From: Desulfamplus sp.
Lineage (GTDB): Bacteria > Desulfobacterota > Desulfobacteria > Desulfobacterales > Desulfobacteraceae
Direction of reading: 5' to 3'
NCBI GenBank assembly: GCA_015232455.1
Contig: JADFZQ010000002.1
Span: 306,256 to 370,255, forward strand
DNA length: 64,000 nt
A model generated the notes under the pieces. That model saw only the letters and a program-made list of their open reading frames with translations. It was not told where the DNA came from and searched no databases. A program made the position numbers and the translations under genes. Shown one piece after another: positions 1 to 64,000 of the stretch. Position 1 is the stretch's first letter; each line of letters opens with the position of its first letter.

Positions 1-34
1 TCACATCAAGGATAATATTTTTATCTGCATTCAA
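1..34 (-). CDS. possible 5' end of a PIN-type toxin gene (partial, runs off window)
   Basis: Reading leftward from a TTG at 34, the frame is open to the window edge and translates as (M)NADKNIILDV. A hydrophobic strand ending in Asp is how PIN-domain (VapC-like) toxins begin. It overlaps the last codons of the antitoxin-like gene at 21-311 in another frame, the usual arrangement of toxin-antitoxin pairs. Only eleven codons are visible and the start is not ATG, so this is an inference from context. The alternative is simply no gene here. Confidence 0.3.
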   Translation of the reverse strand, partial: MNADKNIILDV

Positions 35-311
35 GATGTTTCTCCTCAAGATGGTTATGCCACATATTTTTATAATCTTGGGCTGTAAGAGATTCAGTTA
101 TGTTTCCATCTCTTTTGCAACCCAAAATTTCATCAAGCTGCTTGCGGATACTAAATTTGCTGGAAATTGGATCAAGTACTTTATGATCTGTTTTTTGATT
201 GATTACCAGCTCATCTTGAATTTCTACACTAACTCTAAATACTTCTCTACATAGAGATAAATTTTTGGGTAACACAAGTTGTCCGTTATTATAAACCGCC
301 TCTATTTGCAT
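21..311 (-). CDS. AF2212/DUF104-like antitoxin
   Basis: A 96-residue protein that begins MQIEAVYNNGQLVLPKNLSL. That pattern, a short beta strand followed by a Tyr-x-Asn-Gly turn and Leu-x-Pro, is typical of the small AF2212-like (DUF104) antitoxins that neutralise PIN-domain ribonucleases. The rest is charged and helical, as expected for a toxin-binding tail. The ATG at 311 follows a purine-rich stretch (complement of ccacctc at 307-313 region). A possible PIN toxin frame overlaps its 3' end at the window edge. The family call is by N-terminal pattern only. The gene lies just downstream of, and co-directional with, the sugar genes at 323-2004, but probably is functionally unrelated to them. 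Confidence 0.55.
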   Translation of the reverse strand: MQIEAVYNNGQLVLPKNLSLCREVFRVSVEIQDELVINQKTDHKVLDPISSKFSIRKQLDEILGCKRDGNITESLTAQDYKNMWHNHLEEKHLECR

Positions 312-322
312 AATTCCACCTC

Positions 323-904
323 TTACCTAATATATATTTTGCAGATATTATTTTCTAATTGATATTGTTCTCCTGTATGCGGACATATTGCAACGCCATC
401 TCCCTCAATTGGTAAATCAAGACGCTCTCCAAATTTGCTCATCCACCCGATCTGTTTAGCTGGAACTCCTACCATAAGAGCAAAATCAGGAACATCACGG
501 TTTATCACAGCACCAGCACCTATAAACGCATATTGCCCTATAGTAACTCCACATACAATAGTAGAGTTAGCTCCTAATGTTGCTCCCTGTTTAACTACAG
601 TATTTCTATATTCATCTTTTCGGGAGATAGCAGAACGTGGATTATACACATTGGTAAAAACCATACTGGGTCCACAAAATACATCATCTTCAAGAGTTAC
701 GTTGTCATATATAGAAACATTATTCTGAATCTTGACATTATTCCCAATAACAACTTTATTCCCGACAAACACATTTTGACCCAAAGAACAATTCTGACCA
801 ATAGAAGCACCTGAAGAGATATGTACCCAGTGCCATATACGGCAGCCTTCTCCAATGTTGGCACCAGAATCAACTATAGCAGTATGATGAATCTGATAAT
901 TCAT
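323..904 (-). CDS. WbpD/WlbB-like sugar N-acetyltransferase (left-handed beta-helix)
   Basis: A 193-residue protein made almost entirely of hexapeptide repeats ([46 protein letters not shown]), which fold as a left-handed beta-helix trimer. The ending [21 protein letters not shown] is typical of WbpD/WlbB, the CoA-dependent enzymes that acetylate the 3-amino group of UDP-2-acetamido-3-amino-2,3-dideoxyglucuronate. The conserved catalytic-type stretch [15 protein letters not shown] is present. The product feeds di-N-acetylated uronic acids into O-antigen or capsule. The WbpB-like dehydrogenase lies 47 bp upstream on the same strand, supporting this pathway. The aminotransferase (WbpE) and epimerase (WbpI) are not in the window. 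The exact substrate is inferred. Confidence 0.82.
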
Positions 905-951
905 AAATTACCTCAAACGCTTTATCGTTTTAGCGGTCAGGAGGATTAACT

Positions 952-2004
952 TTAATACTCTAAAGGCAGAGATACGGTTTTGCCGTCTCGTGCAGATAGA
1001 TATGCCGCAATAAGAACCTCTAAACTTTTTAATCCCTCTCTTCCGTCTGTTTCAGGTTCAGCTTCACCGCGAAGTACATCAATCACATTTTTATAATAAA
1101 GCGGGTGTCCAAAACCATAAACAGATGTTGTCTGATAATTTGCATCTTTAACTTGCGAATCATAATCTTTCTTGTCCTGAAAATCCCAAGTTTGAATATC
1201 ATTTACAGCTACCCCGCCCACTCTTACAGTTCCTTTTTCTCCCAAAATTGTTATCGAACCTTCGTAGTTTTTAGGATATGCCATCATTGTTACAGCCATT
1301 GAGCCTAAAGCCCCATTTCTCCAGCGGACATTTAAGACACCTGTATCTTCAACTTCAATATCTCTTGCAAGTGTTGCTGTCATGGCTTGCACATCAGAAA
1401 TCGGTCCTATCAGCCACTCTAATAGATCAACATAGTGAGAAGATTGATTCATCAAAGCACCTCCATCAAGTTCCCATGTTCCACGCCATGCAGCTTGATC
1501 ATAATATGATTGAGGGCGGGTCCAAAAGACATTTATATGAACCATATATATGCGACCGAATCTTTTTTCTGTTATAGCACGTTTAAGTAGTTGTAATGTG
1601 GCATTGCGTCTGTTCTGTTTAATTACAAACAGACGAACTTTAGCCTCATCACATGCTCTGACCATATCCATTCCATCTCTCCAACGGGTTGCCATTGGCT
1701 TTTCTGTCATAACATGCTTACCTGCTTTTGCTGCTGCAATAGTCTGCGATGGATGCATACCGCTGGGTGTACAAAGGATAACCAAATCTGCATCAGAATT
1801 AGCTAATAGATCGGTATAATTGTTAAAAGCAGGAATTTTATATTTTGCTTCAATATTTGCAAGAGTGAGCCTGTCTGACTCACAAACTGCAACAAGTTCA
1901 ATATTATCAGCATGTTTTTCAATTGACTCAAAATGATTTTTTGAAATACGCCCGCAGCCTATTAAAGCAGCTTTTATCTTTCTATCTACTATTTTTCCGA
2001 ACAT
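952..2004 (-). CDS. WbpB/WlbA-like UDP-GlcNAc-uronate 3-dehydrogenase (Gfo/Idh/MocA family)
   Basis: A 350-residue NAD-dependent oxidoreductase of the Gfo/Idh/MocA family. The N-terminal Rossmann fold shows ALIGCGRISKNHFESIEKH, and the family's Glu-Lys-Pro motif follows at TEKPMATRWRDG. The C-terminal domain holds WELDGGALMNQSSHYVDLL with the usual substrate-binding His-x-x-Asp-Leu. The stretch RNATLQLLKRAITEKRFGRI and the ending are like WbpB/WlbA, which oxidises UDP-N-acetylglucosaminuronate at C3 before transamination. It is followed directly by the WbpD-like acetyltransferase, so the two probably form one transcript. A sugar oxidoreductase of related specificity is the main alternative. 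Confidence 0.82.
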   Translation of the reverse strand: MFGKIVDRKIKAALIGCGRISKNHFESIEKHADNIELVAVCESDRLTLANIEAKYKIPAFNNYTDLLANSDADLVILCTPSGMHPSQTIAAAKAGKHVMTEKPMATRWRDGMDMVRACDEAKVRLFVIKQNRRNATLQLLKRAITEKRFGRIYMVHINVFWTRPQSYYDQAAWRGTWELDGGALMNQSSHYVDLLEWLIGPISDVQAMTATLARDIEVEDTGVLNVRWRNGALGSMAVTMMAYPKNYEGSITILGEKGTVRVGGVAVNDIQTWDFQDKKDYDSQVKDANYQTTSVYGFGHPLYYKNVIDVLRGEAEPETDGREGLKSLEVLIAAYLSARDGKTVSLPLEY

Positions 2005-2195
2005 ATTTTGTCCTTTATTTTAATCATATAGTTTTTTAAATATAAAGTTTTTCTTTTTTATAGAGAAGGGCGTCTTTAAATTCATATTGCCTTTGTTTCT
2101 TTTCTTTTATATCATAAAGTTTATTTGACAACAAATAAACAAGATAAACTTTTTATTCCTATTTGATAATGTTAAATTTATTAGAGTGATTATTT

Positions 2196-3356
2196 ATGAA
2201 TATATTAATTGTTACAACAAGTTATCCTCGTAATAGTAATGATATGAGTGGTATTTTTATTAAACGACTTGCAGTTGCCATGAAACAATCATGTGAAAAA
2301 ATCACTGTAATAGCTCCAGGATATGCAAATGTAGAAAAAAAACAATATGATATTGATAATGGTATTAATGTTATAAGATTTCCTTATGCTCCTAAACCTT
2401 TAATGCAAATAGCATACGGTACTGGAGGAATTCCCGAAAATCTAAAATCTAATCCATATCTTTATGCTCTTGTCCCTTTTTTTCTTATATCTCTTATTTT
2501 TCATATAATTAAGTTTTCTAAATATTGCGATGTTATACATGCAAACTGGCTATTTACTGGCTTATGTGCATTACCAGCAGCGAAAATAAGAAAAAAGCCT
2601 TTAATTATAACTTTAAGAGGAAGCGACTTTAAGAAAAAAGAGTCAAAACTGTTTATTTTCTTATCCAAATTTGTAGATACCATTACAACAGTTAATGAGC
2701 AATGGGCTACGGATTTAACAAAAAAGTTGCACTGCAAAGTTTTCTACACACCAAATGGGGTTGCAATTCCTGAACAACAAAAAGATGATTCAATAATAGA
2801 TTTTGATTCTAAAACTGTAAAAGTTCTTTATGTAGGCACGCTCTCTTTTACAAAAGGTTCTGATATTCTCGCAAAGGTTATAGCAATAGCTCATAAAATA
2901 CCTGAAATAAAATTTATTGTTGCTGGACCAGGCACCCCTGAAAAATTTGGTTTAGATGTATTACCTAATGTAATTTTAGAGGGTTTTGTACCTCCTGAAC
3001 AGGTATTTAAACTTTATGAATCAACAGACATATTTATACTTCTAAGCAGGCACGAAGGCAGACCCAATACACTTTTAGAAGCTATGGCATCAGGACTGCC
3101 CTGCATCGCAACAAAATTGCCGGGTGTATGTGAAGTTATTAACAAAGAGTGCGGTATTATTGTTGATATTGACAACCCACTGCAAATGGTGGAGGCTATA
3201 TCTGAACTTGCAAAAAATCCTGAAAAGCGTAAACAGATGGGAATAAATGCAAAAAAACGCATTAAAGAACTATCTCTTGATTGGAATAGCAGTGCATCTA
3301 ATTATCTTAAAATCTTTCAGGAGGCTATCTGTGTGCGGAATAGCGGGCATAGTTGA
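2196..3356 (+). CDS. glycosyltransferase family 4
   Basis: A 386-residue GT-B fold enzyme. The N-terminal half starts MNILIVTTSYPRNSNDMSGI and contains VIHANWLFTGLCALPAAK and LRGSD; the C-terminal half has VLYVGTLSFTKGSDIL, IPEIKFIVAGPG, and the nucleotide-sugar binding signature LSRHEGRPNTLLEAMASGLP (the E-x7-E motif of GT4 retaining transferases). It is expected to act in the cytoplasm, adding a sugar from an NDP- or lipid-linked donor to a growing glycan. It is the first gene of a plus-strand cluster and its last 26 bases overlap the start of the asparagine-synthase-like gene, implying translational coupling. The donor and acceptor cannot be deduced. Confidence 0.88.
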   Translation: MNILIVTTSYPRNSNDMSGIFIKRLAVAMKQSCEKITVIAPGYANVEKKQYDIDNGINVIRFPYAPKPLMQIAYGTGGIPENLKSNPYLYALVPFFLISLIFHIIKFSKYCDVIHANWLFTGLCALPAAKIRKKPLIITLRGSDFKKKESKLFIFLSKFVDTITTVNEQWATDLTKKLHCKVFYTPNGVAIPEQQKDDSIIDFDSKTVKVLYVGTLSFTKGSDILAKVIAIAHKIPEIKFIVAGPGTPEKFGLDVLPNVILEGFVPPEQVFKLYESTDIFILLSRHEGRPNTLLEAMASGLPCIATKLPGVCEVINKECGIIVDIDNPLQMVEAISELAKNPEKRKQMGINAKKRIKELSLDWNSSASNYLKIFQEAICVRNSGHS

Positions 3357-5169
3357 TTTACAACAAAAGCTAAATATCTCTGTAATCAATAAAGCATCTT
3401 GCATGATGAGACATAGAGGTCCTGACGCTGAAGGTCTGTTTTGTGAAGATGGAGTTGCTCTATTGCATCGCAGGCTCTCAATTATAGATATTGCAACTGG
3501 CTCTCAGCCCATGTTTAATGAAGATAAAACTCTTGTGATTATCTTTAATGGAGAGATATATAATTTTATATCATTAAGATCGCAGTTAATAATGCTTGGT
3601 CATGTTTTCTCTACTCAATCTGATACTGAAACTATTTTACATGCTTACGAAGAGTGGGGGACAGATTGTCTCAACAAGCTTCATGGCATGTTTGCATTTG
3701 CTATTTACAACAAACTTAATAAATCTCTCTTTTTAGCCAGAGATAGATGTGGTGAAAAGCCAATATATTATTATCATAATAGCGGAAAATTCATTTTTGC
3801 TTCTGAAATCAAAATATTATTGACCATATTAGAAAGAACTCCCTCTCCTGACCCAAAAGCTATCTATTCATATTTAATGCTTGGTTACATTCCAACTCCA
3901 TACTCATATTTTAACGAAATAAAAAAACTTCCACCAGGTTCTTCTCTTATTTTACAAAACGACAAAATAAAATTACTACCCTATTATAAAAAAAATCATA
4001 AAAACCAAGCTACTTTAGATAAAATAAAATCTGAAGATGATTTATGCGATGAACTTGACACCCTATTATCTAATTCAGTAAAAAAAATGCTTATATCAGA
4101 TGTTCCGCTTGGTGCTTTTTTGTCTGGCGGTGTTGATTCAAGTTTAATTGTTGCTTTGATGGCTAAGCTTGGACATCGACCATCTACATTTTCTATCTCT
4201 TTTAATAAAGGCTCTTATGATGAATCTATATTTGCAAAAAAAGTTGCCCAAATAATTGGAACAGACCATACAGAATACAAGGTTAAATTAGGGAGTTTAG
4301 ATGAACTTTTTTATATTATAGAGAGTTTTGGAGAGCCATTTGCAGATTCATCAAGTATTCCATTATATTACTTAAGCAAAGAGACTAAAAAACAAGTAAC
4401 TGTAGCCCTCTCTGGAGATGGGAGTGACGAACTGTTTGGAGGATATCGAAGATATATAGCTCAATATTTAAAAGGCTACTATTTAAAGCTGCCAAATTTT
4501 ATTCGTAAACGACTAATTTTAGGGCTTCTTTCTACTTTACCAGATAAAGATGTTTACTATGCAGATAGTGCTATAAAAGCCATTAGAATATTTGCAGAAC
4601 GTGCGGAATCTTCTGAAATAACTTCTGGTTTAATGATAAATTCTATCTTTCCAAATGATGAAATATCGGCTCTTTTTCCAGACTTACCAGATGGTAGAGA
4701 GCTTATCGACAATATTATCAAAACAGACTATTCGACAAATAGTGTTGAATCGCTTATTGATGCAGATTTCAACCTCTATCTACCTGACGATATTCTTGTA
4801 AAGGTGGATAGAATGAGTATGAGAAACTCATTGGAGGTAAGGGCACCATTTCTTGATCCTGCTATTTTAGAGTTTGCTAATAAAATTCCAGTCTCCATGA
4901 AAATCAAAGGATTGACTCAGAAGTATATATTAAAAAAAGTTGCTTTAAGGTATTTACCACCTGAAATTGTTTTCAGAAAAAAACATGGTTTTATGGTTCC
5001 AATGACAAGCTGGTTTAAAGAGATGGGTAAATTAAATATAAAAAAATCTATTACGCCTTATGCAAACTCAAAAAAGGTAGATGAGCTTCTAAATGCTCAT
5101 TTTGATAGAAAAATTGATTGCTCTCATAAAATTTTTGCACTTATGGTATTAGGGCGATATTTGTTTTAA
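3331..5169 (+). CDS. asnB: glutamine-dependent asparagine synthase-like amidotransferase
   Basis: 612 residues read from a GTG start at 3331, chosen because it gives the mature N-terminus M-C-G-I-A-G-I-V, where Cys2 is the nucleophile of class II glutamine amidotransferases, and because CAGGAGG lies at 3319-3325. A longer frame from 3247 would bury the catalytic Cys and overlap the preceding gene. The glutaminase domain (about 1-210) has MRHRGPDAEG and FNGEIYN; the synthetase domain has the PPi-loop motif LSGGVDSS and the later SGDGSDELFGGYRR. In glycan clusters such enzymes often amidate uronic acids rather than make free asparagine, and the neighbours favour that role. The clear amidotransferase call is strong, the substrate is uncertain. 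Confidence 0.9.
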   Translation: MCGIAGIVDLQQKLNISVINKASCMMRHRGPDAEGLFCEDGVALLHRRLSIIDIATGSQPMFNEDKTLVIIFNGEIYNFISLRSQLIMLGHVFSTQSDTETILHAYEEWGTDCLNKLHGMFAFAIYNKLNKSLFLARDRCGEKPIYYYHNSGKFIFASEIKILLTILERTPSPDPKAIYSYLMLGYIPTPYSYFNEIKKLPPGSSLILQNDKIKLLPYYKKNHKNQATLDKIKSEDDLCDELDTLLSNSVKKMLISDVPLGAFLSGGVDSSLIVALMAKLGHRPSTFSISFNKGSYDESIFAKKVAQIIGTDHTEYKVKLGSLDELFYIIESFGEPFADSSSIPLYYLSKETKKQVTVALSGDGSDELFGGYRRYIAQYLKGYYLKLPNFIRKRLILGLLSTLPDKDVYYADSAIKAIRIFAERAESSEITSGLMINSIFPNDEISALFPDLPDGRELIDNIIKTDYSTNSVESLIDADFNLYLPDDILVKVDRMSMRNSLEVRAPFLDPAILEFANKIPVSMKIKGLTQKYILKKVALRYLPPEIVFRKKHGFMVPMTSWFKEMGKLNIKKSITPYANSKKVDELLNAHFDRKIDCSHKIFALMVLGRYLF

Positions 5170-5195
5170 TTTTAACTTTTAAATTGAGAGACATT

Positions 5196-5930
5196 ATGTA
5201 CGATTACAATAATTTACATAAACTTTGGCAGCAGGCTCACTCTGCTGGTTCACCTACAAAATTTGTCCGAAACCAAGTAGTATTTAAAGAGCTTATGGAA
5301 TTATCACCGGGAAAAACTTTAGATATAGGATGTGGAACTGGAGAATATTCTATATTTCTTGCTCAATCTGGACATGATGTTACAGCGTTTGATCCCTCTT
5401 TATTTGCAATAGAAAAACTAAATGCAATAAAAAATCAGCTTCCAATTCAAAGCCAAGTGAACACGGTAGAAAACTTCAGCTCTTCTGAATTATTCAATAA
5501 TATTATTGCTATAGAGGTAATAGAACATATTGAATCAGATAGGGACTTTCTTAAAAAAATCTATTCTCTTTTGAAAAAAGATGGCTCTTTAATGATAAGT
5601 GCTCCTGCAACACCTTTTCTATTCTCTGAAGCTGATAGAGTTTCAGGGCATTATCGCAGATATTCATACAATAACTTTCTAAACATATTAAAAGATAGTG
5701 GTTTCATTAATATCAAAATCACAAGTTATGGTTTCCCAATTTTATTCATATATTCATTGATACGAAAATTTTTTATAGATAAATTACTGATCCGTTATTT
5801 TAGCGTATCAAATAATAGAACAACTAATAATAAGTTCCTTTTTACAAAATGTTATCCTTTTATTTTTTATATAGATAAATTAAATAAATCTTTATGGAGC
5901 GTTGGATATGTCGCAAAGTGTTGTAAGTAA
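5196..5930 (+). CDS. class I SAM-dependent methyltransferase
   Basis: About 244 residues from the ATG at 5196, preceded by GAGAG at 5186-5190; a TTG twelve bases earlier is less likely. The SAM-binding motif I is LDIGCGTGEYSIFLAQ, followed by the acidic strand-2 end in VTAFDPS and by IIAIEVIEHIESDRDFL (motif II region), as in UbiG/COQ5-type enzymes. SGHYRRYSYNNF is a stretch common in methyltransferases of glycan and lipid clusters. The C-terminal 60 residues are hydrophobic and basic and may lie on the membrane. Its last 23 bases overlap the radical SAM gene, so the two are probably translated together. The acceptor is unknown. Confidence 0.8.
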   Translation: MYDYNNLHKLWQQAHSAGSPTKFVRNQVVFKELMELSPGKTLDIGCGTGEYSIFLAQSGHDVTAFDPSLFAIEKLNAIKNQLPIQSQVNTVENFSSSELFNNIIAIEVIEHIESDRDFLKKIYSLLKKDGSLMISAPATPFLFSEADRVSGHYRRYSYNNFLNILKDSGFINIKITSYGFPILFIYSLIRKFFIDKLLIRYFSVSNNRTTNNKFLFTKCYPFIFYIDKLNKSLWSVGYVAKCCK

Positions 5931-7404
5931 TAAGATTACATTAGTCTATAGTGGTGTGAAGGGTGGCTATCTCCATATTCCCCTATCTATACTTTTTTTA
6001 GCTGAGTCTCTAATAAAAAATAAATTTGATGTAAAACTTATTGATTTAAGAGTGCAAGATTTAACTCCAGATGACCTTAAAGGTATTTTATATCTTGGAG
6101 TATCCCATATGACTGGTTCGATGCAAATTCCTCCTGCTTTAAAATGTGCTGAGATGGCAAAAGCTATGAATATTCCTGTAGTATTTGGCGGAACGCACCC
6201 ATCAATACTAACAGAAGAGACTGCATCTCATAAATTAGTTGATATTGCTGTAAAAGGTGAAGGTGAAGATATTATTGTTGAGCTTGCTGAGTATTTTCAA
6301 CATAAAAGAGATATTAATTCAATAAAAGGGATTGCCTATAAAGATAAAACCGGTCAGGTAGTTTATACAGGAGATAGAATCCCACCTAAATTTGATAGGA
6401 TAACTCATTTACCTTATCACCTATTAAATATGGATAAATACATAGGCACAAGTGTAGATTTTGGCTATCAGTCAAGTAGAGGATGTCCCCATAGATGTGC
6501 TTTTTGTGCAGAAGTGGGACTTTATCCAAAAACATGGAGAACTAAATCTGCAGAGATCATTATTGAAGAAATTGAGAATATTATTAATAAATTTAACCCT
6601 AAGCGTATATTTTTTTTAGACTCAAACTTTTTTTGTAGTAAAAAACGAGTGGAGGAGTTTTGTAATCTTGTTATTGCTCGTGGAATTAAAGTAGAATTTT
6701 TTGGTGAATGTCGGTTTGATTATTTTTATAGGTATGATGAGCAGTTTATTAACCTACTAAAAAAAGCTGGATTTAATGAAATAGAGTTTGGCGGTGAGTC
6801 TGGTTCTGATAAGACTTTAGATTTTATTAAAAAAGATATTACGGCAAAACAGATAATTCATGGAATTGAGAAGTGTAAACAAGCTGGTCTTAAATCATTT
6901 ACATCTTTTATGATTGGTTTTCCGGGTGAACCAGAAGAGGAAATGCTAAAAACTCTGGATATTTATGATTTAATAAAAAAATACGACTCCGATAACGCCA
7001 GAATAAATGGCATGTTTATTTATACACCAATGCCTGGAACTGAACTATACAGAACCGTAGTTGAACAATGGGGATTTATTAATCCTAAAACCCTTGAAGA
7101 ATGGTCAAAATATGAACTTTATGATATTAGCAATGTTACATGGTTCGATGAAAAAAAGAAAAAAAAATTACAGACTATATCCACTCTTGTTAGATTTTTC
7201 TTTGTATATAATACTTTAAAAAAATGGAATTTTTCTCAAAAGGTAATAAGACATAACGGTTATTTCAAAGCTATAGCATCTATTTTATTTCACGAAACCC
7301 TTTACCCTATAGCAAGATTAAGGTGGAAATTACGTCTCTTTAATTATGGATATGAGTGGCAATTATGGTTAAAGATATTTCACATATATATGGGGAGAAA
7401 ATAA
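5908..7404 (+). CDS. cobalamin-binding radical SAM enzyme
   Basis: About 498 residues from the ATG at 5908, which has GGAG at 5896-5899; a TTG at 5902 is an alternative. The N-terminal third is a B12-binding domain (VVFGGTHPSILTEE, IAVKGEGEDIIVELAEYF). The radical SAM core begins at SSRGCPHRCAFCAEVGLYP with the Cys-x3-Cys-x2-Cys cluster ligands, followed by IEFGGESGSDKTLDFIKKD and the SAM-binding GFPGEPEEEML. This architecture is that of class B radical SAM enzymes (BchE, hopanoid and phosphonate methylases, P-methylases). It may methylate or rearrange a lipid or glycan made by this cluster. The product is not predictable from sequence. Confidence 0.87.
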   Translation: MSQSVVSNKITLVYSGVKGGYLHIPLSILFLAESLIKNKFDVKLIDLRVQDLTPDDLKGILYLGVSHMTGSMQIPPALKCAEMAKAMNIPVVFGGTHPSILTEETASHKLVDIAVKGEGEDIIVELAEYFQHKRDINSIKGIAYKDKTGQVVYTGDRIPPKFDRITHLPYHLLNMDKYIGTSVDFGYQSSRGCPHRCAFCAEVGLYPKTWRTKSAEIIIEEIENIINKFNPKRIFFLDSNFFCSKKRVEEFCNLVIARGIKVEFFGECRFDYFYRYDEQFINLLKKAGFNEIEFGGESGSDKTLDFIKKDITAKQIIHGIEKCKQAGLKSFTSFMIGFPGEPEEEMLKTLDIYDLIKKYDSDNARINGMFIYTPMPGTELYRTVVEQWGFINPKTLEEWSKYELYDISNVTWFDEKKKKKLQTISTLVRFFFVYNTLKKWNFSQKVIRHNGYFKAIASILFHETLYPIARLRWKLRLFNYGYEWQLWLKIFHIYMGRK

Positions 7405-7413
7405 TCGTGCATA

Positions 7414-8337
7414 ATGTCAAACAAAATAATTAAATTAAGTATCTCTTTAACAATTCTCTCAATTATATTCTGGTACATAGGATTTAATAATATTGTTGCT
7501 AAAATAGGCAACATGAATATATCAGCTTTTTTATTTATCAATGTTATTACATTATTTGGCTTCTTATCCGGTGGAGCGGGTGTCATTCTATTAGGTAAAA
7601 ACATTAATCCCAACTTGAGTTGGAAAGATGGAATGAAAGGATTTTTAAGTGCATCCTCTTTAGCTCTTTTTTTTCCAGGAAGGGTAGGAGATGCTACATT
7701 ACTCTTTTTCTGGAAATCTTACTTAGAATATGGCTCATGTATGGCTATAGTTATGATTGATAAGTTAGTAACCTTATTGGTAGTAATAATATTTGGTTCT
7801 TTAGGTTTGGGGGTAACTTTCAATTTAGCTGTTGGTGTTATTGCTTTTTTATCTCTATTTTTACCAGGATTAATATCGCTAATTTTAATTGGATTGCCTA
7901 TAACAAGAACATTTATTGCTCAAAAAATGCCTAAAAGAATTAAGCCCTTTTTTGAAGGGTTGGTTACTACAATAAAATATCTTGCAAAGCAGGGGCATAG
8001 AACACTGTTAACCCTATTAATCCTAACTGTTTTCAGAGTAATGGCTTATGGTATTGGATTTTGGGTTTCTATTTGGGGGGTAGGATTAACTGTGCCGTTC
8101 TTTTACTCAATTTTTGTTATTTGCATTGCACAGCTATCTGGTTTAATACCTATTACTGTTATGGGGTTAGGTTCTGTTGAAGGGGTTTGCATTTATGCTT
8201 TTGCACAAATCGGCATTCAAGAAGCAAGTGCTATAACAGCCGCTCTTTTGATTGGTAGGGGGATAAATATTTTGTGGTTAGCGGTATTTTTTTTAGTTTT
8301 TAGCGTTGCTCGTATCCCACACCAAAAGATTCATTAA
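7414..8337 (+). CDS. YbhN/UPF0104-like polytopic membrane protein (flippase-like)
   Basis: A 307-residue protein with about eight hydrophobic segments and the family marks FLSASSLALFFPGRVGDATLLFFW near residues 73-96 and AQLSGLIPITVMGLGSVEG near 230-250. These resemble the transmembrane domain shared by lysylphosphatidylglycerol synthase and the UPF0104/AglD/YbhN proteins, often found beside glycosyltransferases in lipid-linked sugar clusters. It starts 10 bp after the radical SAM gene and closes the plus-strand cluster. The ribosome-binding site is poor (GGGGAG is 17 bases upstream), which fits coupling to the preceding gene. Transport direction and substrate are unknown. Confidence 0.75.
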   Translation: MSNKIIKLSISLTILSIIFWYIGFNNIVAKIGNMNISAFLFINVITLFGFLSGGAGVILLGKNINPNLSWKDGMKGFLSASSLALFFPGRVGDATLLFFWKSYLEYGSCMAIVMIDKLVTLLVVIIFGSLGLGVTFNLAVGVIAFLSLFLPGLISLILIGLPITRTFIAQKMPKRIKPFFEGLVTTIKYLAKQGHRTLLTLLILTVFRVMAYGIGFWVSIWGVGLTVPFFYSIFVICIAQLSGLIPITVMGLGSVEGVCIYAFAQIGIQEASAITAALLIGRGINILWLAVFFLVFSVARIPHQKIH

Positions 8338-8463
8338 TTTACTACTAAAGACTAACCCCACCTCATGCACAATAAAGCCTACTCCACTAAAGCTGGTAGT
8401 AAATCTCTCGGCATTTTGAAAATCGTTCAACTCAACAATAAAGTTAATTTTGCACAAATAAAA

Positions 8464-8665
8464 TTAAACGTTATACTTAAGTTGATAGTCAAGTTTAGCA
8501 TCTTGTTGTTTGTAATATTCCATCGAAGCTTTTGCTCCAATCCATCCGTAAAGCTCTGACGGAATAAACCCTTTAATTTTCAAAAACAGCCTTCTTTTCT
8601 CCCATAACCAACAATAGAAGCGATACTCCAACAACAACAGTAATAATAGCTAACGTTATTTTCAT
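8464..8665 (-). pseudogene. small single-pass membrane protein gene, apparently frameshifted
   Basis: From an ATG at 8665 with a good ribosome-binding site (AAGGA, complement of tccttt at 8671-8676) the frame encodes a hydrophobic segment, MKITLAIITVVVGVSLLLLV, then MGEKKAVFEN and a stop at 8573. One base shift at the A-rich junction near 8575 continues into a sensible-looking sequence, KGFIPSELYGWIGAKASMEY followed by YKQQDAKLDYQLKYNV, ending at 8464. Read together it would be a 66-residue membrane-anchored protein. Either two overlapping tiny genes or one gene broken by a frameshift would explain it; I prefer the latter. It ends in a GTATAAC heptamer like the attC ends of this region, so it may be one more cassette. 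Function unknown. The rest of the 8338-8753 gap shows nothing further. Confidence 0.35.
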
Positions 8666-8680
8666 TGATTTCCTTTTTTT

Positions 8681-8737
8681 AAAAAACGAAGTAAGCTATC
8701 TGCCGATAGCCAAAACTCCTTGAACGGCTGGTTAGGC
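8681..8737 (-). other. degenerate attC-like site
   Basis: On the minus strand this begins with the heptamer GCCTAAC, a good match to the RYYYAAC core of attC sites, and has an inner hairpin GCTATC-GGCA-GATAGC. The opposite core would be GTTTTTT, which does not match GTTRRRY, and the outer stem pairs poorly. It sits 17 bases after the stop of the radical SAM gene at 8754, where a cassette recombination site would be expected. It is either a decayed attC or a chance likeness. Confidence 0.42.
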
Positions 8738-8753
8738 AATTCATTCTTTAAAC

Positions 8754-10109
8754 TCAATTGATATTATATGACAATTTTCTTGCGAGTTTTCCAATTTTAT
8801 TTAGAAGTCCAAATTTCGTCATTTGACAAGTTATCTTACCGTATTTTCTATAAAAGAGATTGAATAACAGATATGGTGCAATCTGATTTTTTGCGTCAGG
8901 TATGCGTTTGAATATGTTTTGTAATGAATAAAATTGATTATATGCCCATATATATCCATTATATAACTCATCTTCTGTCATATGTCTTGGTTTGAAAACC
9001 ACATTTGATGTATTATAAAGATTCCAGTCATAGCTGATTATTCTTTTTTCTTTTTCCAATTTTTTGAATAAAACTGTCCCCGGATACGGAGTTAGTATAT
9101 GTGCTGTCATAGTTGAAATTTTATTCTCAACCAGCCATGTTACTGTTTGTGAGAATACATTGCTGTGATCATTGTCGAATCCAAAAACTATGCTGGCATT
9201 TATCATTATTTCCCGCTCATGTATTTCTTTTATTGTCTTTTCATAGGATTCTGCTCTGTTTTGTTTCTTGTTCACATTCATCAAAGACGCATTATTGATA
9301 GTCTCAAATCCGATAAACAGGCTTTTACATCCCGTTTCTTTCATCATATCCAGCAACTCAGGATGATTACCGATGTTTGCCGATACTGCACCATTCCATG
9401 ATAAATTTAAGTGTTTTATGTGTCGTAACAGTTTTTTTGTCCATTCAATATTTCCGATCAGATTATCATCTATGAACATTATATGCTTTGTTTCATGGCG
9501 TTCTATCTCATTTACAAGATCAGCCATATTTCTCATTTTATATTGCTTATCAATATATTCACAACTGTTATAACAAAAATCACAACAATATGGACACCCT
9601 TTACTGGCTGTTATTATGTTTGTATATAAATAATTGTTTCTATTAATAAATTCCCAATTCATCGTTGGTAATTCATATCTCTCTGAATTATTTTTCCTAC
9701 AATATATTCTTTTTAGATTTCCCGTTTTCAAATCTTTTAAAACATCATTCCATACATATATTCCTTCACCTATACATATTGAATCTGAGTGTTTTTTAGA
9801 CTCTTCGGGAGATGCACTTACGTGGATTCCGCCTAATATAACCTTTACTCCTTTTTCCCGAAATCTCTTTGATATTTCATAAGCACGCTTTGCTGTGTCA
9901 ACATTGACCGTGATTCCGACAAGATCGGCTGGTTCGCTGTAATCTATTGATTTTATATTTTCATCTTCAATAATTACCTCATATTCATTAGGAGTAAGTG
10001 ATGCAAGGGACAATAACGATAATGACGGCGACAGTAATCGTTTTAAGTCAGTGTCCATAGGTCGCAAACTCATTTTAGGTGAAACTAATTTTATTTTTCT
10101 TTTTGCCAT
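8754..10109 (-). CDS. cobalamin-binding radical SAM protein
   Basis: About 451 residues from the ATG at 10109; a GTG at 10154 would add 15 residues and the frame stays open further upstream, so the start is not settled and neither candidate has a good ribosome-binding site. The N-terminal B12-binding domain includes DLVGITVNVDTAKRAYEIS and VKVILGGIHVSASPEE. The radical SAM cluster is SKGCPYCCDFCYNSC (Cys-x3-Cys-x2-Cys), with the later SLFIGFETINNASL and HILTPYPGTVLFKKL. Order and motifs match class B radical SAM enzymes, as in the gene at 5908, but similarity between the two is only at motif level. It lies at the 3' end of the accessory block, 140 bp after the CHAT gene and just before an attC-like sequence, and may be cassette cargo. 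Reaction unknown. Confidence 0.8.
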   Translation of the reverse strand: MAKRKIKLVSPKMSLRPMDTDLKRLLSPSLSLLSLASLTPNEYEVIIEDENIKSIDYSEPADLVGITVNVDTAKRAYEISKRFREKGVKVILGGIHVSASPEESKKHSDSICIGEGIYVWNDVLKDLKTGNLKRIYCRKNNSERYELPTMNWEFINRNNYLYTNIITASKGCPYCCDFCYNSCEYIDKQYKMRNMADLVNEIERHETKHIMFIDDNLIGNIEWTKKLLRHIKHLNLSWNGAVSANIGNHPELLDMMKETGCKSLFIGFETINNASLMNVNKKQNRAESYEKTIKEIHEREIMINASIVFGFDNDHSNVFSQTVTWLVENKISTMTAHILTPYPGTVLFKKLEKEKRIISYDWNLYNTSNVVFKPRHMTEDELYNGYIWAYNQFYSLQNIFKRIPDAKNQIAPYLLFNLFYRKYGKITCQMTKFGLLNKIGKLARKLSYNIN

Positions 10110-10249
10110 AAATTTGAAAGATGAAGCTATGGATTCGGATAACGCCAAAATCACAGGTTTATCTGGTGTATTTTTTGATTGGGATTGAATTTGGGTTGCA
10201 AATACAAGAGATTATTAAGCTTAGAGAGCCAATCGCATGGGGAAGAAAA

Positions 10250-13200
10250 TCACCCTTCCAAATCCTCTTGAATCTGCTTTAATAATTCTTCTACTTCTTT
10301 TGCTGAAATCTCCAAAACCGCTCCTATCTTTGACAAAAAGCTATCCGAGTAACCTCTTTTCCCCAAACGTGCCAAACTCCTCAAGGTGATTTGAATTCCA
10401 TGAGCGTCTTCAAATTCCTTTAAAATTTTTAAGGCTTGCAAAAAATACTCTTCAGCCTGCTGCAACTTTCCCTGTTCCTCAGCGACTCTGCCTAACTGAT
10501 GGTAGGTAGAAGCCTGCTCATAGCGGGCGTTGAATTCGATGAAAATTTCCAGTGCCTTTTGAAATGCCTCTTCGGCTTGTTGGAACTTTCTCTGTTCCTG
10601 TGCGACTATGCCTAACTGATGGTAGGTTTTAGCCTGCTCATAGCGGGCGTTGAGTTCGATTTTAATTTCCAGTGCCTTTTGAAATGCCTCTTCGGCTTGT
10701 TGGAACTTTCTCTGTTCCTCAGCTACGATGCCTAACTGATGGTAGGTAGAAGCCTGCGAATAGCGGTCGTTGAATTCGATTTTAATTTCCAGTGCCTTTT
10801 GAAATGCCTCTTCGGCTTGTTGGAACTTTCTCTGTTCCTGTGCTACGATGCCTAACTGATGGTAGGTATAAGCCTGCGAATAGCGGTCGTTGAATTCGAT
10901 TTTAATTTTCAGTGCCTTTTGAAATGCCTCTTCGGCTTGTTGGAACTTTCTCTGTTCCTGTGCGACTATGCCTAACTGATGGTAGGTTTTAGCCTGCTCA
11001 TAGCGGGCGTTGAATTCGATGTAAATTTGAAGTGCCTTTTGAAATGCCTCTTCGGCTTGTTGGAACTTTCTCTGTTGATGTGCTACGCAGCCTAACTGAT
11101 GGTAGGTAACCGCGATCATCTTTGCTTTGAATTCTTTATCAAGAATCGCCAAGGCTTCCAAACGGTGTAAAGCCTCTTTGTAACGGGATTCAGCTTTCTG
11201 GTATTGTTTTAAATCTAATTCTCGTCGTCCCAGATCGCCCAGCACCCGCACAAAATCCATTCCTGCATGAGTAAGCTGCTCTGGGGAATATTGTTTGGAC
11301 TGTTCCAAAATCATTTTCCCCAGGTCTATGCCTTTTTGGTGGTCTTGACGCAATGTTAAGTATTCATCCAAGGCGGTATAAATCCCCCAAATGGAAACTT
11401 TTTGTTGCAGGGCAAAATTTAGTGCCGTGTATAGATTGCTGCTCTCCAATGGGATTAACATTTGCCCTATCTGTTTTTCCTGGGCATTTTGGGCAGTCAA
11501 AAAACCATGCAATGCCATTCCAATTAGATCATAGTGCTGCCGAAAAGCAGTCTCGACTGCTGTTTTAAAATCAGGATTATCCAGCACAGCAAGGCGGGTT
11601 TTCAGAAAGTAGGGAAAAATCGGCTGTAGAGTTAAAAATCCCGGAATGGCGTGAGGGGATACTAACCCCCAATTTTGTGCGGTTTGTATTACTTCCGATG
11701 CCCGCTCAAAAGGGATCCCTGACAAAGCGGGCTGTTGCTGCAACAGCTTGAAATATTCGGGAAGTAACTTCTGCCAGACCACGCCGGTGAAGGGAAACAG
11801 GCACAGCAACATTTTTTGAGCAGATTCGTCTAAATTGCTGTGCGAGTATTCAATACATCGGATAATACTGCGGGTGCGTGCTTCTGTGGAATTATCCTTT
11901 GCTCGGGGATCGATCTGCTCGTCTCCGCTTTGCAAGGCTTTTAGAACGGCTTCAGGTGCGGAGTGTCCAAGGTTGGACAAGACAACTTCCAAAGGCAGGG
12001 GATATCCTGCCAGCATTTTTAGCAATTCACGGAAAGCTTCGCTTTCTCGGTATCTCTTTTGAATGGATTTATCCGGGACTTGCTCGGTCAAGATATGCTC
12101 CGCTAGCCTCGAAGCAGCTTCTGTATCCAGACCGGTCAGTTCGTACCTGTCATTTTTACGCAACGGGGCGCTGCCTGTGGAGCCGGCTTGTTCTAACCAA
12201 CGTTCCTCACTGCGGGACCCCAACAACACCAATGTAAGACCGTCTTTCAACTCGACCAAAAAATTTCGGAACTTTTCTTGTTCTGCTTTGGGCAAAGTAT
12301 TGGGAATCGCAAGTTCCTGCCCGGTTATTGATTCGAGGTTGTCTAAAATCAACAAATGGCGTTTCGACCGCAAATCTTGGCTCAGTTGTTGCTGCTGCAA
12401 GGCAAACTCTTTAGACTGAAAATTGCTAAATGCAGGAGAGACCGTTCGTCCCTGGGGAATGTCTTGATTGTACAAGCACTGGGCGATCTCCATCATGATT
12501 TGCTCAGCAGTATAGGCTTTTTTATCATAGCCAAAATAAAAAACGTTCTGCACAAGTCCAGTGCGTTGCCACCACGCCCCCAAATGACACAACAATGTAG
12601 TTTTTCCGGCTCCGCCCATACCATGCACCAGGAGCAAATTCTTGCGTCTGCCTTGCACAACTGCCAACAATCGTTTTTCGATTTGCAAAATGTCGATATC
12701 CCGACCAAAAAATCCATAGGTCGGTTCAGGCGACTGAAAGTAACTTTTTAGTTTTGTCCCAAACTCAGCTTGTTCATTATCCGTCATAGGACGCAAGGGC
12801 AAAGAGAGGGCAGACAGCCCTTGGGGTTGATATAGCACCGGCAGCAGCCAATCCTCCAATTGAATTTGATAATTGAAATAGGCACGTCTTTTCTTTTGGT
12901 TGTGTAATTCATAACGTGCATGGCACAAAGCCTTCAAAAGGTCTTTTTCCGAAAGCAACTTGGGGTATAGTGTTTTCATCATCAACTCAGCAGCACTTAC
13001 CGTAACGGAATAGCCCATTGCAATGACGTTCTGGATGCCGGCTTGCAATAGACGACTGCCTAAGCTGGTTTCTTGCTCGCCGATTTGTTTTCCTGACTGG
13101 CAAGCATTCAAGATGGCAATCGGAATTTGATATTCCTGAAGCAATTGTGCCAACTCATCGGCTCTGGCTGCATCTATTTTCTCCTCATCATCGGTTTCAA

Positions 13201-14059
13201 AAAAAAGATAGGCTTGCAATGAATCAGAATCATTATTCGGAGCTTCTAAATTATCTCTTCCATAGCGATCCTCTAACATCACCTTAAATGATTGATATTC
13301 AACATCCGAAAGCTTGCCGATCTGCTTCAATTGCTGATGAGTTAGGATAGACCCATGCAGATCAAAATGGATGATATGATAATAGCCGACTCCGTGTTGA
13401 TCTCGACTGGCTTCCAGATGTTTCATCAAGGCTTGGTAAGTACCGGGACGCACCAAATCAATGTTTACCGGAGCGTTTATATTGCGTAAAGCGTCTATCA
13501 AAGGGCGGGAAATAGTTCGGTAGCCCACATCCCGCCGCCCGTGAGGACGGGCAGTAACAACCAACAAGTTTATAAAAGGGGATTCCTGAACTTTAAATGA
13601 TTTTGTCTGTGAAACCTGACCCCGACGAATCATTGTCCCATGCAGCACAAAAGGATTACGTCCTGGTTCCCGTAGTGCCTCCCAATGCAATTGTTGAAAT
13701 TCAGGCGAACCAATGATTTCAAATTGCAGCGTGTTCAAGCCTTGTTGGCGAGCTTGTTGATAACTCAACCACAAATCTGCGTTGCTTTTGTCGAAAATCT
13801 GCTCAAACAATCGCTCCCCATACTCTTTAATACTTTGTGCCGCTTCCTTGGCTGTAACTTCCTTAAAATAGGGAGTTCGTAAATGCTCTTCAAAATACCA
13901 TGCCAGCGTCTTTTCTTCATCATCAGAAAACGGATTTTTTAAGGCGACCAATGTTCCGGGTCCATGGTTCAAGCTCACAATAGCGTTGATTGTTCCAGAT
14001 TCAATGCTTTTCTCTTTGCTTTGCTCTGTGCTTTTCTCTTTGATGGTGATGAGCGTCAT
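10250..14059 (-). CDS. CHAT protease - P-loop NTPase - TPR conflict protein
   Basis: A 1269-residue protein. Residues about 120-380 form a CHAT (caspase-like) domain with the His motif YYHIIHFDLHGSI and Cys motif AILNACQSGKQIGEQETSLG, the catalytic dyad. Residues about 450-800 form a NACHT/NB-ARC-like STAND NTPase: Walker A LLLVHGMGGAGKTTLLCHLG, Walker B HLLILDNLES, and a sensor-like VLLGSRSEERWL. From about 960 there are TPR units of 40 residues, several almost identical (YHQLGIVAQEQRKFQQAEEA). Proteins of this plan are regarded as bacterial relatives of inflammasomes, sensing an invader by the repeats and activating the protease. It starts one base after the stop of the small gene at 14061-14414, so the pair is one unit. 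Its base composition looks richer in G and C than neighbouring genes, suggesting transfer. Target and trigger unknown. Confidence 0.88.
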   Translation of the reverse strand: MTLITIKEKSTEQSKEKSIESGTINAIVSLNHGPGTLVALKNPFSDDEEKTLAWYFEEHLRTPYFKEVTAKEAAQSIKEYGERLFEQIFDKSNADLWLSYQQARQQGLNTLQFEIIGSPEFQQLHWEALREPGRNPFVLHGTMIRRGQVSQTKSFKVQESPFINLLVVTARPHGRRDVGYRTISRPLIDALRNINAPVNIDLVRPGTYQALMKHLEASRDQHGVGYYHIIHFDLHGSILTHQQLKQIGKLSDVEYQSFKVMLEDRYGRDNLEAPNNDSDSLQAYLFFETDDEEKIDAARADELAQLLQEYQIPIAILNACQSGKQIGEQETSLGSRLLQAGIQNVIAMGYSVTVSAAELMMKTLYPKLLSEKDLLKALCHARYELHNQKKRRAYFNYQIQLEDWLLPVLYQPQGLSALSLPLRPMTDNEQAEFGTKLKSYFQSPEPTYGFFGRDIDILQIEKRLLAVVQGRRKNLLLVHGMGGAGKTTLLCHLGAWWQRTGLVQNVFYFGYDKKAYTAEQIMMEIAQCLYNQDIPQGRTVSPAFSNFQSKEFALQQQQLSQDLRSKRHLLILDNLESITGQELAIPNTLPKAEQEKFRNFLVELKDGLTLVLLGSRSEERWLEQAGSTGSAPLRKNDRYELTGLDTEAASRLAEHILTEQVPDKSIQKRYRESEAFRELLKMLAGYPLPLEVVLSNLGHSAPEAVLKALQSGDEQIDPRAKDNSTEARTRSIIRCIEYSHSNLDESAQKMLLCLFPFTGVVWQKLLPEYFKLLQQQPALSGIPFERASEVIQTAQNWGLVSPHAIPGFLTLQPIFPYFLKTRLAVLDNPDFKTAVETAFRQHYDLIGMALHGFLTAQNAQEKQIGQMLIPLESSNLYTALNFALQQKVSIWGIYTALDEYLTLRQDHQKGIDLGKMILEQSKQYSPEQLTHAGMDFVRVLGDLGRRELDLKQYQKAESRYKEALHRLEALAILDKEFKAKMIAVTYHQLGCVAHQQRKFQQAEEAFQKALQIYIEFNARYEQAKTYHQLGIVAQEQRKFQQAEEAFQKALKIKIEFNDRYSQAYTYHQLGIVAQEQRKFQQAEEAFQKALEIKIEFNDRYSQASTYHQLGIVAEEQRKFQQAEEAFQKALEIKIELNARYEQAKTYHQLGIVAQEQRKFQQAEEAFQKALEIFIEFNARYEQASTYHQLGRVAEEQGKLQQAEEYFLQALKILKEFEDAHGIQITLRSLARLGKRGYSDSFLSKIGAVLEISAKEVEELLKQIQEDLEG
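10440..11160 (-). repeat. tandem 120-bp repeats encoding TPR units
   Basis: Six consecutive units of exactly 120 bp (40 codons) within the CHAT gene, each with phrases such as cctaactgatggtaggt, tagcgggcgttgaattcgat and gcctcttcggcttgttggaa. Differences between units are concentrated in a few codons (Tyr-Glu-Gln versus Tyr-Ser-Gln, and the residues after the Leu-Glu-Ile stretch). The near identity at the DNA level points to recent duplication or gene conversion, and such arrays can change copy number by slippage. Confidence 0.9.
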
Positions 14060-14060
14060 G

Positions 14061-14414
14061 TTACTCTCCCTTGGCTTTGACGATGATCAGATAAACTCCA
14101 GAGTTTGGAGGCATTTCTTTCAGAACAACCTCAGGCACAACTGGGTCTTTAGAAAATTTCTTTTTTAAGAAAGATATTAAAAACTCCTTGATGAGGTCTT
14201 TGATGATCTCCAACGCAAGTCCAACTGCAAATCCGGAGAAAACCAGCAACCCTTTTTGAGCGGTTTCAGGATCAATAGGATATCCAACTGCTTGATCCTG
14301 ATGAATTTGTTTTGCTTCCGCTTTTCGATTCCATTCGTCGGAAGAGTTCCAGGCTTCAACCAATTCAGATACATTCAAAGAGAGTGTTGGGGAAATCAAA
14401 ACAGGGTATTCCAT
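14061..14414 (-). CDS. small partner protein of the CHAT gene, unknown function
   Basis: 117 residues from the ATG at 14414, chosen over an upstream ATG at 14450 because GGAGG lies just before it (complement of cctcc at 14421-14425). The start MEYPVLISPTLSLNVSELVE is followed by a charged stretch, then a hydrophobic segment GLLVFSGFAVGLALEIIKDL that could be a membrane helix, a Lys-rich linker and an acidic/hydrophobic C-terminus. No family is recognised. The stop is one base before the start of the CHAT-NTPase-TPR gene, so they are co-translated; it may be a sensor, effector substrate or regulator of the protease, which is inference from position only. Confidence 0.65.
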   Translation of the reverse strand: MEYPVLISPTLSLNVSELVEAWNSSDEWNRKAEAKQIHQDQAVGYPIDPETAQKGLLVFSGFAVGLALEIIKDLIKEFLISFLKKKFSKDPVVPEVVLKEMPPNSGVYLIIVKAKGE

Positions 14415-14503
14415 AATTTGCCTCCGATAAAAAAATTCACTAAATTTCATATTGTCATGGCGTGATGCACTTTATAATTGTGTCTATAGTAGAATTTAGT
14501 TTT

Positions 14504-14591
14504 CCATAACGCCTTTGCCCACGCGGCACGTGCTTTTTGCACTCCCGTGCAGTTCACGTCCTGCGTGGTCTGGTGCAGCGTTTGGTTAGGT
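14504..14591 (-). other. attC site (integron cassette recombination site)
   Basis: On the minus strand it runs from ACCTAAC (R'' core, 14591-14585) to GTTATGG (R' core, 14510-14504). Between them the arms pair: AACGC with GCGTT, then CCACGC with GCGTGG, then GCAC-rich inner stems. Length about 88 bp. This bounds the cassette that carries the 14061-14414 and CHAT genes. Confidence 0.68.
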
Positions 14592-14727
14592 CATTTTTTT
14601 TATTCAAGTCCTCCAAAATTCCTAATACCATTAATAGAGCCACTGTTTTCAATTATTATTTTATGGAGATACAATATTTCACTCAATCCGTAACAGTAGC
14701 AATGTCAAGTTGAAGCAGTTGTTAGAA
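14592..14727 (-). other. non-coding cassette remnant or long attC half-site
   Basis: No plausible gene. On the minus strand the segment starts with GTTCTAAC (14728-14721), an R''-like core directly after the acetyltransferase-like gene, followed by CAACTGCTTCAACTTGAC, a sequence style familiar from attC sites. Inner arms GCTACTGTT and AACAGTGGC can pair with one mismatch. No clear R' core precedes the attC at 14591, so it is either a long, decayed attC or a cassette without a gene. Confidence 0.45.
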
Positions 14728-14734
14728 CACATTT

Positions 14735-15283
14735 TCAATTTTTTGTAAGAAATGCTAACCCATGATATGAATTACCATTAAACTCAAATTCCGTAATTGT
14801 TTCGATATTTACTTTTGTCGTATGTGCTTTATATGACCTTGCATTTGTTTTGTTTATGAATGTTACTCCCACAGAATATAAACCTGACATCTCTTCTCTC
14901 ATTTTCGAAAATAGGTTTGAAAATGCACTTGTTCCTCGGAGTGTTACATCAACACATATCGGTCCATATTGAAACGAATTGTCTTTCGTAATTGCCATAT
15001 TCCTATAGGAAATTCTCCCAAAGTGTTCAAGCATATAGTCAAACATTGGACGACCAGCAAAATAATCCCAACCTGCAGCAACAGTATAACCCATTATCTC
15101 TTTTGCGTTATCCAAAACAAATAATCCCTTACGCTTTATCAGTGTCTCAAGTTGATCAGTTGTGAATGGTGTTGTAACAAAACCATTTTTCTTTTGTTCC
15201 TCAGATATTTTTGTTACGAGGTTTTTATCCTGAAGACTAAGTATTCCTGTTATGTCTGATGTTATTGCTATTCGACAATCCAT
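14735..15283 (-). CDS. GNAT-like acetyltransferase fold protein (cassette gene)
   Basis: About 182 residues from the ATG at 15283, preceded by AAAGGGAG; an upstream in-frame ATG at 15334 lacks a site and would intrude toward the attC. The protein starts MDCRIAITSDITGILSLQDK, the usual beginning of a GNAT domain, and has the central strand LFVLDNAKEIMGYTVAAGWD and a C-terminal VGVTFINKTNARSYKAHTTK, which resembles the N-x-x-A/S-x-x-x-Y acceptor helix of acetyltransferases. No precise family is recognised. It stands alone between attC-type sequences (15346-15403 upstream; 14727 downstream) as a one-gene cassette. A role in resistance or toxin modification is common for such cassettes but not shown here. 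Confidence 0.6.
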   Translation of the reverse strand: MDCRIAITSDITGILSLQDKNLVTKISEEQKKNGFVTTPFTTDQLETLIKRKGLFVLDNAKEIMGYTVAAGWDYFAGRPMFDYMLEHFGRISYRNMAITKDNSFQYGPICVDVTLRGTSAFSNLFSKMREEMSGLYSVGVTFINKTNARSYKAHTTKVNIETITEFEFNGNSYHGLAFLTKN

Positions 15284-15345
15284 TATTGCTCCCTTTAGTT
15301 TACACAGCATAAATATCTTCCTAATTTTTCGCACCGAAGGTGCCG

Positions 15346-15403
15346 TTCTAACACCGAGTTCATCGGCAGGCGATAGCCTGTCCGCTGGAGTGATTGGTTA
15401 TGC
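15346..15403 (-). other. attC site
   Basis: Minus strand: GCATAAC (R'', 15403-15397) to GTTAGAA (R', 15352-15346), 58 bp. The arms fold on each other around an apical GGC-GATA-GCC type loop, with the stems CAGGC/GCCTG and CCAGCGGA/ATCGG partially paired and an unpaired extrahelical base, as in classical attC sites. It matches the sites at 16728 and 18713 in length and layout. Confidence 0.8.
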
Positions 15404-15431
15404 ATTTGTTTTACTATGCTTCGGCTTCCGC

Positions 15432-15986
15432 TTATTCCTTCTTTGCTTTTGCCTCGGCTGCTTCGGCTTCCGCTTTTTCCTTCTTTGCTTTTGCCTCGGC
15501 TGCTTCGGCTTCTGCTTTTTCCTTCTTTGCTTTTGCTTCGGCTGCTTCGGCTTCTGCTTTATCTTTTCGTGATTTCGCCTCAGCTAAATCGGCGTCAGAT
15601 TTTGCCCTGTTTGCTTCGATTATGCCTGTACGGGCATCACGGCCGAAATTTAAAACCCCTTGGAATAAAGTTATTGCCGCTGCGCTCCCACCAGAAACTA
15701 TTGCGGCAGTAATGATAATTCCTATTGCTGTTGGCTGTGGTGTAACATCAGTTGGAGAAAATAATCGGGAAAGCACATCAAATTGGACATGATGACATGT
15801 AAACCAGGACGCTAAAAATGCGATAGGGGATTTTAAGCCATCTATTTTTTCAGATAATTTCTGAAACCAGTGATATTCAAAGACTATTGCCAGAGCCCGC
15901 TCTAAAAGCATGGCAAGTACGACAAGCAATGAAAGAACGCCGGCAACATCTAAAAGGCGGGAATAAGCTAATTCGGGTGCTGACAT
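15432..15986 (-). CDS. membrane protein with Glu-Ala-Lys coiled-coil repeats (cassette gene)
   Basis: About 184 residues from the ATG at 15986, with AAAGGAG upstream. Two or three hydrophobic segments occur: VAGVLSLLVVLAMLLERALA, SPIAFLASWFTC and GIIITAAIVSGGSAAAITLF. The C-terminus is a charged helix of 14-residue units, KAEAEAAEAKAKKE, coded by three almost identical 42-bp repeats at about 15432-15560. The stop is TAA where the repeat has AAA, so a single base change ended the frame five codons before an in-frame TAG. No family is recognised. It follows the cell-wall-hydrolase-like gene in the same cassette and may anchor or assist it. Function unknown. Confidence 0.65.
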   Translation of the reverse strand: MSAPELAYSRLLDVAGVLSLLVVLAMLLERALAIVFEYHWFQKLSEKIDGLKSPIAFLASWFTCHHVQFDVLSRLFSPTDVTPQPTAIGIIITAAIVSGGSAAAITLFQGVLNFGRDARTGIIEANRAKSDADLAEAKSRKDKAEAEAAEAKAKKEKAEAEAAEAKAKKEKAEAEAAEAKAKKE

Positions 15987-16057
15987 GTGATTCTCCTTTA
16001 GTTGTCTGTGGAATAGCAAGTCTAACACAAACTCACAGGTTATGCTGCTCTCCTTAA

Positions 16058-16693
16058 TTAAAAAGGTACTCGATAAGAGATGAGATTTGCCCTGTCATAA
16101 TTTTGATAGCACACAGAGTCGCTTTGATTGCCGCCAAGGACGTTTATTTTATTACCAGTTTCACCAATATAAAACCCCACATGTCCGCCACTTCCCCTTT
16201 GAAAAACCACTATGCAGCCCCGGCGTGGCGTCTCAATTTTTTTCCCCCAATTATCCCATGATCGAGCCCATGCGGAATCCGTGCCTTCATAACCGGCTTT
16301 TTCAACGCACCAGTTGACAAATGCGGAACACCAATATGTCTCATCATTGGAATTAGCAGGGTATCCCAAGGTCGTTGATCGAAGATACTCCACAACCCGG
16401 GGATTATCGGCAGCACCCGCATATTCACGGACTCCAAGTTCCCGAATGGCAATACTCATCCATGGGAATTCTTCATCCCCGATATCCCCTTCATTGTCTA
16501 AGCTGACCAAAAATTTATGGGATGACCAACCGGTAAGTCCGTCATTTTTCCTGATCTTATACCAATAGGCATCACCGGAAATACTGAGAAGTTCCACAAC
16601 ATCATCCTTGTCAAGGACACCGACAATTTCTCCGGTTAGCTTAGGTTCTCTTCGCACGTTCAGATGAAAAGCTGTTGCTTTGTACCTGCTCAT
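16058..16693 (-). CDS. SH3-domain cell-wall hydrolase, TIGR02594/CHAP-like (cassette gene)
   Basis: A 211-residue protein. Residues 1-65 form a bacterial SH3 domain (TAFHLNVRREPKLTGEIVGV, DAYWYKIRKNDGLTGWSSHKF). Residues about 78-211 have PWMSIAIRELGVREYAGAAD, the catalytic-type YWCSAFVNWCVEKAGYEGT with the candidate Cys nucleophile, GCIVVFQRGSGGHVGFYIGE with the candidate His, and VLGGNQSDSVCYQNYDR. This matches the NlpC/P60-superfamily proteins called TIGR02594, often phage or T6SS-type peptidoglycan amidases. It has no signal peptide, so export would need a partner. It shares one cassette with the membrane protein downstream. The ATG at 16693 is preceded by AGGAGG. Confidence 0.78.
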   Translation of the reverse strand: MSRYKATAFHLNVRREPKLTGEIVGVLDKDDVVELLSISGDAYWYKIRKNDGLTGWSSHKFLVSLDNEGDIGDEEFPWMSIAIRELGVREYAGAADNPRVVEYLRSTTLGYPANSNDETYWCSAFVNWCVEKAGYEGTDSAWARSWDNWGKKIETPRRGCIVVFQRGSGGHVGFYIGETGNKINVLGGNQSDSVCYQNYDRANLISYRVPF

Positions 16694-16727
16694 TTGAATA
16701 ATCCTCCTTTTTTGTTTACGTCTTGTT

Positions 16728-16786
16728 GCATAACACCAGAAATCAGCGGTGAGCGGTAGCGAATCCGCTGGATTGAGTTGTTATAC
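16728..16786 (-). other. attC site
   Basis: Minus strand: GTATAAC (R'', 16786-16780) to GTTATGC (R', 16734-16728), 59 bp, with arms AATCCAGCGGA and CCGCTGATTTCTGG that pair around a small loop. The last 15 codons of the EcoRI-type methyltransferase frame run through this site. Confidence 0.82.
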
Positions 16787-17783
16787 ATTTACTTTCAATT
16801 AGTTTAGTTTGTATTCGTTTATTTTTGATTAATATTCTAAAATACGGACATTTCCCATTTATTGATAAATCTTTTTCATCATTCCCTTTTCTGAACTTAA
16901 TTATTTCAAATTGGTCAGGATTTAATTTATGTAAAAATGTTATTGGTACACCCATAAAGCCCTCAAAATCTAATGGAATATCTTGTGTTTTATTTACATT
17001 AATTCCATCATAATTGTCGTATTTTGGATATTCAGCTTCGTTTCCAAAATATCTTTTTGTAAGAGCAATATCTTCGTGTCGTTTAGAAGTGTCTAAGTTA
17101 GTCAACCATAAACAATTGTTTGGTGAAACTATTCTGTTTCCCAAACTATCAATCCGAGCCTCTGTGCCATAAAGTTCGTAGTGTTCGGGAACAATGAAAC
17201 CGGAAATACCTCTACCAAGATTTAGCCCTAACCATGCCTTGTTTTCTTTAATTAGTTTGAAAATTTCTTTATAGGTTATTGCATTGATATTTCCAATTAT
17301 CAAAAACTTTTTATCGTATTTAACCAATTGGGCTACATGCTCTCTGAATAATGAAAATGGTGGGTTTGTAACTACAATATCAGACTGTTTTAATAGTTCA
17401 ATACTTTCTGAACTACGAAAATCCCCATCCCCATTAAAGTAAACAATGTCAGTTGAACTTGGTTTCTTTTTTTCACCCTCTGTAGCAGTATATTCAAAGA
17501 AAAAACCATTTTCATCTTCTTTAGTGTTAAATAAATCTCTTACTTGTTCTCTATAACAAGAGGCTATTAATTTTCTAAGACCTAATTCTTTGAAGTTTGA
17601 GGCAAAATAATTAAAAAAGTTACTAATTCGGGGGTCATCGCAATTGCAATAAACTACTTTATCTTTAAAATGACTTTTATAATGTTGCAATTCACTTTCT
17701 ATATCAGAAAGTTGTGTATAAAACTCGTCACTTTTTGATTTTTTAGCGTTTTGCAATAATTCATTTGTTGCATTTCTTGCCAT
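16743..17783 (-). CDS. EcoRI-type adenine-specific DNA methyltransferase
   Basis: A 346-residue protein strongly resembling M.EcoRI as I remember it, from the start MARNATNELLQNAKKSKSDE through VYCNCDDPRISNFFNYFA, the catalytic motif IV VVTNPPFSLF (N-P-P-F), WLGLNLGRGISGFIVPEHYE and ISPNNCLWLTNLD. It should methylate the inner adenine of GAATTC with SAM, protecting host DNA from the cognate nuclease at 17824. The two genes lie 40 bp apart in one cassette. The C-terminus is about 20 residues longer than the known enzyme because the frame continues into the attC site (ending CITTQSSGFATAHR), so the natural stop was lost or replaced when the cassette formed. Confidence 0.93.
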   Translation of the reverse strand: MARNATNELLQNAKKSKSDEFYTQLSDIESELQHYKSHFKDKVVYCNCDDPRISNFFNYFASNFKELGLRKLIASCYREQVRDLFNTKEDENGFFFEYTATEGEKKKPSSTDIVYFNGDGDFRSSESIELLKQSDIVVTNPPFSLFREHVAQLVKYDKKFLIIGNINAITYKEIFKLIKENKAWLGLNLGRGISGFIVPEHYELYGTEARIDSLGNRIVSPNNCLWLTNLDTSKRHEDIALTKRYFGNEAEYPKYDNYDGINVNKTQDIPLDFEGFMGVPITFLHKLNPDQFEIIKFRKGNDEKDLSINGKCPYFRILIKNKRIQTKLIESKCITTQSSGFATAHR

Positions 17784-17823
17784 TATCGACCTTATATTGA
17801 TTTAATTAATCTTCTGTTTTTAG

Positions 17824-18660
17824 TTATTTACTTTTGGTTATCTGTTTAAATATTTCACTGCCTAATATTTGAAGAGAGGTTTTAGAAATTTCAAGCATAA
17901 TATCAAACATTTTTTTGCCATCCCATTTTTCGCCATTCCCTTGTGTGTATATAGAAGTTGCTTGAAGCATAATTGTTTTATCTTTATGCTTTACAAACTT
18001 ATTTTTACACAAATTGGTATTGATTGGCATTCCATAATTTGCAGAAGTTAATCTATCCAATCTATTTAACATTCCTGAGTTGTATTCAAGTATAACAATC
18101 CTTCCGTCGGGTCTTTTAATGGAAATAGTTTCTGTTAAAAAATTTGAGCCTTCCAGAAATAAGACATAAGGAAAATGAGATTCCGATAACATAAAATTAG
18201 CGATTTCAGATATATTTTTATGCGACCTTTCTATCGCATTACCCGCAGCCATCAAGTCTTGATTTTTACCCGTACCTACTTGTTCTCCCTTTTTGATATT
18301 TTCAATATCCTTCCCTTGGTGTTTAGCCTCCGACACTAAAACGACTCTCCAATTTCCGTTATCGTCTTTTACTTCTATTATTCCACCATCAGGTATAATA
18401 CTTGAATTAGCAACAAATAGGGTTTGCCCTAATTCTGGGTCAACCTTCTTTAACGCTTCGTTTATTTCTTCTTTTCTTATGCTTGTTCTATATTGAAATG
18501 ATAATTGAGGGAACTCCTTTTCAAGTTGTTTAACAACATAATGTGAGATCTCTCCAACTGTTAGGTCGTGTGATTTTGCATTATCCCCAAATATACCAAT
18601 TACACCCTTAGACTCTTTATGCTGATTCGTTAATCTTTCAGATTGATTCTTTTTAGCCAT
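17824..18660 (-). CDS. EcoRI-type restriction endonuclease
   Basis: A 278-residue protein that closely follows EcoRI endonuclease as remembered: VIGIFGDNAKSHDLTVGEIS, EFPQLSFQYRTSIRKEEINE, the active-site strand pair PDGGIIEVKDD and VLVSEAKHQGKD (PD...E-x-K), and the DNA-recognition region AAGNAIERSHKNISEIANFM. The catalytic Asp, Glu and Lys are all present, so it should cut GAATTC. It precedes its methyltransferase and follows an attC, forming a mobile two-gene R-M cassette. GAATTC occurs in this window (for example near 2429 and 10390), so the methyltransferase must be active if the nuclease is. Confidence 0.93.
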   Translation of the reverse strand: MAKKNQSERLTNQHKESKGVIGIFGDNAKSHDLTVGEISHYVVKQLEKEFPQLSFQYRTSIRKEEINEALKKVDPELGQTLFVANSSIIPDGGIIEVKDDNGNWRVVLVSEAKHQGKDIENIKKGEQVGTGKNQDLMAAGNAIERSHKNISEIANFMLSESHFPYVLFLEGSNFLTETISIKRPDGRIVILEYNSGMLNRLDRLTSANYGMPINTNLCKNKFVKHKDKTIMLQATSIYTQGNGEKWDGKKMFDIMLEISKTSLQILGSEIFKQITKSK

Positions 18661-18712
18661 AATGTATTTTTTCCTTACTCAAATTTTCCGCTTTCTGCTA
18701 CAGATAATGTCT

Positions 18713-18770
18713 GTATAACAACGAATTCAGTGGCGGGCGATAGCCCGTCCACTGAAATGACTGGTTATGC
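18713..18770 (-). other. attC site
   Basis: Minus strand: GCATAAC (R'', 18770-18764) to GTTATAC (R', 18719-18713), 58 bp. The arms pair almost completely: CAGTGGACGGGC with GCCCGCCACTG around the loop TATC, with one extra base in one arm, the extrahelical-base signature used by integrase to choose the bottom strand. The R'' core contains the stop codon of the hydrolase gene at 18765. Confidence 0.88.
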
Positions 18771-19787
18771 CAGTTCTACAAATCTGCGCGTTATGTTGAC
18801 GTTTTTCAGCAGATCAAAATGGGACATACCTTCTAAAACTGTAAATCTTATATTAGACGGAACAAGTAATTTCATCATATCTGCAATCAATTTTTGATTA
18901 CTTTTCCCATCTGATAAAACTATTTCACATCGTTCAATTTTAGAGCTTACATTAGAAATAAGTGATGCAAAATTCTGATAATCTTCATAATTATAAGCTT
19001 CAACAATTTGAGAAGCAAAGTCCTTTAAAAAAGGTAATCGATTAGTGCCAAATTTCTGAAAAATACCATCTAAATATTGAAGAATATCAAGCCACTCATT
19101 GTCATCCGATTCCGACAAGATTTGTATAGCTACATTACGTGGGGTCTCATTTTGGAATAAGCTTGCTAGCTTTGAAGAAATAAAGCATGTATTTTTATTA
19201 ATATTTGGGTCAAAAGCAAGTAATCTGTGAAATCTATATTTCAGATTATCGTTTAAAAGAATTCTAATTCCGATATCTGCACCAATAGAGAATCCAACAA
19301 AAGTTATCTTTTCATATTTCTTTTCATGTAAGAGTTCGTTTATAGCATGTACTAATATCCTTACGTGATCATCTATGTTGAGTGAAACATATCCACTGCC
19401 AGACGGTTGAAACCCATAAATGGTTAGGATTAAACAATCATATTTATCGAAATAACGTGCGTGGCTCTCAAAATCACGATGATCAAGACCCAAGCCACTA
19501 ACAAACACAAAACACTCCTTAGAGTTTCGTATTTCTAACATGTAATCAATACTTTGATTCTCAAGTCTTGTAGGAATCGAGGTAAGTCGCTTAAGAAAAT
19601 TTTGACCTATCACTAATTGTTGAGCAATAACTTTAGGATAAGTATTGATTAAACGTTGAGTTTCCGCTTCTTTTTTAGCTTCTTTCAGTTTTTGTTGTTC
19701 GATTTTTAGACGTTCCCGAGCAGTAAGTACATTCCAAATCGAAACGATAACACCAAATGCAGCGATTATCCAAGGTATTAATTCCAC
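18765..19787 (-). CDS. membrane-anchored alpha/beta hydrolase-like protein (cassette gene)
   Basis: A 340-residue protein. The N-terminus MELIPWIIAAFGVIVSIWNV is a signal anchor followed by a Lys/Glu-rich coiled coil (about residues 25-50). Then comes an alpha/beta hydrolase fold: CFVFVSGLGLDHRDFESHAR, the nucleophile elbow ITFVGFSIGADIGIRILL (G-F-S-I-G), and a late LEGMSHFDLLKNV holding the likely catalytic His. The substrate is unknown; a lipase or esterase is the natural guess. It is the rightmost cassette gene; its stop codon lies in the attC at 18713-18770 and a GTTATGC core lies 34 bp upstream of its start. The start has AAAAAGGAG ahead of it. Confidence 0.72.
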   Translation of the reverse strand: MELIPWIIAAFGVIVSIWNVLTARERLKIEQQKLKEAKKEAETQRLINTYPKVIAQQLVIGQNFLKRLTSIPTRLENQSIDYMLEIRNSKECFVFVSGLGLDHRDFESHARYFDKYDCLILTIYGFQPSGSGYVSLNIDDHVRILVHAINELLHEKKYEKITFVGFSIGADIGIRILLNDNLKYRFHRLLAFDPNINKNTCFISSKLASLFQNETPRNVAIQILSESDDNEWLDILQYLDGIFQKFGTNRLPFLKDFASQIVEAYNYEDYQNFASLISNVSSKIERCEIVLSDGKSNQKLIADMMKLLVPSNIRFTVLEGMSHFDLLKNVNITRRFVELA

Positions 19788-19820
19788 ACTTAGACTCCTT
19801 TTTTGATTTATTCAACTATG

Positions 19821-19900
19821 GCATAACCATTTATTATCAGGTATTTTTTACCTGATAATACCTTAAATTCCATATTATCAAGGAAACATTTCCTTGATAA
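19821..19900 (-). repeat. cassette-array boundary: core site and two strong hairpins
   Basis: The minus-strand heptamer GTTATGC (19827-19821) looks like the R' core ahead of the first cassette gene. Beyond it are two perfect hairpins of related sequence: TATTATCAGGTA/TACCTGATAATA (19832-19843 with 19849-19860) and TTATCAAGGAA/TTCCTTGATAA (19875-19885 with 19890-19900), then a lone TTATCAGG. They lie 3' of the copper ATPase gene, so they may end its transcription, or be remains of attachment sites. No integrase gene is found beside them. Confidence 0.6.
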
Positions 19901-19992
19901 CACCCTAAATCCTAACTTATCAGGGCATATTATTAAAAAGTATTGTTTGGTCTAAATTTTTCAGTCCATTATAGCTATTGTTTATGTGAATT

Positions 19993-22326
19993 TTACTTTT
20001 TTGTCCTGTAAAGACGTAAGCTATTAGTAACAACAGAGATACTTGAAGCTGCCATTGCAACTGCTGCAAGTATAGGATGGAGCTGCCGTAAAAAATTAGG
20101 AAAAATCTCAAACGGGGCAAGAACTCCAGCAGCAATAGGAATAAGAACTATATTATAGATAAATGCAAGAAAGAGGTTTTGTCGTATAGTCTTTAAAGTC
20201 TCTCTGCTTATTCCAATTGCCTTTGGAATACCTATAAGATTTCCACCTGAAAGAATAATGTCTCCAGCTTCAATTGCTATATCTGTTCCTGTTCCTATTG
20301 CAAAACCGACATCTGCAATTGCAAGAGCTGGTGCATCATTTATTCCATCTCCAACCATACCTATTAATCCATCTTCTTTTTTAAGTTCTCTTATTTTATC
20401 TGCTTTTTGTTCTGGTTTTACTTGGGCAACTATATTGTTCTTATCAATACCAACTTCATTTGCGATTGCAATTGCCGTATTGAGATTGTCTCCTGTAAGC
20501 ATCACAACCTTAATTTCTTCATTGTGAAGCTCTTTGATAGCTTGGGAAGATTGAGGCTTTATGGCATCTGCTACAGATATAATCCCCAAAATAGCACTTT
20601 CTGTTGCCATAACCATCACAGTTCTGCCCTTGTTTTGCAAGTTTGAAATAAGCTCAATCAAATCTAACTCTTGTGATTTTAAAGAGTTGGCTTTAAATAG
20701 CTCTTGATTAAACAAAATCTCTTGGTCAAACCAATCTGGCTTGCCAAATCTTAATCTTATTTCATTAATTGTAGCCTCAACACCCATACCAGCATGAGCT
20801 TTAAAATCAACAGGCTCGTATAATGCTAATCTCTTTTCTATAGCAAAATTGACAATTGCCTTTCCAATTGGGTGTTCAGAACCCTTTTCAACAGATGCAG
20901 CATAAATAAGCAGCTCATCTTCAGATAAGAGTTCTTTTGAGCTATTTTGCTTAAACTCATCTAAAGCATTTAACAAGATAATATCTTTAACAATTGGCTT
21001 TCCCATAGTTATTGTGCCTGTTTTATCAAGCACAATGGTTTTAAGTTTTGCTGCCTTTTCAAGAGCTTCACTTCGTTTAAATAAAATTCCATTTTCAGCC
21101 CCCTTACCTGTTCCAGCCATTATTGCAGTTGGAGTTGCAAGACCTAAAGCACATGGACAAGCAATTACTAAAACAGCAACCATTCTTATCATGGATAGCA
21201 CAAACTCACCTGTTGTTACCCACCAAATTCCAAAGGTTATAAAGGCAATTGCTATTACTGAAGGGACAAAGATTGCTGCAACACTATCAGCTAAATCTTG
21301 AATAGGAGCTTTGCTTCCTTGAGCCTCCTCTACTAATCTTATTATCTGGGCAAGAGCTGTATCTTTACCAACATGAGTTGCTCTAAACTTTAGCAATCCA
21401 TGACCGTTTACAGTGCCACTAACAACTTTATCTCCTATTTTCTTATCAATTGGTATTGACTCTCCAGTTAGCATAGATTCATCAACTGTTGAGCTGCCTT
21501 CTATGATAATACCATCAACTGGAAATCTCTCTCCGGGGCGAATGAGAATAATATTATCTATACAAAGCTCAGATATTGCTACCTCTCTCTCACATTGAGA
21601 TGAAGTTCCATAGCCATCAATTATATTGGCACTATTTGGTTGTAATGCCATAAGTTTTTTTATGGCAGCTCCTGTTTTGCCTTTAGTTCGAGCCTCTAAT
21701 AGTTTTCCAAGTTTTATAAGGGTAATAATTAAAGCTGAGGTCTCAAAATAGACATGATAAAGGTGTTGATTAGATGTTGAATAGTCTGAAAATAGTAAAA
21801 ATAAAATAATAGCTATTGAATAGAAATAGGCAACAGACGAGCCAGAGGCAATCAAAACATCCATATTTGCACTTTTGCTTTTAAGGCTTTTGAATGCTCC
21901 AACATAGTAATCCCAACCAGTGTAGAACTGCACAGGTGTGGCTAAGAGAAAAAAGAGCCAATTGACCCATGAAGCATGGCTCCAACTTCCTGTTAATCCA
22001 AAGTCGCGTGCCATACTCAAAAAAAAGAGGGGCAAAGCAAATATTGCCCCTGTAACGAATTTTCTGGTTTGATTACGTATCTCCTCTTGACGCTCAATTT
22101 CACTTTCACCTGATTTAAGCACCTTAAAACCAAGCTCATCTATTTTGCTAATGATGTTATCAAGAGCTATTTTTTGAGGATCAAATGCTATGAGAGCTTG
22201 CTCAACAGCAAAATTTACTTCAATCTTGCTAACACCGTTAAGGTTACCAACATTTCTCTGGATATTTGCAGCACAGTTTACGCAGTGCATACCTGCAATT
22301 GGAAGAGTTACTCTTTTTTCAGCCAT
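19993..22326 (-). CDS. copA: copper-translocating P1B-type ATPase
   Basis: A 777-residue P-type ATPase. Residues 1-70 form one heavy-metal-associated domain with the metal site MHCVNC. The transmembrane metal motif is CPC ([19 protein letters not shown]), the actuator has [10 protein letters not shown], the phosphorylation loop [13 protein letters not shown], and the hinge [13 protein letters not shown]. Together these mark a P1B-1 Cu(I) exporter, acting in the inner membrane to lower cytoplasmic copper. The order is complete and the length normal. Two loops, around residues 440-460 ([15 protein letters not shown]) and in the nucleotide-binding domain ([17 protein letters not shown]), look longer than usual. 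Ag(I) is also a likely substrate; no regulator or chaperone lies beside it. Confidence 0.92.
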
Positions 22327-22433
22327 AATTTTATTCCTAAATAAAATTTCCCCATCTTTATTGCGAAGCTCGGGTTAATACCCCCAATGCCATTAAGTTA
22401 AGAAAAATTATTTGTATTTTCAGATAATTATTA

Positions 22434-22540
22434 TCCTTCTATCCCGTGAATCATGATTCAGAATCACCGATTAATCTGATTACACAGATTCCACTGATTT
22501 TTTCCGTAAAATCCCTTAAATCCTGTGTCAATACGTGATT
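22434..22540. repeat. dispersed GATTCAGAATCA repeat, copy 1
   Basis: About 107 bp containing the phrases tgattcagaatcaccgatta, tgattacacagattccactg and cgtaaaatcccttaaatcct. It aligns base for base, with few changes, to copy 2 exactly 600 bp further on. It lies between the copper ATPase and hicA. Confidence 0.85.
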
Positions 22541-22565
22541 CTATCTGCACCTCAGATATTATCCA

Positions 22566-22745
22566 TCACGCCTTTCCAAGCATCTTGATTATATGCTTTG
22601 CCAAGAACTCTTTAATTTCTTTATGACGCGGAACGGGTTGAGAAACATTGCTGGCAGGATTTTGATACCAATCATGTTTATTGCCATGTCTCAGCAAGAT
22701 GCAGCCCATCTGTTCAAGTGTTCTGATTAAATCTTTACGCTTCAT
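22566..22745 (-). CDS. hicA: HicA-family mRNA interferase toxin
   Basis: A 59-residue protein, MKRKDLIRTLEQMGCILLRH followed by GNKHDWYQNPASNVSQPVPR and HKEIKEFLAKHIIKMLGKA. The small double-stranded RNA-binding-like fold and the conserved Gly-Cys/His region with HGNKHDWY match HicA toxins, which cleave mRNA. The start overlaps the last codons of the HicB-like gene (ATGA type overlap at 22742-22745), so translation is coupled and the antitoxin is made first. The order hicB-hicA is the reverse of the commonest arrangement, but is known. Confidence 0.82.
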   Translation of the reverse strand: MKRKDLIRTLEQMGCILLRHGNKHDWYQNPASNVSQPVPRHKEIKEFLAKHIIKMLGKA

Positions 22746-22933
22746 GCAATATCAAGCTCCGCTGCTCTGCGAACAGATGGAATATTTCCGCTTGTAACTT
22801 CATGATAAATATCTTCTAAATTCTCCTTTAATTCTTCCAATGACTCGCCTTGAGTCATATAATCAGGAAATTCATCTAAATATCCCAAAAACATATCCTC
22901 TTCCTGCCAATATATAAATTTTGTTTTGTTCAT
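22742..22933 (-). CDS. hicB: HicB-like antitoxin
   Basis: A 63-residue protein with the HicB partial RNase-H-like fold: FIYWQEEDMFLGYLDEFPDY then MTQGESLEELKENLEDIYHE. The motif of a Tyr/Phe-x-Ala/Glu strand followed by T-x-G-x-S-x-E-E-L is the mark of the family. It lacks an obvious C-terminal DNA-binding domain, so autoregulation by this protein alone is not certain. It is directly followed by and overlaps hicA, whose toxin it should neutralise. Confidence 0.82.
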   Translation of the reverse strand: MNKTKFIYWQEEDMFLGYLDEFPDYMTQGESLEELKENLEDIYHEVTSGNIPSVRRAAELDIA

Positions 22934-23030
22934 ATCTTTTTATCCTTATCATTTTGTATTCAATCGTCAGAATCAGGATACCCAAGATTAAAGGATTTTA
23001 CTTTATCCCGCTTATCCCGCTTATCCCGCT

Positions 23031-23140
23031 TTATCCTTCTATCCTGCAAATCCTGATTCAGAATCACAGATTAAACTGATTACACAAATTCCACTGATTT
23101 TTTCCGTGAAATCCCTTAAATCCTCTGTCAACCCGTGATT
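23031..23140. repeat. dispersed GATTCAGAATCA repeat, copy 2
   Basis: The second full copy, with ctgattcagaatcacagatt, tgattacacaaattccactg and tgaaatcccttaaatcctct. Just before it are three tandem units of cttatcccg at 23008-23032. It separates the hicBA pair from the following toxin-antitoxin pair. Confidence 0.85.
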
Positions 23141-23154
23141 TTGACACCACCGCA

Positions 23155-23481
23155 TTAGTAGGCAGAGTCATGGTCTGGATGCAGCGACAAGATTCGCAGC
23201 CAACTATCTTCCCTAAAAGCTATACCTCTAAACCCCTTTGCAATTCTGAAACTGTAAAGTCTCTCATTGCGGGGACCTTTACGTGAAATAATTGCTTCCC
23301 ATTTAAGCCCTTAATCTTGATATATTTGCTGCCAAGCCATGCTTGAAACTTTCCTGAGAGTAGTAAGAACGCTCAACTGTTCATTTTTCTGAAGAGCAAA
23401 TAATTGCCGCTGAAAAACAGGATTGTTAAGGTCAAGCCTAATGATTTGTTCAGATGCTTTTGCTTCTAATTCGTTTTTCAT
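23155..23481 (-). pseudogene. RelE-like toxin gene with in-frame TAA
   Basis: From an ATG at 23481 that overlaps the antitoxin stop, the frame reads MKNELEAKASEQIIRLDLNN to SSMAWQQIYQD, then TAA (23313-23311), then continues open as GLKWEAIISRKGPRNERLYS, FRIAKGFRGIAFREDSWLRI, LSLHPDHDSAY and stops at 23155. The second half has the RelE/ParE pattern, ending in the typical His-Asp-Ser-Ala-Tyr. The whole frame is 109 codons, normal for the family, and has only this one fault, consistent with a recent nonsense change (CAA, AAA or GAA to TAA). The toxin should be inactive. An assembly error is the alternative. Confidence 0.65.
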
Positions 23482-23735
23482 GATTTTATCTGTGATTCAA
23501 GAGTATTTATATCACTCTCTTTCGGAGGATTATTTTCTGCCCATTCAACTGCTTCATCTAAATCACCAGAAACTTTGGAATCTTGAAGCCAGCGTTCGCT
23601 GACTGGAATAAATTCACCAAGTTTCAACATCCATACACCAGTTTTAATCTGCTCTATCATAACTGTTTTACCAGCATATTGTCTGCCTAAAGTTATTTGT
23701 CCGCTGCGGTTTATTGACTTAAGCATTGCTGTCAT
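23478..23735 (-). CDS. AbrB/SpoVT-like antitoxin
   Basis: An 85-residue protein starting MTAMLKSINRSGQITLGRQY, the swapped-hairpin AbrB-type DNA-binding pattern (S-x-x-G-Q-I-T-L-G/P), followed by KTVMIEQIKTGVWMLKLGEF and an acidic tail that would bind the toxin. Its stop codon overlaps the ATG of the broken RelE-like toxin gene. It probably represses its own promoter. The antitoxin looks intact although the toxin is interrupted. Confidence 0.7.
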   Translation of the reverse strand: MTAMLKSINRSGQITLGRQYAGKTVMIEQIKTGVWMLKLGEFIPVSERWLQDSKVSGDLDEAVEWAENNPPKESDINTLESQIKS

Positions 23736-23790
23736 TGAACACCTACTTTTTTGAATTTTGATTATTAGAAGCTATGCACATGGGCGTCAC

Positions 23791-23841
23791 CTTATCCTTC
23801 TACCCCGCAAATCCTGATTCAGAATCACAGATTAATCTGAG
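23791..23841. repeat. dispersed GATTCAGAATCA repeat, copy 3 (short)
   Basis: Contains cttatccttctaccccgcaa and cctgattcagaatcacagat, then diverges after gattaatctga. It lies between the RelE-like and the PIN-toxin modules. Confidence 0.75.
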
Positions 23842-23847
23842 TTTACC

Positions 23848-24264
23848 CTATATATTCGCAAAAGCCTGAAACGGATTTATAATTCTGACACTATTTCCAA
23901 TTAACTGATTATGCTGCAAATCTTCTGAATAAAGAACAGCACAGCCAGATTCTAAAGCACAGGCAATAACCTGACTGTCATAATAAGAAAAACCGTATTT
24001 CTCTGCAATATCAAAAGCCGTTCTTATAGTATGATGAGTGATAATATGTAAATTCATCTCCTCTGCAAACCTGTTGGTTATGACACGTATTTCAAGATAA
24101 CCATATTTAAGTTTACGAGACATTACATTTGCAGATTCAGTAATGATTTGTGTAGAAATAACGGCATCTTTGCCTATCAGATTAACAGCTGTTGTTTTCT
24201 TGGGTATGATATTGCCTATGCTGTAAATCAGGATATTGGTATCTAAAAAATATCTATCGTTCAT
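23848..24264 (-). CDS. PIN-domain ribonuclease toxin (VapC-like)
   Basis: A 138-residue PIN protein. The start YFLDTNILIYSI carries the first metal-binding Asp; ITESANVMSRK carries the conserved Glu; YGFSYYDSQVIACALESGCA gives the later Asp; LYSEDLQHNQ gives the last acidic pair. These four acidic residues bind Mg/Mn for RNA cleavage. Its ATG overlaps the end of the antitoxin gene by 11 bases. The set looks intact, so this toxin is expected to be active. Confidence 0.85.
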   Translation of the reverse strand: MNDRYFLDTNILIYSIGNIIPKKTTAVNLIGKDAVISTQIITESANVMSRKLKYGYLEIRVITNRFAEEMNLHIITHHTIRTAFDIAEKYGFSYYDSQVIACALESGCAVLYSEDLQHNQLIGNSVRIINPFQAFANI

Positions 24265-24469
24265 TTGCCTCGTCCCGATTGAATTGATAACCTGTCAAAT
24301 CTGCATTGAACCTGTCAAAAAAACGTATGAGTTCTGGTTTATCAGTATCTTTTAATTTGGTATCTGTAAGAAGAATAACTTTTACAGGTCTGTCATACCA
24401 ATCTTTATGGATTATAGGAATTTCAATAATTCCGTTATATGATTTGCTTTCAAATTCAACTGCCTGCAT
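24254..24469 (-). CDS. antitoxin partner of the PIN toxin
   Basis: A 71-residue protein, MQAVEFESKSYNGIIEIPII then HKDWYDRPVKVILLTDTK and a C-terminal FFDRFNADLTGYQFNRDEAN. This matches the small antitoxins that pair with PIN toxins in operons, with an N-terminal beta region and an acidic C-terminal toxin-binding part. Overlap with the toxin ATG supports the pairing. Which antitoxin family it belongs to is not settled. Confidence 0.72.
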   Translation of the reverse strand: MQAVEFESKSYNGIIEIPIIHKDWYDRPVKVILLTDTKLKDTDKPELIRFFDRFNADLTGYQFNRDEANER

Positions 24470-24542
24470 AATAATTTTCTCCTTAATTTGTATTTAGTTA
24501 TCAGAATCAGGATACACAAGATTAAAGGATTTTCAGGATTTT

Positions 24543-24599
24543 GCTTTATCCCGCCTTATCCTTCTATCCTGTAAATCCTGATTCAGAATCACGGATTAT
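24543..24599. repeat. dispersed GATTCAGAATCA repeat, copy 4 (short)
   Basis: Contains ccttatccttctatcctgta and cctgattcagaatcacggat. A related fragment, tcagaatcaggatacacaag, lies just upstream (24502) and also before copy 2 (22971), suggesting a composite element. Confidence 0.78.
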
Positions 24600-24866
24600 A
24601 CTCTAAACGGTCAGTAATTGAGCTTTTTCAAAGTTCTGAAAATTGCAGGATAAAAGCGAATCCAATTCCAATTTGTAGGTTGAATGGGTTTGTTTTATAC
24701 TTCACACGGTCTTAATTTGAGGTTTTATTTTTATCGCCCAGAGCTAAAGATCAAGGCTAAGTTTTACCCAAGCCCTCTTAAGAGGGCTTCTGTTATTGTC
24801 AGCCGAGAGCTTGAGATCAACGACTAACAGAGCTGCTTTGAAATATTTTTTTCTTTATATTTACCT
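24600..24866. terminator. gene-free stretch with a perfect palindrome 3' of acnA
   Basis: No gene is seen in the 267 bases after copy 4 of the dispersed repeat. The clear element is AAGCCCTCTTAAGAGGGCTT at 24770-24789, a 20-base perfect palindrome about 80 bases past the acnA stop. It could end acnA transcription, but lacks a strong T-run on that strand. The phrase ctctaaacggtcagtaattgag at 24600 recurs with changes near 45468. Confidence 0.45.
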
Positions 24867-27674
24867 TCAAATAATCTGCCTCAAAACAAGGGGGAGAATC
24901 CCACCATTTCTGTAATAAGCAAGATCAACTTGGTTATCCAAACGAGAAATAACATCAAACTCCAACATATCACCATTATCCTTTTTAGCTTTAATCTTTA
25001 AAATACAGCCCGGCTCCATACTCTCAATGCCTGAAATGGTAAATATCTCTTTGCCCGTTAATCCTAAAGATTCATAGCTTTGATTATTAGCAAAAATTAA
25101 TGGCAGAACCCCCATTCCAACAAGGTTGCTTCTGTGAATTCTCTCAAAAGATTGTGCAATAACTGCTTTTATACCAAGCAAATTTGTCCCTTTAGCAGCC
25201 CAATCTCTTGAAGAGCCTGTGCCATACTCTTTGCCACCAAGAACAATTAAAGGAACTAACTCTTTAGCGTATTCCATAGCAGCATCAAATACAAAAGCAA
25301 CTCTATTTTCTGGCATTTTAAGCGTAAAACTACCTGAATTAGGGTAATTAGCTGAATCAGATTGATTACCTGCTTTTTCAAATATCCTATTTTTTATACG
25401 AATATTTCCAAAAGTTCCTCTCATCATAACCTCATGGTTGCCGCGTCTTGATCCGTATGAGTTAAAATCATTTGGAGTAACGCCGTAAGATTGAAGGTAG
25501 AGACCAGCAGGATAATCTTTTCTTATAGTTCCAGCAGGAGATATATGGTCTGTAGTTATTGAATCTCCAAGCATAAGAAGGGGTCTTGCATTTTCAATAT
25601 CTTTGGGTAGTGTTGGCTCTTTTTTGAAACCCTCAAAAAATGGAGGTCTTCTGATATAAAGAGAATCTTTCTCCCATTGAAAAGTTTTGCTTTCAGCAAC
25701 ATCAAGCTCTTGCCATAGTTTATCGCCTTTAAATATTGTAGAGTACTGGTCAATAAAATACTCTTCTTTAACATGCTCTGAAACAATTTGTTGGATTTCA
25801 CTTTCAGTTGGAAAAATATCTTTCATAAAAACTGGTTTTTGCGTGGTGCTAATTGATGAATCTTGAGAATTTGGGTTATTTATATTTGAGTAACCAATTG
25901 GCTCTTTATCAAAGTCAATATCAACTCTGCCAGCCAAAGCGTAGATAACCACAAGAATTGGAGACATAAGATAGTTTGCCTTTGTGCTTTGGTGAACCCT
26001 TGCCTCAAAGTTTCTGTTACCAGATAGAACAGAGGCAACTTTTAGATCATTGGCTTTAATTGCCTCTTCAACACCAGCACATAGAGGACCACTGTTGCCA
26101 ATACAGGTCATGCAGCCAAAACCAGAAGTATGGAAACCCAATTTTTCAAGATATGGCATAAGTCCTGATGATTTTAGATAGTCAAGAACAACCTTTGAAC
26201 CGGGAGAAAGAGAAGTTTTAACAAAAGATGGAACTTGAAGACCAAGCTCTACAGCCTTTTTGGCAACAAGACCAGCACCTACCATTACACTTGGATTTGA
26301 TGTGTTTGTGCAAGATGTGATTGCGGCAATTACAACACTTCCATTTGTGATGGTTAGCTTATTGTTAGAGGCAGGAGTAAAACTACTTTTAACATTATCA
26401 GGTTGAACTCCTAAATTTGCATCATCAGTCTGGGGCTTTGATTTTGCATCATCAACATTTAAAGTTACGATTGGATTGCTGCCTGATTTAAACTCTTTAA
26501 CAAAAGAGTCTTTAACATCTGTAAGATAAATTCTATCTTGCGGTCTATAAGGTCCAGCAACTGATGGTCTAACTTCAGAGAGATCAATATCAACTATTCT
26601 TGTAAATTCAATAGATTCATCTCCTTTACAAAACAGAGAACACTCTTTAGAGTAATTTTCAATGAATTTAGTTAAATGACCTCTGCCTGTCATGGCAAGG
26701 TAGCTTATTGTATTCTCATCAACAGGAAAAAAGCCCATAGTTGCACCATATTCAGGAGACATATTTGCTATTGTTGCTCTATCTGTTAATGATAGTGCTT
26801 TCATGCCTTGTCCTGTAAACTCAACAAATTTTTCAACAACCTTCTCTTTTCGTAAAATATGGGTTATGTGAAGAACAATGTCAGTTGCTGTAACACCAGA
26901 AGTTGGTCTGCCAGTAAGATTTACGCCGATAACATCAGGAAGAGTCATAAAATATGGCTGACCTAACATCACAGCTTCAGCCTCAATACCACCAACACCC
27001 CAGCCAAGAACTCCAAGCCCGTTAATCATTGTTGTATGAGAATCTGTTCCAACAAGGGTATCTGGAAAGGCAATTGTTGCTCCATCACGATTTAGAGTGT
27101 TTACAACTTGTGCTAAATATTCAAGGTTCACCTGATGACAGATACCAGAACCAGGAGGAACTACTCTAAAGTTATCAAAACTTTTTTGTGCCCACTTAAG
27201 TAGTTTATAACGCTCAATGTTTCTTTTATATTCTAACTCAACATTTAGAGTTGCAGCATTTTTTGTTCCATGAAAGTCAACCTGAACAGAGTGGTCAACC
27301 ACAAGATCAACAGGCACAAGAGGGTTTATTCTTTCAGGCTCTCCTCCTGTTTCCATTACAGCATCACGCATAGAAGCAAGATCAACAACTGCTGGAACGC
27401 CTGTAAAGTCTTGCATCAGCACTCTTGCAGGGTGAAATGGAATCATAACAGGCTCATCAATTGGATGGCGTCCCCAGTTCAAGACATTTATAACATCTTG
27501 TTCTTTTACAATATCACCGTCTAAATTTCGTAAGAGATTTTCAAGCAATATTCTTATTGAAAAAGGCAGTCTCTGAATATCTGCAACCCCTTTTTGTTCA
27601 AGGATTGAGATATTACAAATCGTGTATGATTTATCGCCAATATGGAGTACTGTTTTGCATTCTGGCAGGCTCAT
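24867..27674 (-). CDS. acnA: aconitate hydratase (AcnA/IRP type)
   Basis: A 935-residue aconitase that interconverts citrate and isocitrate with a [4Fe-4S] cluster. Seen are FPDTLVGTDSHTTMINGLGV, the cluster ligands in AITSCTNTSNPSV (first Cys) and SGFGCMTCIGNSGPL (second and third), and swivel-domain motifs GDSITTDHISPAG, SRRGNHEVMMRGTFGN and GSSRDWAAKGT. The ordering matches the AcnA branch. It is longer than usual because of Asn/Ser-rich loops, one before the first Cys (SKPQTDDANLGVQPDNVKSS) and one after LAGRVDIDF (SNINNPNSQDSSISTTQK). It probably stands alone; ndk follows upstream on the same strand after a terminator. Confidence 0.95.
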   Translation of the reverse strand: MSLPECKTVLHIGDKSYTICNISILEQKGVADIQRLPFSIRILLENLLRNLDGDIVKEQDVINVLNWGRHPIDEPVMIPFHPARVLMQDFTGVPAVVDLASMRDAVMETGGEPERINPLVPVDLVVDHSVQVDFHGTKNAATLNVELEYKRNIERYKLLKWAQKSFDNFRVVPPGSGICHQVNLEYLAQVVNTLNRDGATIAFPDTLVGTDSHTTMINGLGVLGWGVGGIEAEAVMLGQPYFMTLPDVIGVNLTGRPTSGVTATDIVLHITHILRKEKVVEKFVEFTGQGMKALSLTDRATIANMSPEYGATMGFFPVDENTISYLAMTGRGHLTKFIENYSKECSLFCKGDESIEFTRIVDIDLSEVRPSVAGPYRPQDRIYLTDVKDSFVKEFKSGSNPIVTLNVDDAKSKPQTDDANLGVQPDNVKSSFTPASNNKLTITNGSVVIAAITSCTNTSNPSVMVGAGLVAKKAVELGLQVPSFVKTSLSPGSKVVLDYLKSSGLMPYLEKLGFHTSGFGCMTCIGNSGPLCAGVEEAIKANDLKVASVLSGNRNFEARVHQSTKANYLMSPILVVIYALAGRVDIDFDKEPIGYSNINNPNSQDSSISTTQKPVFMKDIFPTESEIQQIVSEHVKEEYFIDQYSTIFKGDKLWQELDVAESKTFQWEKDSLYIRRPPFFEGFKKEPTLPKDIENARPLLMLGDSITTDHISPAGTIRKDYPAGLYLQSYGVTPNDFNSYGSRRGNHEVMMRGTFGNIRIKNRIFEKAGNQSDSANYPNSGSFTLKMPENRVAFVFDAAMEYAKELVPLIVLGGKEYGTGSSRDWAAKGTNLLGIKAVIAQSFERIHRSNLVGMGVLPLIFANNQSYESLGLTGKEIFTISGIESMEPGCILKIKAKKDNGDMLEFDVISRLDNQVDLAYYRNGGILPLVLRQII

Positions 27675-27717
27675 TATATTTTGCTCCTTTGTATTTAATT
27701 TGGATAGGATAAAGAAG

Positions 27718-27753
27718 AAATCCCCTTTCCGTTGGTTTATGGAGAGGGGATTT
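27718..27753 (-). terminator. rho-independent terminator of ndk
   Basis: AAATCCCCT at 27718-27726 pairs perfectly with AGGGGATTT at 27745-27753; on the minus strand the hairpin is followed by TTTCTTCTTT. It lies 39 bases after the ndk stop. Confidence 0.7.
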
Positions 27754-27791
27754 CTAAGGTTTGGAACTTATAAAATTTGAACGGGAAAGAA

Positions 27792-28208
27792 TCAACCAAC
27801 TATTTCCATCGTGCTGAAAAAATAAGCAATCTCAAATGCTGCTGTCTCTGGTGCGTCAGAACCATGAACCACATTTTTCTCAATATCAGTTGCATAATCT
27901 CTTCTGATTGTACCCTCTTCGGCATTTTTAAAATTAGTTGCACCCATAAGTTTGCGATTTTTTGCAATAACATCTTCTCCCTCAAGAACCATAGCTACAA
28001 TTGGTCCTGAAGTCATAAACTCAGTCAAACTTTTAAAAAAAGGTCTCTCTTTATGAACAGCATAAAAACCTTCTGCCTGCTTTTGGCTTAAATGCAGTTT
28101 TTTCATAGCAACAACTTTGATCCCAGCGGTCTCAAAGCGTTTGATAACTTCACCAATAATATTTTTAGCAACACCGTCTGGTTTGATTAAAGATAATGTT
28201 CTCTCCAT
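27792..28208 (-). CDS. ndk: nucleoside diphosphate kinase
   Basis: A 138-residue protein: [20 protein letters not shown] at the start, [20 protein letters not shown] in the centre, the ATGA-type stretch [20 protein letters not shown], and the active-site His in [17 protein letters not shown] (N-x-x-H-G-S-D). It transfers the gamma phosphate from ATP to other NDPs through phospho-His. Length and motifs are normal. The 328 bases upstream to the HesB-like gene hold only AT-rich DNA with no gene seen. Confidence 0.96.
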
Positions 28209-28536
28209 TATTAAATATCCTTCACATTTTCAAATCGTTAATATTCTTAAGATATAAAGCTACAAGGTTAATATATTAGGTAAATGTTTAATACAAAAAC
28301 TTGAAATGCCTGTTATCATACAAATTGGTTTCAAGTCAATAATTGCTGATTTAAAGATTTGATAACTTTTGACAAATTGATAAATTTATATGGTAATTTC
28401 CAAATTCCAGACTTCTTGTTTTCAAACTCCAGACAGCTTGACAATAGAGTTTAGTATGGTTAAGATAAACACATATCAGCAAAAACGATTTTTACAAAGA
28501 GTGCTGAATAAAAAATAAATTTAAGGAGAATATACT

Positions 28537-28854
28537 ATGATTGACATGACAAATTCTGCAAAAATGCAGATAGAGGAATATTTTAATGGCAGAGAGATTT
28601 CGCCTATAAGAATTTTCCTAAATTCAGGTGGGTGAGGTGGTCCATCTCTTGCAATGGCTCTGGATGAGCCTAAGAAAAACGATGATACCTATGATGTTCA
28701 AGGGTTTAAATTTGTTGTTGATAAAGAGTTTATGAAACAGGCAAAACTTATTAAAATCGACTTTACAGGCATGGGTTTTAGATTAGATTCCAAAATTGAC
28801 TTTGGAGAATCTGGATGCTCAAGTTGTGGAACAAGCGGTAAGTGCTGCTCATGA
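28537..28854 (+). CDS. HesB/IscA-like selenoprotein (UGA = Sec33)
   Basis: The frame from ATG 28537 (ribosome site AAGGAG at 28523-28528) reads MIDMTNSAKMQIEEYFNGRE, ISPIRIFLNSGG, then TGA at 28633-28635, then GGPSLAMALDEPKKND and on to a C-terminus GCSSCGTSGKCCS, stopping at 28854. Total 105 residues if TGA is read. The fold matches HesB/IscA-type proteins, whose first conserved Cys stands in S-G-G-C-G-G-P-S-L; here that Cys is the TGA codon. A HesB-like selenoprotein family of this design is known from delta-proteobacteria. A SECIS-like hairpin follows. It stands alone with its own terminator. The reader should not start it at the internal ATG 28654. Role: probably Fe-S or thiol/redox chemistry, not proven. 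Confidence 0.9.
28639..28670 (+). promoter_or_regulatory. candidate bacterial SECIS hairpin of the HesB-like gene
   Basis: GGTCCATCT (28639-28647) pairs with GGATGAGCC (28662-28670) with one C-A mismatch and two G-U pairs; the loop is CTTGCAATGGCTCT. It starts three bases after the Sec codon and its loop lies 12-25 bases after it, the place where SelB-binding hairpins occur in bacteria. Confidence 0.65.
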
Positions 28855-28932
28855 TATTTAAATGCTGTTATGTTATTTGATAATCAAGCATTAAATCTAA
28901 ATTTTGTCAGTATTAAATTTGATAGATGATTT

Positions 28933-28968
28933 AAAAGGGTATTTCTTAACGAGGTGCCCTTTTTTATT
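28933..28968 (+). terminator. rho-independent terminator
   Basis: AAAAGGGTA (28933-28941) pairs with TGCCCTTTT (28955-28963), followed by more T residues. It closes the HesB-like selenoprotein transcript 79 bases after its stop. Confidence 0.8.
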
Positions 28969-28980
28969 TAAAGGTGGGTT

Positions 28981-29937
28981 ATGGATAGAAAATTGGTTTT
29001 AACACAAAATCTATTTGTGGCAATATCTATTATATTATCAATAATAATACAAATTGCTAATTGTAATTATGCAATTGCTAAAGATGAACCTGCTCCTGAA
29101 GTAGAACTTTCTCCAACAGCCCAACTCCTTTTGGGTAGCTGGAGTCGCTACAACAACAGGGTATATACATTACTAATCCTAAGAGCTAATGGAAATTGGT
29201 CATCTGATTATAGAATTGAAGGGGCTACCTCAAAAATAGTCGAACGTAAAGGAGAAGCCTCTGGGACATGGAAACTCGACGATAAAGCACTCACCTTTAC
29301 TGTTGTCACCTCTGATATGGAAGAAGTATGGCCTACTGGCACAGTTGCCCTTGAGATAGTGTCAATAGATGAAAAATCAATAACATTAAGATACCCTAAC
29401 GCAAGGCTTATAACATGGACAAAAGCTCGGGTTGAGAAAGATAAGAAAAAAGAAGAAGGTGCAGCTTCTATCAATCCTATAATTACAATGAAACCTATAG
29501 TTGTAAATCTAAATAAACTAAGCTCTAAAGATAATGACAGATACCTTTGTTTAGCTTTAGAACTCCACCTTGAAGAGATGGAAGCCACAGCGGCTATCCC
29601 TAAGCTCCACCCTCGTGCATGGGATTCAACTATTATATTTTTAAGTTCTCTTTTGTATAATGATGTCAAAACATTTGATGAGATGAAGTTGGTTACAGAT
29701 AGACTTACAAGAATACTTAATCCATATCTTGATGGATTACTTGCAGATGTTACATCAACCCATATAATGGTCTCATCAAGCATTGATAAAGTAGATGAAT
29801 TTATTATAGAACACTCCCCTCCACCAGTACTTGAAACACCTCCTGACGATGAAAATAAAGATGGAGATAAGGATAAAAAAGAAGAGAATGGTAAAGAAGA
29901 AAAAGGTAAAAAAGATAAGAAAAAAGATGATAAATAA
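28981..29937 (+). CDS. exported protein of unknown function
   Basis: 318 residues with an N-terminal signal peptide (MDRKLVLTQNLFVAISIILS, ending near AIAKDEPAPE). Residues about 50-140 look like a lipocalin-like beta domain of the sort seen in many short secreted proteins: LLGSWSRYNNRVYTLLILRA, NGNWSSDYRIEG, GEASGTWKLDDKALTFTV. After a Lys/Glu linker comes a helical segment, and the last 45 residues are almost all Lys, Glu and Asp. The start ATG has AAAGGTGGG before it. No known family can be named. It precedes leuC by 57 bp on the same strand, but a functional link is unlikely. Confidence 0.6.
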   Translation: MDRKLVLTQNLFVAISIILSIIIQIANCNYAIAKDEPAPEVELSPTAQLLLGSWSRYNNRVYTLLILRANGNWSSDYRIEGATSKIVERKGEASGTWKLDDKALTFTVVTSDMEEVWPTGTVALEIVSIDEKSITLRYPNARLITWTKARVEKDKKKEEGAASINPIITMKPIVVNLNKLSSKDNDRYLCLALELHLEEMEATAAIPKLHPRAWDSTIIFLSSLLYNDVKTFDEMKLVTDRLTRILNPYLDGLLADVTSTHIMVSSSIDKVDEFIIEHSPPPVLETPPDDENKDGDKDKKEENGKEEKGKKDKKKDDK

Positions 29938-29994
29938 AAACCGATTAAATAGAACAAAGACCATCATAAAATTATAGATGAGGAAAATAGAATA

Positions 29995-31395
29995 ATGGGT
30001 AAAACAGTTGCCGAAAAAATATTTGATGCACACCATGTTGATTGTCCATCTGGGGATATTCATGTCATAAGTTTAGATGCTGTATTCTGCCATGAAATTA
30101 CAACTCCAATTGCAATTACAGATTTGATGGCACGCGGTAAAGATAGAGTCTTTGATCCATCAAAGATAAAGGCTGTTATTGATCATGTAACTCCTGCTAA
30201 AGACTCTAAAACAGCTATGCAGGGTAAGATACTTAGAGATTGGGCAGTAAGACATGGAATAAAGGATTTTTTTGACATTGGAAGAAATGGTGTTTGTCAT
30301 GCCATTTTTCCTGAAAAAGGGTTTGTGCGTCCGGGATTTACAATAATCATGGGAGATTCTCACACATGCACTCACGGAGCTTTTGGAGCTTTTGCAGCAG
30401 GTGTTGGAACAACTGACCTTGAAGTTGGAATTTTAAAAGGAGTATGTGCTTTTAAAAAGCCTGAATCAATAAAAGTTAATATATTTAATAGCCTTCATGG
30501 TGCTGCAAATAACCCTCATAATCCAAGCAACCTTCATAATGAAACTAACCTTCATGATGCAGCTAAGCTCCATGATGTAAATAACATCAATAATTCAGGC
30601 TCTCTACTACCTAAAGGTGTTTATGCTAAAGATGTGATTCTTGCATTAATTGGACAAATCGGGGTTAATGGTGCAACAAACAAGGTTATAGAGTTTTGCG
30701 GACCAGTTGTAGATACAATGTCTATGGACGAGCGTATGACTCTTTGCAACATGGCAGTTGAAGCTGGAGCAACAAGCGGAATCTGTTCACCTGATATGAT
30801 AACTGTTGACTATTTATGGCAATTTATCAAAGATGAATATCAATCAAAAGAGGCAGCTCTTGAATCTTTCTCCAAATTTAGACCAGACAGCGATGCAGTT
30901 TATAGCAAAACAATTGATATGGATATATCAAATCTTGAACCTCAAGTAACTTATGGCTATAAGCCAGATCAAGTTAAGCCTGTTTCAGAGATGGAAGGAA
31001 CAAGGATAGATCAGGTTTATATAGGCTCTTGCACCAACGGTAGATTAGAAGACCTTGAGATTGCAGCCTCAATTCTTAAAGGGAAAAAAATTGCCGATTC
31101 TGTAAGAGGAATTGTCTCTCCCGCAACTCCTGATATTTATTCTAAAGCATTGGATAAAGGCATTATCAAAATATTTATGGACGCTGGCTTTTGTGTAACC
31201 AACCCAACTTGTGGAGCGTGTCTTGGAATGAGTAATGGTGTTCTTGCAGATGGTGAGGTTTGTGCAGCAACTACAAATAGAAACTTTAATGGTCGTATGG
31301 GTAAAGGCGGAATGGTTCACCTTATGAGTCCAGCTACTGCTGCTGCATCTGCAATTAAAGGTTATATTGCCAATTCAGAAATTTATTCGTTGTAA
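29995..31395 (+). CDS. leuC: 3-isopropylmalate dehydratase large subunit
   Basis: A 466-residue protein of the LeuC/HACN type. Seen: GDSHTCTHGAFGAFAAGVGT, VEAGATSGICSPD, IGSCTNGRLEDLEIAA with the first cluster Cys, and NPTCGACLGMSNGVLADGEV with the other two. With LeuD it isomerises 2- to 3-isopropylmalate in leucine synthesis. LeuD follows after a 136-bp gap. An extra loop of about 40 residues after CAFKKPESIKVNIFN contains repeated Asn-Leu-His units (SNLHNETNLHDAAKLHDVNN) that the family normally lacks; it sits between two conserved motifs and the frame is intact. Homoaconitase activity cannot be fully excluded. Confidence 0.93.
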   Translation: MGKTVAEKIFDAHHVDCPSGDIHVISLDAVFCHEITTPIAITDLMARGKDRVFDPSKIKAVIDHVTPAKDSKTAMQGKILRDWAVRHGIKDFFDIGRNGVCHAIFPEKGFVRPGFTIIMGDSHTCTHGAFGAFAAGVGTTDLEVGILKGVCAFKKPESIKVNIFNSLHGAANNPHNPSNLHNETNLHDAAKLHDVNNINNSGSLLPKGVYAKDVILALIGQIGVNGATNKVIEFCGPVVDTMSMDERMTLCNMAVEAGATSGICSPDMITVDYLWQFIKDEYQSKEAALESFSKFRPDSDAVYSKTIDMDISNLEPQVTYGYKPDQVKPVSEMEGTRIDQVYIGSCTNGRLEDLEIAASILKGKKIADSVRGIVSPATPDIYSKALDKGIIKIFMDAGFCVTNPTCGACLGMSNGVLADGEVCAATTNRNFNGRMGKGGMVHLMSPATAAASAIKGYIANSEIYSL

Positions 31396-31417
31396 GTTAT
31401 ATACTGTTCAAGGTCAT

Positions 31418-31486
31418 AAATTGAGTTCGCCTAAACTGTAGAGACGCTGTGCTGCGTATGTAGTTGAATATAAAAAGCTCAATTTA
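31418..31486. repeat. small inverted-repeat element between leuC and leuD
   Basis: AAATTGAGTT at 31418 and AAGCTCAATTT at 31476-31486 form the ends; between them is ctgtagagacgctgtgctgcg, a piece of a GTAGAGACGC palindrome that is complete at 47343. The same outer phrase (ggtcataaattgagtt / aactcaatttatgacc) recurs near 45508. Confidence 0.5.
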
Positions 31487-31531
31487 CAACACTTTTGAAA
31501 TTAAAAGAGGCTATAAAGAGGTCTAAAATAG

Positions 31532-32056
31532 ATGAAAAATTTTAACGGAAAAGTTCTTTTTCTTGATAGGTCTGATATTAACACAGACGAGATAATACCA
31601 GCAAAATATCTTACAGAGATAAGCAAAGAGGCTCTTAAACCTTATCTGCTTGAAGATATTGTTCTTCAAGGTTTTAATCCAGCAAAGGATATTAAAGATA
31701 AATCGGTTGTCGTAACACGGGACAATTTTGGTTGTGGCTCATCACGAGAACATGCACCTTGGGCATTTGAAGTCAATGGGATAAACTTGGTTATTGCCTC
31801 AGGGTTTGCAAGAATCTTTAGGCAGAATATGTTCAACTGCGGCATGATGGCAGTTGAGCTTGATAAGGCTTTGCTTGATAAAATTTTCACACTTTTTGCC
31901 AATAAAGATACATCACTTGAAACTGATATGGATAAGATGAACTTTAAATTCACTGCTGATGATTTAATGGAAATAGTCCCTTTTACAATTAGTGAGTATG
32001 ATTTCTCTCTTGTAAAAGCAGGTGGTTGGGTTGATTATGCGGATAAAAATTATTGA
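31532..32056 (+). CDS. leuD: 3-isopropylmalate dehydratase small subunit
   Basis: A 174-residue swivel-domain protein: VLFLDRSDINTDEIIPAKYL, then the substrate-binding loop NFGCGSSREHAPWAFEVNGI, then IASGFARIFRQNMFNCGM. It supplies the moving domain that closes the LeuC active site. Length is normal. It lies downstream of leuC on the same strand, separated by a small repeat element. The ATG at 31532 has only a modest ribosome-binding site (aaagaggtc). Confidence 0.93.
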   Translation: MKNFNGKVLFLDRSDINTDEIIPAKYLTEISKEALKPYLLEDIVLQGFNPAKDIKDKSVVVTRDNFGCGSSREHAPWAFEVNGINLVIASGFARIFRQNMFNCGMMAVELDKALLDKIFTLFANKDTSLETDMDKMNFKFTADDLMEIVPFTISEYDFSLVKAGGWVDYADKNY

Positions 32057-32076
32057 TTGTTAATCTCAAAATTCAC

Positions 32077-32110
32077 CTCCCGCCACTTACGGCTGGGAGA
32101 TTCATTTTTA
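32077..32110 (+). terminator. terminator after leuD
   Basis: CTCCCGCC (32077-32084) pairs with GGCTGGGAG (32091-32099) with one bulged T, followed by ATTCATTTTT. It lies 21 bases past the leuD stop. A second GC hairpin, GCCCC/GGGG near 32135-32150, follows. Confidence 0.65.
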
Positions 32111-32193
32111 TTGCAAAGCTCTGGTTAATACCTTGCCCCTTGCGGCGGGGTTCTTCATGAATTTTTACAATACATTATAAAGAATAACTTGTT

Positions 32194-32829
32194 ATGAAAA
32201 TTATAGAACCATATTTTGAAATATTAATGATGGCTGATGCAAAAGATATTTATCGCCATTTAGAACTTGCGGCTCGTAACTGCTACAAATCAGAAGAGCA
32301 TATTGCCCAAGGATCGGCAGAGGAGTTTTTAGAGCGTATCTTAAAATCTGGGCATGAGAGCGTTATTGAACATATCTCTATCACAGTTAGAATTGTCTGT
32401 GATAGAGGAGTTCTTGCAGAACTTACCCGCCACAGACTTGCTTCTTTCTCTGTTGAATCAACCAGATACGCAAACTATTCAAAGGATAAATTTGGTAGTG
32501 AAATCACTGTGATAAAACCATTTTTCTGGAAAGAGGATTCGGAACAATATAAAGAGTGGGAAAAGGCAATGCAAGCATCTGAAAAGGCTTACATGAATCT
32601 GATAAAAAGTGGAGCAAAGGCTCAAGAAGCAAGAAGTGTTCTGCCAAACAGCTTAAAAACAGATATTATAATCACTGCCAATATCCGCGAATGGCTGCAT
32701 ATTTTCAATCTTCGCTGCTCAAAAGCCTCACATCCACAGATGCGTCAGATTATGATTCCATTGCTTTCCGAGTTCAACAATAGGCTTCCTGTGCTTTTTG
32801 GTTCTATTTATGATAAATATAAAGCATGA
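32194..32829 (+). CDS. thyX: flavin-dependent thymidylate synthase
   Basis: A 211-residue protein with the ThyX motif RHRLASFSVESTRY (R-H-R-x7-S-x-R) and HESVIEHISITVRIVCDRGV upstream of it, and the later VLPNSLKTDIIITANIREW. It makes dTMP from dUMP using methylene-tetrahydrofolate and FAD/NADPH, and replaces ThyA. Length is normal. The stop codon lies inside a long inverted repeat (32814-32867). Confidence 0.95.
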   Translation: MKIIEPYFEILMMADAKDIYRHLELAARNCYKSEEHIAQGSAEEFLERILKSGHESVIEHISITVRIVCDRGVLAELTRHRLASFSVESTRYANYSKDKFGSEITVIKPFFWKEDSEQYKEWEKAMQASEKAYMNLIKSGAKAQEARSVLPNSLKTDIIITANIREWLHIFNLRCSKASHPQMRQIMIPLLSEFNNRLPVLFGSIYDKYKA

Positions 32830-32867
32830 TAATCTTAAATTATTGAGATAATCATGCTTTATATTTA
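32814..32867 (+). terminator. long inverted repeat overlapping the thyX stop
   Basis: A 22-base arm starting TAAATATAAAGCATGAT (32814-32835) pairs with the arm ending CATGCTTTATATTTA (32846-32867) with one mismatch; the loop is TAAATTATTG. The thyX stop codon (32827-32829) is inside the left arm. It is a probable terminator, possibly bidirectional, between thyX and the convergent hydrolase gene. Confidence 0.7.
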
Positions 32868-32958
32868 CTTTACGCAACTTCTTGCAAAACTTAGATTTAA
32901 CCATTAATTTTTTGGATAAAAATAAGGTTTGCAGGAGGGTAATTGGATAAAAATTTAT

Positions 32959-33855
32959 TTATTTAGGAAGCCTATCCTGATGCTTCAACATCTCTTCTAA
33001 AATTTCTGACCACCACATATTGTTAAGATTTGGCATAGCATGACCCATTCCTTTGATGATCTTTAATTTTGATTCAGGTATTGCATCTGCTGTTGCTTGT
33101 CCACCTGATAAAGGAACTAATGGATCATCATCACCATGTATAATAAGTGATGGAGTTTTAAGGGCGTTGAGAGCTGAGGTTCTATCTTTTTGCGTTAGAA
33201 TTGCAAGGTATTGACGTGCAATTCCATCTTGATAAAAAGAGCGATCATAAGATTGGGCTGCTAAATTTTTGTGAAACTCATCATCAAATTCAAGACCATT
33301 ACCATGAGCTAATCTAAAGAATTTAGCCATGTGTTCAATATAACTTTCGCGTTCAAAAGGAGCAGGAGCAAGCATTGCCTCCATTGCCTCTTTTGTTGGT
33401 TGAAAAGCTCTATTTTCCCCAGAATGGCTGTAGATAGATGTTAAACTCAATGTTTTATCAGGATATTTTATAGCAAAAGTTTGAGCAATAAATCCGCCCA
33501 TTGAGATACCGCAAATATGTGCTTTCTTAATATTGAGAAAATCAAGTAACCCTGATACATCATCTGCCATATCATCAATAGTGTATGGAACTGGCTCTGC
33601 TTTGCCCATAAAAAGAGCAAACATCTTTTGCATAATCTCTTGCATACTCATTCCATTGCACTTTTGAGATAATCCAATATCTCTATTATCAAATCTTATA
33701 ACATAGTAGCCGTTATCCGCCATCTTCTTGCAAAACTTGCTGTCCCATGCAATCAGTTGAATACCAAGACCAGCAATTAATAATACTGCTGGAGATGATG
33801 GTTCTCCAAATGTCTCATACTCAATATCAATTCCATTACTTTCAGCTTTTGCCAT
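32959..33855 (-). CDS. alpha/beta hydrolase
   Basis: A 298-residue protein with an alpha/beta hydrolase fold: FGEPSSPAVLLIAGLGIQLI, VIRFDNRDIGLSQK, the nucleophile elbow AHICGISMGGFIAQTFAIKY (G-I-S-M-G), TPSLIIHGDDDPLVPLSGGQ with the catalytic-type Asp, and IKGMGHAMPN with the His. All three members of the triad can be placed. Members of this group act on small esters, lactones or antibiotics. It stands alone, convergent with thyX. Substrate unknown. Confidence 0.82.
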   Translation of the reverse strand: MAKAESNGIDIEYETFGEPSSPAVLLIAGLGIQLIAWDSKFCKKMADNGYYVIRFDNRDIGLSQKCNGMSMQEIMQKMFALFMGKAEPVPYTIDDMADDVSGLLDFLNIKKAHICGISMGGFIAQTFAIKYPDKTLSLTSIYSHSGENRAFQPTKEAMEAMLAPAPFERESYIEHMAKFFRLAHGNGLEFDDEFHKNLAAQSYDRSFYQDGIARQYLAILTQKDRTSALNALKTPSLIIHGDDDPLVPLSGGQATADAIPESKLKIIKGMGHAMPNLNNMWWSEILEEMLKHQDRLPK

Positions 33856-33973
33856 TTACTCTGTCCTTTTTAATTCGTCTATATGTATAATCTTAAGTAT
33901 TAGTCGCAACATACTATTAAGAGCCTTAATATTTAGACAGACTCTTAATAGTAAAAAAATACAATCCTATTTC

Positions 33974-35305
33974 TTATCCAATAAAGTTATAAAAACAGTC
34001 TCTTTGTTTTGCCTCAAACCCAGCCTTTTGAATAAGCCTGCATAGCTCTTCTTTAGGAAGCATAAAATCAACACCTGCCGAAGCCACAACATTCTCTTCA
34101 ATCATGGTGCTGCCCATATCATTTGCTCCATAAAATAGAGCTGTCTGAGCTATTTTATCACCCTGCGTTACCCACGAAGCCTGAATATTATCAAAATTAT
34201 CAAGAAATAGGCGGCTTATTGCAAGCACTCTTAAATATTGAGCCGCACCTGCTTTTTTTATTCTAAAATTTTTAAAGCCATAGCTATCTATATTCTCATT
34301 ATTTAACTTACTAAAATCGCACTGCTTACTACTTGGATTATTAATTGAATTACTAAGCTCCGTGTTATCAGGTTGAAATGTCCAAGGAATGAACGCTGTA
34401 AAGCCCCCTGTCTTATCTTGAAGAGAACGAATTTTATCAAGATGCTCAAAAATGTGAATTGGGGATTCAATATGACCAAACATCATTGTAGCACTTGATT
34501 TTAACCCTATTTTATGGGCTGTCTCCATAACCTCAAGCCACTCTTTTGATGTGCATTTATTTGGTGAAATCTTTTCTCTTATTTCATCACAGAGAATTTC
34601 AGCACCACCACCAGGTATTGAACCAAGCCCAGCCTCTTTTAAAACTTCAAGAGTAGTTTTAACGCTCATTGAAGAGCTTTTTGCAAGCCACGATATTTCA
34701 GGAGGTGAAAATCCATGAATATGAATACCAAAGTTTTGTTTGATATACTTTAAGAGATCAACGTAGTAATCAATATCAAGAGCAGGATTCATGCCGCCTT
34801 GAAGCAAAATTTGAGTTCCGCCAAGCTCAATTGTCTCCTCAATTTTTTGGTAAAGGCTCTTTTTTGAGATAACATATCCTTGTTCTCTCTTCTTTTCTCT
34901 CTCTTCTTTTTCTCCGCTTTCTTTGTAGAGATTCTGTTTTACCTCTGTTCCAAGCGTTGATTCTGATTTTGGCTCTTTATAGAATGCACAAAATTTACAC
35001 CCTGACATACAGATATTTGTGTAGTTGATATTTCTATCAACCACAAAAGTTATGACTCTTTCTGGGTGAATCTGAAATCTTTTATGGTTTGCAAGGTTTG
35101 CTAAAGTCAAAAGTGGTGCGTTATGGTAAAGTGTAACTCCATCTTCAATTGAAATACGCTTTTTATTTATAATCTTTTCAAGAACTTGGTCAACTACTCT
35201 ATCAGCTTGATTATTAACCATGCTATAATCTTGAAGCTCATCAGAGTTATTAATTGTAAATTGCATTTTAATATTATCCAACTTTGTTGAATCAATGTTT
35301 AACAT
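33974..35305 (-). CDS. mqnC: cyclic dehypoxanthinyl futalosine synthase
   Basis: About 443 residues from the ATG at 35305, preceded by GGAGAAG; a longer frame from 35353 is not needed. The radical SAM cluster is INYTNICMSGCKFCAFYK (C-x3-C-x2-C), then ILLQGGMNPALDIDYYVDLL, HGFSPPEISWLAK and GSIPGGGAEILCDEIR, all characteristic of MqnC, which makes the cyclic intermediate of the futalosine route to menaquinone. Two family-atypical loops are present: a Lys/Glu-rich one right after the cluster (EKEEREKKREQGY) and an Asn/Ser-rich one (NSINNPSSKQCDFSKLNNEN). It overlaps the upstream mqnE by 14 bases. Confidence 0.9.
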   Translation of the reverse strand: MLNIDSTKLDNIKMQFTINNSDELQDYSMVNNQADRVVDQVLEKIINKKRISIEDGVTLYHNAPLLTLANLANHKRFQIHPERVITFVVDRNINYTNICMSGCKFCAFYKEPKSESTLGTEVKQNLYKESGEKEEREKKREQGYVISKKSLYQKIEETIELGGTQILLQGGMNPALDIDYYVDLLKYIKQNFGIHIHGFSPPEISWLAKSSSMSVKTTLEVLKEAGLGSIPGGGAEILCDEIREKISPNKCTSKEWLEVMETAHKIGLKSSATMMFGHIESPIHIFEHLDKIRSLQDKTGGFTAFIPWTFQPDNTELSNSINNPSSKQCDFSKLNNENIDSYGFKNFRIKKAGAAQYLRVLAISRLFLDNFDNIQASWVTQGDKIAQTALFYGANDMGSTMIEENVVASAGVDFMLPKEELCRLIQKAGFEAKQRDCFYNFIG

Positions 35306-36461
35306 TAACTTCTCCGTAAAATGAATCTCTCTCAATTGGCGTAAAACCAGCACTTTTTATCATATCTTCCATAAATTCACGGGTAAGACCTTTTGCAGAT
35401 TTTGCTCCAGCAGTGTGGGTGATTCTCTCCTCAATAATAGTTCCGTCAAGATCATCTGCCCCATAATTTAAAGCAACTTGTGCAAGTTTTTCGCCAATCA
35501 TAACCCAATAAGCTTTTATATGTGGAAAGTTATCCAGCATAAGACGAGATATTGCAACCATCTTTAAATCGTCAAAAGCAGTTGTTGAAGGAATATGCAA
35601 AAGTTTTGTGTTTGCTGAATGAAACGCAAGAGGAATAAAGGCAGAAAATCCGCCTTTTCTCTCAAATGGAGTCTTAGAAAGGGCAGTTTTATTAAGCATA
35701 TAAGTTTTATCCTGAAGCTCTCTAAGCAAAATAAGATGCTCTACCCGCTCCTCAATGGTCTCAATATGACCATACAAAATAGTTGCATTAGATGGAATGC
35801 CTGCACGATGAACAGCCTCCATTATCTCAAGCCATCTCTCTTTACCCATCTTTTTGGGAAAAAGTTTTTTTCTAACACGTTCGCTCATAACCTCTGCACC
35901 ACCGCCCGGCATCATATCAAGTCCAGCTTCTTTTAATGCTGCAATTGTCTCATCAACTGAAAGTCCAGACAAATTAGATAGATAATCAATTTCAACACAA
36001 GTAAAAGCCTTTATTTTTGCGTTCGGTCTTATTTTTTTAACAGCTTTGAGTAAATCTGTAAAATATGAAAATGGAAGGTCAGGATTCAAGCCACCCACAA
36101 TATGAAGTTCATTTATAGGCTCATCAATCCTATCCATGAGCCGCTTTTCAATCTCTTTAATATCCCATGAATATGAAGATGCCTCACCTTTATCCACAGC
36201 ATAAGCACAGAAAAGACAACGATTTTTACAAATATTGGTGTAGTTAATGTGTTGGTTATATATGTAGAATGCCTTCTTACCATGCAGTCTCTCTCTCACT
36301 TTATTTGCAAGCATTCCAACACCGTTAAGATCAAATGTTTCAAAAAGAAGAAGCCCGTCCTCTTTTGAAAGACGGGTCTTTTGTTCAACTTTATCATATA
36401 TTTTTTCAAGCCGTTTATCGGCAAATTGCCATTGCACTAATTTCTCCTTATAGCTTATCAA
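35292..36461 (-). CDS. mqnE: aminofutalosine synthase
   Basis: A 389-residue radical SAM protein: INYTNICKNRCLFCAYAVDK (cluster), INELHIVGGLNPDLPFSYF, GLDMMPGGGAEVMSERVRKK and DNFPHIKAYWVMIGEKLAQV. These match MqnE, which joins SAM and a chorismate-derived enolpyruvate to form aminofutalosine, the first committed step of futalosine menaquinone synthesis. A loop of about 17 residues (YMLNKTALSKTPFERK) interrupts the otherwise standard LQDKT-GGFSAFIP. The mqnC gene overlaps its end, so the pair is co-translated. MqnA, MqnB and MqnD are not in the window. Confidence 0.9.
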   Translation of the reverse strand: MISYKEKLVQWQFADKRLEKIYDKVEQKTRLSKEDGLLLFETFDLNGVGMLANKVRERLHGKKAFYIYNQHINYTNICKNRCLFCAYAVDKGEASSYSWDIKEIEKRLMDRIDEPINELHIVGGLNPDLPFSYFTDLLKAVKKIRPNAKIKAFTCVEIDYLSNLSGLSVDETIAALKEAGLDMMPGGGAEVMSERVRKKLFPKKMGKERWLEIMEAVHRAGIPSNATILYGHIETIEERVEHLILLRELQDKTYMLNKTALSKTPFERKGGFSAFIPLAFHSANTKLLHIPSTTAFDDLKMVAISRLMLDNFPHIKAYWVMIGEKLAQVALNYGADDLDGTIIEERITHTAGAKSAKGLTREFMEDMIKSAGFTPIERDSFYGEVNVKH

Positions 36462-36500
36462 CCTTTATCTATCTGAAAATTATTATATAACTGAAATATC

Positions 36501-38417
36501 TTATCTTTTAATACGTCTTACAAGACGTTTCTTTTTAGGTGGTTCTACCCCTCCAAATCCTGCTGTTGGAGGTTGCTGTTGGGGTGGATAGCCAGTTGGT
36601 TGGGAGACAGATTGTTGGGGATAACCAGCAGGCGGTGATTGTTGTGGATATTGAGATTGTGGCGGATAGTCAGCAGGCGTTATACTATTTATAGGTGGTG
36701 TTGGATAGTTAGCTGGTTGAGGTGAATAATAATCATTTGGTGGTTGCTGCTGTTGTTGATATGCAGGTGGAGCAGGAACACTATTAACAAGTGCTGGATC
36801 AGATAGATGATTTTGTGAAAATAGGCAAGATGCTCTTGGACATTTAAGACCTTTAGTGCCAGCTTGAGTCGGAAAATCAACAAGAAAAGGGTTTTTGCAC
36901 AAAGGGCATGGAAAATTATAAGGTTGAGACCAGCTTACAAAACGGCAGCTTTTATCAGAACAGATAAAATAATCTTTACCTGTCTGGGTCTTCTCTTTTT
37001 TTATACTACCATTTTTACAAAGAGGGCAAGGAATAGTCAATTGAGCTTCAAAAGCAGCAATACGAGATTCAATGTCATCTGTATCACCAGAGATTGCATT
37101 AATACGAGATTCAATATCATCATCTACAATAACAGCGGCTTTTAACTGCTCCTCTTTTAATCTTAACTCTGCTTCACGGGCAGCCATTTCAGCCTCTTTT
37201 GCCCGAAGTTCAGCTTGTTGTTGTTCAAGTTTTAAAGCAGCCATTTCAGCTTCTTTTAATGCCTGTTCTTTAGCCGCAAGCTCTGCTGCTTTTCTCTCAA
37301 TCTCTTTTGCAGCAGCCTCTGCCTCTCTTAATTTCTTTTCACGCTCTTCAATCTCAGCAGCTTTTAATAGAGCTTCTTGATATTGCCTTTCAGCCTCTTC
37401 TTTTGCCTTTTTTTCAAGCTCTTCTCTTATTATTTTCTCAGCTTCCTCTTTTGCTTTTCTTTCTATCTCCTCTTTTACTATTTTTTCAGCCTCTTCTTTT
37501 GCCTTTCTATCAGCTTCTTCCTTTGCTTTTCTTTCAGCTTCCTCTTTTATTCTTCTTTGAGCCTCTTCTATTGCACTTTGTTTAGTCTCTTCTAATAGTT
37601 TTCTTTGGGCTTCCTCTTTAGCCCTTTTTTCAGCTTCAATCTCCTCTTCTGAAGGACCTTGATCAAAAACAGAGGTTATCTTTACTTTGTCTAATTTACT
37701 CCCACCATCAAAATGGAACGAAGGCTTGCCAGCAGCCTTATTTAGTTCAAGTTTTTGTTTAAATCTTTGCTGGGCAAGACGTTTAATATTTGCCTCTTTC
37801 AGCTTTAAAGCAACCTCTCTTGTATGGCGACTTTCAGAGTTATCAAGAGCAAGTTCTTGGGCTTTTTTCTCTGCTTTTTCTCTTGTAACTGCAACACCAC
37901 TATTTTTCAGAGTGCTTGCAAAACTATCTTTAGCAAGTTCAAGTGTTTTTCTTTCAGATAGAACCTCATCAATCATCTGAATAACAAAGGCAATAAGCTG
38001 AATCCCCTGCATACCCGGAAACATTTTATCAAGAAAGCCAACAATAGTATAAGCTGATGCTTCAGCTTTAAGACTTCCTTCATAACCTTGTGTCAAATAC
38101 CCTTGATCCATAACTGCTTTAACCGATTTCAGCATAGCATCATCTTTGTAAAGTCCGATGTCAACAAGCTCATTGACCAATGTGTCAAAGGTGAATCTTA
38201 CAGGTGGTATATTTTTGGCAACTATAGATGCTTTTATCTCTCTCTCACGCTCCACAGCAATAATAATTGTGGAGATTGTAGATAGATTATAGGTTAGCAT
38301 CGCAATATCAGAGTCAATCTCTATTAATGATGTTATCTCTCTTACAAGGATTTCATCAAATTGAGATCTGACAAATTCAGGTTCCATCTCTTTATCAACA
38401 AGTATTATTTTATTCAT
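36501..38417 (-). CDS. coiled-coil zinc-ribbon protein of unknown function
   Basis: 638 residues. Residues 1-200 form a helical domain without a recognised family, though the tail DEVLSERKTLELAKDSFAST may be linked to dimerisation. Residues about 255-440 are an unbroken Glu/Lys/Ala coiled coil (EEAERKAKEEADRKAKEEAE). Then come two Cys4 zinc ribbons of the topoisomerase I type, CPLCKNGSIKK...CSDKSC and CPLCKNPFLVDF...CPRASC. The C-terminal 90 residues are Pro/Gln/Tyr-rich with a basic end KKKRLVRRIKR, which could bind nucleic acid. It is a soluble protein; membrane segments are absent. A scaffold or nucleic-acid-binding role is possible, nothing firmer. Confidence 0.62.
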   Translation of the reverse strand: MNKIILVDKEMEPEFVRSQFDEILVREITSLIEIDSDIAMLTYNLSTISTIIIAVEREREIKASIVAKNIPPVRFTFDTLVNELVDIGLYKDDAMLKSVKAVMDQGYLTQGYEGSLKAEASAYTIVGFLDKMFPGMQGIQLIAFVIQMIDEVLSERKTLELAKDSFASTLKNSGVAVTREKAEKKAQELALDNSESRHTREVALKLKEANIKRLAQQRFKQKLELNKAAGKPSFHFDGGSKLDKVKITSVFDQGPSEEEIEAEKRAKEEAQRKLLEETKQSAIEEAQRRIKEEAERKAKEEADRKAKEEAEKIVKEEIERKAKEEAEKIIREELEKKAKEEAERQYQEALLKAAEIEEREKKLREAEAAAKEIERKAAELAAKEQALKEAEMAALKLEQQQAELRAKEAEMAAREAELRLKEEQLKAAVIVDDDIESRINAISGDTDDIESRIAAFEAQLTIPCPLCKNGSIKKEKTQTGKDYFICSDKSCRFVSWSQPYNFPCPLCKNPFLVDFPTQAGTKGLKCPRASCLFSQNHLSDPALVNSVPAPPAYQQQQQPPNDYYSPQPANYPTPPINSITPADYPPQSQYPQQSPPAGYPQQSVSQPTGYPPQQQPPTAGFGGVEPPKKKRLVRRIKR

Positions 38418-38576
38418 ATTCAGCTATCCTGATTAATGCCCTTTATCATTTCCGAAATATTTACAGTCCCAAATATTTTATGCCACTTGTCTGTGCAAAT
38501 CCTAATTCCTACAAATTGCGTGCTTACTGTGAAGTTAAATTTCATCTCTGCAAATACAGCTCTTTATCTAAATCTT

Positions 38577-38867
38577 CTAAACATCTTCTTCTAAATCTTC
38601 ACCATCTGGAGTTTTTATATTCAGGCAATCTCCTTGACGATTAAAGATAAGAGAGAGAGAGACTTTTATATCAAAATCAAATTTATATGCAATCTGGTTA
38701 TCATAAACCATAATATCACCCTGCTTATAAACTACTTCGTCTTGAAGTTGGAGATTATGCTTCTTAAGGATCATCTTCTCTATTGAACCCCAATCAAGTT
38801 CTGCATTTATAAAGTCTATAAACTCTTTTTCACTTGATTGGATAGTCTCTGGGTTTGTAATTTTCAT
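38577..38867 (-). CDS. small protein of unknown function
   Basis: 96 residues: MKITNPETIQSSEKEFIDFI, then ELDWGSIEKMILKKHNLQLQ and a beta-rich region YDNQIAYKFDFDIKVSLSLI with an acidic tail. No family is recognised. It lies 159 bp before the coiled-coil zinc-ribbon gene on the same strand and may share its transcript. The start ATG has a weak ribosome site. Codon use is like the neighbours. Confidence 0.5.
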   Translation of the reverse strand: MKITNPETIQSSEKEFIDFINAELDWGSIEKMILKKHNLQLQDEVVYKQGDIMVYDNQIAYKFDFDIKVSLSLIFNRQGDCLNIKTPDGEDLEEDV

Positions 38868-39106
38868 AGTTTTGGTTTGTGTATTTACTATTCTCTATTA
38901 GCTACTGTTTTAGCTATTTTAATGTAGCATACTCTTTTAGGTAATTTTGAAAACGCCAAGATGCTAAAGATGCTAATGACCGTAACACCATTTTTTTTTT
39001 TTTTCAATCATGCAAACAAAAAAACTGATATAAGAATCTCAATTTTTAACAAAAAAACAGATACACATATAAATCAATTGAAATAGAAGAAGCGGAGATA
39101 GCTGTT

Positions 39107-41728
39107 GTGGCTAATGTATCTATTACAGAAAAAGGAATTGATAAGGCAATTTTAAGCCTTAAATATAAAGAAAACTCTTTAAAGAAGAAATTTATTCTTG
39201 CAATACGTCAATACTACACATCTGAAGATGCACTATTTCGCCTAAAATCCATTGATACAGATGAGTTGATAAAAATAATTTGGGATACAGGCGATGATAT
39301 TGCAAAGATTAAATCTAAACGGCGAAATTTTTATAGCATCAGATCGTCAATCAACAGTGATCTTGAGAATTTATCAACTGAAACCCAAAATCCAGATAAA
39401 ATTACAATAACAGCAGAGAATATATTTGATATGAGCGAAGAGGCTAAAAATAGCCTTCTTAACTCTTTTTCAGAAGTTGCACGAAATGGGAACTTAGATT
39501 TAAGCCAAATTTCAGATGTTTTAAAAACAATTACTGATATGATTTCTAAAATAGAGATCGACCCTAATTCTGAAAACTTAAAATTTACAGATACTTTGGA
39601 TCAAATAAAAAATAAACTGCTCTCAATTTCAGATTCTGTATTGCCAGAAAAGACAGAACTTGAAGATGTAGATGAGGATACCGAAATTGTTGACGTTGAA
39701 GATGGTGAACTTGAAGAGGTAGATGATGATACAGAGATTGTTGACGTTGAAGATGGTGAACTTGAGGAGGTAGATGATGATACAGAGATTGTTGACGTTG
39801 AAGATGGTGAACTTGAAGAGGTAGATGAGGATACTGAAATTGTTGATGTAGAAGACGAAGAAGTTGAAGAGGTAGATGAGGATACAGAGATTGTTGATGT
39901 AGAAGATGGTGAACTTGAGGAGGTAGATGAAGATACTGAAATTGTTGATGTTGAAGATGGCGAACTTGAGGAGGTAGATGAAGATACTGAAATCGTTGAT
40001 GTTGAAGATGGTGAACTTGAGGAGGTAGATGAGGATACCGAAATCGTTGATGTAGAAGACGAAGAAGTTGAAGAGGTAGATGAGGATACTGAAATTGTTG
40101 ATGTAGAAGATGGTGAACTTGAGGAGGTCGATGAAGATACTGAAATTGTTGATGTTGAAGATGGCGAACTTGAGGAGGTCGATGAAGATACTGAAATCGT
40201 TGATGTTGAAGATGGTGAACTTGAGGAGGTAGATGAGGATACCGAAATCGTTGACATAGAAGATGGCGAACTTGAGGAGGTCGATGAAGATACTGAAATC
40301 GTTGATGTAGAAGATGGTGAACTTGAGGAGGTAGATGAAGATACCGAGATTGTTGATGTAGAAGATGGTGAAGTTGAGGAGGTAGATGAAGATACCGAGA
40401 TTGTTGATGTAGAAGATGGTGAACTTGAAGAGGTAGATGAAGATACTGAAATCGTTGATGTAGAAGATGGTGAACTTGAGGAGGTAGATGAAGATACCGA
40501 GATTGTTGATGTAGAAGATGGTGAACTTGAAGAGGTAGATGAAGATACCGAGATTGTTGATGTAGAAGATGGTGAACTTGAAGAGGTAGATGAAGATACC
40601 GAGATTGTTGATGTAGAAGACGAAGAAGTTGAAGAGATAGATGATGACACTGAGATTGTTGATGATGAAGAGATTGATGAGGTTGAAAATGATGAGTTTG
40701 AAGAGATAGATGACGGAGAAACCGAAGTTGTAGAAGATGAAGAGATTGAAGAGGTTGAAGATTTAGAAGAAATTGATGACGATGAAGAGGTATTTGAAGA
40801 AATTCAAGATATAACTGATCAAGATGATATTTTTGAAGAAATTGAGATTGATGATAGCCAAGAAATTTTAATGGACGATCAAGAACTTGAAGAGTTCAGA
40901 GAGTTTCAAAAAAATAAAGAACTTGCACGTCAATTTGATAATCTTCTTGCAGATGCTGATAAAAAATACAACACCTATGTCGTTGTTCCAGCAGGAATAT
41001 ACACTGTTGGAAGCATTAGAAATACAAAAAACAAACTTGAACTTCAACAAATTGAGATGCAAAAACTCTACATTGCAAAATATCCTGTAACCAATTCGCT
41101 TTTTGAAATTTTCATTCAAGAGACAGGCTATATTACAACAGCAGAGAAAAAAGGATATGGAACTGTATTTTATGGACGTTTTAAAAAAGAGAAAAATATC
41201 TCTAAATGGAAACAAGGCATTGAAAGTGCTGATGTAAAAAATGCTTGTTGGTATCAACCAGAGGGACAAGGAAGCTCTCTTCACAACAAAAGAAATCACC
41301 CAGTTGTTCAGGTAAGTGTTGATGATGCTTGGGCATTTGCATCATGGATAGGAAGAAGGCTGCCAACTGAAACAGAGTGGGAAGCAGCAGCAAGAACAGA
41401 CATGGGATTTAAGTATCCATGGGGAAATCAATGGGAAGAGCATAGCTGCAATATTGAAAAAAGCTCAATCTCTGATACAACTCCTGTGGATAGGTATGAG
41501 AGATTAAGCAACATTTTCAATATAACCGATATGCTTGGAAATGTGATGGAGTGGACATCTGACATTATTGCTAATCCGTTTATACCTGACAATAAACAAA
41601 AATTTCATGTTGCTAAAGGCTGTGGCTGGACTTCGCGAGACAATATAAGTATTGGCGAAAGACATCTTTTTAAAGCACAATATACATCAAATACAGTAGG
41701 ATTTAGGTGCGTATCAGAGTTTTTCTAA
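39107..41728 (+). CDS. formylglycine-generating-enzyme-like protein with acidic repeats
   Basis: 873 residues from the GTG at 39107, with GGAG at 39094-39097. Residues 1-185 are helical and unrecognised. Residues about 186-520 are some twenty 17-residue acidic repeats (EEVDEDTEIVDVEDGEL). A Glu/Asp linker follows, then from about 620 a FGE-sulfatase (SUMF1-like) domain: VVPAGIYTVGSI, HPVVQVSVDDAWAFASWIGR, RLPTETEWEAAARTDMGFKY PWG and DMLGNVMEWTSDII. Most such domains in bacteria are not formylglycine synthases but recognition or catalytic modules with other roles. There is no signal peptide, so it is cytoplasmic. It precedes phaE by 154 bp; link to PHA granules is only suggested by position. 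Confidence 0.78.
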   Translation: MANVSITEKGIDKAILSLKYKENSLKKKFILAIRQYYTSEDALFRLKSIDTDELIKIIWDTGDDIAKIKSKRRNFYSIRSSINSDLENLSTETQNPDKITITAENIFDMSEEAKNSLLNSFSEVARNGNLDLSQISDVLKTITDMISKIEIDPNSENLKFTDTLDQIKNKLLSISDSVLPEKTELEDVDEDTEIVDVEDGELEEVDDDTEIVDVEDGELEEVDDDTEIVDVEDGELEEVDEDTEIVDVEDEEVEEVDEDTEIVDVEDGELEEVDEDTEIVDVEDGELEEVDEDTEIVDVEDGELEEVDEDTEIVDVEDEEVEEVDEDTEIVDVEDGELEEVDEDTEIVDVEDGELEEVDEDTEIVDVEDGELEEVDEDTEIVDIEDGELEEVDEDTEIVDVEDGELEEVDEDTEIVDVEDGEVEEVDEDTEIVDVEDGELEEVDEDTEIVDVEDGELEEVDEDTEIVDVEDGELEEVDEDTEIVDVEDGELEEVDEDTEIVDVEDEEVEEIDDDTEIVDDEEIDEVENDEFEEIDDGETEVVEDEEIEEVEDLEEIDDDEEVFEEIQDITDQDDIFEEIEIDDSQEILMDDQELEEFREFQKNKELARQFDNLLADADKKYNTYVVVPAGIYTVGSIRNTKNKLELQQIEMQKLYIAKYPVTNSLFEIFIQETGYITTAEKKGYGTVFYGRFKKEKNISKWKQGIESADVKNACWYQPEGQGSSLHNKRNHPVVQVSVDDAWAFASWIGRRLPTETEWEAAARTDMGFKYPWGNQWEEHSCNIEKSSISDTTPVDRYERLSNIFNITDMLGNVMEWTSDIIANPFIPDNKQKFHVAKGCGWTSRDNISIGERHLFKAQYTSNTVGFRCVSEFF
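39660..40670 (+). repeat. tandem 51-bp repeat array, about 20 copies
   Basis: Period 51 bp (17 codons) with the core gatactgaaattgttgatgt and gaagatggtgaacttgagga. Copies differ mainly at third positions and at Asp/Glu swaps; three copies have EEVEE in place of GELEE. It codes for the acidic spacer of the protein above. Slippage is likely to change its length. Confidence 0.95.
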
Positions 41729-41882
41729 GTAAGCCTATATTGTTTCTAAATTGGACCAAATATTAATTTAATTAAAAAACAGATTGACCTTTTTGTCTCT
41801 TGATTAATAATATAAGTATTTAGCGGCTATATTTAAAGATAGCAGATGGGCAAATACCAATACAAATTTATAAGGGGTGTGT

Positions 41883-42944
41883 ATGGTCGATACAGCAAAT
41901 GATCCATTAGGAATTGAATCAATGATCAAGACATGGACAAAATCCATGAGTGAACTGATGGCAAGTCAAGAAAAACAGGGAAACATCTCACAGATGTTCT
42001 CCACTTTTTTCACACAACCATTTCAATCACCATTCAACTCTAACGCTTTTGAGTCTCCTTTTAACATCATGTTTAAACAACCATTTAGTTCAGATTTTAG
42101 TGGCGAATCTTATAAAAACCAATTTAACTGGTCTTCTTTTTTATCAAAAAATAACTTAGAAGGAGATAATTCAGATAACTCAACACAAAAACGTAAAGAT
42201 TTCATGGCTGCAATGGTAAATGCAATGAGAAATTGGCAGAAAATGACAAATGCCATGACATCTCCTGAATCTGTTTCTGCTCTTTTAAAAGGTGTTGGCA
42301 CAATGCCAGAAATGCTAACCAATATTGCTCAATCTACAATCTCTGGCATGACAGAAATTCATCAAAAAATGGCAGAAAGTATCATTAGAATGAGTCAATC
42401 TGTTCAGGCTTATAAATTTGACAATATAGATGAGAATATTTTTCAGGCTTGGGCAGACATCTATGAAAAGGAGTTTAGAAAATTCTTGCGTATTCCACAG
42501 CTTGGTTTGACAAGAGAATATCAAGAGAAGATAAACGATATGGTTGATAAATTAAACATAGCTCAGACAACTATGTCAGAGTTTATGCGTCTTTTATCTC
42601 TTCCATTTCAGCGATCAGCAGTTGTAATGCAAGAGGAGATTGAAAAAATTGCTGAAAAAGGAGAGCTTTCAGAAGACCCACAATTTTACTACCAGATGTG
42701 GCTCAAAATTCTTGAGGGACACTTTATGACTCTTTTCCAGACACCTGAATATGTTGAAACCTTAGGAAAAACAGTAGAATCAATGAGTCAATTTACAAAT
42801 GCAAGAGAAAAAGTTGTTGAAGATATGTTAAAAAGCCTTCCAATTGCCAGCAGATCAGAGATTGATGATGTGGCAAGAGAGCTTCATCAACTAAAAAAAG
42901 AGATACGCTATCTTAAAAAGAAAAATTCAGGAGGTAAGATATGA
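41883..42944 (+). CDS. phaE: poly(hydroxyalkanoate) synthase subunit PhaE, class III
   Basis: About 353 residues from the ATG at 41883, with AAGGGG just before it (a GTG at 41877 is an alternative). The text MIKTWTKSMSELMASQEKQG, WADIYEKEFRKFLRIPQLGL and LSLPFQRSAVVMQEEIEKIA, and the C-terminal coiled coil LHQLKKEIRYLKKK, match PhaE, the helical non-catalytic partner of PhaC in class III synthases. It is followed by phaC with a 4-base overlap, so the two are produced together. Confidence 0.88.
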   Translation: MVDTANDPLGIESMIKTWTKSMSELMASQEKQGNISQMFSTFFTQPFQSPFNSNAFESPFNIMFKQPFSSDFSGESYKNQFNWSSFLSKNNLEGDNSDNSTQKRKDFMAAMVNAMRNWQKMTNAMTSPESVSALLKGVGTMPEMLTNIAQSTISGMTEIHQKMAESIIRMSQSVQAYKFDNIDENIFQAWADIYEKEFRKFLRIPQLGLTREYQEKINDMVDKLNIAQTTMSEFMRLLSLPFQRSAVVMQEEIEKIAEKGELSEDPQFYYQMWLKILEGHFMTLFQTPEYVETLGKTVESMSQFTNAREKVVEDMLKSLPIASRSEIDDVARELHQLKKEIRYLKKKNSGGKI

Positions 42945-44263
42945 CTAAATTTAAAGTCCCAATTGATCTTATCATGTCCAAAGTGGCTGAAGATGCCACA
43001 AAGGTTCGCAAAAAAGCTACTGAAGCTTCAGAGGTTCTCTTATCTAATCTTAAAACCGATCTCGCCCAAACTCCATATAATGTTGTCTATCAAGAAGATA
43101 GAGTGAAACTCAAACACTATAAGGCAACAAGAAAGACAGAATATAAAACACCTCTGCTTGTAGTTTATGCTTTAATTAATAGAGAGACTATGCTTGACCT
43201 TCAGCCAGGAAGAAGTGTGGTTGAGCGTTTTCTTGATAGTGGGATTGATCTCTACATGATTGATTGGGGATACCCAACCAGAAAAGATAGATTTCTTGAT
43301 TTTGATGACCATATTAATGGATATATGGATAATATAGTTGATTTTATTAGAGAAAAAAATAATGTTCCAAAGATTAATCTTATGGGTATTTGTATGGGCG
43401 GTGCATTTAGCGTTATCTATTCAGCACTTCACCCTGAAAAGATAAGAAATCTTGTTACTACAGTAACTCCAACAAATTTTGACACCAATAAAGGGCTTTT
43501 GCATATTTGGATGAGAAACCTTGATGTTGACGCTGTTGTTAATACTTATGGTAATCTTTCTGCTGATATGATGAATTTTGGATTTTTGCTTTTAAACCCT
43601 GCTCGACTTATGATCGACAAATATGTTGGATTCATGGAAAATATGGATAATAAAGATTTTGTTGAAAATTTTATTCGTATGGAGAAGTGGATTTTTGACA
43701 GCCCTGATCTTCCAGGTGAAGTTTTTAGGCAATTTGTCAAAGAGTGTTATCAGGGGAATAAACTTATCCAAAGCAAACTTGAGGTTGGCGGAAGACTCGT
43801 TGATCTTAAAAATATCACCATGCCATTACTAAACATTTATGGAAAATTTGATCATCTTGTTCCACCAGAGGCGTGCAACCAGCTTGTAAAGGCAGTTGGG
43901 AGTAAAGATACAGAAGACATTTGCCTTAACACAGGGCATATTGGAATATATGTTAGCTCTAAATGCCAAGAGGCATTTGCCCCTAAAATTGCATCATGGC
44001 TAAAACAAAGAGATGAAGAGACAGAAAAAAAGCCTTCTTCTTTGGATACTGTGGAAAATAAATTAGATAAAGATAGCAAACCTGATAGTAAAGATAATCT
44101 TCAGGCAGAAAAAAAAATAACTTCTGGAAAGGCAATTAATCCATTTATCGTTGCTCAAAATGCTAAAACTACTTCTACCAATAAATATACTGCAAAAGAA
44201 AAGAAAATTTCTACTAAAACTACTACTTCAACTTCGGCTAAGAATATAAAAAAAAATTTATAG
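42941..44263 (+). CDS. phaC: poly(hydroxyalkanoate) synthase subunit PhaC, class III
   Basis: A 440-residue alpha/beta-hydrolase-type polymerase. The lipase-box-like INLMGICMGGAFSVIYSA carries the catalytic Cys (G-I-C-M-G). The Asp is expected in NIYGKFDHLVPPEACNQL and the His in NTGHIGIYVSSK. PVDLY-type text (DSGIDLYMIDWGYPTRKD) is characteristic. It polymerises 3-hydroxyacyl-CoA to granule polymer. The Ser/Thr/Lys-rich C-terminal tail of about 70 residues (KTTTSTSAKNIKKNL) exceeds the usual family length. Confidence 0.93.
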   Translation: MTKFKVPIDLIMSKVAEDATKVRKKATEASEVLLSNLKTDLAQTPYNVVYQEDRVKLKHYKATRKTEYKTPLLVVYALINRETMLDLQPGRSVVERFLDSGIDLYMIDWGYPTRKDRFLDFDDHINGYMDNIVDFIREKNNVPKINLMGICMGGAFSVIYSALHPEKIRNLVTTVTPTNFDTNKGLLHIWMRNLDVDAVVNTYGNLSADMMNFGFLLLNPARLMIDKYVGFMENMDNKDFVENFIRMEKWIFDSPDLPGEVFRQFVKECYQGNKLIQSKLEVGGRLVDLKNITMPLLNIYGKFDHLVPPEACNQLVKAVGSKDTEDICLNTGHIGIYVSSKCQEAFAPKIASWLKQRDEETEKKPSSLDTVENKLDKDSKPDSKDNLQAEKKITSGKAINPFIVAQNAKTTSTNKYTAKEKKISTKTTTSTSAKNIKKNL

Positions 44264-44275
44264 GAGATTTGAGAG

Positions 44276-45322
44276 ATGACACGAGAAACAGACTATTTTG
44301 ATATATTCTGCAAAATCAGCAGAGCATTTGGAACAGCAGCAACTCAAAACGAACTACTCCACCTGATTGTTGACAGTGCAATTGAATCTATGGACGCAAA
44401 GGCGGCTTGTCTTTTTTTATCTGACGAGAAAAGCGACTTTTTTATACCAGTTGCACAAAAAGGGCTGTCAGAGCATTATTTTCACGCAAGTCCTCTTAAA
44501 GCAATGCAGATAGTAAAGGCTATTGAGAAAGATGGATATCTTCTTTTTAAAGATGCAACAACCGATCCTCGATTAGAACACCATGAAGCAAAAAAAGCAG
44601 AAGGAATTGCCTCTTTAATCTCTCTTCCTGTCCGTACAAAAAATAGAACTATAGGAATCTTATCTATATATACAGCAACTCAACGTGATTTTTCAGAAAG
44701 AGAGATAGCTTTTCTATGTGCTTTGGCAGATCAAGGGGGGATTGCAATCCACAATAACCGTTTGCTTACAAGGCTTGAAAAGAATTCAACACTATTTCTT
44801 GAACTTGCCTCATCAATTAACTCTACGTTGGAAATTGAAGAAATTTTGAAAAACATGACAGAAGAGGTCTCTGATACTTTTAATATGAAAGGCGTTGCAA
44901 TCAGACTTTTGAATGAAGATACTCAGGTTTTACAACTTGTGGCATGTCATGGCTTAAGTGATGAATTTGTGCAAAAAGTAGGAACAATCAATACTAATAC
45001 TTCACTACGTGCATTAAAAGGGGAAACTGTAATTATCAATGATACTGATACTGATGATAGAGTGCAATTCAGAGAGGAGATGAAAAAAGAGGGGATAAAA
45101 TCAATGATTGTAACTCCGATTATGGCAAGGGATCAGGCAATCGGGGTGCTAAGGCTTTATAGCGGTGAACAAAGAGAGTTTCCAAACGATCTGCTCATGA
45201 TGGTTGAAGCATTAGGTCATCAAGGGGGACTTGCTATTCAAAATGCCTCTATGTATTTGAAATTACAAGAAGATAAAAAGAACTTAGAGCAAGATGTCTG
45301 GAGTCATAGGTCTTGGTTCTAA
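44276..45322 (+). CDS. double GAF-domain protein
   Basis: 348 residues with two GAF domains. The first, about 10-165: TQNELLHLIVDSAIESMDAK, ASLISLPVRTKNRTIGILSI. The second, about 180-335: TLEIEEILKNMTEEVSDTFN, SMIVTPIMARDQAIGVLRLY. It has no kinase, GGDEF or HTH output and ends soon after the second GAF with DKKNLEQDVWSHRSWF, so it probably acts by contact with another protein or as a ligand sensor. It starts 13 bp after phaC with AGGAG ahead of the ATG and is likely in the pha transcript, which suggests a regulatory role in storage. Ligand unknown. Confidence 0.75.
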   Translation: MTRETDYFDIFCKISRAFGTAATQNELLHLIVDSAIESMDAKAACLFLSDEKSDFFIPVAQKGLSEHYFHASPLKAMQIVKAIEKDGYLLFKDATTDPRLEHHEAKKAEGIASLISLPVRTKNRTIGILSIYTATQRDFSEREIAFLCALADQGGIAIHNNRLLTRLEKNSTLFLELASSINSTLEIEEILKNMTEEVSDTFNMKGVAIRLLNEDTQVLQLVACHGLSDEFVQKVGTINTNTSLRALKGETVIINDTDTDDRVQFREEMKKEGIKSMIVTPIMARDQAIGVLRLYSGEQREFPNDLLMMVEALGHQGGLAIQNASMYLKLQEDKKNLEQDVWSHRSWF

Positions 45323-45482
45323 GACGAGGCTTTATATTATAGCTCTCCTAAGGAATGGGAATAAAATAAGACACCAGAGCTTGTAAATAATTGTAGACCT
45401 ATACTGGCAAGTATAAGAGCCTGCTTAAATACTCAGGCTCTAAAGTTATATGTTCTAAAAACATATACTCTAAGCGGTTATT

Positions 45483-45516
45483 AATTGAGTTTTTTATATT
45501 TAAGTAGAACTCAATT
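45483..45516. repeat. small inverted repeat, AATTGAGTT type
   Basis: AATTGAGTT (45483-45491) pairs with AACTCAATT (45508-45516), separated by tttttatatttaagtag. The flank atgaccttgatcag matches, in reverse, the flank of the element at 31418. It could also end the convergent transcripts here. Confidence 0.55.
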
Positions 45517-45546
45517 TATGACCTTGATCAGTATAATAACAGACTA

Positions 45547-46233
45547 CTACATAGTTTTATATTGCCTATATAAAGTTATCACTTTAGAGACATAATTGAT
45601 GGTTTCATCGTATGGAGGGATTCCTTCATATTTTCTCACAGCTTCAGGTCCTGCATTGTATGATGCAAGTGCTAATCTCAAATTTTTGTTATTTACATCA
45701 AGCATCTGCCTTAAATATTTTGCTCCTCCCATAATATTTTGGTATGGATGAAATGGGTCAGAAATATTGAGAGAACTATAGTTTTCAGGCATTATCTGCA
45801 TTAGCCCTTTTGCACCTTTAGGTGAGACTGCTTGTGAATTAAAAGCAGATTCTGCTGATATAACAGCTTTTATAAGGGCAGAATCTAAACCATATCTAAG
45901 AGATGCTTTTTCTATAATAGGGTCAAACACCTTAGTATTTACTGCACGAGAGGAAAATTTTCTATACACACCATTATTGTTATAATATATCCTTCCAGTT
46001 CTTTCTGGTATGAATAGTTTATATTTAGGGCTGTTGGGGACATTGGTGAAATGCTTCACGCCATTTTTATCTTTATATGTGTAAATATCTGCCATCAATG
46101 TTTTAGTAGATACCCACAATATTAAATTACAAAGAATGAAAAGAAGGATAGCAAGAGTGTTTTTACTCAGCCTAAGATTATTTTTACTCGGATTTTTTTT
46201 TAGATTATCATTAATAAGATACAGATTTTGCAT
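45547..46233 (-). CDS. lytic transglycosylase with DUF4124 domain
   Basis: 228 residues. A hydrophobic segment at residues 27-47 (TLAILLFILCNLILWVST) is a signal anchor. A DUF4124-like stretch follows (MADIYTYKDKNGVKHFTNVP). The SLT domain starts near 105: LDSALIKAVISAESAFNSQA with the catalytic Glu in E-S-A-F-N, VSPKGAKGLMQIMPENYSSL, and SYNAGPEAVRKYEGIPPYDE. It cleaves the glycan strands of peptidoglycan in the periplasm. All standard motifs of family 1 Slt domains are present. It is monocistronic. Confidence 0.88.
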   Translation of the reverse strand: MQNLYLINDNLKKNPSKNNLRLSKNTLAILLFILCNLILWVSTKTLMADIYTYKDKNGVKHFTNVPNSPKYKLFIPERTGRIYYNNNGVYRKFSSRAVNTKVFDPIIEKASLRYGLDSALIKAVISAESAFNSQAVSPKGAKGLMQIMPENYSSLNISDPFHPYQNIMGGAKYLRQMLDVNNKNLRLALASYNAGPEAVRKYEGIPPYDETINYVSKVITLYRQYKTM

Positions 46234-46522
46234 TAAACTTACCTCCGGTCATTTGATATTTTTAAGATTTTCAGATTATATTTATCTATTTTTTTACCTT
46301 AACCTTTTAAAATATGATTTATATGGTCGGCGGGTTACTAAATTGTCCTGTATTTATTCAGACACTACTATTTAAGTTGTTTTGTGTATTTTATAGATAT
46401 ATTGAGGATATATGTCCACAATTTTTTATAGCTTAGCCATTGGGTTATTTCAAAAATGCAATGTATTTGATTTACTGTAGAAAAATTTTAATAGGCTTAT
46501 TTAATTTTATTAAGGTGAAGAA

Positions 46523-47329
46523 ATGCGTATAATAAGGTTCTTAGATTATCAAAATAATGAATTGATAGGTTGTAATGTTAGAGATGATTTCGCAACAGTG
46601 ATTACTGGAGATATATTTGATAAGTTTACTCTAACAGATAGAGACGTTAAAATTAAGACTATTTTAGCACCTATTAATCCTGTTGCTATACTATGTATTG
46701 GATTGAATTACAGAATGCACGCTCAAGAGACAGGTATGGCTTACCCAGAACACCCAGTATTATTTATGAAAAATCCAGCCGCTGTAACAGGAGCATATTC
46801 AAATATTGAGATACCAAAATCATGCCTTGAGCCTTTACAGGTAGATTATGAAGTAGAGTTAGGCGTTGTTATTGGAAAGTCAGGTAAAAACATCAAAGTA
46901 GAAGATGCTCTATCCCATGTATTTGGATATACTTGTGCTAATGATATATCAGCAAGAAGGTGGCAAAAGCATAGTGGAGGGGGACAATGGGTTAGAGGAA
47001 AAAGTTTTGATACTTTCTGCCCATTAGGACCATATATAGTAACTAAAGATGAGATAAAAGACCCACAAAATCTCGAATTAACATGCAAACTCAACGGAAA
47101 GATTATGCAAGTCGGCTCAACTTCTGACATGATTTTCTCTGTAGCGGAGATTATTTCAAAGCTATCTGAAAGCACAACTCTCCTTGCAGGTACAGTTATT
47201 CTCACTGGAACACCAAGTGGTGTCGGATTTACAAGAAATCCCCCAATTTTTCTACAGCCCAATGATATTTTAGAAAGTATTATAACTGGAGTTGGAGAGA
47301 TGAAAAATCCTGTAGTAGCTGAAATATAG
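46523..47329 (+). CDS. fumarylacetoacetate hydrolase family enzyme
   Basis: 268 residues with the FAH-fold motifs ILCIGLNYRMHAQETGM, HPVLFMKNPAAVTGA, VDYEVELGVVIGKSGKNIKV (metal ligands E-x-E), GYTCANDISARRWQKHSGGG QWVRGKSFDTFCPLGP and VILTGTPSGVGFTRNPPIFL. This matches the broad FAHD/2-hydroxyhepta-2,4-diene-dioate isomerase group, which acts on 2-oxo acids with a metal ion. Which oxo acid is unknown. It is preceded by AAGGTGAAG and stands alone. Confidence 0.85.
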   Translation: MRIIRFLDYQNNELIGCNVRDDFATVITGDIFDKFTLTDRDVKIKTILAPINPVAILCIGLNYRMHAQETGMAYPEHPVLFMKNPAAVTGAYSNIEIPKSCLEPLQVDYEVELGVVIGKSGKNIKVEDALSHVFGYTCANDISARRWQKHSGGGQWVRGKSFDTFCPLGPYIVTKDEIKDPQNLELTCKLNGKIMQVGSTSDMIFSVAEIISKLSESTTLLAGTVILTGTPSGVGFTRNPPIFLQPNDILESIITGVGEMKNPVVAEI

Positions 47330-47342
47330 AGAGTTAGAGATA

Positions 47343-47370
47343 GTAGAGACGCATGGACTTGCGTCTCTAC
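47343..47370. repeat. GTAGAGACGC palindrome
   Basis: GTAGAGACGCA (47343-47353) and TGCGTCTCTAC (47360-47370) are perfectly complementary around TGGACT. It is followed by agtttgggtagaactcaattt, which ties it to the element at 31418. It lies between two convergent genes and may act as a terminator. Confidence 0.7.
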
Positions 47371-47427
47371 AGTTTGGGTAGAACTCAATTTATTAACTCG
47401 AACATTATAACTTCTTAGAGTGCAAAT

Positions 47428-48327
47428 TTATGAGGCTTTCCCTTTGCCAACAGTATCCATAAGAGCATTTATGAACTCCTGTTTATAAGCCAATGGATTG
47501 AGGTATGCTGTAAAACCTTTTTTTGCCTTTCCCTCTTCAAGAATAAATATCAATGCTTCTTTAGGCATATTGTTAATTTTATCTGTAACACTCTCGCTGC
47601 TGCCCAATTTTTGTAATGTTTCTGGCTTGGATAATTGGAGTTCATCTGAAATCCGTTTAAGCATATTGTAGCTTTTATTTACCCTAATTTTTACTTTAAT
47701 AAAACTTTCAGGCACAGAGTAAGAAATGCCATCAGCAAGGGTAAAGGCTTTGTAACCAATTTTTTTCATAAGATCAAAATTCATTATATCTACAAGATAT
47801 GAACCTCTTTTTCTGTGTAATATTTTTTTCTTTGAATTTTCAACAGGTTCATCAATGTATATAATAGCATCAAAACAATCAATATCTTGAGTTCGTAATA
47901 GACGATGATGTTCAAAAATCGCTGGCTTTGATATGAAATTTATCTTTTTATCCATGTTGTAATGGTCAAGAGATATGGGTTTCATCTCAAGTATCTTTCC
48001 AAGTGCACGGCTCAAAGCACTCTTACCGCTCCCGGGGACTCCGTCAATTGCTATTTTTTCAGGAAACAGACCTGCTTTGATAAAAATATCTTTTATTGCA
48101 AAGGCAATATTCATTGTTTTGTCTGGAATATCAGTGTTTTCTGTTTGATTGAACAATTTAGATTCAATTAGGAATTTTATATTTGTACTGACACCTTTTT
48201 TCCTTAAAATATTTCGGATAAAAAAGACTCCTGATGCAACTGCTATCTTCTGCACATCTTCTTTAGAGATGTTTTTAGATAGTTCCTCAGATATATTTTT
48301 TGACATTCTTTTCAAGAAATTACCCAT
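47428..48327 (-). CDS. P-loop kinase-like protein of unknown role
   Basis: About 299 residues from the second ATG at 48327, because GGGGAT lies ahead of it; an ATG at 48339 would add four residues. The Walker A motif is IAIDGVPGSGKSALSRALGK (about residue 95), with downstream acidic strand ends in FDAIIYIDEPVENSKKK resembling uridine-kinase-like NTPases. A helical N-terminal third of unknown type and a C-terminal helical region (NNMPKEALIFILEEGKAKKG) flank it. It probably phosphorylates a small molecule or protein in the cytoplasm, but the substrate cannot be named. Confidence 0.6.
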   Translation of the reverse strand: MGNFLKRMSKNISEELSKNISKEDVQKIAVASGVFFIRNILRKKGVSTNIKFLIESKLFNQTENTDIPDKTMNIAFAIKDIFIKAGLFPEKIAIDGVPGSGKSALSRALGKILEMKPISLDHYNMDKKINFISKPAIFEHHRLLRTQDIDCFDAIIYIDEPVENSKKKILHRKRGSYLVDIMNFDLMKKIGYKAFTLADGISYSVPESFIKVKIRVNKSYNMLKRISDELQLSKPETLQKLGSSESVTDKINNMPKEALIFILEEGKAKKGFTAYLNPLAYKQEFINALMDTVGKGKAS

Positions 48328-48339
48328 AGTTATCCCCAT

Positions 48340-48650
48340 TTTTTTAATTATAAAAGGATGTTATGAGCATTATCTTATATTATAAAAATATTTGTTTCAA
48401 TTGCTTATATTAAATTTATAACATAGGAGCAATCAATAGATCGATTGACCATTTAATTTGAAACTACATTTAAGTCTATGTGTGGGAGATTTTTTTGTTA
48501 AGCGTTTAAGTAAAAAATGTGGGAGAGTTGGAAAAAATGAGCATATCTTGGATACAAGATACTGAATTATGAAGAAGACAAAAAGAAAATATTTACTATA
48601 CGTAGTATGGCAAATACCTAAAGCAGAGCTTGCAGGTGTATCAATTTTAA
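48340..48650. other. 311-bp gene-free stretch
   Basis: No convincing gene. It holds caatcaatagatcgattg, a short imperfect inverted repeat, near 48430, and two copies of tgtgggaga within 45 bases. A 36-codon frame on the plus strand (48569-48679) has no ribosome site and is discarded. Confidence 0.4.
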
Positions 48651-49022
48651 TTATACTCCACCTTGTAGGAATCGGTTGACTACCTCAACCAAGTCTTGAT
48701 TATTGTAGGGTTTGCTTAAAATAGCATCAAAACTATGTAGCTCAAGTAACCAAGGTGTTCCTGACATTCCAATTACAGGTATAGATTTGTTTTTTGATTT
48801 AACATATTCCAATACTTCATCTCCAGATACCTCTGGCATCTTTATGTCAGTGAGAATTAAATCATAACTGTTTTGATTAATTTTATTGATTCCGACTTTA
48901 CCATTTTCTGCTACATCTACAAGGAAACCTATTTTGGTTAAGAGTTTGTTAAGCAATTTCAGGATTAGGAGTTCATCATCAATGACAAGAATCTTATAGA
49001 GCTTGGGGTTGCTTATTAGCAT
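48651..49022 (-). CDS. single-domain response regulator (receiver)
   Basis: A 123-residue CheY-like receiver: the acidic pair in KILVIDDELLILKLLNKLLT, the phosphoacceptor Asp in YDLILTDIKMPEVSG, the conserved Ser/Thr in IPVIGMSGTP and Lys in AILSKPYNN. No output domain follows. It may take phosphate from one of the hybrid kinases nearby (50.3-56.1 kb). Confidence 0.88.
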   Translation of the reverse strand: MLISNPKLYKILVIDDELLILKLLNKLLTKIGFLVDVAENGKVGINKINQNSYDLILTDIKMPEVSGDEVLEYVKSKNKSIPVIGMSGTPWLLELHSFDAILSKPYNNQDLVEVVNRFLQGGV

Positions 49023-49152
49023 ATCTGCTTCCGCAATACATTAGTATCAATAATGTGTATAATCACACTACATTATACTCAAATATTGGTATTCTCAAGA
49101 ACAATGAATACTACAATATCGCTGTGTTTTTACTTAGCAAAAATAGGTGTTT

Positions 49153-50268
49153 TTATAAATTAATAAGAAAGGATCTGAGGTTAATCTTTTTATTCTTCAG
49201 GTTCAGTTTTTTTCGGATGTTATCTCTGTGGGCATCTATGGTACGAACAGAGCAGTTAAGGGACAAGGCAATCTCTTTATTGGAAAACCCCTGCTTTATG
49301 AAAGCACCTATTTGAATCTCAGTTGGGGTGAGGTTTATAATGGGATCAGATAGTTTTTTTGAAAAAGGAGAAATTATCTCTTTCAGGTTTGTTTCGAGTA
49401 TATTTATCAAGTTCTGTTGATTTGTATTTGAATAGCTGTTTTTTAATTTACTTAGGAAAGGCAGTATCATTTTTTCATAATTACAAAAAAAATTTTCTTC
49501 CATTTCCTGAGTATCTCGTTCTTGTTTATTAAGCAGTACTTTTAAGGCTGTATTTATCTCTTCTAACGCAACACTCTTTTGCTCCAATTCCTCATTAGCC
49601 TTTTTGAGTAATTTTCCGATAAGTCTGCATTTAGTATTTTCTTGCTCCAGTTCAAATGTGCGTTGTTCAACAAGTTCTGCCAGATAATTGCGGTAACTTG
49701 TCAGTTCTTCCTCATTTTGCTTTTGCTCAGTAATATTATGAGTAAAAATACAGGTTACCTCATCTCCATGATTATTTTTAAACACAACAGATGACAGCTC
49801 TACAGGGAAAATTGTTCCGTCTTTCTTTTTATAAGTCAACTCCCCTCTGAATTTGCCTGTTTTTTTCCGTTCTTCTAAAGCAGCTTGAAGACGTGGGTCA
49901 TTTAAATTAACAACCGCATTTCTTCCGCCAGATATGATTTTTGCTTCAGACATCTCCAACATTTGACACGCTGCTTGATTTGCCGCAAAAACACTGCCAT
50001 CTTGTGCAGTTAAAAAGATCGCCTCTAAACAGTTATCAAATATCGCACGGTATTTGCTTTCGCTATCTTTTAGAGTTTCCTCCATCTGCTTTCGGCTTGT
50101 GATATATTGTTCTGACCATATCAAAACCTGTTGTTCTATATTCCATTCCCAGTTCCCAATAGATGCAAGTTTTTCAATCTCACGTAAATCAGATTCTTTT
50201 TTACTAAGCTCTCTGTGCAAGCGTCTAACTTCTTGCTCTAAATCTTCATAGGATGGTCGTTCAAGCAT
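49153..50268 (-). CDS. PAS-domain LuxR-type transcription regulator
   Basis: About 371 residues from the ATG at 50268. The start MLERPSYEDLEQEVRRLHRE matches the opening of the neighbouring kinase at 53278 (MTEKPTYEELEQRIKEL), and the upstream frame would run into the kinase gene at 50327. A PAS domain lies at about 60-180 (AIFDNCLEAIFLTAQDGSVF, KFRGELTYKKKDGTIFPVEL), a coiled coil at 185-240, and a LuxR-type HTH at the C-terminus (LTPTEIQIGAFIKQGFSNKE, IALSLNCSVRTIDAHRDNIR). It is likely a DNA-binding sensor. Ligand and targets unknown. A first PAS appears truncated (SIGNWEWNIEQQVLIWSEQY). Confidence 0.8.
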   Translation of the reverse strand: MLERPSYEDLEQEVRRLHRELSKKESDLREIEKLASIGNWEWNIEQQVLIWSEQYITSRKQMEETLKDSESKYRAIFDNCLEAIFLTAQDGSVFAANQAACQMLEMSEAKIISGGRNAVVNLNDPRLQAALEERKKTGKFRGELTYKKKDGTIFPVELSSVVFKNNHGDEVTCIFTHNITEQKQNEEELTSYRNYLAELVEQRTFELEQENTKCRLIGKLLKKANEELEQKSVALEEINTALKVLLNKQERDTQEMEENFFCNYEKMILPFLSKLKNSYSNTNQQNLINILETNLKEIISPFSKKLSDPIINLTPTEIQIGAFIKQGFSNKEIALSLNCSVRTIDAHRDNIRKKLNLKNKKINLRSFLINL

Positions 50269-50326
50269 ACTTGTTTCCAAAATTTTTAGGCTCAATAACC
50301 CTTTATAATCTGTTGTGAGCCTTGAT

Positions 50327-53212
50327 TTATTTATTGTTACCCAGAACTTCACGTATTTTTTTATCAAGATCACTTATTGCAACAGGCTTCATTAAAAAGC
50401 CTTTGATACCAATAGAAAGAGCTTTTTCTTCTGACATGATTGTGCTAAATCCTGTGGATAACAGTACTGGAATATCAGGACGTATTTTAATTAATTCAAC
50501 AGCAAGTTTATCTCCTGACATATTGGGCATTGCCATATCAGTAATGACAATATCAAATTTATCAGGATTGGCACGAAATGTCTCAAGAGCCTCAATACTG
50601 CTGGTGCGTGAAGTAACTTTATAACCTAACCGTTCCAACATAGCTGTTTGTAATGTAATCAATACAGATTGATCATCTACAAGAAAAACATGCTCATTAC
50701 CTCCCAATGTCGTGCCTATCTTTACTTGAAGAGCATCATCTTTTTTTAAATAACTTTCAGCAACAGGCAGATAGATATTAAATTCAGTCCCTTTGCCAAT
50801 CTCACTATTTAAACGAATAAAACCACCGCAGCTCGTTACAATTCCATGAACAGATGAAAGCCCTAAACCAGTTCCTTTACCTTGCTTCTTTGTTGTAAAA
50901 AATGGGTCAAAAATTTTGTCTTTTATATTTTCAGGTATCCCTGCTCCTGTATCAGCTACTGTCAAACAGGCGTAAAAGCCTTTCTGAATATTTTGACCGA
51001 TTAACTCCTGTTCATTTAATTCTGGATTCAACTCAACCTCTTTAAGGGAGATTGTCATTGTCCCGCCTCTCTCTTCCATAGCATGATAGGCGTTAGTTGC
51101 AAGATTCATTACAATCTGATGAATCTGTGTTGGATCAGCGTTTATTACTCCGCACTCTTTGCTGATATCCTCCTTAATCTCAATGGTTGCAGGAACTGTA
51201 GAACGAATCAGTTTTAAAGCCTCTTTTACAATGTGCTGCATCTTCATCAATTTTACTTCACCTTTTTCTTGTCGAGCAAATGTAAGAATCTGCTTTACCA
51301 TATCTTTTGCCCGCATAGAGGCAGCATAAATCCCATCAAGGCTTTCTCTTAGCGGACTATCTTTAGGAATTTCGTCTGACAGCAGCTCTGTATGACCAAT
51401 AATTGGGAAGAGAATATTATTAAAATCATGTGCAATACCACCAGCAAGCACACCAATAGCCTCCATTTTCTGGGATTGCTGGAGTTTAGCTTCAATCGTC
51501 TTAATATCAGTAATATCACGGAGAACAGATAAAATTGAAACTGTATTATCAATATGAAAGACAGGAGAACGAACAATGCTGTAAGTTCTTTTATCATTTG
51601 GATTAACAAATTCAGCTTTTATTGACTCACCATTTAGCACTTTTTTACTTAAACACCATGGACACTCTTCATCAAATCCATAAATTGCCTTATAACAAAC
51701 CTCTCCAATTGAATTACAACCAACTCTTTTTGACATTGCAGGATTCATATACTCAATGTTATGTTTTGATGAACATATAAAGGCAGCGTCATCCATAGAT
51801 TCCATCATAGAACGATATTTCTCTTCACTCTCCCGCAAAGACTCTTGAATTCTTTTTCGTTCAGTGTTGTCTCTGGTTATTGATATTATGACATTTTCAC
51901 CATTAATTTTCAGAACGCTGGCAGACATCAAACCATCTCTAATATTTCCATCTTTTCCAATAAACTGAGCCTCCATGTTTTCCACGTAACCGTCTTTTTT
52001 AAGGCACTCCACTAACCTTGCCCTCTCTTCAGGATTTTTCCAAATTGACAATTCAAGAGATGTTTTACCAATAACCTCTTCACGGGTATATCCCATGATT
52101 TTGGTGAATCCTTCATTAATATCAATATAACAACCATCTTCAAGTCTATTAAGGTTAATAGAGTCAGGGTTTGTGTGAAACGCTAACCTGAATTTTTCTT
52201 CACTATCTAATAACGCTTTATTGGATTTTAGCAGTGAATCAGCATAAAGATGTAGCTTTTCATTACTTCGGATTAAATCAAAAGTTCTGCTTTCCACTTT
52301 GCGTTTCAAAATCCTATTAAATCCGACCACAAACAGAGAAAAGAGAGTCAAGGCAGCAAGTAGCAAGTAAACCCATGTAGGAATGATAAATTTTACAACA
52401 GTTTTTTTACCGTATAGTGCATCAATCGGGTTTATCCACTTGTTGTATGCCTTATTGTAGATCGCATCGGGAGTTTCCTGATATTTTGCAAAATAACCGT
52501 TCAGAGTTGCCAAAAGCGGTTGTTGAGTTCCTTTTTTAACGGCACACTTTAACTTGGTGGGTGCAAAAAAAAGCTGTGTTCTTTCCATGTTATGGCTTTT
52601 ATCTATCTGAAATCCATAGAGATTTGTAAATACTGCGGCATCGGATTGAGATTTATCAAGTGATTTCAAAACATCAGTATAATTATCATATTCCTGCAAA
52701 TGAGCAGATATTCCAAATCCATCCAGCATGTGAACCAGCTCTATATTCACATGTGCCCCTTTAACAACGCCTATTTTTTTATCTTTAATATCCATAATCG
52801 CTTTAATTGGACTTTCTTTAGTTTTGTATATTTCTGCCCATATTATGAATAGATGTTCGTTGGTAAAATCAAACTCTTTTGCCCGCTCGTCAGAATAAGC
52901 GACCCCTGCAAGTAAATCAATTTCTCCATTTTTTAAACGGTTCAGGCATTGGTTAAAATCTCCTTTTATATAAGTTATAATCCAATGTTGCTGGCTTGCA
53001 ATATTATCAATGATGTCGATAAAAAATCCTTTAGGCTTTCCATCTGTATCAACAAATATCAGTGGTTTAAAATCATATACGCCAACCTTAAGCTCATGGG
53101 GGTATGCATAGGATTGGGAATTGGGCATTATAGACACAAGCATAATCACGACCATAAATGCAAGCCTGCAATAAAAAAATGGTGATTCTTTACTAACTGT
53201 TTTGTTTATCAT
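50327..53212 (-). CDS. hybrid sensor histidine kinase with periplasmic solute-binding sensor
   Basis: About 961 residues from the ATG at 53212 (GGTGGA upstream). A signal peptide ([20 protein letters not shown]) leads a type 3 solute-binding domain, about 30-270 ([44 protein letters not shown]). Then a membrane segment ([19 protein letters not shown]), two PAS domains ([40 protein letters not shown]), HisKA with [20 protein letters not shown], HATPase ([36 protein letters not shown]) and a receiver ending the protein ([32 protein letters not shown]). It is expected to read an extracellular amino acid or similar small ligand. Complete and probably functional. Confidence 0.93.
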
Positions 53213-53277
53213 CGGTATTCCACCATGAAAAATTATCGGATGTATAAAATTAAATATTGTCAAAATTACGTAAATGT

Positions 53278-56055
53278 TTAACTGACTATAGATAAAGAGT
53301 TCATAACTTGCCCTAAAACACTCTTCAAATCTTTCATTGTATATGGTTTGTGTAGAAAAGCCTGTGGTTTCTCTAAATTATCACGGGACATGGCAAATGC
53401 TTCATCATATCCGCTTGCAAGAATAGCGGGAATATTGGGTCTAATCTTTCTGATTTCTGCTAAAGTTCCCCAACCATCAAGTTCTGGCATAGACAAGTCA
53501 GTGATGAGGCAGTTTATAGACTCTTTATATTTTTTAAATAGTTTTACAGCTTCAACGCCATTTGCAGCCGATATGACTTCAAAACCCATCCGTTTGAGCA
53601 TGGATGTTGTCATATTACGCACCATTTCATGGTCCTCTACCAGCAATACAGTTGATAACTCTTTTTGTTCAGGTTGCGAAGATTGAGTTGGCTTTTGCGG
53701 TTGTCTGATTGAATTGTCTTCATACAGAGGAATAAAAACCATAAAAGTGCTTCCATGACCAACTTTACTTCTCACACCAATCATGCCGCCCCATGATTTA
53801 ACTATTCCAGATACAACTGCTAACCCCAAACCCCGTCCTGTGAACTTAGTCGTAAAAAAGGGGTCAGATATTTTATGAAAATCCTCTTCTGAAATGCCGC
53901 ATCCATTATCAGTAACTTCTAAACAAACATAGGTATCTACAGAGGATTTGGAATCAACGGATAAAAGATGGAATTTTGAAATATCTGATGCAGGCATCGT
54001 TTTTGTAGTCAGGTTAATTCTGCCTCTTTTGTCGCCAATGCTTTCGTTTGCATTGATAATAAGATGTTTAATAACTCTATCCATCTGGCTTTCATTAAAA
54101 CGTATAAGCAATTCTCTATCTATAAAATTGGTTTCTATTATGGTGCCGCTATTAATTGATGATTGCAAATTAGTAAGATTCTTTCGACAACATTCTGAAA
54201 TATCTATTAATTCTGCCTTAACAACATTTTGTCCAATATAGGTAAGCATAGAACCGCTTACATCAGAACATCTACGAGCCGCTCTCATTGCTTCTGCCAG
54301 ATTATTACGTATCAACGAATCATCAGGCAGTTCTTCCAAAGCTAACTCTAAATTCCCGCTAACAGCGTAAAGATAGTTGTTAAACAGATGTGCAATGCCA
54401 CCCGCCATCTGACCAAGACTGTCAGTTTTTTGGAGTCTAAGATTTATGGCTTCAAGCTCTTTTTGCTTTATCTCTGCCTGTTTTTTTTCGGTGATGTCAG
54501 AAATGATGCAGGCAAACTGACCATAGGCAGGTCTGAAAGCCTTTACCTCAAAATATTTTTTTAATTCATTGGAATAGTTCTCAAAGAGTGTTGGTTCGCC
54601 TGTAGTGGCAACTTTGCCGTAAATTTCAATCCAGTATTTTTCAGTATCTGGCAGCACCTCCAGCACTCTTTTATCAACTATATCAGCAGCCTTAAGTCCT
54701 GTCATACGTTCAAACGCAGGATTGACCGTCAAAAATTTATAATCTGTAGGTTTCCCATTTTCATCACAGATAATCTCATGCAGAGCAAAACCATCAAGCA
54801 TCTCACGGAAAAGCGTAAGATATTTCTCTTCTGTCCGCTTACGCTCAGTGATGTCGCTGAATGATATCGCCACTCCATAGCCTTCTAAAGGAACAGGCGT
54901 GCTGGAAACACTTATCCATGTAACCTCATTATCCTCTTTGACAATGCCCATTACGAGATTTTCAACAAGATGCTTTTCCTTCAATGCTCTGACGCTGGCA
55001 AACTCGTCAGGCGGCATGGGAGAGCCATCTTCCCTGATGATGCTCCACTCGTTTCCCTGAATCTTTCTTTTCAGATGTTCTTCCCTTGAAAGACCAAGCA
55101 TCTTCTGTGCCGCCTTGTTAGATTCCACAATGTTTCCTGCATCATCCGATACAGTAACACCTACAGGCAATGCCTCAAGGATTGTTTTATGCTTGATTAC
55201 ACTGACTCTCAGTTCTTCCTCTATACGTTTCTGCTTGGTAATATCAACGTGAGTGCCGACTACACGAACACCTTTTCCCTCTTCATTAAAGACAACATTG
55301 GCACGAGAGAGAATATCCACCCAGTGCCCATCTTTATGCAGCATCTTGAACTCTTTTTCAAAAGATTCTCGTTTTCCTTCTAAAAGTTCATTCAGCATAT
55401 CCCATGAAGCCTTCATATCTTCAAATTTAGTCAGACGTTCCCATTCTGAAAATTCATTCTTGATTTCCTCATCATCATAACCAAGCATTCTCTTCCATCC
55501 TGAAGAGTAGTGTATCTGGTTTGTTTCAAGATTCCAATCAAAAAGCCCATCGTTTGTAAATTGCATGGCAAGTTCAAAACGCTCTTTGCTCTCTTGAAGA
55601 GCAATCTCCTGATTTTTCTGGATAGTAATATCATTATATATCGTTACTATTTCTCCAGAAGGAATTTTGAAAATATAGTTTTCATAGTAATTAGAAAAAT
55701 TGTTATCTCTATACAATTTAACAGGATAGTAAGCAGAGATACCAGTTTCCCATACTTTTTTCATTACGGGAATTAACCCATAATCATCAACATTTGGTCT
55801 TAGGTCAAAAAGAGTTTTACCAAGCACATCTTCAAGTTTTCTACCCTCTATTTCCAAGCCCTTGTTATTAAATCTCTTCACAATATAGTCAGAGGCTTTT
55901 AAACCATCATTTATAACTTCATAAACAGCAGAACCACTTGTCATGTTAGCAAACAGACCACGAAATAGTTCTTCACTACGTTTAAGTTCAATTTCAGCCA
56001 GTTCTAACTCTTTAATACGCTGCTCTAACTCTTCATAAGTTGGTTTTTCAGTCAT
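53278..56055 (-). CDS. soluble multi-PAS hybrid histidine kinase
   Basis: About 925 residues from the ATG at 56055 with GAGAG upstream; the frame is open 36 codons further but without a ribosome site. There is no membrane segment. Four or five PAS domains follow one another (residues about 20-550; for example ERFELAMQFTNDGLFDWNLE, KHKTILEALPVGVTVSDDAG), then a histidine-kinase region with DSLGQMAGGIAHLFNNYLYA, HATPase (SGIVKSWGGMIGVRSKVGHG STF), and a C-terminal receiver (TVLLVEDHEMVRNMTTSMLK; NCLITDLSMPELDGWG). The H-box reads H-L-F-N rather than the usual H-D-F-N, so the Asp next to His is missing. It may still be active. The signal is unknown, likely cytoplasmic redox or metabolites. Confidence 0.9.
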   Translation of the reverse strand: MTEKPTYEELEQRIKELELAEIELKRSEELFRGLFANMTSGSAVYEVINDGLKASDYIVKRFNNKGLEIEGRKLEDVLGKTLFDLRPNVDDYGLIPVMKKVWETGISAYYPVKLYRDNNFSNYYENYIFKIPSGEIVTIYNDITIQKNQEIALQESKERFELAMQFTNDGLFDWNLETNQIHYSSGWKRMLGYDDEEIKNEFSEWERLTKFEDMKASWDMLNELLEGKRESFEKEFKMLHKDGHWVDILSRANVVFNEEGKGVRVVGTHVDITKQKRIEEELRVSVIKHKTILEALPVGVTVSDDAGNIVESNKAAQKMLGLSREEHLKRKIQGNEWSIIREDGSPMPPDEFASVRALKEKHLVENLVMGIVKEDNEVTWISVSSTPVPLEGYGVAISFSDITERKRTEEKYLTLFREMLDGFALHEIICDENGKPTDYKFLTVNPAFERMTGLKAADIVDKRVLEVLPDTEKYWIEIYGKVATTGEPTLFENYSNELKKYFEVKAFRPAYGQFACIISDITEKKQAEIKQKELEAINLRLQKTDSLGQMAGGIAHLFNNYLYAVSGNLELALEELPDDSLIRNNLAEAMRAARRCSDVSGSMLTYIGQNVVKAELIDISECCRKNLTNLQSSINSGTIIETNFIDRELLIRFNESQMDRVIKHLIINANESIGDKRGRINLTTKTMPASDISKFHLLSVDSKSSVDTYVCLEVTDNGCGISEEDFHKISDPFFTTKFTGRGLGLAVVSGIVKSWGGMIGVRSKVGHGSTFMVFIPLYEDNSIRQPQKPTQSSQPEQKELSTVLLVEDHEMVRNMTTSMLKRMGFEVISAANGVEAVKLFKKYKESINCLITDLSMPELDGWGTLAEIRKIRPNIPAILASGYDEAFAMSRDNLEKPQAFLHKPYTMKDLKSVLGQVMNSLSIVS

Positions 56056-56184
56056 AAATAGCTCTCGTTTATTAAATTGTGTGAGAAAATATAAATAATC
56101 AATATTTACGAGTAGAAACGCACCGCCGTGCATATCTACTTGCAATCGTAATAGAGCAATCATACACGAATGGAATAAAAATCT

Positions 56185-57180
56185 CTAATTTACAACAACC
56201 TGATTTCTACCATTTCTTTTTGCCTCATATAATGCTGCGTCAACACGAGAAAGCAACATATCACGAGTATCATTCAATTGATAAGACGTAACTCCAATAC
56301 TGACAGTGATTCTTCCTACGGTAATAAAGATATAGGCTTCGATTCCGCAGCGTATATCTTCAGCAACTATACTGGCATTATCCAAACTTGTTTCAGGACA
56401 CACAACAATAAATTCTTCTCCACCCCATCTTCCTATGAAATCAGTTTGACGAATTCTTTGCGATATGACTTGAGCAAATTCCACTAAAACCTGATCTCCT
56501 GCTAAATGCCCATAGCTATCATTAATCTTTTTAAAATAGTCAATATCTATAATAATAACAGAGAGTTTGTTATTATATCTTTCTGTTCTTTTTAATTCAT
56601 TTTCTATACACTCGTCTATTTTAAGGCGGTTATAAAGCCCTGTAAGTTTGTCTGTAGCCGCAAGTTTGTTAATTTGTCGCAATGCATCGTTAAGGTGGCT
56701 GGTCTTTTCCTCAACAAGTCTTTGTAAAACCACATTCCGCTCTTCCAGCTCTTTTATCGGATAAGATTCATTATCTTCATGGATATGTGTAGGAAATGAC
56801 AGGTGCATGTGCTCTATTAACCATACGCCTTTTGTCTTAACCAGAATAAGAGTAAGCCTTAAGTTATTCAACTTCAATTCCTGATTCACAATCTTTGTGC
56901 GAATATTTAACTCGCAAGAAGCAATTCCTATGTTACTGGCAGGAGATTTAATATACAATCTGTTTATATTGTAGTAAACAGTTCCAGGTGCTTCAGAAAT
57001 ATCACGGGAATAGAGTCTTTTAAATTCATCATAATTACTTGCAATCTCGTCCCCTCCTGTTCCATATCCACTAATATCAGGGCTGAACATTTTGACAGTT
57101 GATTCCAAATCTCTATTAATGAAATATTTATCAAGATATTTAAACAAGATTGAACGGATTTCTTCTATTATCAATGTCAT
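56185..57180 (-). CDS. diguanylate cyclase with SnoaL-like sensor
   Basis: 331 residues. Residues 1-130 look like a SnoaL/NTF2-like cone (FINRDLESTVKMFSPDISGY, GVWLIEHMHLSFPTHIHED), a fold that can bind a small ligand. After a coiled coil, the GGDEF domain occupies about 170-331 (ATDKLTGLYNRLKIDECIEN; GRWGGEEFIVVCPETSLDNA) with an active G-G-E-E-F signature. The RxxD inhibitory site before it is not obvious. It makes c-di-GMP and lies in the signalling block; whether it is controlled by the kinases beside it is unknown. Confidence 0.88.
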   Translation of the reverse strand: MTLIIEEIRSILFKYLDKYFINRDLESTVKMFSPDISGYGTGGDEIASNYDEFKRLYSRDISEAPGTVYYNINRLYIKSPASNIGIASCELNIRTKIVNQELKLNNLRLTLILVKTKGVWLIEHMHLSFPTHIHEDNESYPIKELEERNVVLQRLVEEKTSHLNDALRQINKLAATDKLTGLYNRLKIDECIENELKRTERYNNKLSVIIIDIDYFKKINDSYGHLAGDQVLVEFAQVISQRIRQTDFIGRWGGEEFIVVCPETSLDNASIVAEDIRCGIEAYIFITVGRITVSIGVTSYQLNDTRDMLLSRVDAALYEAKRNGRNQVVVN

Positions 57181-57442
57181 GTTTTCTTATTCCTACTACA
57201 TCACACTTTAAAATTGCTCTTCAACAGCAGCAGCAATTATATTGTTTCGGCTATTTAAAAAAATGGTTAAATATCATCACAATAAATAATACGTATTTTT
57301 ATATATAACTGACAATTTAATAAAGAAGTCAATAGCAAAAAACGTTATGTAAATAAAAATAATTATAGTATCTCTAAAGAGAGTGAAACATTGAGGCGTT
57401 TGTTCCTATAAATAAATATCTGTTTTGGTGGTAGAGATTAGC
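57181..57442. other. gene-free stretch between the cyclase and Cache genes
   Basis: AT-rich, no gene visible, with a terminator at its right end (57443-57497). Otherwise no feature can be supported. Confidence 0.4.
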
Positions 57443-57497
57443 CCAAAAAAAAGAGTTGCAAGGAAGAATAATAAATAATATCTCCTTGCAACTCTTT
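57443..57497 (-). terminator. rho-independent terminator of the Cache-HAMP gene
   Basis: AAAGAGTTGCAAGGA (57450-57464) pairs perfectly with TCCTTGCAACTCTTT (57483-57497); on the minus strand it is followed by a run of T (complement of the A-run at 57444-57452). It lies 22 bases past the stop of the gene at 57520. Confidence 0.88.
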
Positions 57498-57519
57498 AGA
57501 CAAACAACTATCAATTTTG

Positions 57520-58425
57520 CTATTTTCTATGCTGCAACTTCTGGAAGGCTCTCTCTAAACTTATTCTCAACCTTTCTAAAACTTCGGCAAGTTTGCCTAT
57601 TTCATCTTTAGTAGTTGGGAAGATAGGTTGATCAATTCCTTTGCCGTCAGCAAGATTTGACGCGACAATAGTAAGATCATGGAGGGGTTTTAGAGACAGA
57701 TTGACCATTACAATAATCAATAATATAGATATAAGTCCAAGAATACCCATAAGGATAATTAAAGATCGAACCTGTGCTTTTTTAGCAGCATTTACTTTAT
57801 CTAATGAGAAACCTACACGAAATCCTCCCCAATGTTTTCCCTTAACATATATAGGCGATGAAAAATCGTAAAACTCCTCGCCAGTATCTCTTTTATATTT
57901 TTGCATAAACCCTTTTTTAGTGTTTTGAGCAGCTTTTAAACCTGTCTCATCATCAAAAATACGTTTGGTTCGGTTCAGTTTAAGGTCTTTTTCCTTATCA
58001 CCAGTAGGAGGCTGATTAAAACGGGTGTTATGGGTGGGTAGATAGCCTTTATTATCAACAGCAACAGCAAACACTACACTCCCATCATTTAAAAATTCAT
58101 CTTGCAATGCAAGTATAGCTTTATCTAAATAAGCATCATATTTAGTATGAAATTTAGGTGGATCAAATCCTGGTATCTCAGCATATTGCTGATCAAAGAC
58201 ATCTGTTATCTGGAAGACTCCATTATCTATAGACTCTTCCAAAATCTGGCTAATCATTTTAGCACCAACTATTGATTCAATTTTTCCACGTTCAATTAGT
58301 TGTTCTTCTAAAGAGTTACTCTGCTTTGTTATTAGGAAATATGTCCCAATAGACATAACAAAAAACAAGCCCATATTAACAATTATTGCAACCTTAAACC
58401 CTATCTTTCTACTAATAAAATCCAT
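57520..58425 (-). CDS. Cache-HAMP membrane sensor without output domain
   Basis: 301 residues. TM1 is FKVAIIVNMGLFFVMSIGTY, then a periplasmic Cache-type domain (about 40-225; FAVAVDNKGYLPTHNTRFNQ, RTKRIFDDETGLKAAQNTKK, YDFSSPIYVKGKHWGGFRVG), TM2 (LIILMGILGLISILLIIVMV), and a HAMP domain (LSLKPLHDLTIVASNLADGK). It stops 30 residues later (FQKLQHRK). The usual signalling domain (methyl-accepting, GGDEF or kinase) is missing, so it may signal through HAMP contacts or be a truncated receptor. It has a paralogue just upstream, at 58484. Confidence 0.82.
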   Translation of the reverse strand: MDFISRKIGFKVAIIVNMGLFFVMSIGTYFLITKQSNSLEEQLIERGKIESIVGAKMISQILEESIDNGVFQITDVFDQQYAEIPGFDPPKFHTKYDAYLDKAILALQDEFLNDGSVVFAVAVDNKGYLPTHNTRFNQPPTGDKEKDLKLNRTKRIFDDETGLKAAQNTKKGFMQKYKRDTGEEFYDFSSPIYVKGKHWGGFRVGFSLDKVNAAKKAQVRSLIILMGILGLISILLIIVMVNLSLKPLHDLTIVASNLADGKGIDQPIFPTTKDEIGKLAEVLERLRISLERAFQKLQHRK

Positions 58426-58483
58426 TCTACCTTTGCTCCTTCTCCATCTTAAAATTTATTTATATTTATTTTGCCTTGCCTAA

Positions 58484-59110
58484 TTACTCTTGATAGCCTA
58501 TGCGAACAGCACCCCAATGCTGATTTTGAAATATAATTGGTATTGAAAAATCGTAAAGAAATTCTCCAGTATCTCTGCTATATTTCTGGATCAAATATGG
58601 TTCTTGATTCCGTGCAGCAGCAAGACCTGTTCTATCATTAAACAACCTTTTAGTTCGATTATTTATAGAATCTACATCTTTGTCTCCTGTAAGGGGTTTA
58701 GAAAAGATAGAGTTATGAGTAGGAACATATCCATTTTTATCAACTATAATAACAAAAAAAACTCTTTTATCTTTAGAAAGATATTTGTCAATAATTGTTT
58801 GAATATTTTTGTCAAATATTTGATCATATTGGGTATGATATTTTTGTGGATAGCTATTTGGTATTGGAATATAAAAAGTATCAAATAATTGGTTAGATTT
58901 TAATTTTCCTGAAGATATAAGTTCATCAAATTTATTAGTAATCTCTTGGCGACACTCTTCTGCCCATTTTTTTATATCTGCATTGAATCCTGATAAATTC
59001 TCTTTCTCTTGAGAGTAACTTGGAATTATAGTGTAGCTCATTGTAAAGATAAAACTCACAATAACCAAAATTGAAGTAAGGTAATTCAGCTTTCTGCACG
59101 ATAAGTTCAT
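58484..59110 (-). CDS. secreted or lipid-free Cache-domain protein, paralogue of the neighbour
   Basis: 208 residues. A signal sequence (LTSILVIVSFIFTMSYTI IPS) precedes a Cache-type domain that is clearly related to the one at 57520: KYHTQYDQIFDKNIQTIIDK, FFVIIVDKNGYVPTHNSIFS, NRTKRLFNDRTGLAAARNQE, YDFSIPIIFQNQHWGAVRIG. It ends there, with no second membrane helix, so it is a stand-alone periplasmic sensor. It may bind the same ligand as its neighbour. It is divergent from hgcA, 290 bp away. That gap is AT-rich with no other feature I can support. Confidence 0.78.
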   Translation of the reverse strand: MNLSCRKLNYLTSILVIVSFIFTMSYTIIPSYSQEKENLSGFNADIKKWAEECRQEITNKFDELISSGKLKSNQLFDTFYIPIPNSYPQKYHTQYDQIFDKNIQTIIDKYLSKDKRVFFVIIVDKNGYVPTHNSIFSKPLTGDKDVDSINNRTKRLFNDRTGLAAARNQEPYLIQKYSRDTGEFLYDFSIPIIFQNQHWGAVRIGYQE

Positions 59111-59400
59111 AAGAGTAATCTCCTTATAGTTCTGTTAATTAGGTTGGGTTATAATTTTTGAATAATATCTTGAAATAAGAGCAAAAATTCGCAAATATGG
59201 AAGAGAAATCTTTGTATATAAAATGTTAGTAATAGATGAATTTTAAGATGTCAAGTAAAATAGAAAACTGGGCTTTAATCTATTTAGAAAAGATGTTATT
59301 CTCTTTAATTATTTGGTTTGATCTATATCTTTTTGCGTGTGATTTCAATGTATTAAAATGACTTATTAAGAATTTACTTAGCTCTTAACAGGATAAAAAA

Positions 59401-60738
59401 ATGTTGCAAAAATATAGTAGTAGTGATGGATTACAACATATTAAATCAGAAGGTGTTGCTATCCTTTCGTCAATGCAAGGTGTATCTCAAGTCAATTTTA
59501 ACTCTGACATCTGCCTTTCAAATAGCCTATCTCAAGATTGTTCTTCGCCTAATAATCTTAAAAAAAATAGCTCGTTTACAAAATATGAAAAACCCGGATA
59601 TTTTATCTCCCATTTTGTAGAGAGGTTTATAGATACAGAAGTTGGTCAAATTCCTGTAGTTAGCAGCAAATTAACTTTTAAAGATAGATTACAAACTTTA
59701 GGGGCAAGGTCTGGAATTACACGAAATAACTATAAAGTTGTTCCCGGACTCTATGCTATTGGAATGCCTGATGAAAACTCAGAAGTTCTTGTTACCTCAA
59801 ACTTTAAATTGACATTTGATATTTTAAGAACGGCTCTTCAGAGCGATTTAAAAGCTGATTTAATAGTAAATAGTAGTATTAAATCAAGTGATTCTAATAA
59901 GAACTCCAATAAATTTGAGAAGATAAATGCTTGGATTCTTGTTCTTGATACCTTAGGTGTCAATGTCTGGTGTGCTGCTGGGAAGGGGACTTTTTCAACA
60001 AAAGAGCTTGTAAATAGAGTTAAATTATGTTGTTTAGAAAAAGTTGTAAAACATCGAAGGCTTATATTACCTCAGCTTAGTGCAACTGGTATTAGGGCAA
60101 AAGATGTAAAAAAAGAGTGTGGATTCTCCGTTATTTATGGACCTATTAGAGCTTTGGATATTCCTTCATTTATCGTAAATGGAAGAAAAATTGTTGACCC
60201 AGATATGAGGCAAATTACATTTAACTTTAGAGAAAGATTAATATTAACACCTATTGAATTAACTGTTGGGTTCAAGGCATTTGTATTTACAGCGGCAGCT
60301 CTTATGTTTATATCTTTAATAAACTCTGGACTATTTTCATTACAAAATGGAATTAAAGCTGAATTAATAAATACTTTAGATCGTGGATTTATCTCCATTC
60401 TTTTTCTCTTAGTTGGCTCTTTATCAGGTGCTGTTATAACGCCCGCTCTTCTTCCATTTCTTCCGTTTAAAGAGTTTGCGGCAAAAGGTATTATTGTAGG
60501 GGCAATTTTTTCATTTTTAGCCTTATTTATATCACCTGCTTCATCTCTAAGCATATCAGCAATGTTAGCATTATCTCTTTTTGGAACTGCGGTAAGCTCA
60601 TGGTTTGCAATGAATTTTACAGGTGCAACTCCTTTCACATCGCCATCAGGTGTTGAAAAAGAGATGAGACGTTTTATCCCGATTCAGGCAGGAGCAGCAT
60701 TTTTATCGCTTGTTTTATGGATTTATTCTGCATTTTGA
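59401..60738 (+). CDS. hgcA: mercury methyltransferase corrinoid protein HgcA
   Basis: 445 residues. The HgcA signature VLDTLGVNVWCAAGKGTF is present, with the cap-helix Cys (residue 191) that is expected to coordinate the corrinoid cobalt. After it come STKELVNRVKLCCLEKVVKH, RRLILPQLSATGI and FSVIYGPIRALDIP, as in known HgcA. From about residue 290 there are five hydrophobic helices (FKAFVFTAAALMFISLINSG; ILFLLVGSLSGAVITPALLP), the membrane domain. The N-terminal conserved part begins at PGYFISHFVERFIDTEVGQI; the first 60 residues and an insert (SSIKSSDSNKNSNKFEK) are additions. HgcA donates a methyl group to Hg(II), forming methylmercury. It is followed by hgcB. Ribosome site AGGA. Confidence 0.95.
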   Translation: MLQKYSSSDGLQHIKSEGVAILSSMQGVSQVNFNSDICLSNSLSQDCSSPNNLKKNSSFTKYEKPGYFISHFVERFIDTEVGQIPVVSSKLTFKDRLQTLGARSGITRNNYKVVPGLYAIGMPDENSEVLVTSNFKLTFDILRTALQSDLKADLIVNSSIKSSDSNKNSNKFEKINAWILVLDTLGVNVWCAAGKGTFSTKELVNRVKLCCLEKVVKHRRLILPQLSATGIRAKDVKKECGFSVIYGPIRALDIPSFIVNGRKIVDPDMRQITFNFRERLILTPIELTVGFKAFVFTAAALMFISLINSGLFSLQNGIKAELINTLDRGFISILFLLVGSLSGAVITPALLPFLPFKEFAAKGIIVGAIFSFLALFISPASSLSISAMLALSLFGTAVSSWFAMNFTGATPFTSPSGVEKEMRRFIPIQAGAAFLSLVLWIYSAF

Positions 60739-60822
60739 AATTATCTATTCATTAAAAAATATTATACTAAAAAAATAAAATTTCTTTAAATAAATGACTA
60801 ATACTTGTAATGGAATAATATA

Positions 60823-61116
60823 ATGAGAAATATGAGATATTTGGAGCATGTCGCAACTTTAATTCTTGATAAGGAGGCATGTATTGGTTGCAGCTTATGC
60901 ACTGTAGTATGTCCTCACCAAGTTTTTCAAATAAGAGACGGCAAGGCAGTAATTGTTGACCTTGACAGTTGCATGGAGTGTGGAGCATGTGTGAATAACT
61001 GCCCTGTTTATGCTCTTAAAGTAACCCCGGGTGTTGGGTGAGCGGCATACATTATCCAAGTTTGGATAAAAGGCAAAGAGAAAGCATCATGCGGTGGCGT
61101 TGGTGGCTGCTGCTGA
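60823..61116 (+). CDS. hgcB: HgcB ferredoxin, candidate selenoprotein (UGA = Sec73)
   Basis: Read through one TGA, the frame is 97 residues. It begins MRNMRYLEHVATLILDKEAC and holds two [4Fe-4S] motifs, CIGCSLCTVVCP (C-x2-C-x2-C-x3-C) and CMECGACVNNCP. After ALKVTPGVG comes TGA (61039-61041), then AAYIIQVWIKGKEKASCGG and VGGCC, then TGA stop at 61114. HgcB proteins have a single conserved Cys at this point and a terminal Cys-Cys pair; by memory it is Cys73 in D. desulfuricans ND132, and here codon 73 is TGA. HgcB reduces HgcA and is thought to handle Hg(II). It lies 84 bp after hgcA. Without readthrough the protein ends at residue 72, lacking the whole tail. Confidence 0.9.
61052..61069 (+). 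promoter_or_regulatory. candidate SECIS hairpin of hgcB
   Basis: TTATCC (61052-61057) pairs perfectly with GGATAA (61064-61069), loop AAGTTT, extendable by A-T pairs to leave a loop AGTT with G near its start. The loop is 17-22 bases after the TGA, within the range for bacterial SECIS elements. The stem codes for conserved-looking residues (IIQVWIK), so it is coding and structural at once. Confidence 0.65.
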
Positions 61117-61240
61117 CATTTTGCAAATCTGGAGTATATATTTAAAACGAAAGCAAATCTAACTGTTATATATTTAAAACTCAACTTATGACCGAGAGCG
61201 ATTAAACTAAAATAAACAAAAATTAATTTAGGAGAAATTT

Positions 61241-61420
61241 ATGGCAAAACCAGAAGAGATGTATCAATGTCAAACTGTAAACTGCGGGTATATCTATAAT
61301 CCTGATAAAGGAGATAAAAAGGGCAAAATTCCTAAAGATACACAGTTCAATGATCTGCCAGACGACTGGAAATGCCCGATTTGCGGAGCGAGCAAAAAAG
61401 CATTTAAAGCACTTGGGTAG
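61241..61420 (+). CDS. rubredoxin, C-x4-C variant
   Basis: 59 residues: [20 protein letters not shown], then [20 protein letters not shown], then [19 protein letters not shown]. The second iron-binding motif is the standard C-P-I-C-G, but the first has four residues between the cysteines (C-QTVN-C-G-Y) instead of two; such C-x4-C rubredoxins are known in Desulfovibrio. It is a small electron carrier of the cytoplasm. GGAG lies ahead of the ATG. It is 125 bp after hgcB on the same strand, so it may share its transcript, though no link to mercury methylation is established. Confidence 0.9.
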
Positions 61421-61523
61421 AGGATTGTGAATACTCAAAAATGACATATCACGTGTTGTAGTGCTATCGATTAATGCTTTAACAAACAATATCCGTTCAT
61501 GCCGTTAGGTTTAACATTGAGTT

Positions 61524-61562
61524 AAGCAGCATGAAGACCGCTTTGCTGTCTTCATGCTGCTT
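61524..61562 (+). terminator. strong hairpin after the hgc/rubredoxin group
   Basis: AAGCAGCATGAAGAC (61524-61538) pairs perfectly with GTCTTCATGCTGCTT (61548-61562), loop CGCTTTGCT. A weak T-run follows. It may end the hgcAB-rubredoxin transcript or be part of the mobile-element debris to the right. Confidence 0.6.
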
Positions 61563-61578
61563 GAACATTGTGGTTATA

Positions 61579-61837
61579 TTAAGCCGTTGTCCGCATTGCT
61601 TTTAATACAAGCATAAATCCATAAATTTGTTTTTGGCATGATTCCTGCTGTATAGAATAATCATATTTTTTCTCTGTATCAGCTTTGCTGAAATCTTCTA
61701 ACCGCTTAACAACAACACCTCTTTTCAGGCAGATATCTTTGCAGACACCAAGAAAAACAGCTCTGGCATTCTACGCAATCTATCTTTTATTGTCTGAAAC
61801 TTCAATTTCAAGCATACCTCCTGCTGATATTCTTCAG
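61579..61837 (-). pseudogene. remnant of an unidentified gene
   Basis: On the minus strand an open frame with two in-frame TAG codons reads SAGGMLEIEVSDNKR, then stops, then NARAVFLGVCKDICLKRGVV, VKRLEDFSKADTEKKYDYSI and ends CQKQIYGFMLVLKAMRTTA. No start is found. The lower two-thirds is open and protein-like. I cannot name a family. It is probably a decayed gene at the edge of the IS cluster. Confidence 0.35.
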
Positions 61838-61874
61838 ATAAAATCTAAACTAACCTGAGTTCGATGAGTTTTAT

Positions 61875-62186
61875 TTAACAGACAAGAGCCTTCTGTATGT
61901 CAACGCCTCTCATTTGAGGTTTAGCAGGATAATATGTATAGACTATAAGACCTGTAAATATATTATTCGTAAAACCTGCTAAAGAACGATGTCTTGAGTG
62001 CTCAATTTGAAAATAATTTTTTAACAAATCATTGGCTGTTTCAATGACAGCTCTTTTTCTAAGAAGTAACCTATCAAAATCAGAAACAACCTTCTTCATG
62101 TTCTTTTTGACGCTTGTAATAAGTTCAAGTCCCTGTTGTGAAAGCCCATCTACAAAGGAACTTTTGATACAACCTTTGTCTCCCAA
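61875..62186 (-). pseudogene. IS982-family transposase, 3' fragment
   Basis: 103 codons: GDKGCIKSSFVDGLSQQG, ELITSVKKNMKKVVSDFDRL LLRKRAVIETANDLLKNYFQ and IEHSRHRSLAGFTNNIFTGL. This is the C-terminal catalytic part of IS982-type transposases (D-K-G-Y; E in R-x-V-I-E-x-x-N-D). The N-terminal half is missing because an IS21-type element begins at 62188, directly next to the break. Confidence 0.82.
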
Positions 62187-62187
62187 T

Positions 62188-63791
62188 TGTTAATGGACAA
62201 CAAAATTGATCCACTTTTCTACACTTTTTTTAAAAAATTAATCTGAGAGAGTTCCTTAAATTACAATTCAGGAGCGGATATGAAAGGTTAGATTATGATA
62301 CATAAAGTGAAGGCTTTATACGATAATGGCAATGGTTTAAGTGTTCGGAAGATAGCCCAAAAGTTGCAAATATCTCGGAACACTGTGAGTAAATATATAA
62401 ACATGGAAGAGTCAGAGATAGAGAGGAGGCAGTCAAAAAGAGAAAGAGATAAGAAATTAGATGAATATCCCAGTTATATTATCCATATTTTACAAAGTTA
62501 CCCTGATTTATCAGCAGTGAAAATATTGAGAAAACTAAAGGCAAAGGTAGAATTATTAGATATATCAGACCGTTCGGTGAGGCGTTATATAGAATCATTG
62601 AAAGTAGAAATCAGCGTAAAGCAGGGAAGATATTACGAACCAGTAATTGACATGGTTGCGGGAGTGCAATGTCAGGTAGATGGTGGAGAGATGCGTGGAG
62701 TAATGGTTGGAGGCAAAGAGACAACCGTATATTTCACAGTATTTGTATTGTCATATTCAAGGCTGATGTATGTATCGTTATCATCAAAGCCAATAGATAC
62801 GCAGACGTTGATTTACCAACATGATGCAGCGTTTAGATATTTTGGAGGCTTGCCTCAGGAGTGCGTGTATGACCAGAGTAAACTTGTTGTTATAAGCGAG
62901 ACGTTTAGAGAACTTGAGTTAAATGAGCGTTTTCACCAATATGCAACAACAGCAGGGTTCAATATTAGAGCGTGTGAAGGATATGACCCAGAGAGTAAGG
63001 GAAAGGTAGAGTCAGGAGTAAAATATGTCCAACAAAACGGTCTGTATGGAGAAGAATTTAAGGATTGGCAAGGGCTTGAGAGTTATATAGTTGAGTGGCT
63101 TGACACTGTTGCGAATCAACGGCTGCATGGAACAACAGGCAAACAACCAAGTGTTCATTATGAGCTTGAAGAGCAAGCCAAGATGCTGCCCTATTTTACG
63201 CCGTCTATGGTTTCCATTATTGATGAGCATCAAACAAGACAGGTGGACAAAACAGGTCTTATCTCATGGGAATCAAATAAATACTCTGTTCCTATGGCGT
63301 ATCAATGCTCAAAGGTAGGAGTATCGACTAATGAGGGGTATCTTTATATCCACGATATTGGAAAAGGAGATAAGATTGCAGAGCATCTTATCAGTTTGGA
63401 AAAAGGTCAAATTATAAAAAACCGACACCATTACCGTGATGTAAATCAACGCATAGAGGAGCTTGAAAAGCAGCTTCAAGAGCTATTGGGTGATAACGAA
63501 GGTGTAAGTTTATGTAATTTGTTAAAGCAAAACTCCCCTAAAATCTACAAAGACCAGTTGGCAGCAGCCAACAAGATAATTGAATCTCATATCAAGCAAT
63601 ATGGCAGTATAAACAGTGAGTTACTGGAACATATCTTATCAATATCCTCTTTGACAGCAACCAAATTACGAGATTGGCTAAATACAAGTCAATCACACCG
63701 TAAACACACTGTTGAGAACAAAGAGCATGGCAGAGAACCTTCTTTAGAGATATTGGCAAATTATGCCAACCTCAATGTTCGCTCAAACATA
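62188..63791 (+). mobile_element. IS21-family element, left part
   Basis: Begins with TGTTAATGGACAAC and ttgatccactttt, the terminal repeat style of IS21-type elements, inserted into the IS982 transposase remnant. It holds istA and is broken at its right by an IS1-like element at 63792; istB is not in the window. Confidence 0.72.
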
Positions 63792-63833
63792 GGTGATTGC
63801 CATGTTATCAATTGGGTAGTGCTTAACATGTAG
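62295..63833 (+). CDS. istA: IS21-family transposase IstA, 3' end replaced
   Basis: 512 codons as read. The N-terminal HTH is GLSVRKIAQKLQISRNTVSK. The DDE-type integrase core has the Asp in VQCQVDGGEMRGVMV, the Asp in GLPQECVYDQSKLVV, and the Glu in YDPESKGKVESGVKYVQQNG. The C-terminal region includes LISWESNKYSVPMAYQ. The final dozen codons (after NVRSNI) come from the inverted repeat of an IS1-like element, so the native C-terminus is lost or truncated by about ten residues and the AAA+ helper gene istB is separated. Transposition activity is doubtful. Confidence 0.85.
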   Translation: MIHKVKALYDNGNGLSVRKIAQKLQISRNTVSKYINMEESEIERRQSKRERDKKLDEYPSYIIHILQSYPDLSAVKILRKLKAKVELLDISDRSVRRYIESLKVEISVKQGRYYEPVIDMVAGVQCQVDGGEMRGVMVGGKETTVYFTVFVLSYSRLMYVSLSSKPIDTQTLIYQHDAAFRYFGGLPQECVYDQSKLVVISETFRELELNERFHQYATTAGFNIRACEGYDPESKGKVESGVKYVQQNGLYGEEFKDWQGLESYIVEWLDTVANQRLHGTTGKQPSVHYELEEQAKMLPYFTPSMVSIIDEHQTRQVDKTGLISWESNKYSVPMAYQCSKVGVSTNEGYLYIHDIGKGDKIAEHLISLEKGQIIKNRHHYRDVNQRIEELEKQLQELLGDNEGVSLCNLLKQNSPKIYKDQLAAANKIIESHIKQYGSINSELLEHILSISSLTATKLRDWLNTSQSHRKHTVENKEHGREPSLEILANYANLNVRSNIGDCHVINWVVLNM

Positions 63834-64000
63834 TGGTAGCGAGTTTTGGAGCAATGTCAGCGTTGTAATGATGGACAAAATTCCATACAGCTCCAATATG
63901 GTTATGTAAGCTGCCCCAAAGTGCTTGTGCTCCTTTACGGTCTCTGCTGCCAACGTGGACTCCAACAATTTTGCGGCTATATCTATCTATGGCATCTGAC
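63792..64000 (-). mobile_element. IS1-like element, right end (partial)
   Basis: The boundary GGTGATTGCCATGTTATCAA at 63792 resembles IS1 terminal repeats (GG-T-x-A-T-...-CCA-x-x-TTAT). Reading leftward into it, the minus frame carries the transposase C-terminus. It runs off the window. The element lies within istA. Confidence 0.7.
63823..63999 (-). CDS. IS1-like transposase, C-terminal fragment
   Basis: 59 codons to a TAA at 63823: SDAIDRYSRKIVGVHVGSRD, RKGAQALWGSLHNHIGAVWN, FVHHYNADIAPKLATTTC. The pattern D-x-x-S-R-K-I-V-G-x-x-x-G-x-R-D followed by A-x-x-L-W is that of the IS1 InsB catalytic region. The 5' part lies beyond the window edge. Confidence 0.7.
   Translation of the reverse strand, partial: SDAIDRYSRKIVGVHVGSRDRKGAQALWGSLHNHIGAVWNFVHHYNADIAPKLATTTC

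What the first reader, a model, noticed from the sequence alone, without database searches (positions are those of the whole stretch)
60823..61116. HgcB appears to be a selenoprotein: UGA replaces the conserved cysteine at residue 73
Seen: hgcB sits 84 bp after a full hgcA; its frame hits TGA after codon 72, yet the same frame goes on for 24 codons that look like the rest of HgcB (AAYIIQVWIKGKEKASCGG, then a final Cys-Cys) before the next TGA. A perfect 6-8 bp hairpin lies 10-28 bases after the TGA. Known: HgcB carries two [4Fe-4S] motifs, one strictly conserved Cys near residue 73 and a terminal Cys pair important for mercury methylation (from memory). Inferred: Sec sits at that conserved Cys. 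Since selenols bind Hg(II) far more strongly than thiols, a Sec here could change Hg delivery, redox potential or product release. I know of no description of Sec-containing HgcB.
Basis: partly seen in the sequence, partly recalled or inferred. Interest (0 to 1): 0.97.

Follow-up and report, generated by a model that had tools for sequence, protein, structure and literature searches.

The report
Selenocysteine form of mercury-methylation protein HgcB
In this bacterial genome the hgcB gene, one of the pair needed to make methylmercury, has a UGA codon where its relatives carry a key cysteine, followed by a conserved hairpin, so it most likely inserts selenocysteine there; selenium forms of HgcB were already reported in 2023.

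Summary
TGA at 61039-61041 is residue 73 of HgcB, a cysteine in other HgcB genes, and the frame runs on 24 codons to a final Cys-Cys. Of 80 related loci, 54 have TGA there and 26 a Cys codon. Codons after the TGA are under stronger purifying selection than those before it (pN/pS 0.081 against 0.226). The 7-bp hairpin behind the TGA is complete in 59 of 59 TGA genes and 2 of 41 Cys genes; its usual loop, AGGUCU, also follows the Sec codon of E. coli fdhF. The genome has tRNA-Sec, SelA, SelB and SelD, and no other hgcB over the family cut-off. The reading is supported but not new: Sec-HgcB (motif GVGU) is listed in a 2026 review citing Haft & Gwadz 2023, a paper I could not read. What I did not see in print is the extent: in a sample of the order, 48 of 48 genomes of the window's family with a match carry an in-frame TGA (codon itself read in 29). 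That Sec is inserted, and what it does, is untested.

The parts
59401..60738 (+). hgcA, corrinoid protein with Cys in the NVWCAAGKG motif; start codon uncertain (long N-terminal stretch before the family domain)
   Evidence: NF040863, 392 bits, cut-off 275; only hgcA over the cut-off in the genome
60823..61116 (+). hgcB read through the internal TGA, 97 residues plus stop; two CxxCxxCxxxCP motifs and a C-terminal Cys-Cys
   Evidence: NF040864, 119.9 bits, cut-off 99; only hgcB over the cut-off in the genome
61039..61041 (+). TGA, predicted selenocysteine codon 73
   Evidence: 54 of 80 related loci have TGA and 26 a Cys codon at this place
61052..61069 (+). predicted bacterial SECIS hairpin: 7-bp stem, loop AGUU at 61059-61062
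   Evidence: Fold; stem complete in 59 of 59 TGA and 2 of 41 Cys genes; silent sites frozen

Best explanation
This hgcB is most likely a selenoprotein gene: its in-frame UGA lies at the codon where relatives have a conserved cysteine (residue 73), and the conserved 7-bp hairpin just behind it is predicted to act as the SECIS that lets SelB insert selenocysteine. Shown: place of the UGA, conserved tail, hairpin specific to UGA genes, complete set of Sec genes, no second hgcB over the cut-off. Inferred: that Sec is inserted and full-length HgcB is made. Inferred and weaker: Sec73 would take the part that Cys73 has in other HgcB proteins, probably on the path of Hg(II) or electrons to the corrinoid of HgcA next to the C-terminal Cys pair, as a stronger Hg(II) ligand.
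For: TGA or Cys codon, no other, at residue 73 in 80 of 80 loci; pN/pS 0.081 behind the TGA against 0.226 before it in 58 TGA genes; 7-bp stem in 59 of 59 TGA against 2 of 41 Cys genes; loop AGGUCU shared with E. coli fdhF; tRNA-Sec with anticodon TCA, SelA, SelB, SelD; SelD and formate dehydrogenase genes of the same genome with in-frame TGA; same motif GVGU listed for HgcB in a review.
Against: No protein-level evidence. The window's own loop is AAGUUU, unlike the commonest AGGUCU, and its hairpin alone is not significant. No Rfam match. SelA is as common in genomes whose hgcB showed no TGA (39 of 39) as in TGA genomes (40 of 41; G355 lacks a match), so it does not discriminate. Nothing here tests the role of Sec73; published proposals put Hg transfer on the C-terminal pair.
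Confidence: 0.95

Rival explanations
1. The UGA is a true stop: HgcB ends at residue 72, as a short functional form or a decaying gene.
For: Gene callers end it there (P0002 and P0078, 72 residues).
Against: The tail is under strong purifying selection, keeps Cys-Cys in most loci, and TGA but no TAA or TAG occurs at the place in 80 loci.
Confidence: 0.03
2. Sequencing or assembly error in place of TGC or TGT.
For: None found for this locus. One database protein has Leu at the place (P0054), so odd codons do occur.
Against: The same TGA with the same hairpin in 54 of 80 separate records and in the other same-genus genomes with a match.
Confidence: 0.005
3. UGA is read as another amino acid by a changed genetic code.
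For: None found.
Against: hgcA and hgcB themselves end at TGA; the UGA stands where relatives have Cys; tRNA-Sec with anticodon TCA is present.
Confidence: 0.002

Closest known systems
Selenoprotein form of HgcB (NF040864, motif GVGU, WP_250697400.1; Haft & Gwadz 2023, doi 10.1128/jb.00259-22; known to me here only through PMC13188914 and PMC11588087, passages)
   Same: HgcB with Sec right after GVG
   Different: Another organism. Whether the 2023 paper covers this genus, the hairpin or the family-wide occurrence I could not see (not held).
Cysteine-type HgcB, e.g. that of Pseudodesulfovibrio mercurii ND132
   Same: Two 4Fe-4S motifs, GVG motif, C-terminal Cys-Cys; Cys73, Cys94 and Cys95 called crucial there (PMC11588087, passages)
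   Different: UGA in place of the Cys codon and a hairpin behind it. I did not align the ND132 protein itself.
SECIS of E. coli fdhF
   Same: Loop hexamer AGGUCU in a hairpin close behind the UGA, in 48 of 59 TGA-type hgcB genes
   Different: Hexamer 17 nt after the UGA, against 16 nt in hgcB; other stem; the window itself has AAGUUU

Membership tests
HgcB (NF040864) | Full-length match over the curated cut-off | tested here: met
   119.9 bits, cut-off 99, model 1-93 of 93, with Cys for the UGA; 116.2 bits in the genome search
HgcB (NF040864) | Neighbour of hgcA | tested here: met
   hgcA ends 84 bp before
HgcB (NF040864) | Takes part in mercury methylation | not testable with these tools
   No assay
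Bacterial selenoprotein | UGA in the column of a conserved Cys | tested here: met
   54 TGA and 26 Cys codons in 80 loci
Bacterial selenoprotein | Conserved hairpin right behind the UGA | tested here: met
   59 of 59 TGA genes, 2 of 41 Cys genes
Bacterial selenoprotein | selA, selB, selC and selD in the genome | tested here: met
Bacterial selenoprotein | Sec found in the protein | not testable with these tools
   Needs mass spectrometry or 75Se labelling

The most novel reading that the evidence does not exclude
In the family of Desulfamplus HgcB has become an obligate selenoprotein, so that in these bacteria methylmercury formation depends on selenium supply; and the Sec codon with its hairpin travels as one 3' module, which in one lineage (L145) was grafted onto a Cys-type HgcB by recombination.
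Probability: 0.3. Interest if true: 0.75.

Novelty: new member of a known kind. Interest (0 to 1): 0.42.

Why it matters
HgcB is needed to make methylmercury. A selenium form that is the rule in a whole family would tie mercury and selenium cycling together in these organisms. It also means that gene callers cut such HgcB proteins at residue 72 and lose the C-terminal Cys pair, so that surveys based on full-length HgcB may miss or misjudge them.

Tried and rejected
Rejected: true stop, sequencing error, changed genetic code (see rivals). Looked for and not found: an Rfam match over 60700-61300; a Sec codon at the NVWC cysteine of HgcA in the loci where my pattern found that motif (in-frame TGAs further upstream in some loci were not followed, so a Sec-HgcA elsewhere in the protein is not excluded); a rubredoxin behind hgcB in relatives (0 of 77 with enough flank, by pattern only); a solved structure named HgcA or HgcB (60 of 139 matched sequences shown; 4 of 4). 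In the phylum sample, of 116 matching genomes among 395, only the window's own had TGA at residue 73; the TGAs reported for G655, G644 and G731 lie elsewhere, as do those of G203 and G180 in the order sample. SelA presence does not separate TGA from other genomes. Papers: no hit for Desulfamplus with hgcA; one paper for Desulfospira joergensenii with mercury methylation, seen in the listing only.

Limits of the counts: the 80 loci are the best of 154 relatives of a Sec-type query, so 54 to 26 is not a natural frequency. rest on 111 rows (window, L021-L100, L106, L132-L160), of which 3 did not parse (L137, L147, L148, all with Cys) and 8 duplicates were dropped, leaving 59 TGA and 41 Cys. L101-L105 and L107-L130 were left out as likely repeats of earlier loci, not checked one by one; 30 of 30 of L101-L130 show TGA. 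One search used 58 of the 59 TGA rows (without L145). In one search the comparison with L145 used 58 TGA and 39 of 41 Cys rows. The match list is cut off, so the count outside the window's family is a lower bound.

Full report
Observation. hgcA (59401-60738; NF040863, 392 bits, cut-off 275) is followed after 84 bp by a frame that reads as HgcB up to a TGA at codon 73 and goes on for 24 codons to Cys-Cys-TGA. Read with the TGA as a residue, the protein covers the whole NF040864 model at 119.9 bits, cut-off 99. The assembly (98.47% complete) has no other hgcA and no other hgcB over the cut-offs. The genome is a Desulfamplus by inference: the HgcB of the same-genus genome G035 (L104) reads like that of D. 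magnetovallimortis (L025).

The TGA is in the cysteine column. A scan of one genome per species gave 154 relatives; the best 80 were kept. At the residue after GVG, 54 of 80 have TGA and 26 of 80 TGC or TGT; none has TAA or TAG (L085 read by eye). The papers held call Cys73, Cys94 and Cys95 of HgcB crucial for methylation (PMC11588087, passages). That this Cys73 is the same place as residue 73 here rests on the number, the family model and the motif GVGU in the review; I did not align the ND132 protein itself.

The part behind the TGA is translated, to judge by selection. Among 58 TGA genes pN/pS is 0.226 for codons 1-72 and 0.081 for codons 74-91. Within the tail, pS is 0.094 in codons 77-82 and 0.680 in codons 74-76 with 83-91: the protein is kept throughout, the silent sites only in the hairpin. 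The pairs are not independent, so I give no P value.

The hairpin. In the window a 7-bp stem (61052-61058 with 61063-61069) starts 11 nt after the TGA. On its own its energy is ordinary (z -1.24). Across relatives nt +10 to +17 and +22 to +29 are identical in 59 of 59 TGA genes. Silent third positions in the hairpin, +12, +15, +18 and +27, hold the commonest base in 59, 59, 58 and 59 of 59, against 28, 20, 28 and 21 of 41 in Cys genes; outside it, at +3, +30 and +33, the figures for TGA genes are 40, 37 and 32 of 59. The 7-bp stem is complete, G-U allowed, in 59 of 59 TGA and 2 of 41 Cys genes. The energy of the 22-nt stretch is -6.3 kcal/mol or lower in every TGA gene and no lower than -5.2 in the Cys genes. 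By my count from the listings the loop hexamer is AGGUCU in 48 of 59. E. coli fdhF, fetched as a yardstick, has the same AGGUCU 17 nt after its UGA; in hgcB it lies 16 nt after. The window has AAGUUU: G at +18 and C at +21 became A and U, a change on both sides of a possible pair within the loop, while G at +19 and U at +20 stay. L142 has AGGGCU. Whether these loops work as well is unknown. Nucleotide +19 to +21 is also the Val codon of IIQVW; Cys-type proteins have Thr there about as often as Val (47 and 51 of 121 proteins, the read-through query among the latter), so a coding price of the hairpin is only a hint.

Machinery. tRNA-Sec with anticodon TCA, SelB, SelA and SelD are present over the family cut-offs. 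SelD and three formate dehydrogenase-like genes of the genome have an in-frame TGA with a hairpin predicted behind it; one of the three (contig C9) stays under the family cut-off and matches in pieces. SelA occurs in 40 of 41 TGA-type genomes tested and in 39 of 39 genomes whose hgcB showed no TGA: Sec decoding is common in these genomes and does not by itself explain which ones use Sec here.

Distribution. In the order sample (389 genomes, 169 with a match) 48 genomes of the window's family have a match and 48 of 48 show an in-frame TGA in it. I read the codon itself in 29 of these 48 (L101-L105, L107-L109, L111, L113-L130, L150, L151). At least 20 further genomes of the family had no match, two of them of the same genus. 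Outside the family TGA at residue 73 was read in seven genomes, G016, G202, G251 (two copies), G145, G087, G051 and G154; an eighth, G100, agrees in place with L054. In the phylum sample (395 genomes, 116 with a match, some perhaps other ferredoxins) only the window's genome had it.

History. A tree of 100 HgcB proteins with residue 73 masked needs two changes between Sec and Cys: 58 Sec rows fall together and L145 lies apart. It has few columns, 53 of 96 inner branches are weak, and the starred branches force only one change. L145 looks like a mosaic: its first 66 residues are nearest to Cys-type rows (best 74%; best Sec-type 64%), its next 21 are Sec-type (up to 100%; best Cys-type 86%), with nucleotide identity up to 90% against 75%. 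Transfer of the 3' end and an independent gain are both possible.

What is known. PMC13188914 (2026 review; passages) lists HgcB, NF040864, motif GVGU, one Sec, WP_250697400.1, from Haft & Gwadz 2023, and also a Sec form of HgcA. PMC11588087 (2024; [quoted passage not shown] That paper is not held; I know its title from a reference list. Searches for hgcB with selenocysteine, hgcB with selenoprotein, methylmercury with selenoprotein families and ABC transporter, mercury methylation with selenocysteine and HgcA, and Desulfamplus with hgcA listed no other paper that I recognised as an account of Sec-HgcB. So the kind is known and this is a new member. The family-wide occurrence, the fdhF-like loop and the mosaic gene I did not see in print, but I could not read the key paper.

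Mechanism. Most likely UGA 73 is decoded by SelB and Sec-tRNA at the hairpin, giving a 97-residue ferredoxin with Sec at a place that is essential in Cys relatives. That Sec73 lies on the Hg(II) or electron path to the corrinoid of HgcA is inference from the work on Cys proteins; published proposals put Hg transfer on the C-terminal pair (PMC10896945 and PMC11588087, passages). As no Cys copy was found in the genome, full-length HgcB would need selenium.

Noticed in passing
L145 (G154:C6:1600-2300): Mosaic hgcB: Cys-type first 66 codons, Sec-type 3' end with TGA and hairpin.
   Followed up: partly
L142 (G251:C426:3500-4300): A second TGA-type hgcB in one genome, with loop AGGGCU and Gly in place of Val at residue 80.
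   Followed up: no
61241-61420: Rubredoxin gene (PF00301, 72.5 bits) behind hgcB; not found behind hgcB in 77 relatives by pattern.
   Followed up: partly
62295-63833: Transposase-like gene with rve and Mu-type C-terminal domains, about 1.2 kb behind hgcB.
   Followed up: no
L066 / L150: A second in-frame TGA near the C-terminus of this HgcB (ASC-TGA-DSGCC); error, stop or another Sec not decided.
   Followed up: no
protein P0054: HgcB with Leu at residue 73 and an otherwise Sec-type tail.
   Followed up: no
L018, L166, L167, L170: Other in-frame TGA genes of the same genome: SelD and three formate dehydrogenase-like genes.
   Followed up: partly
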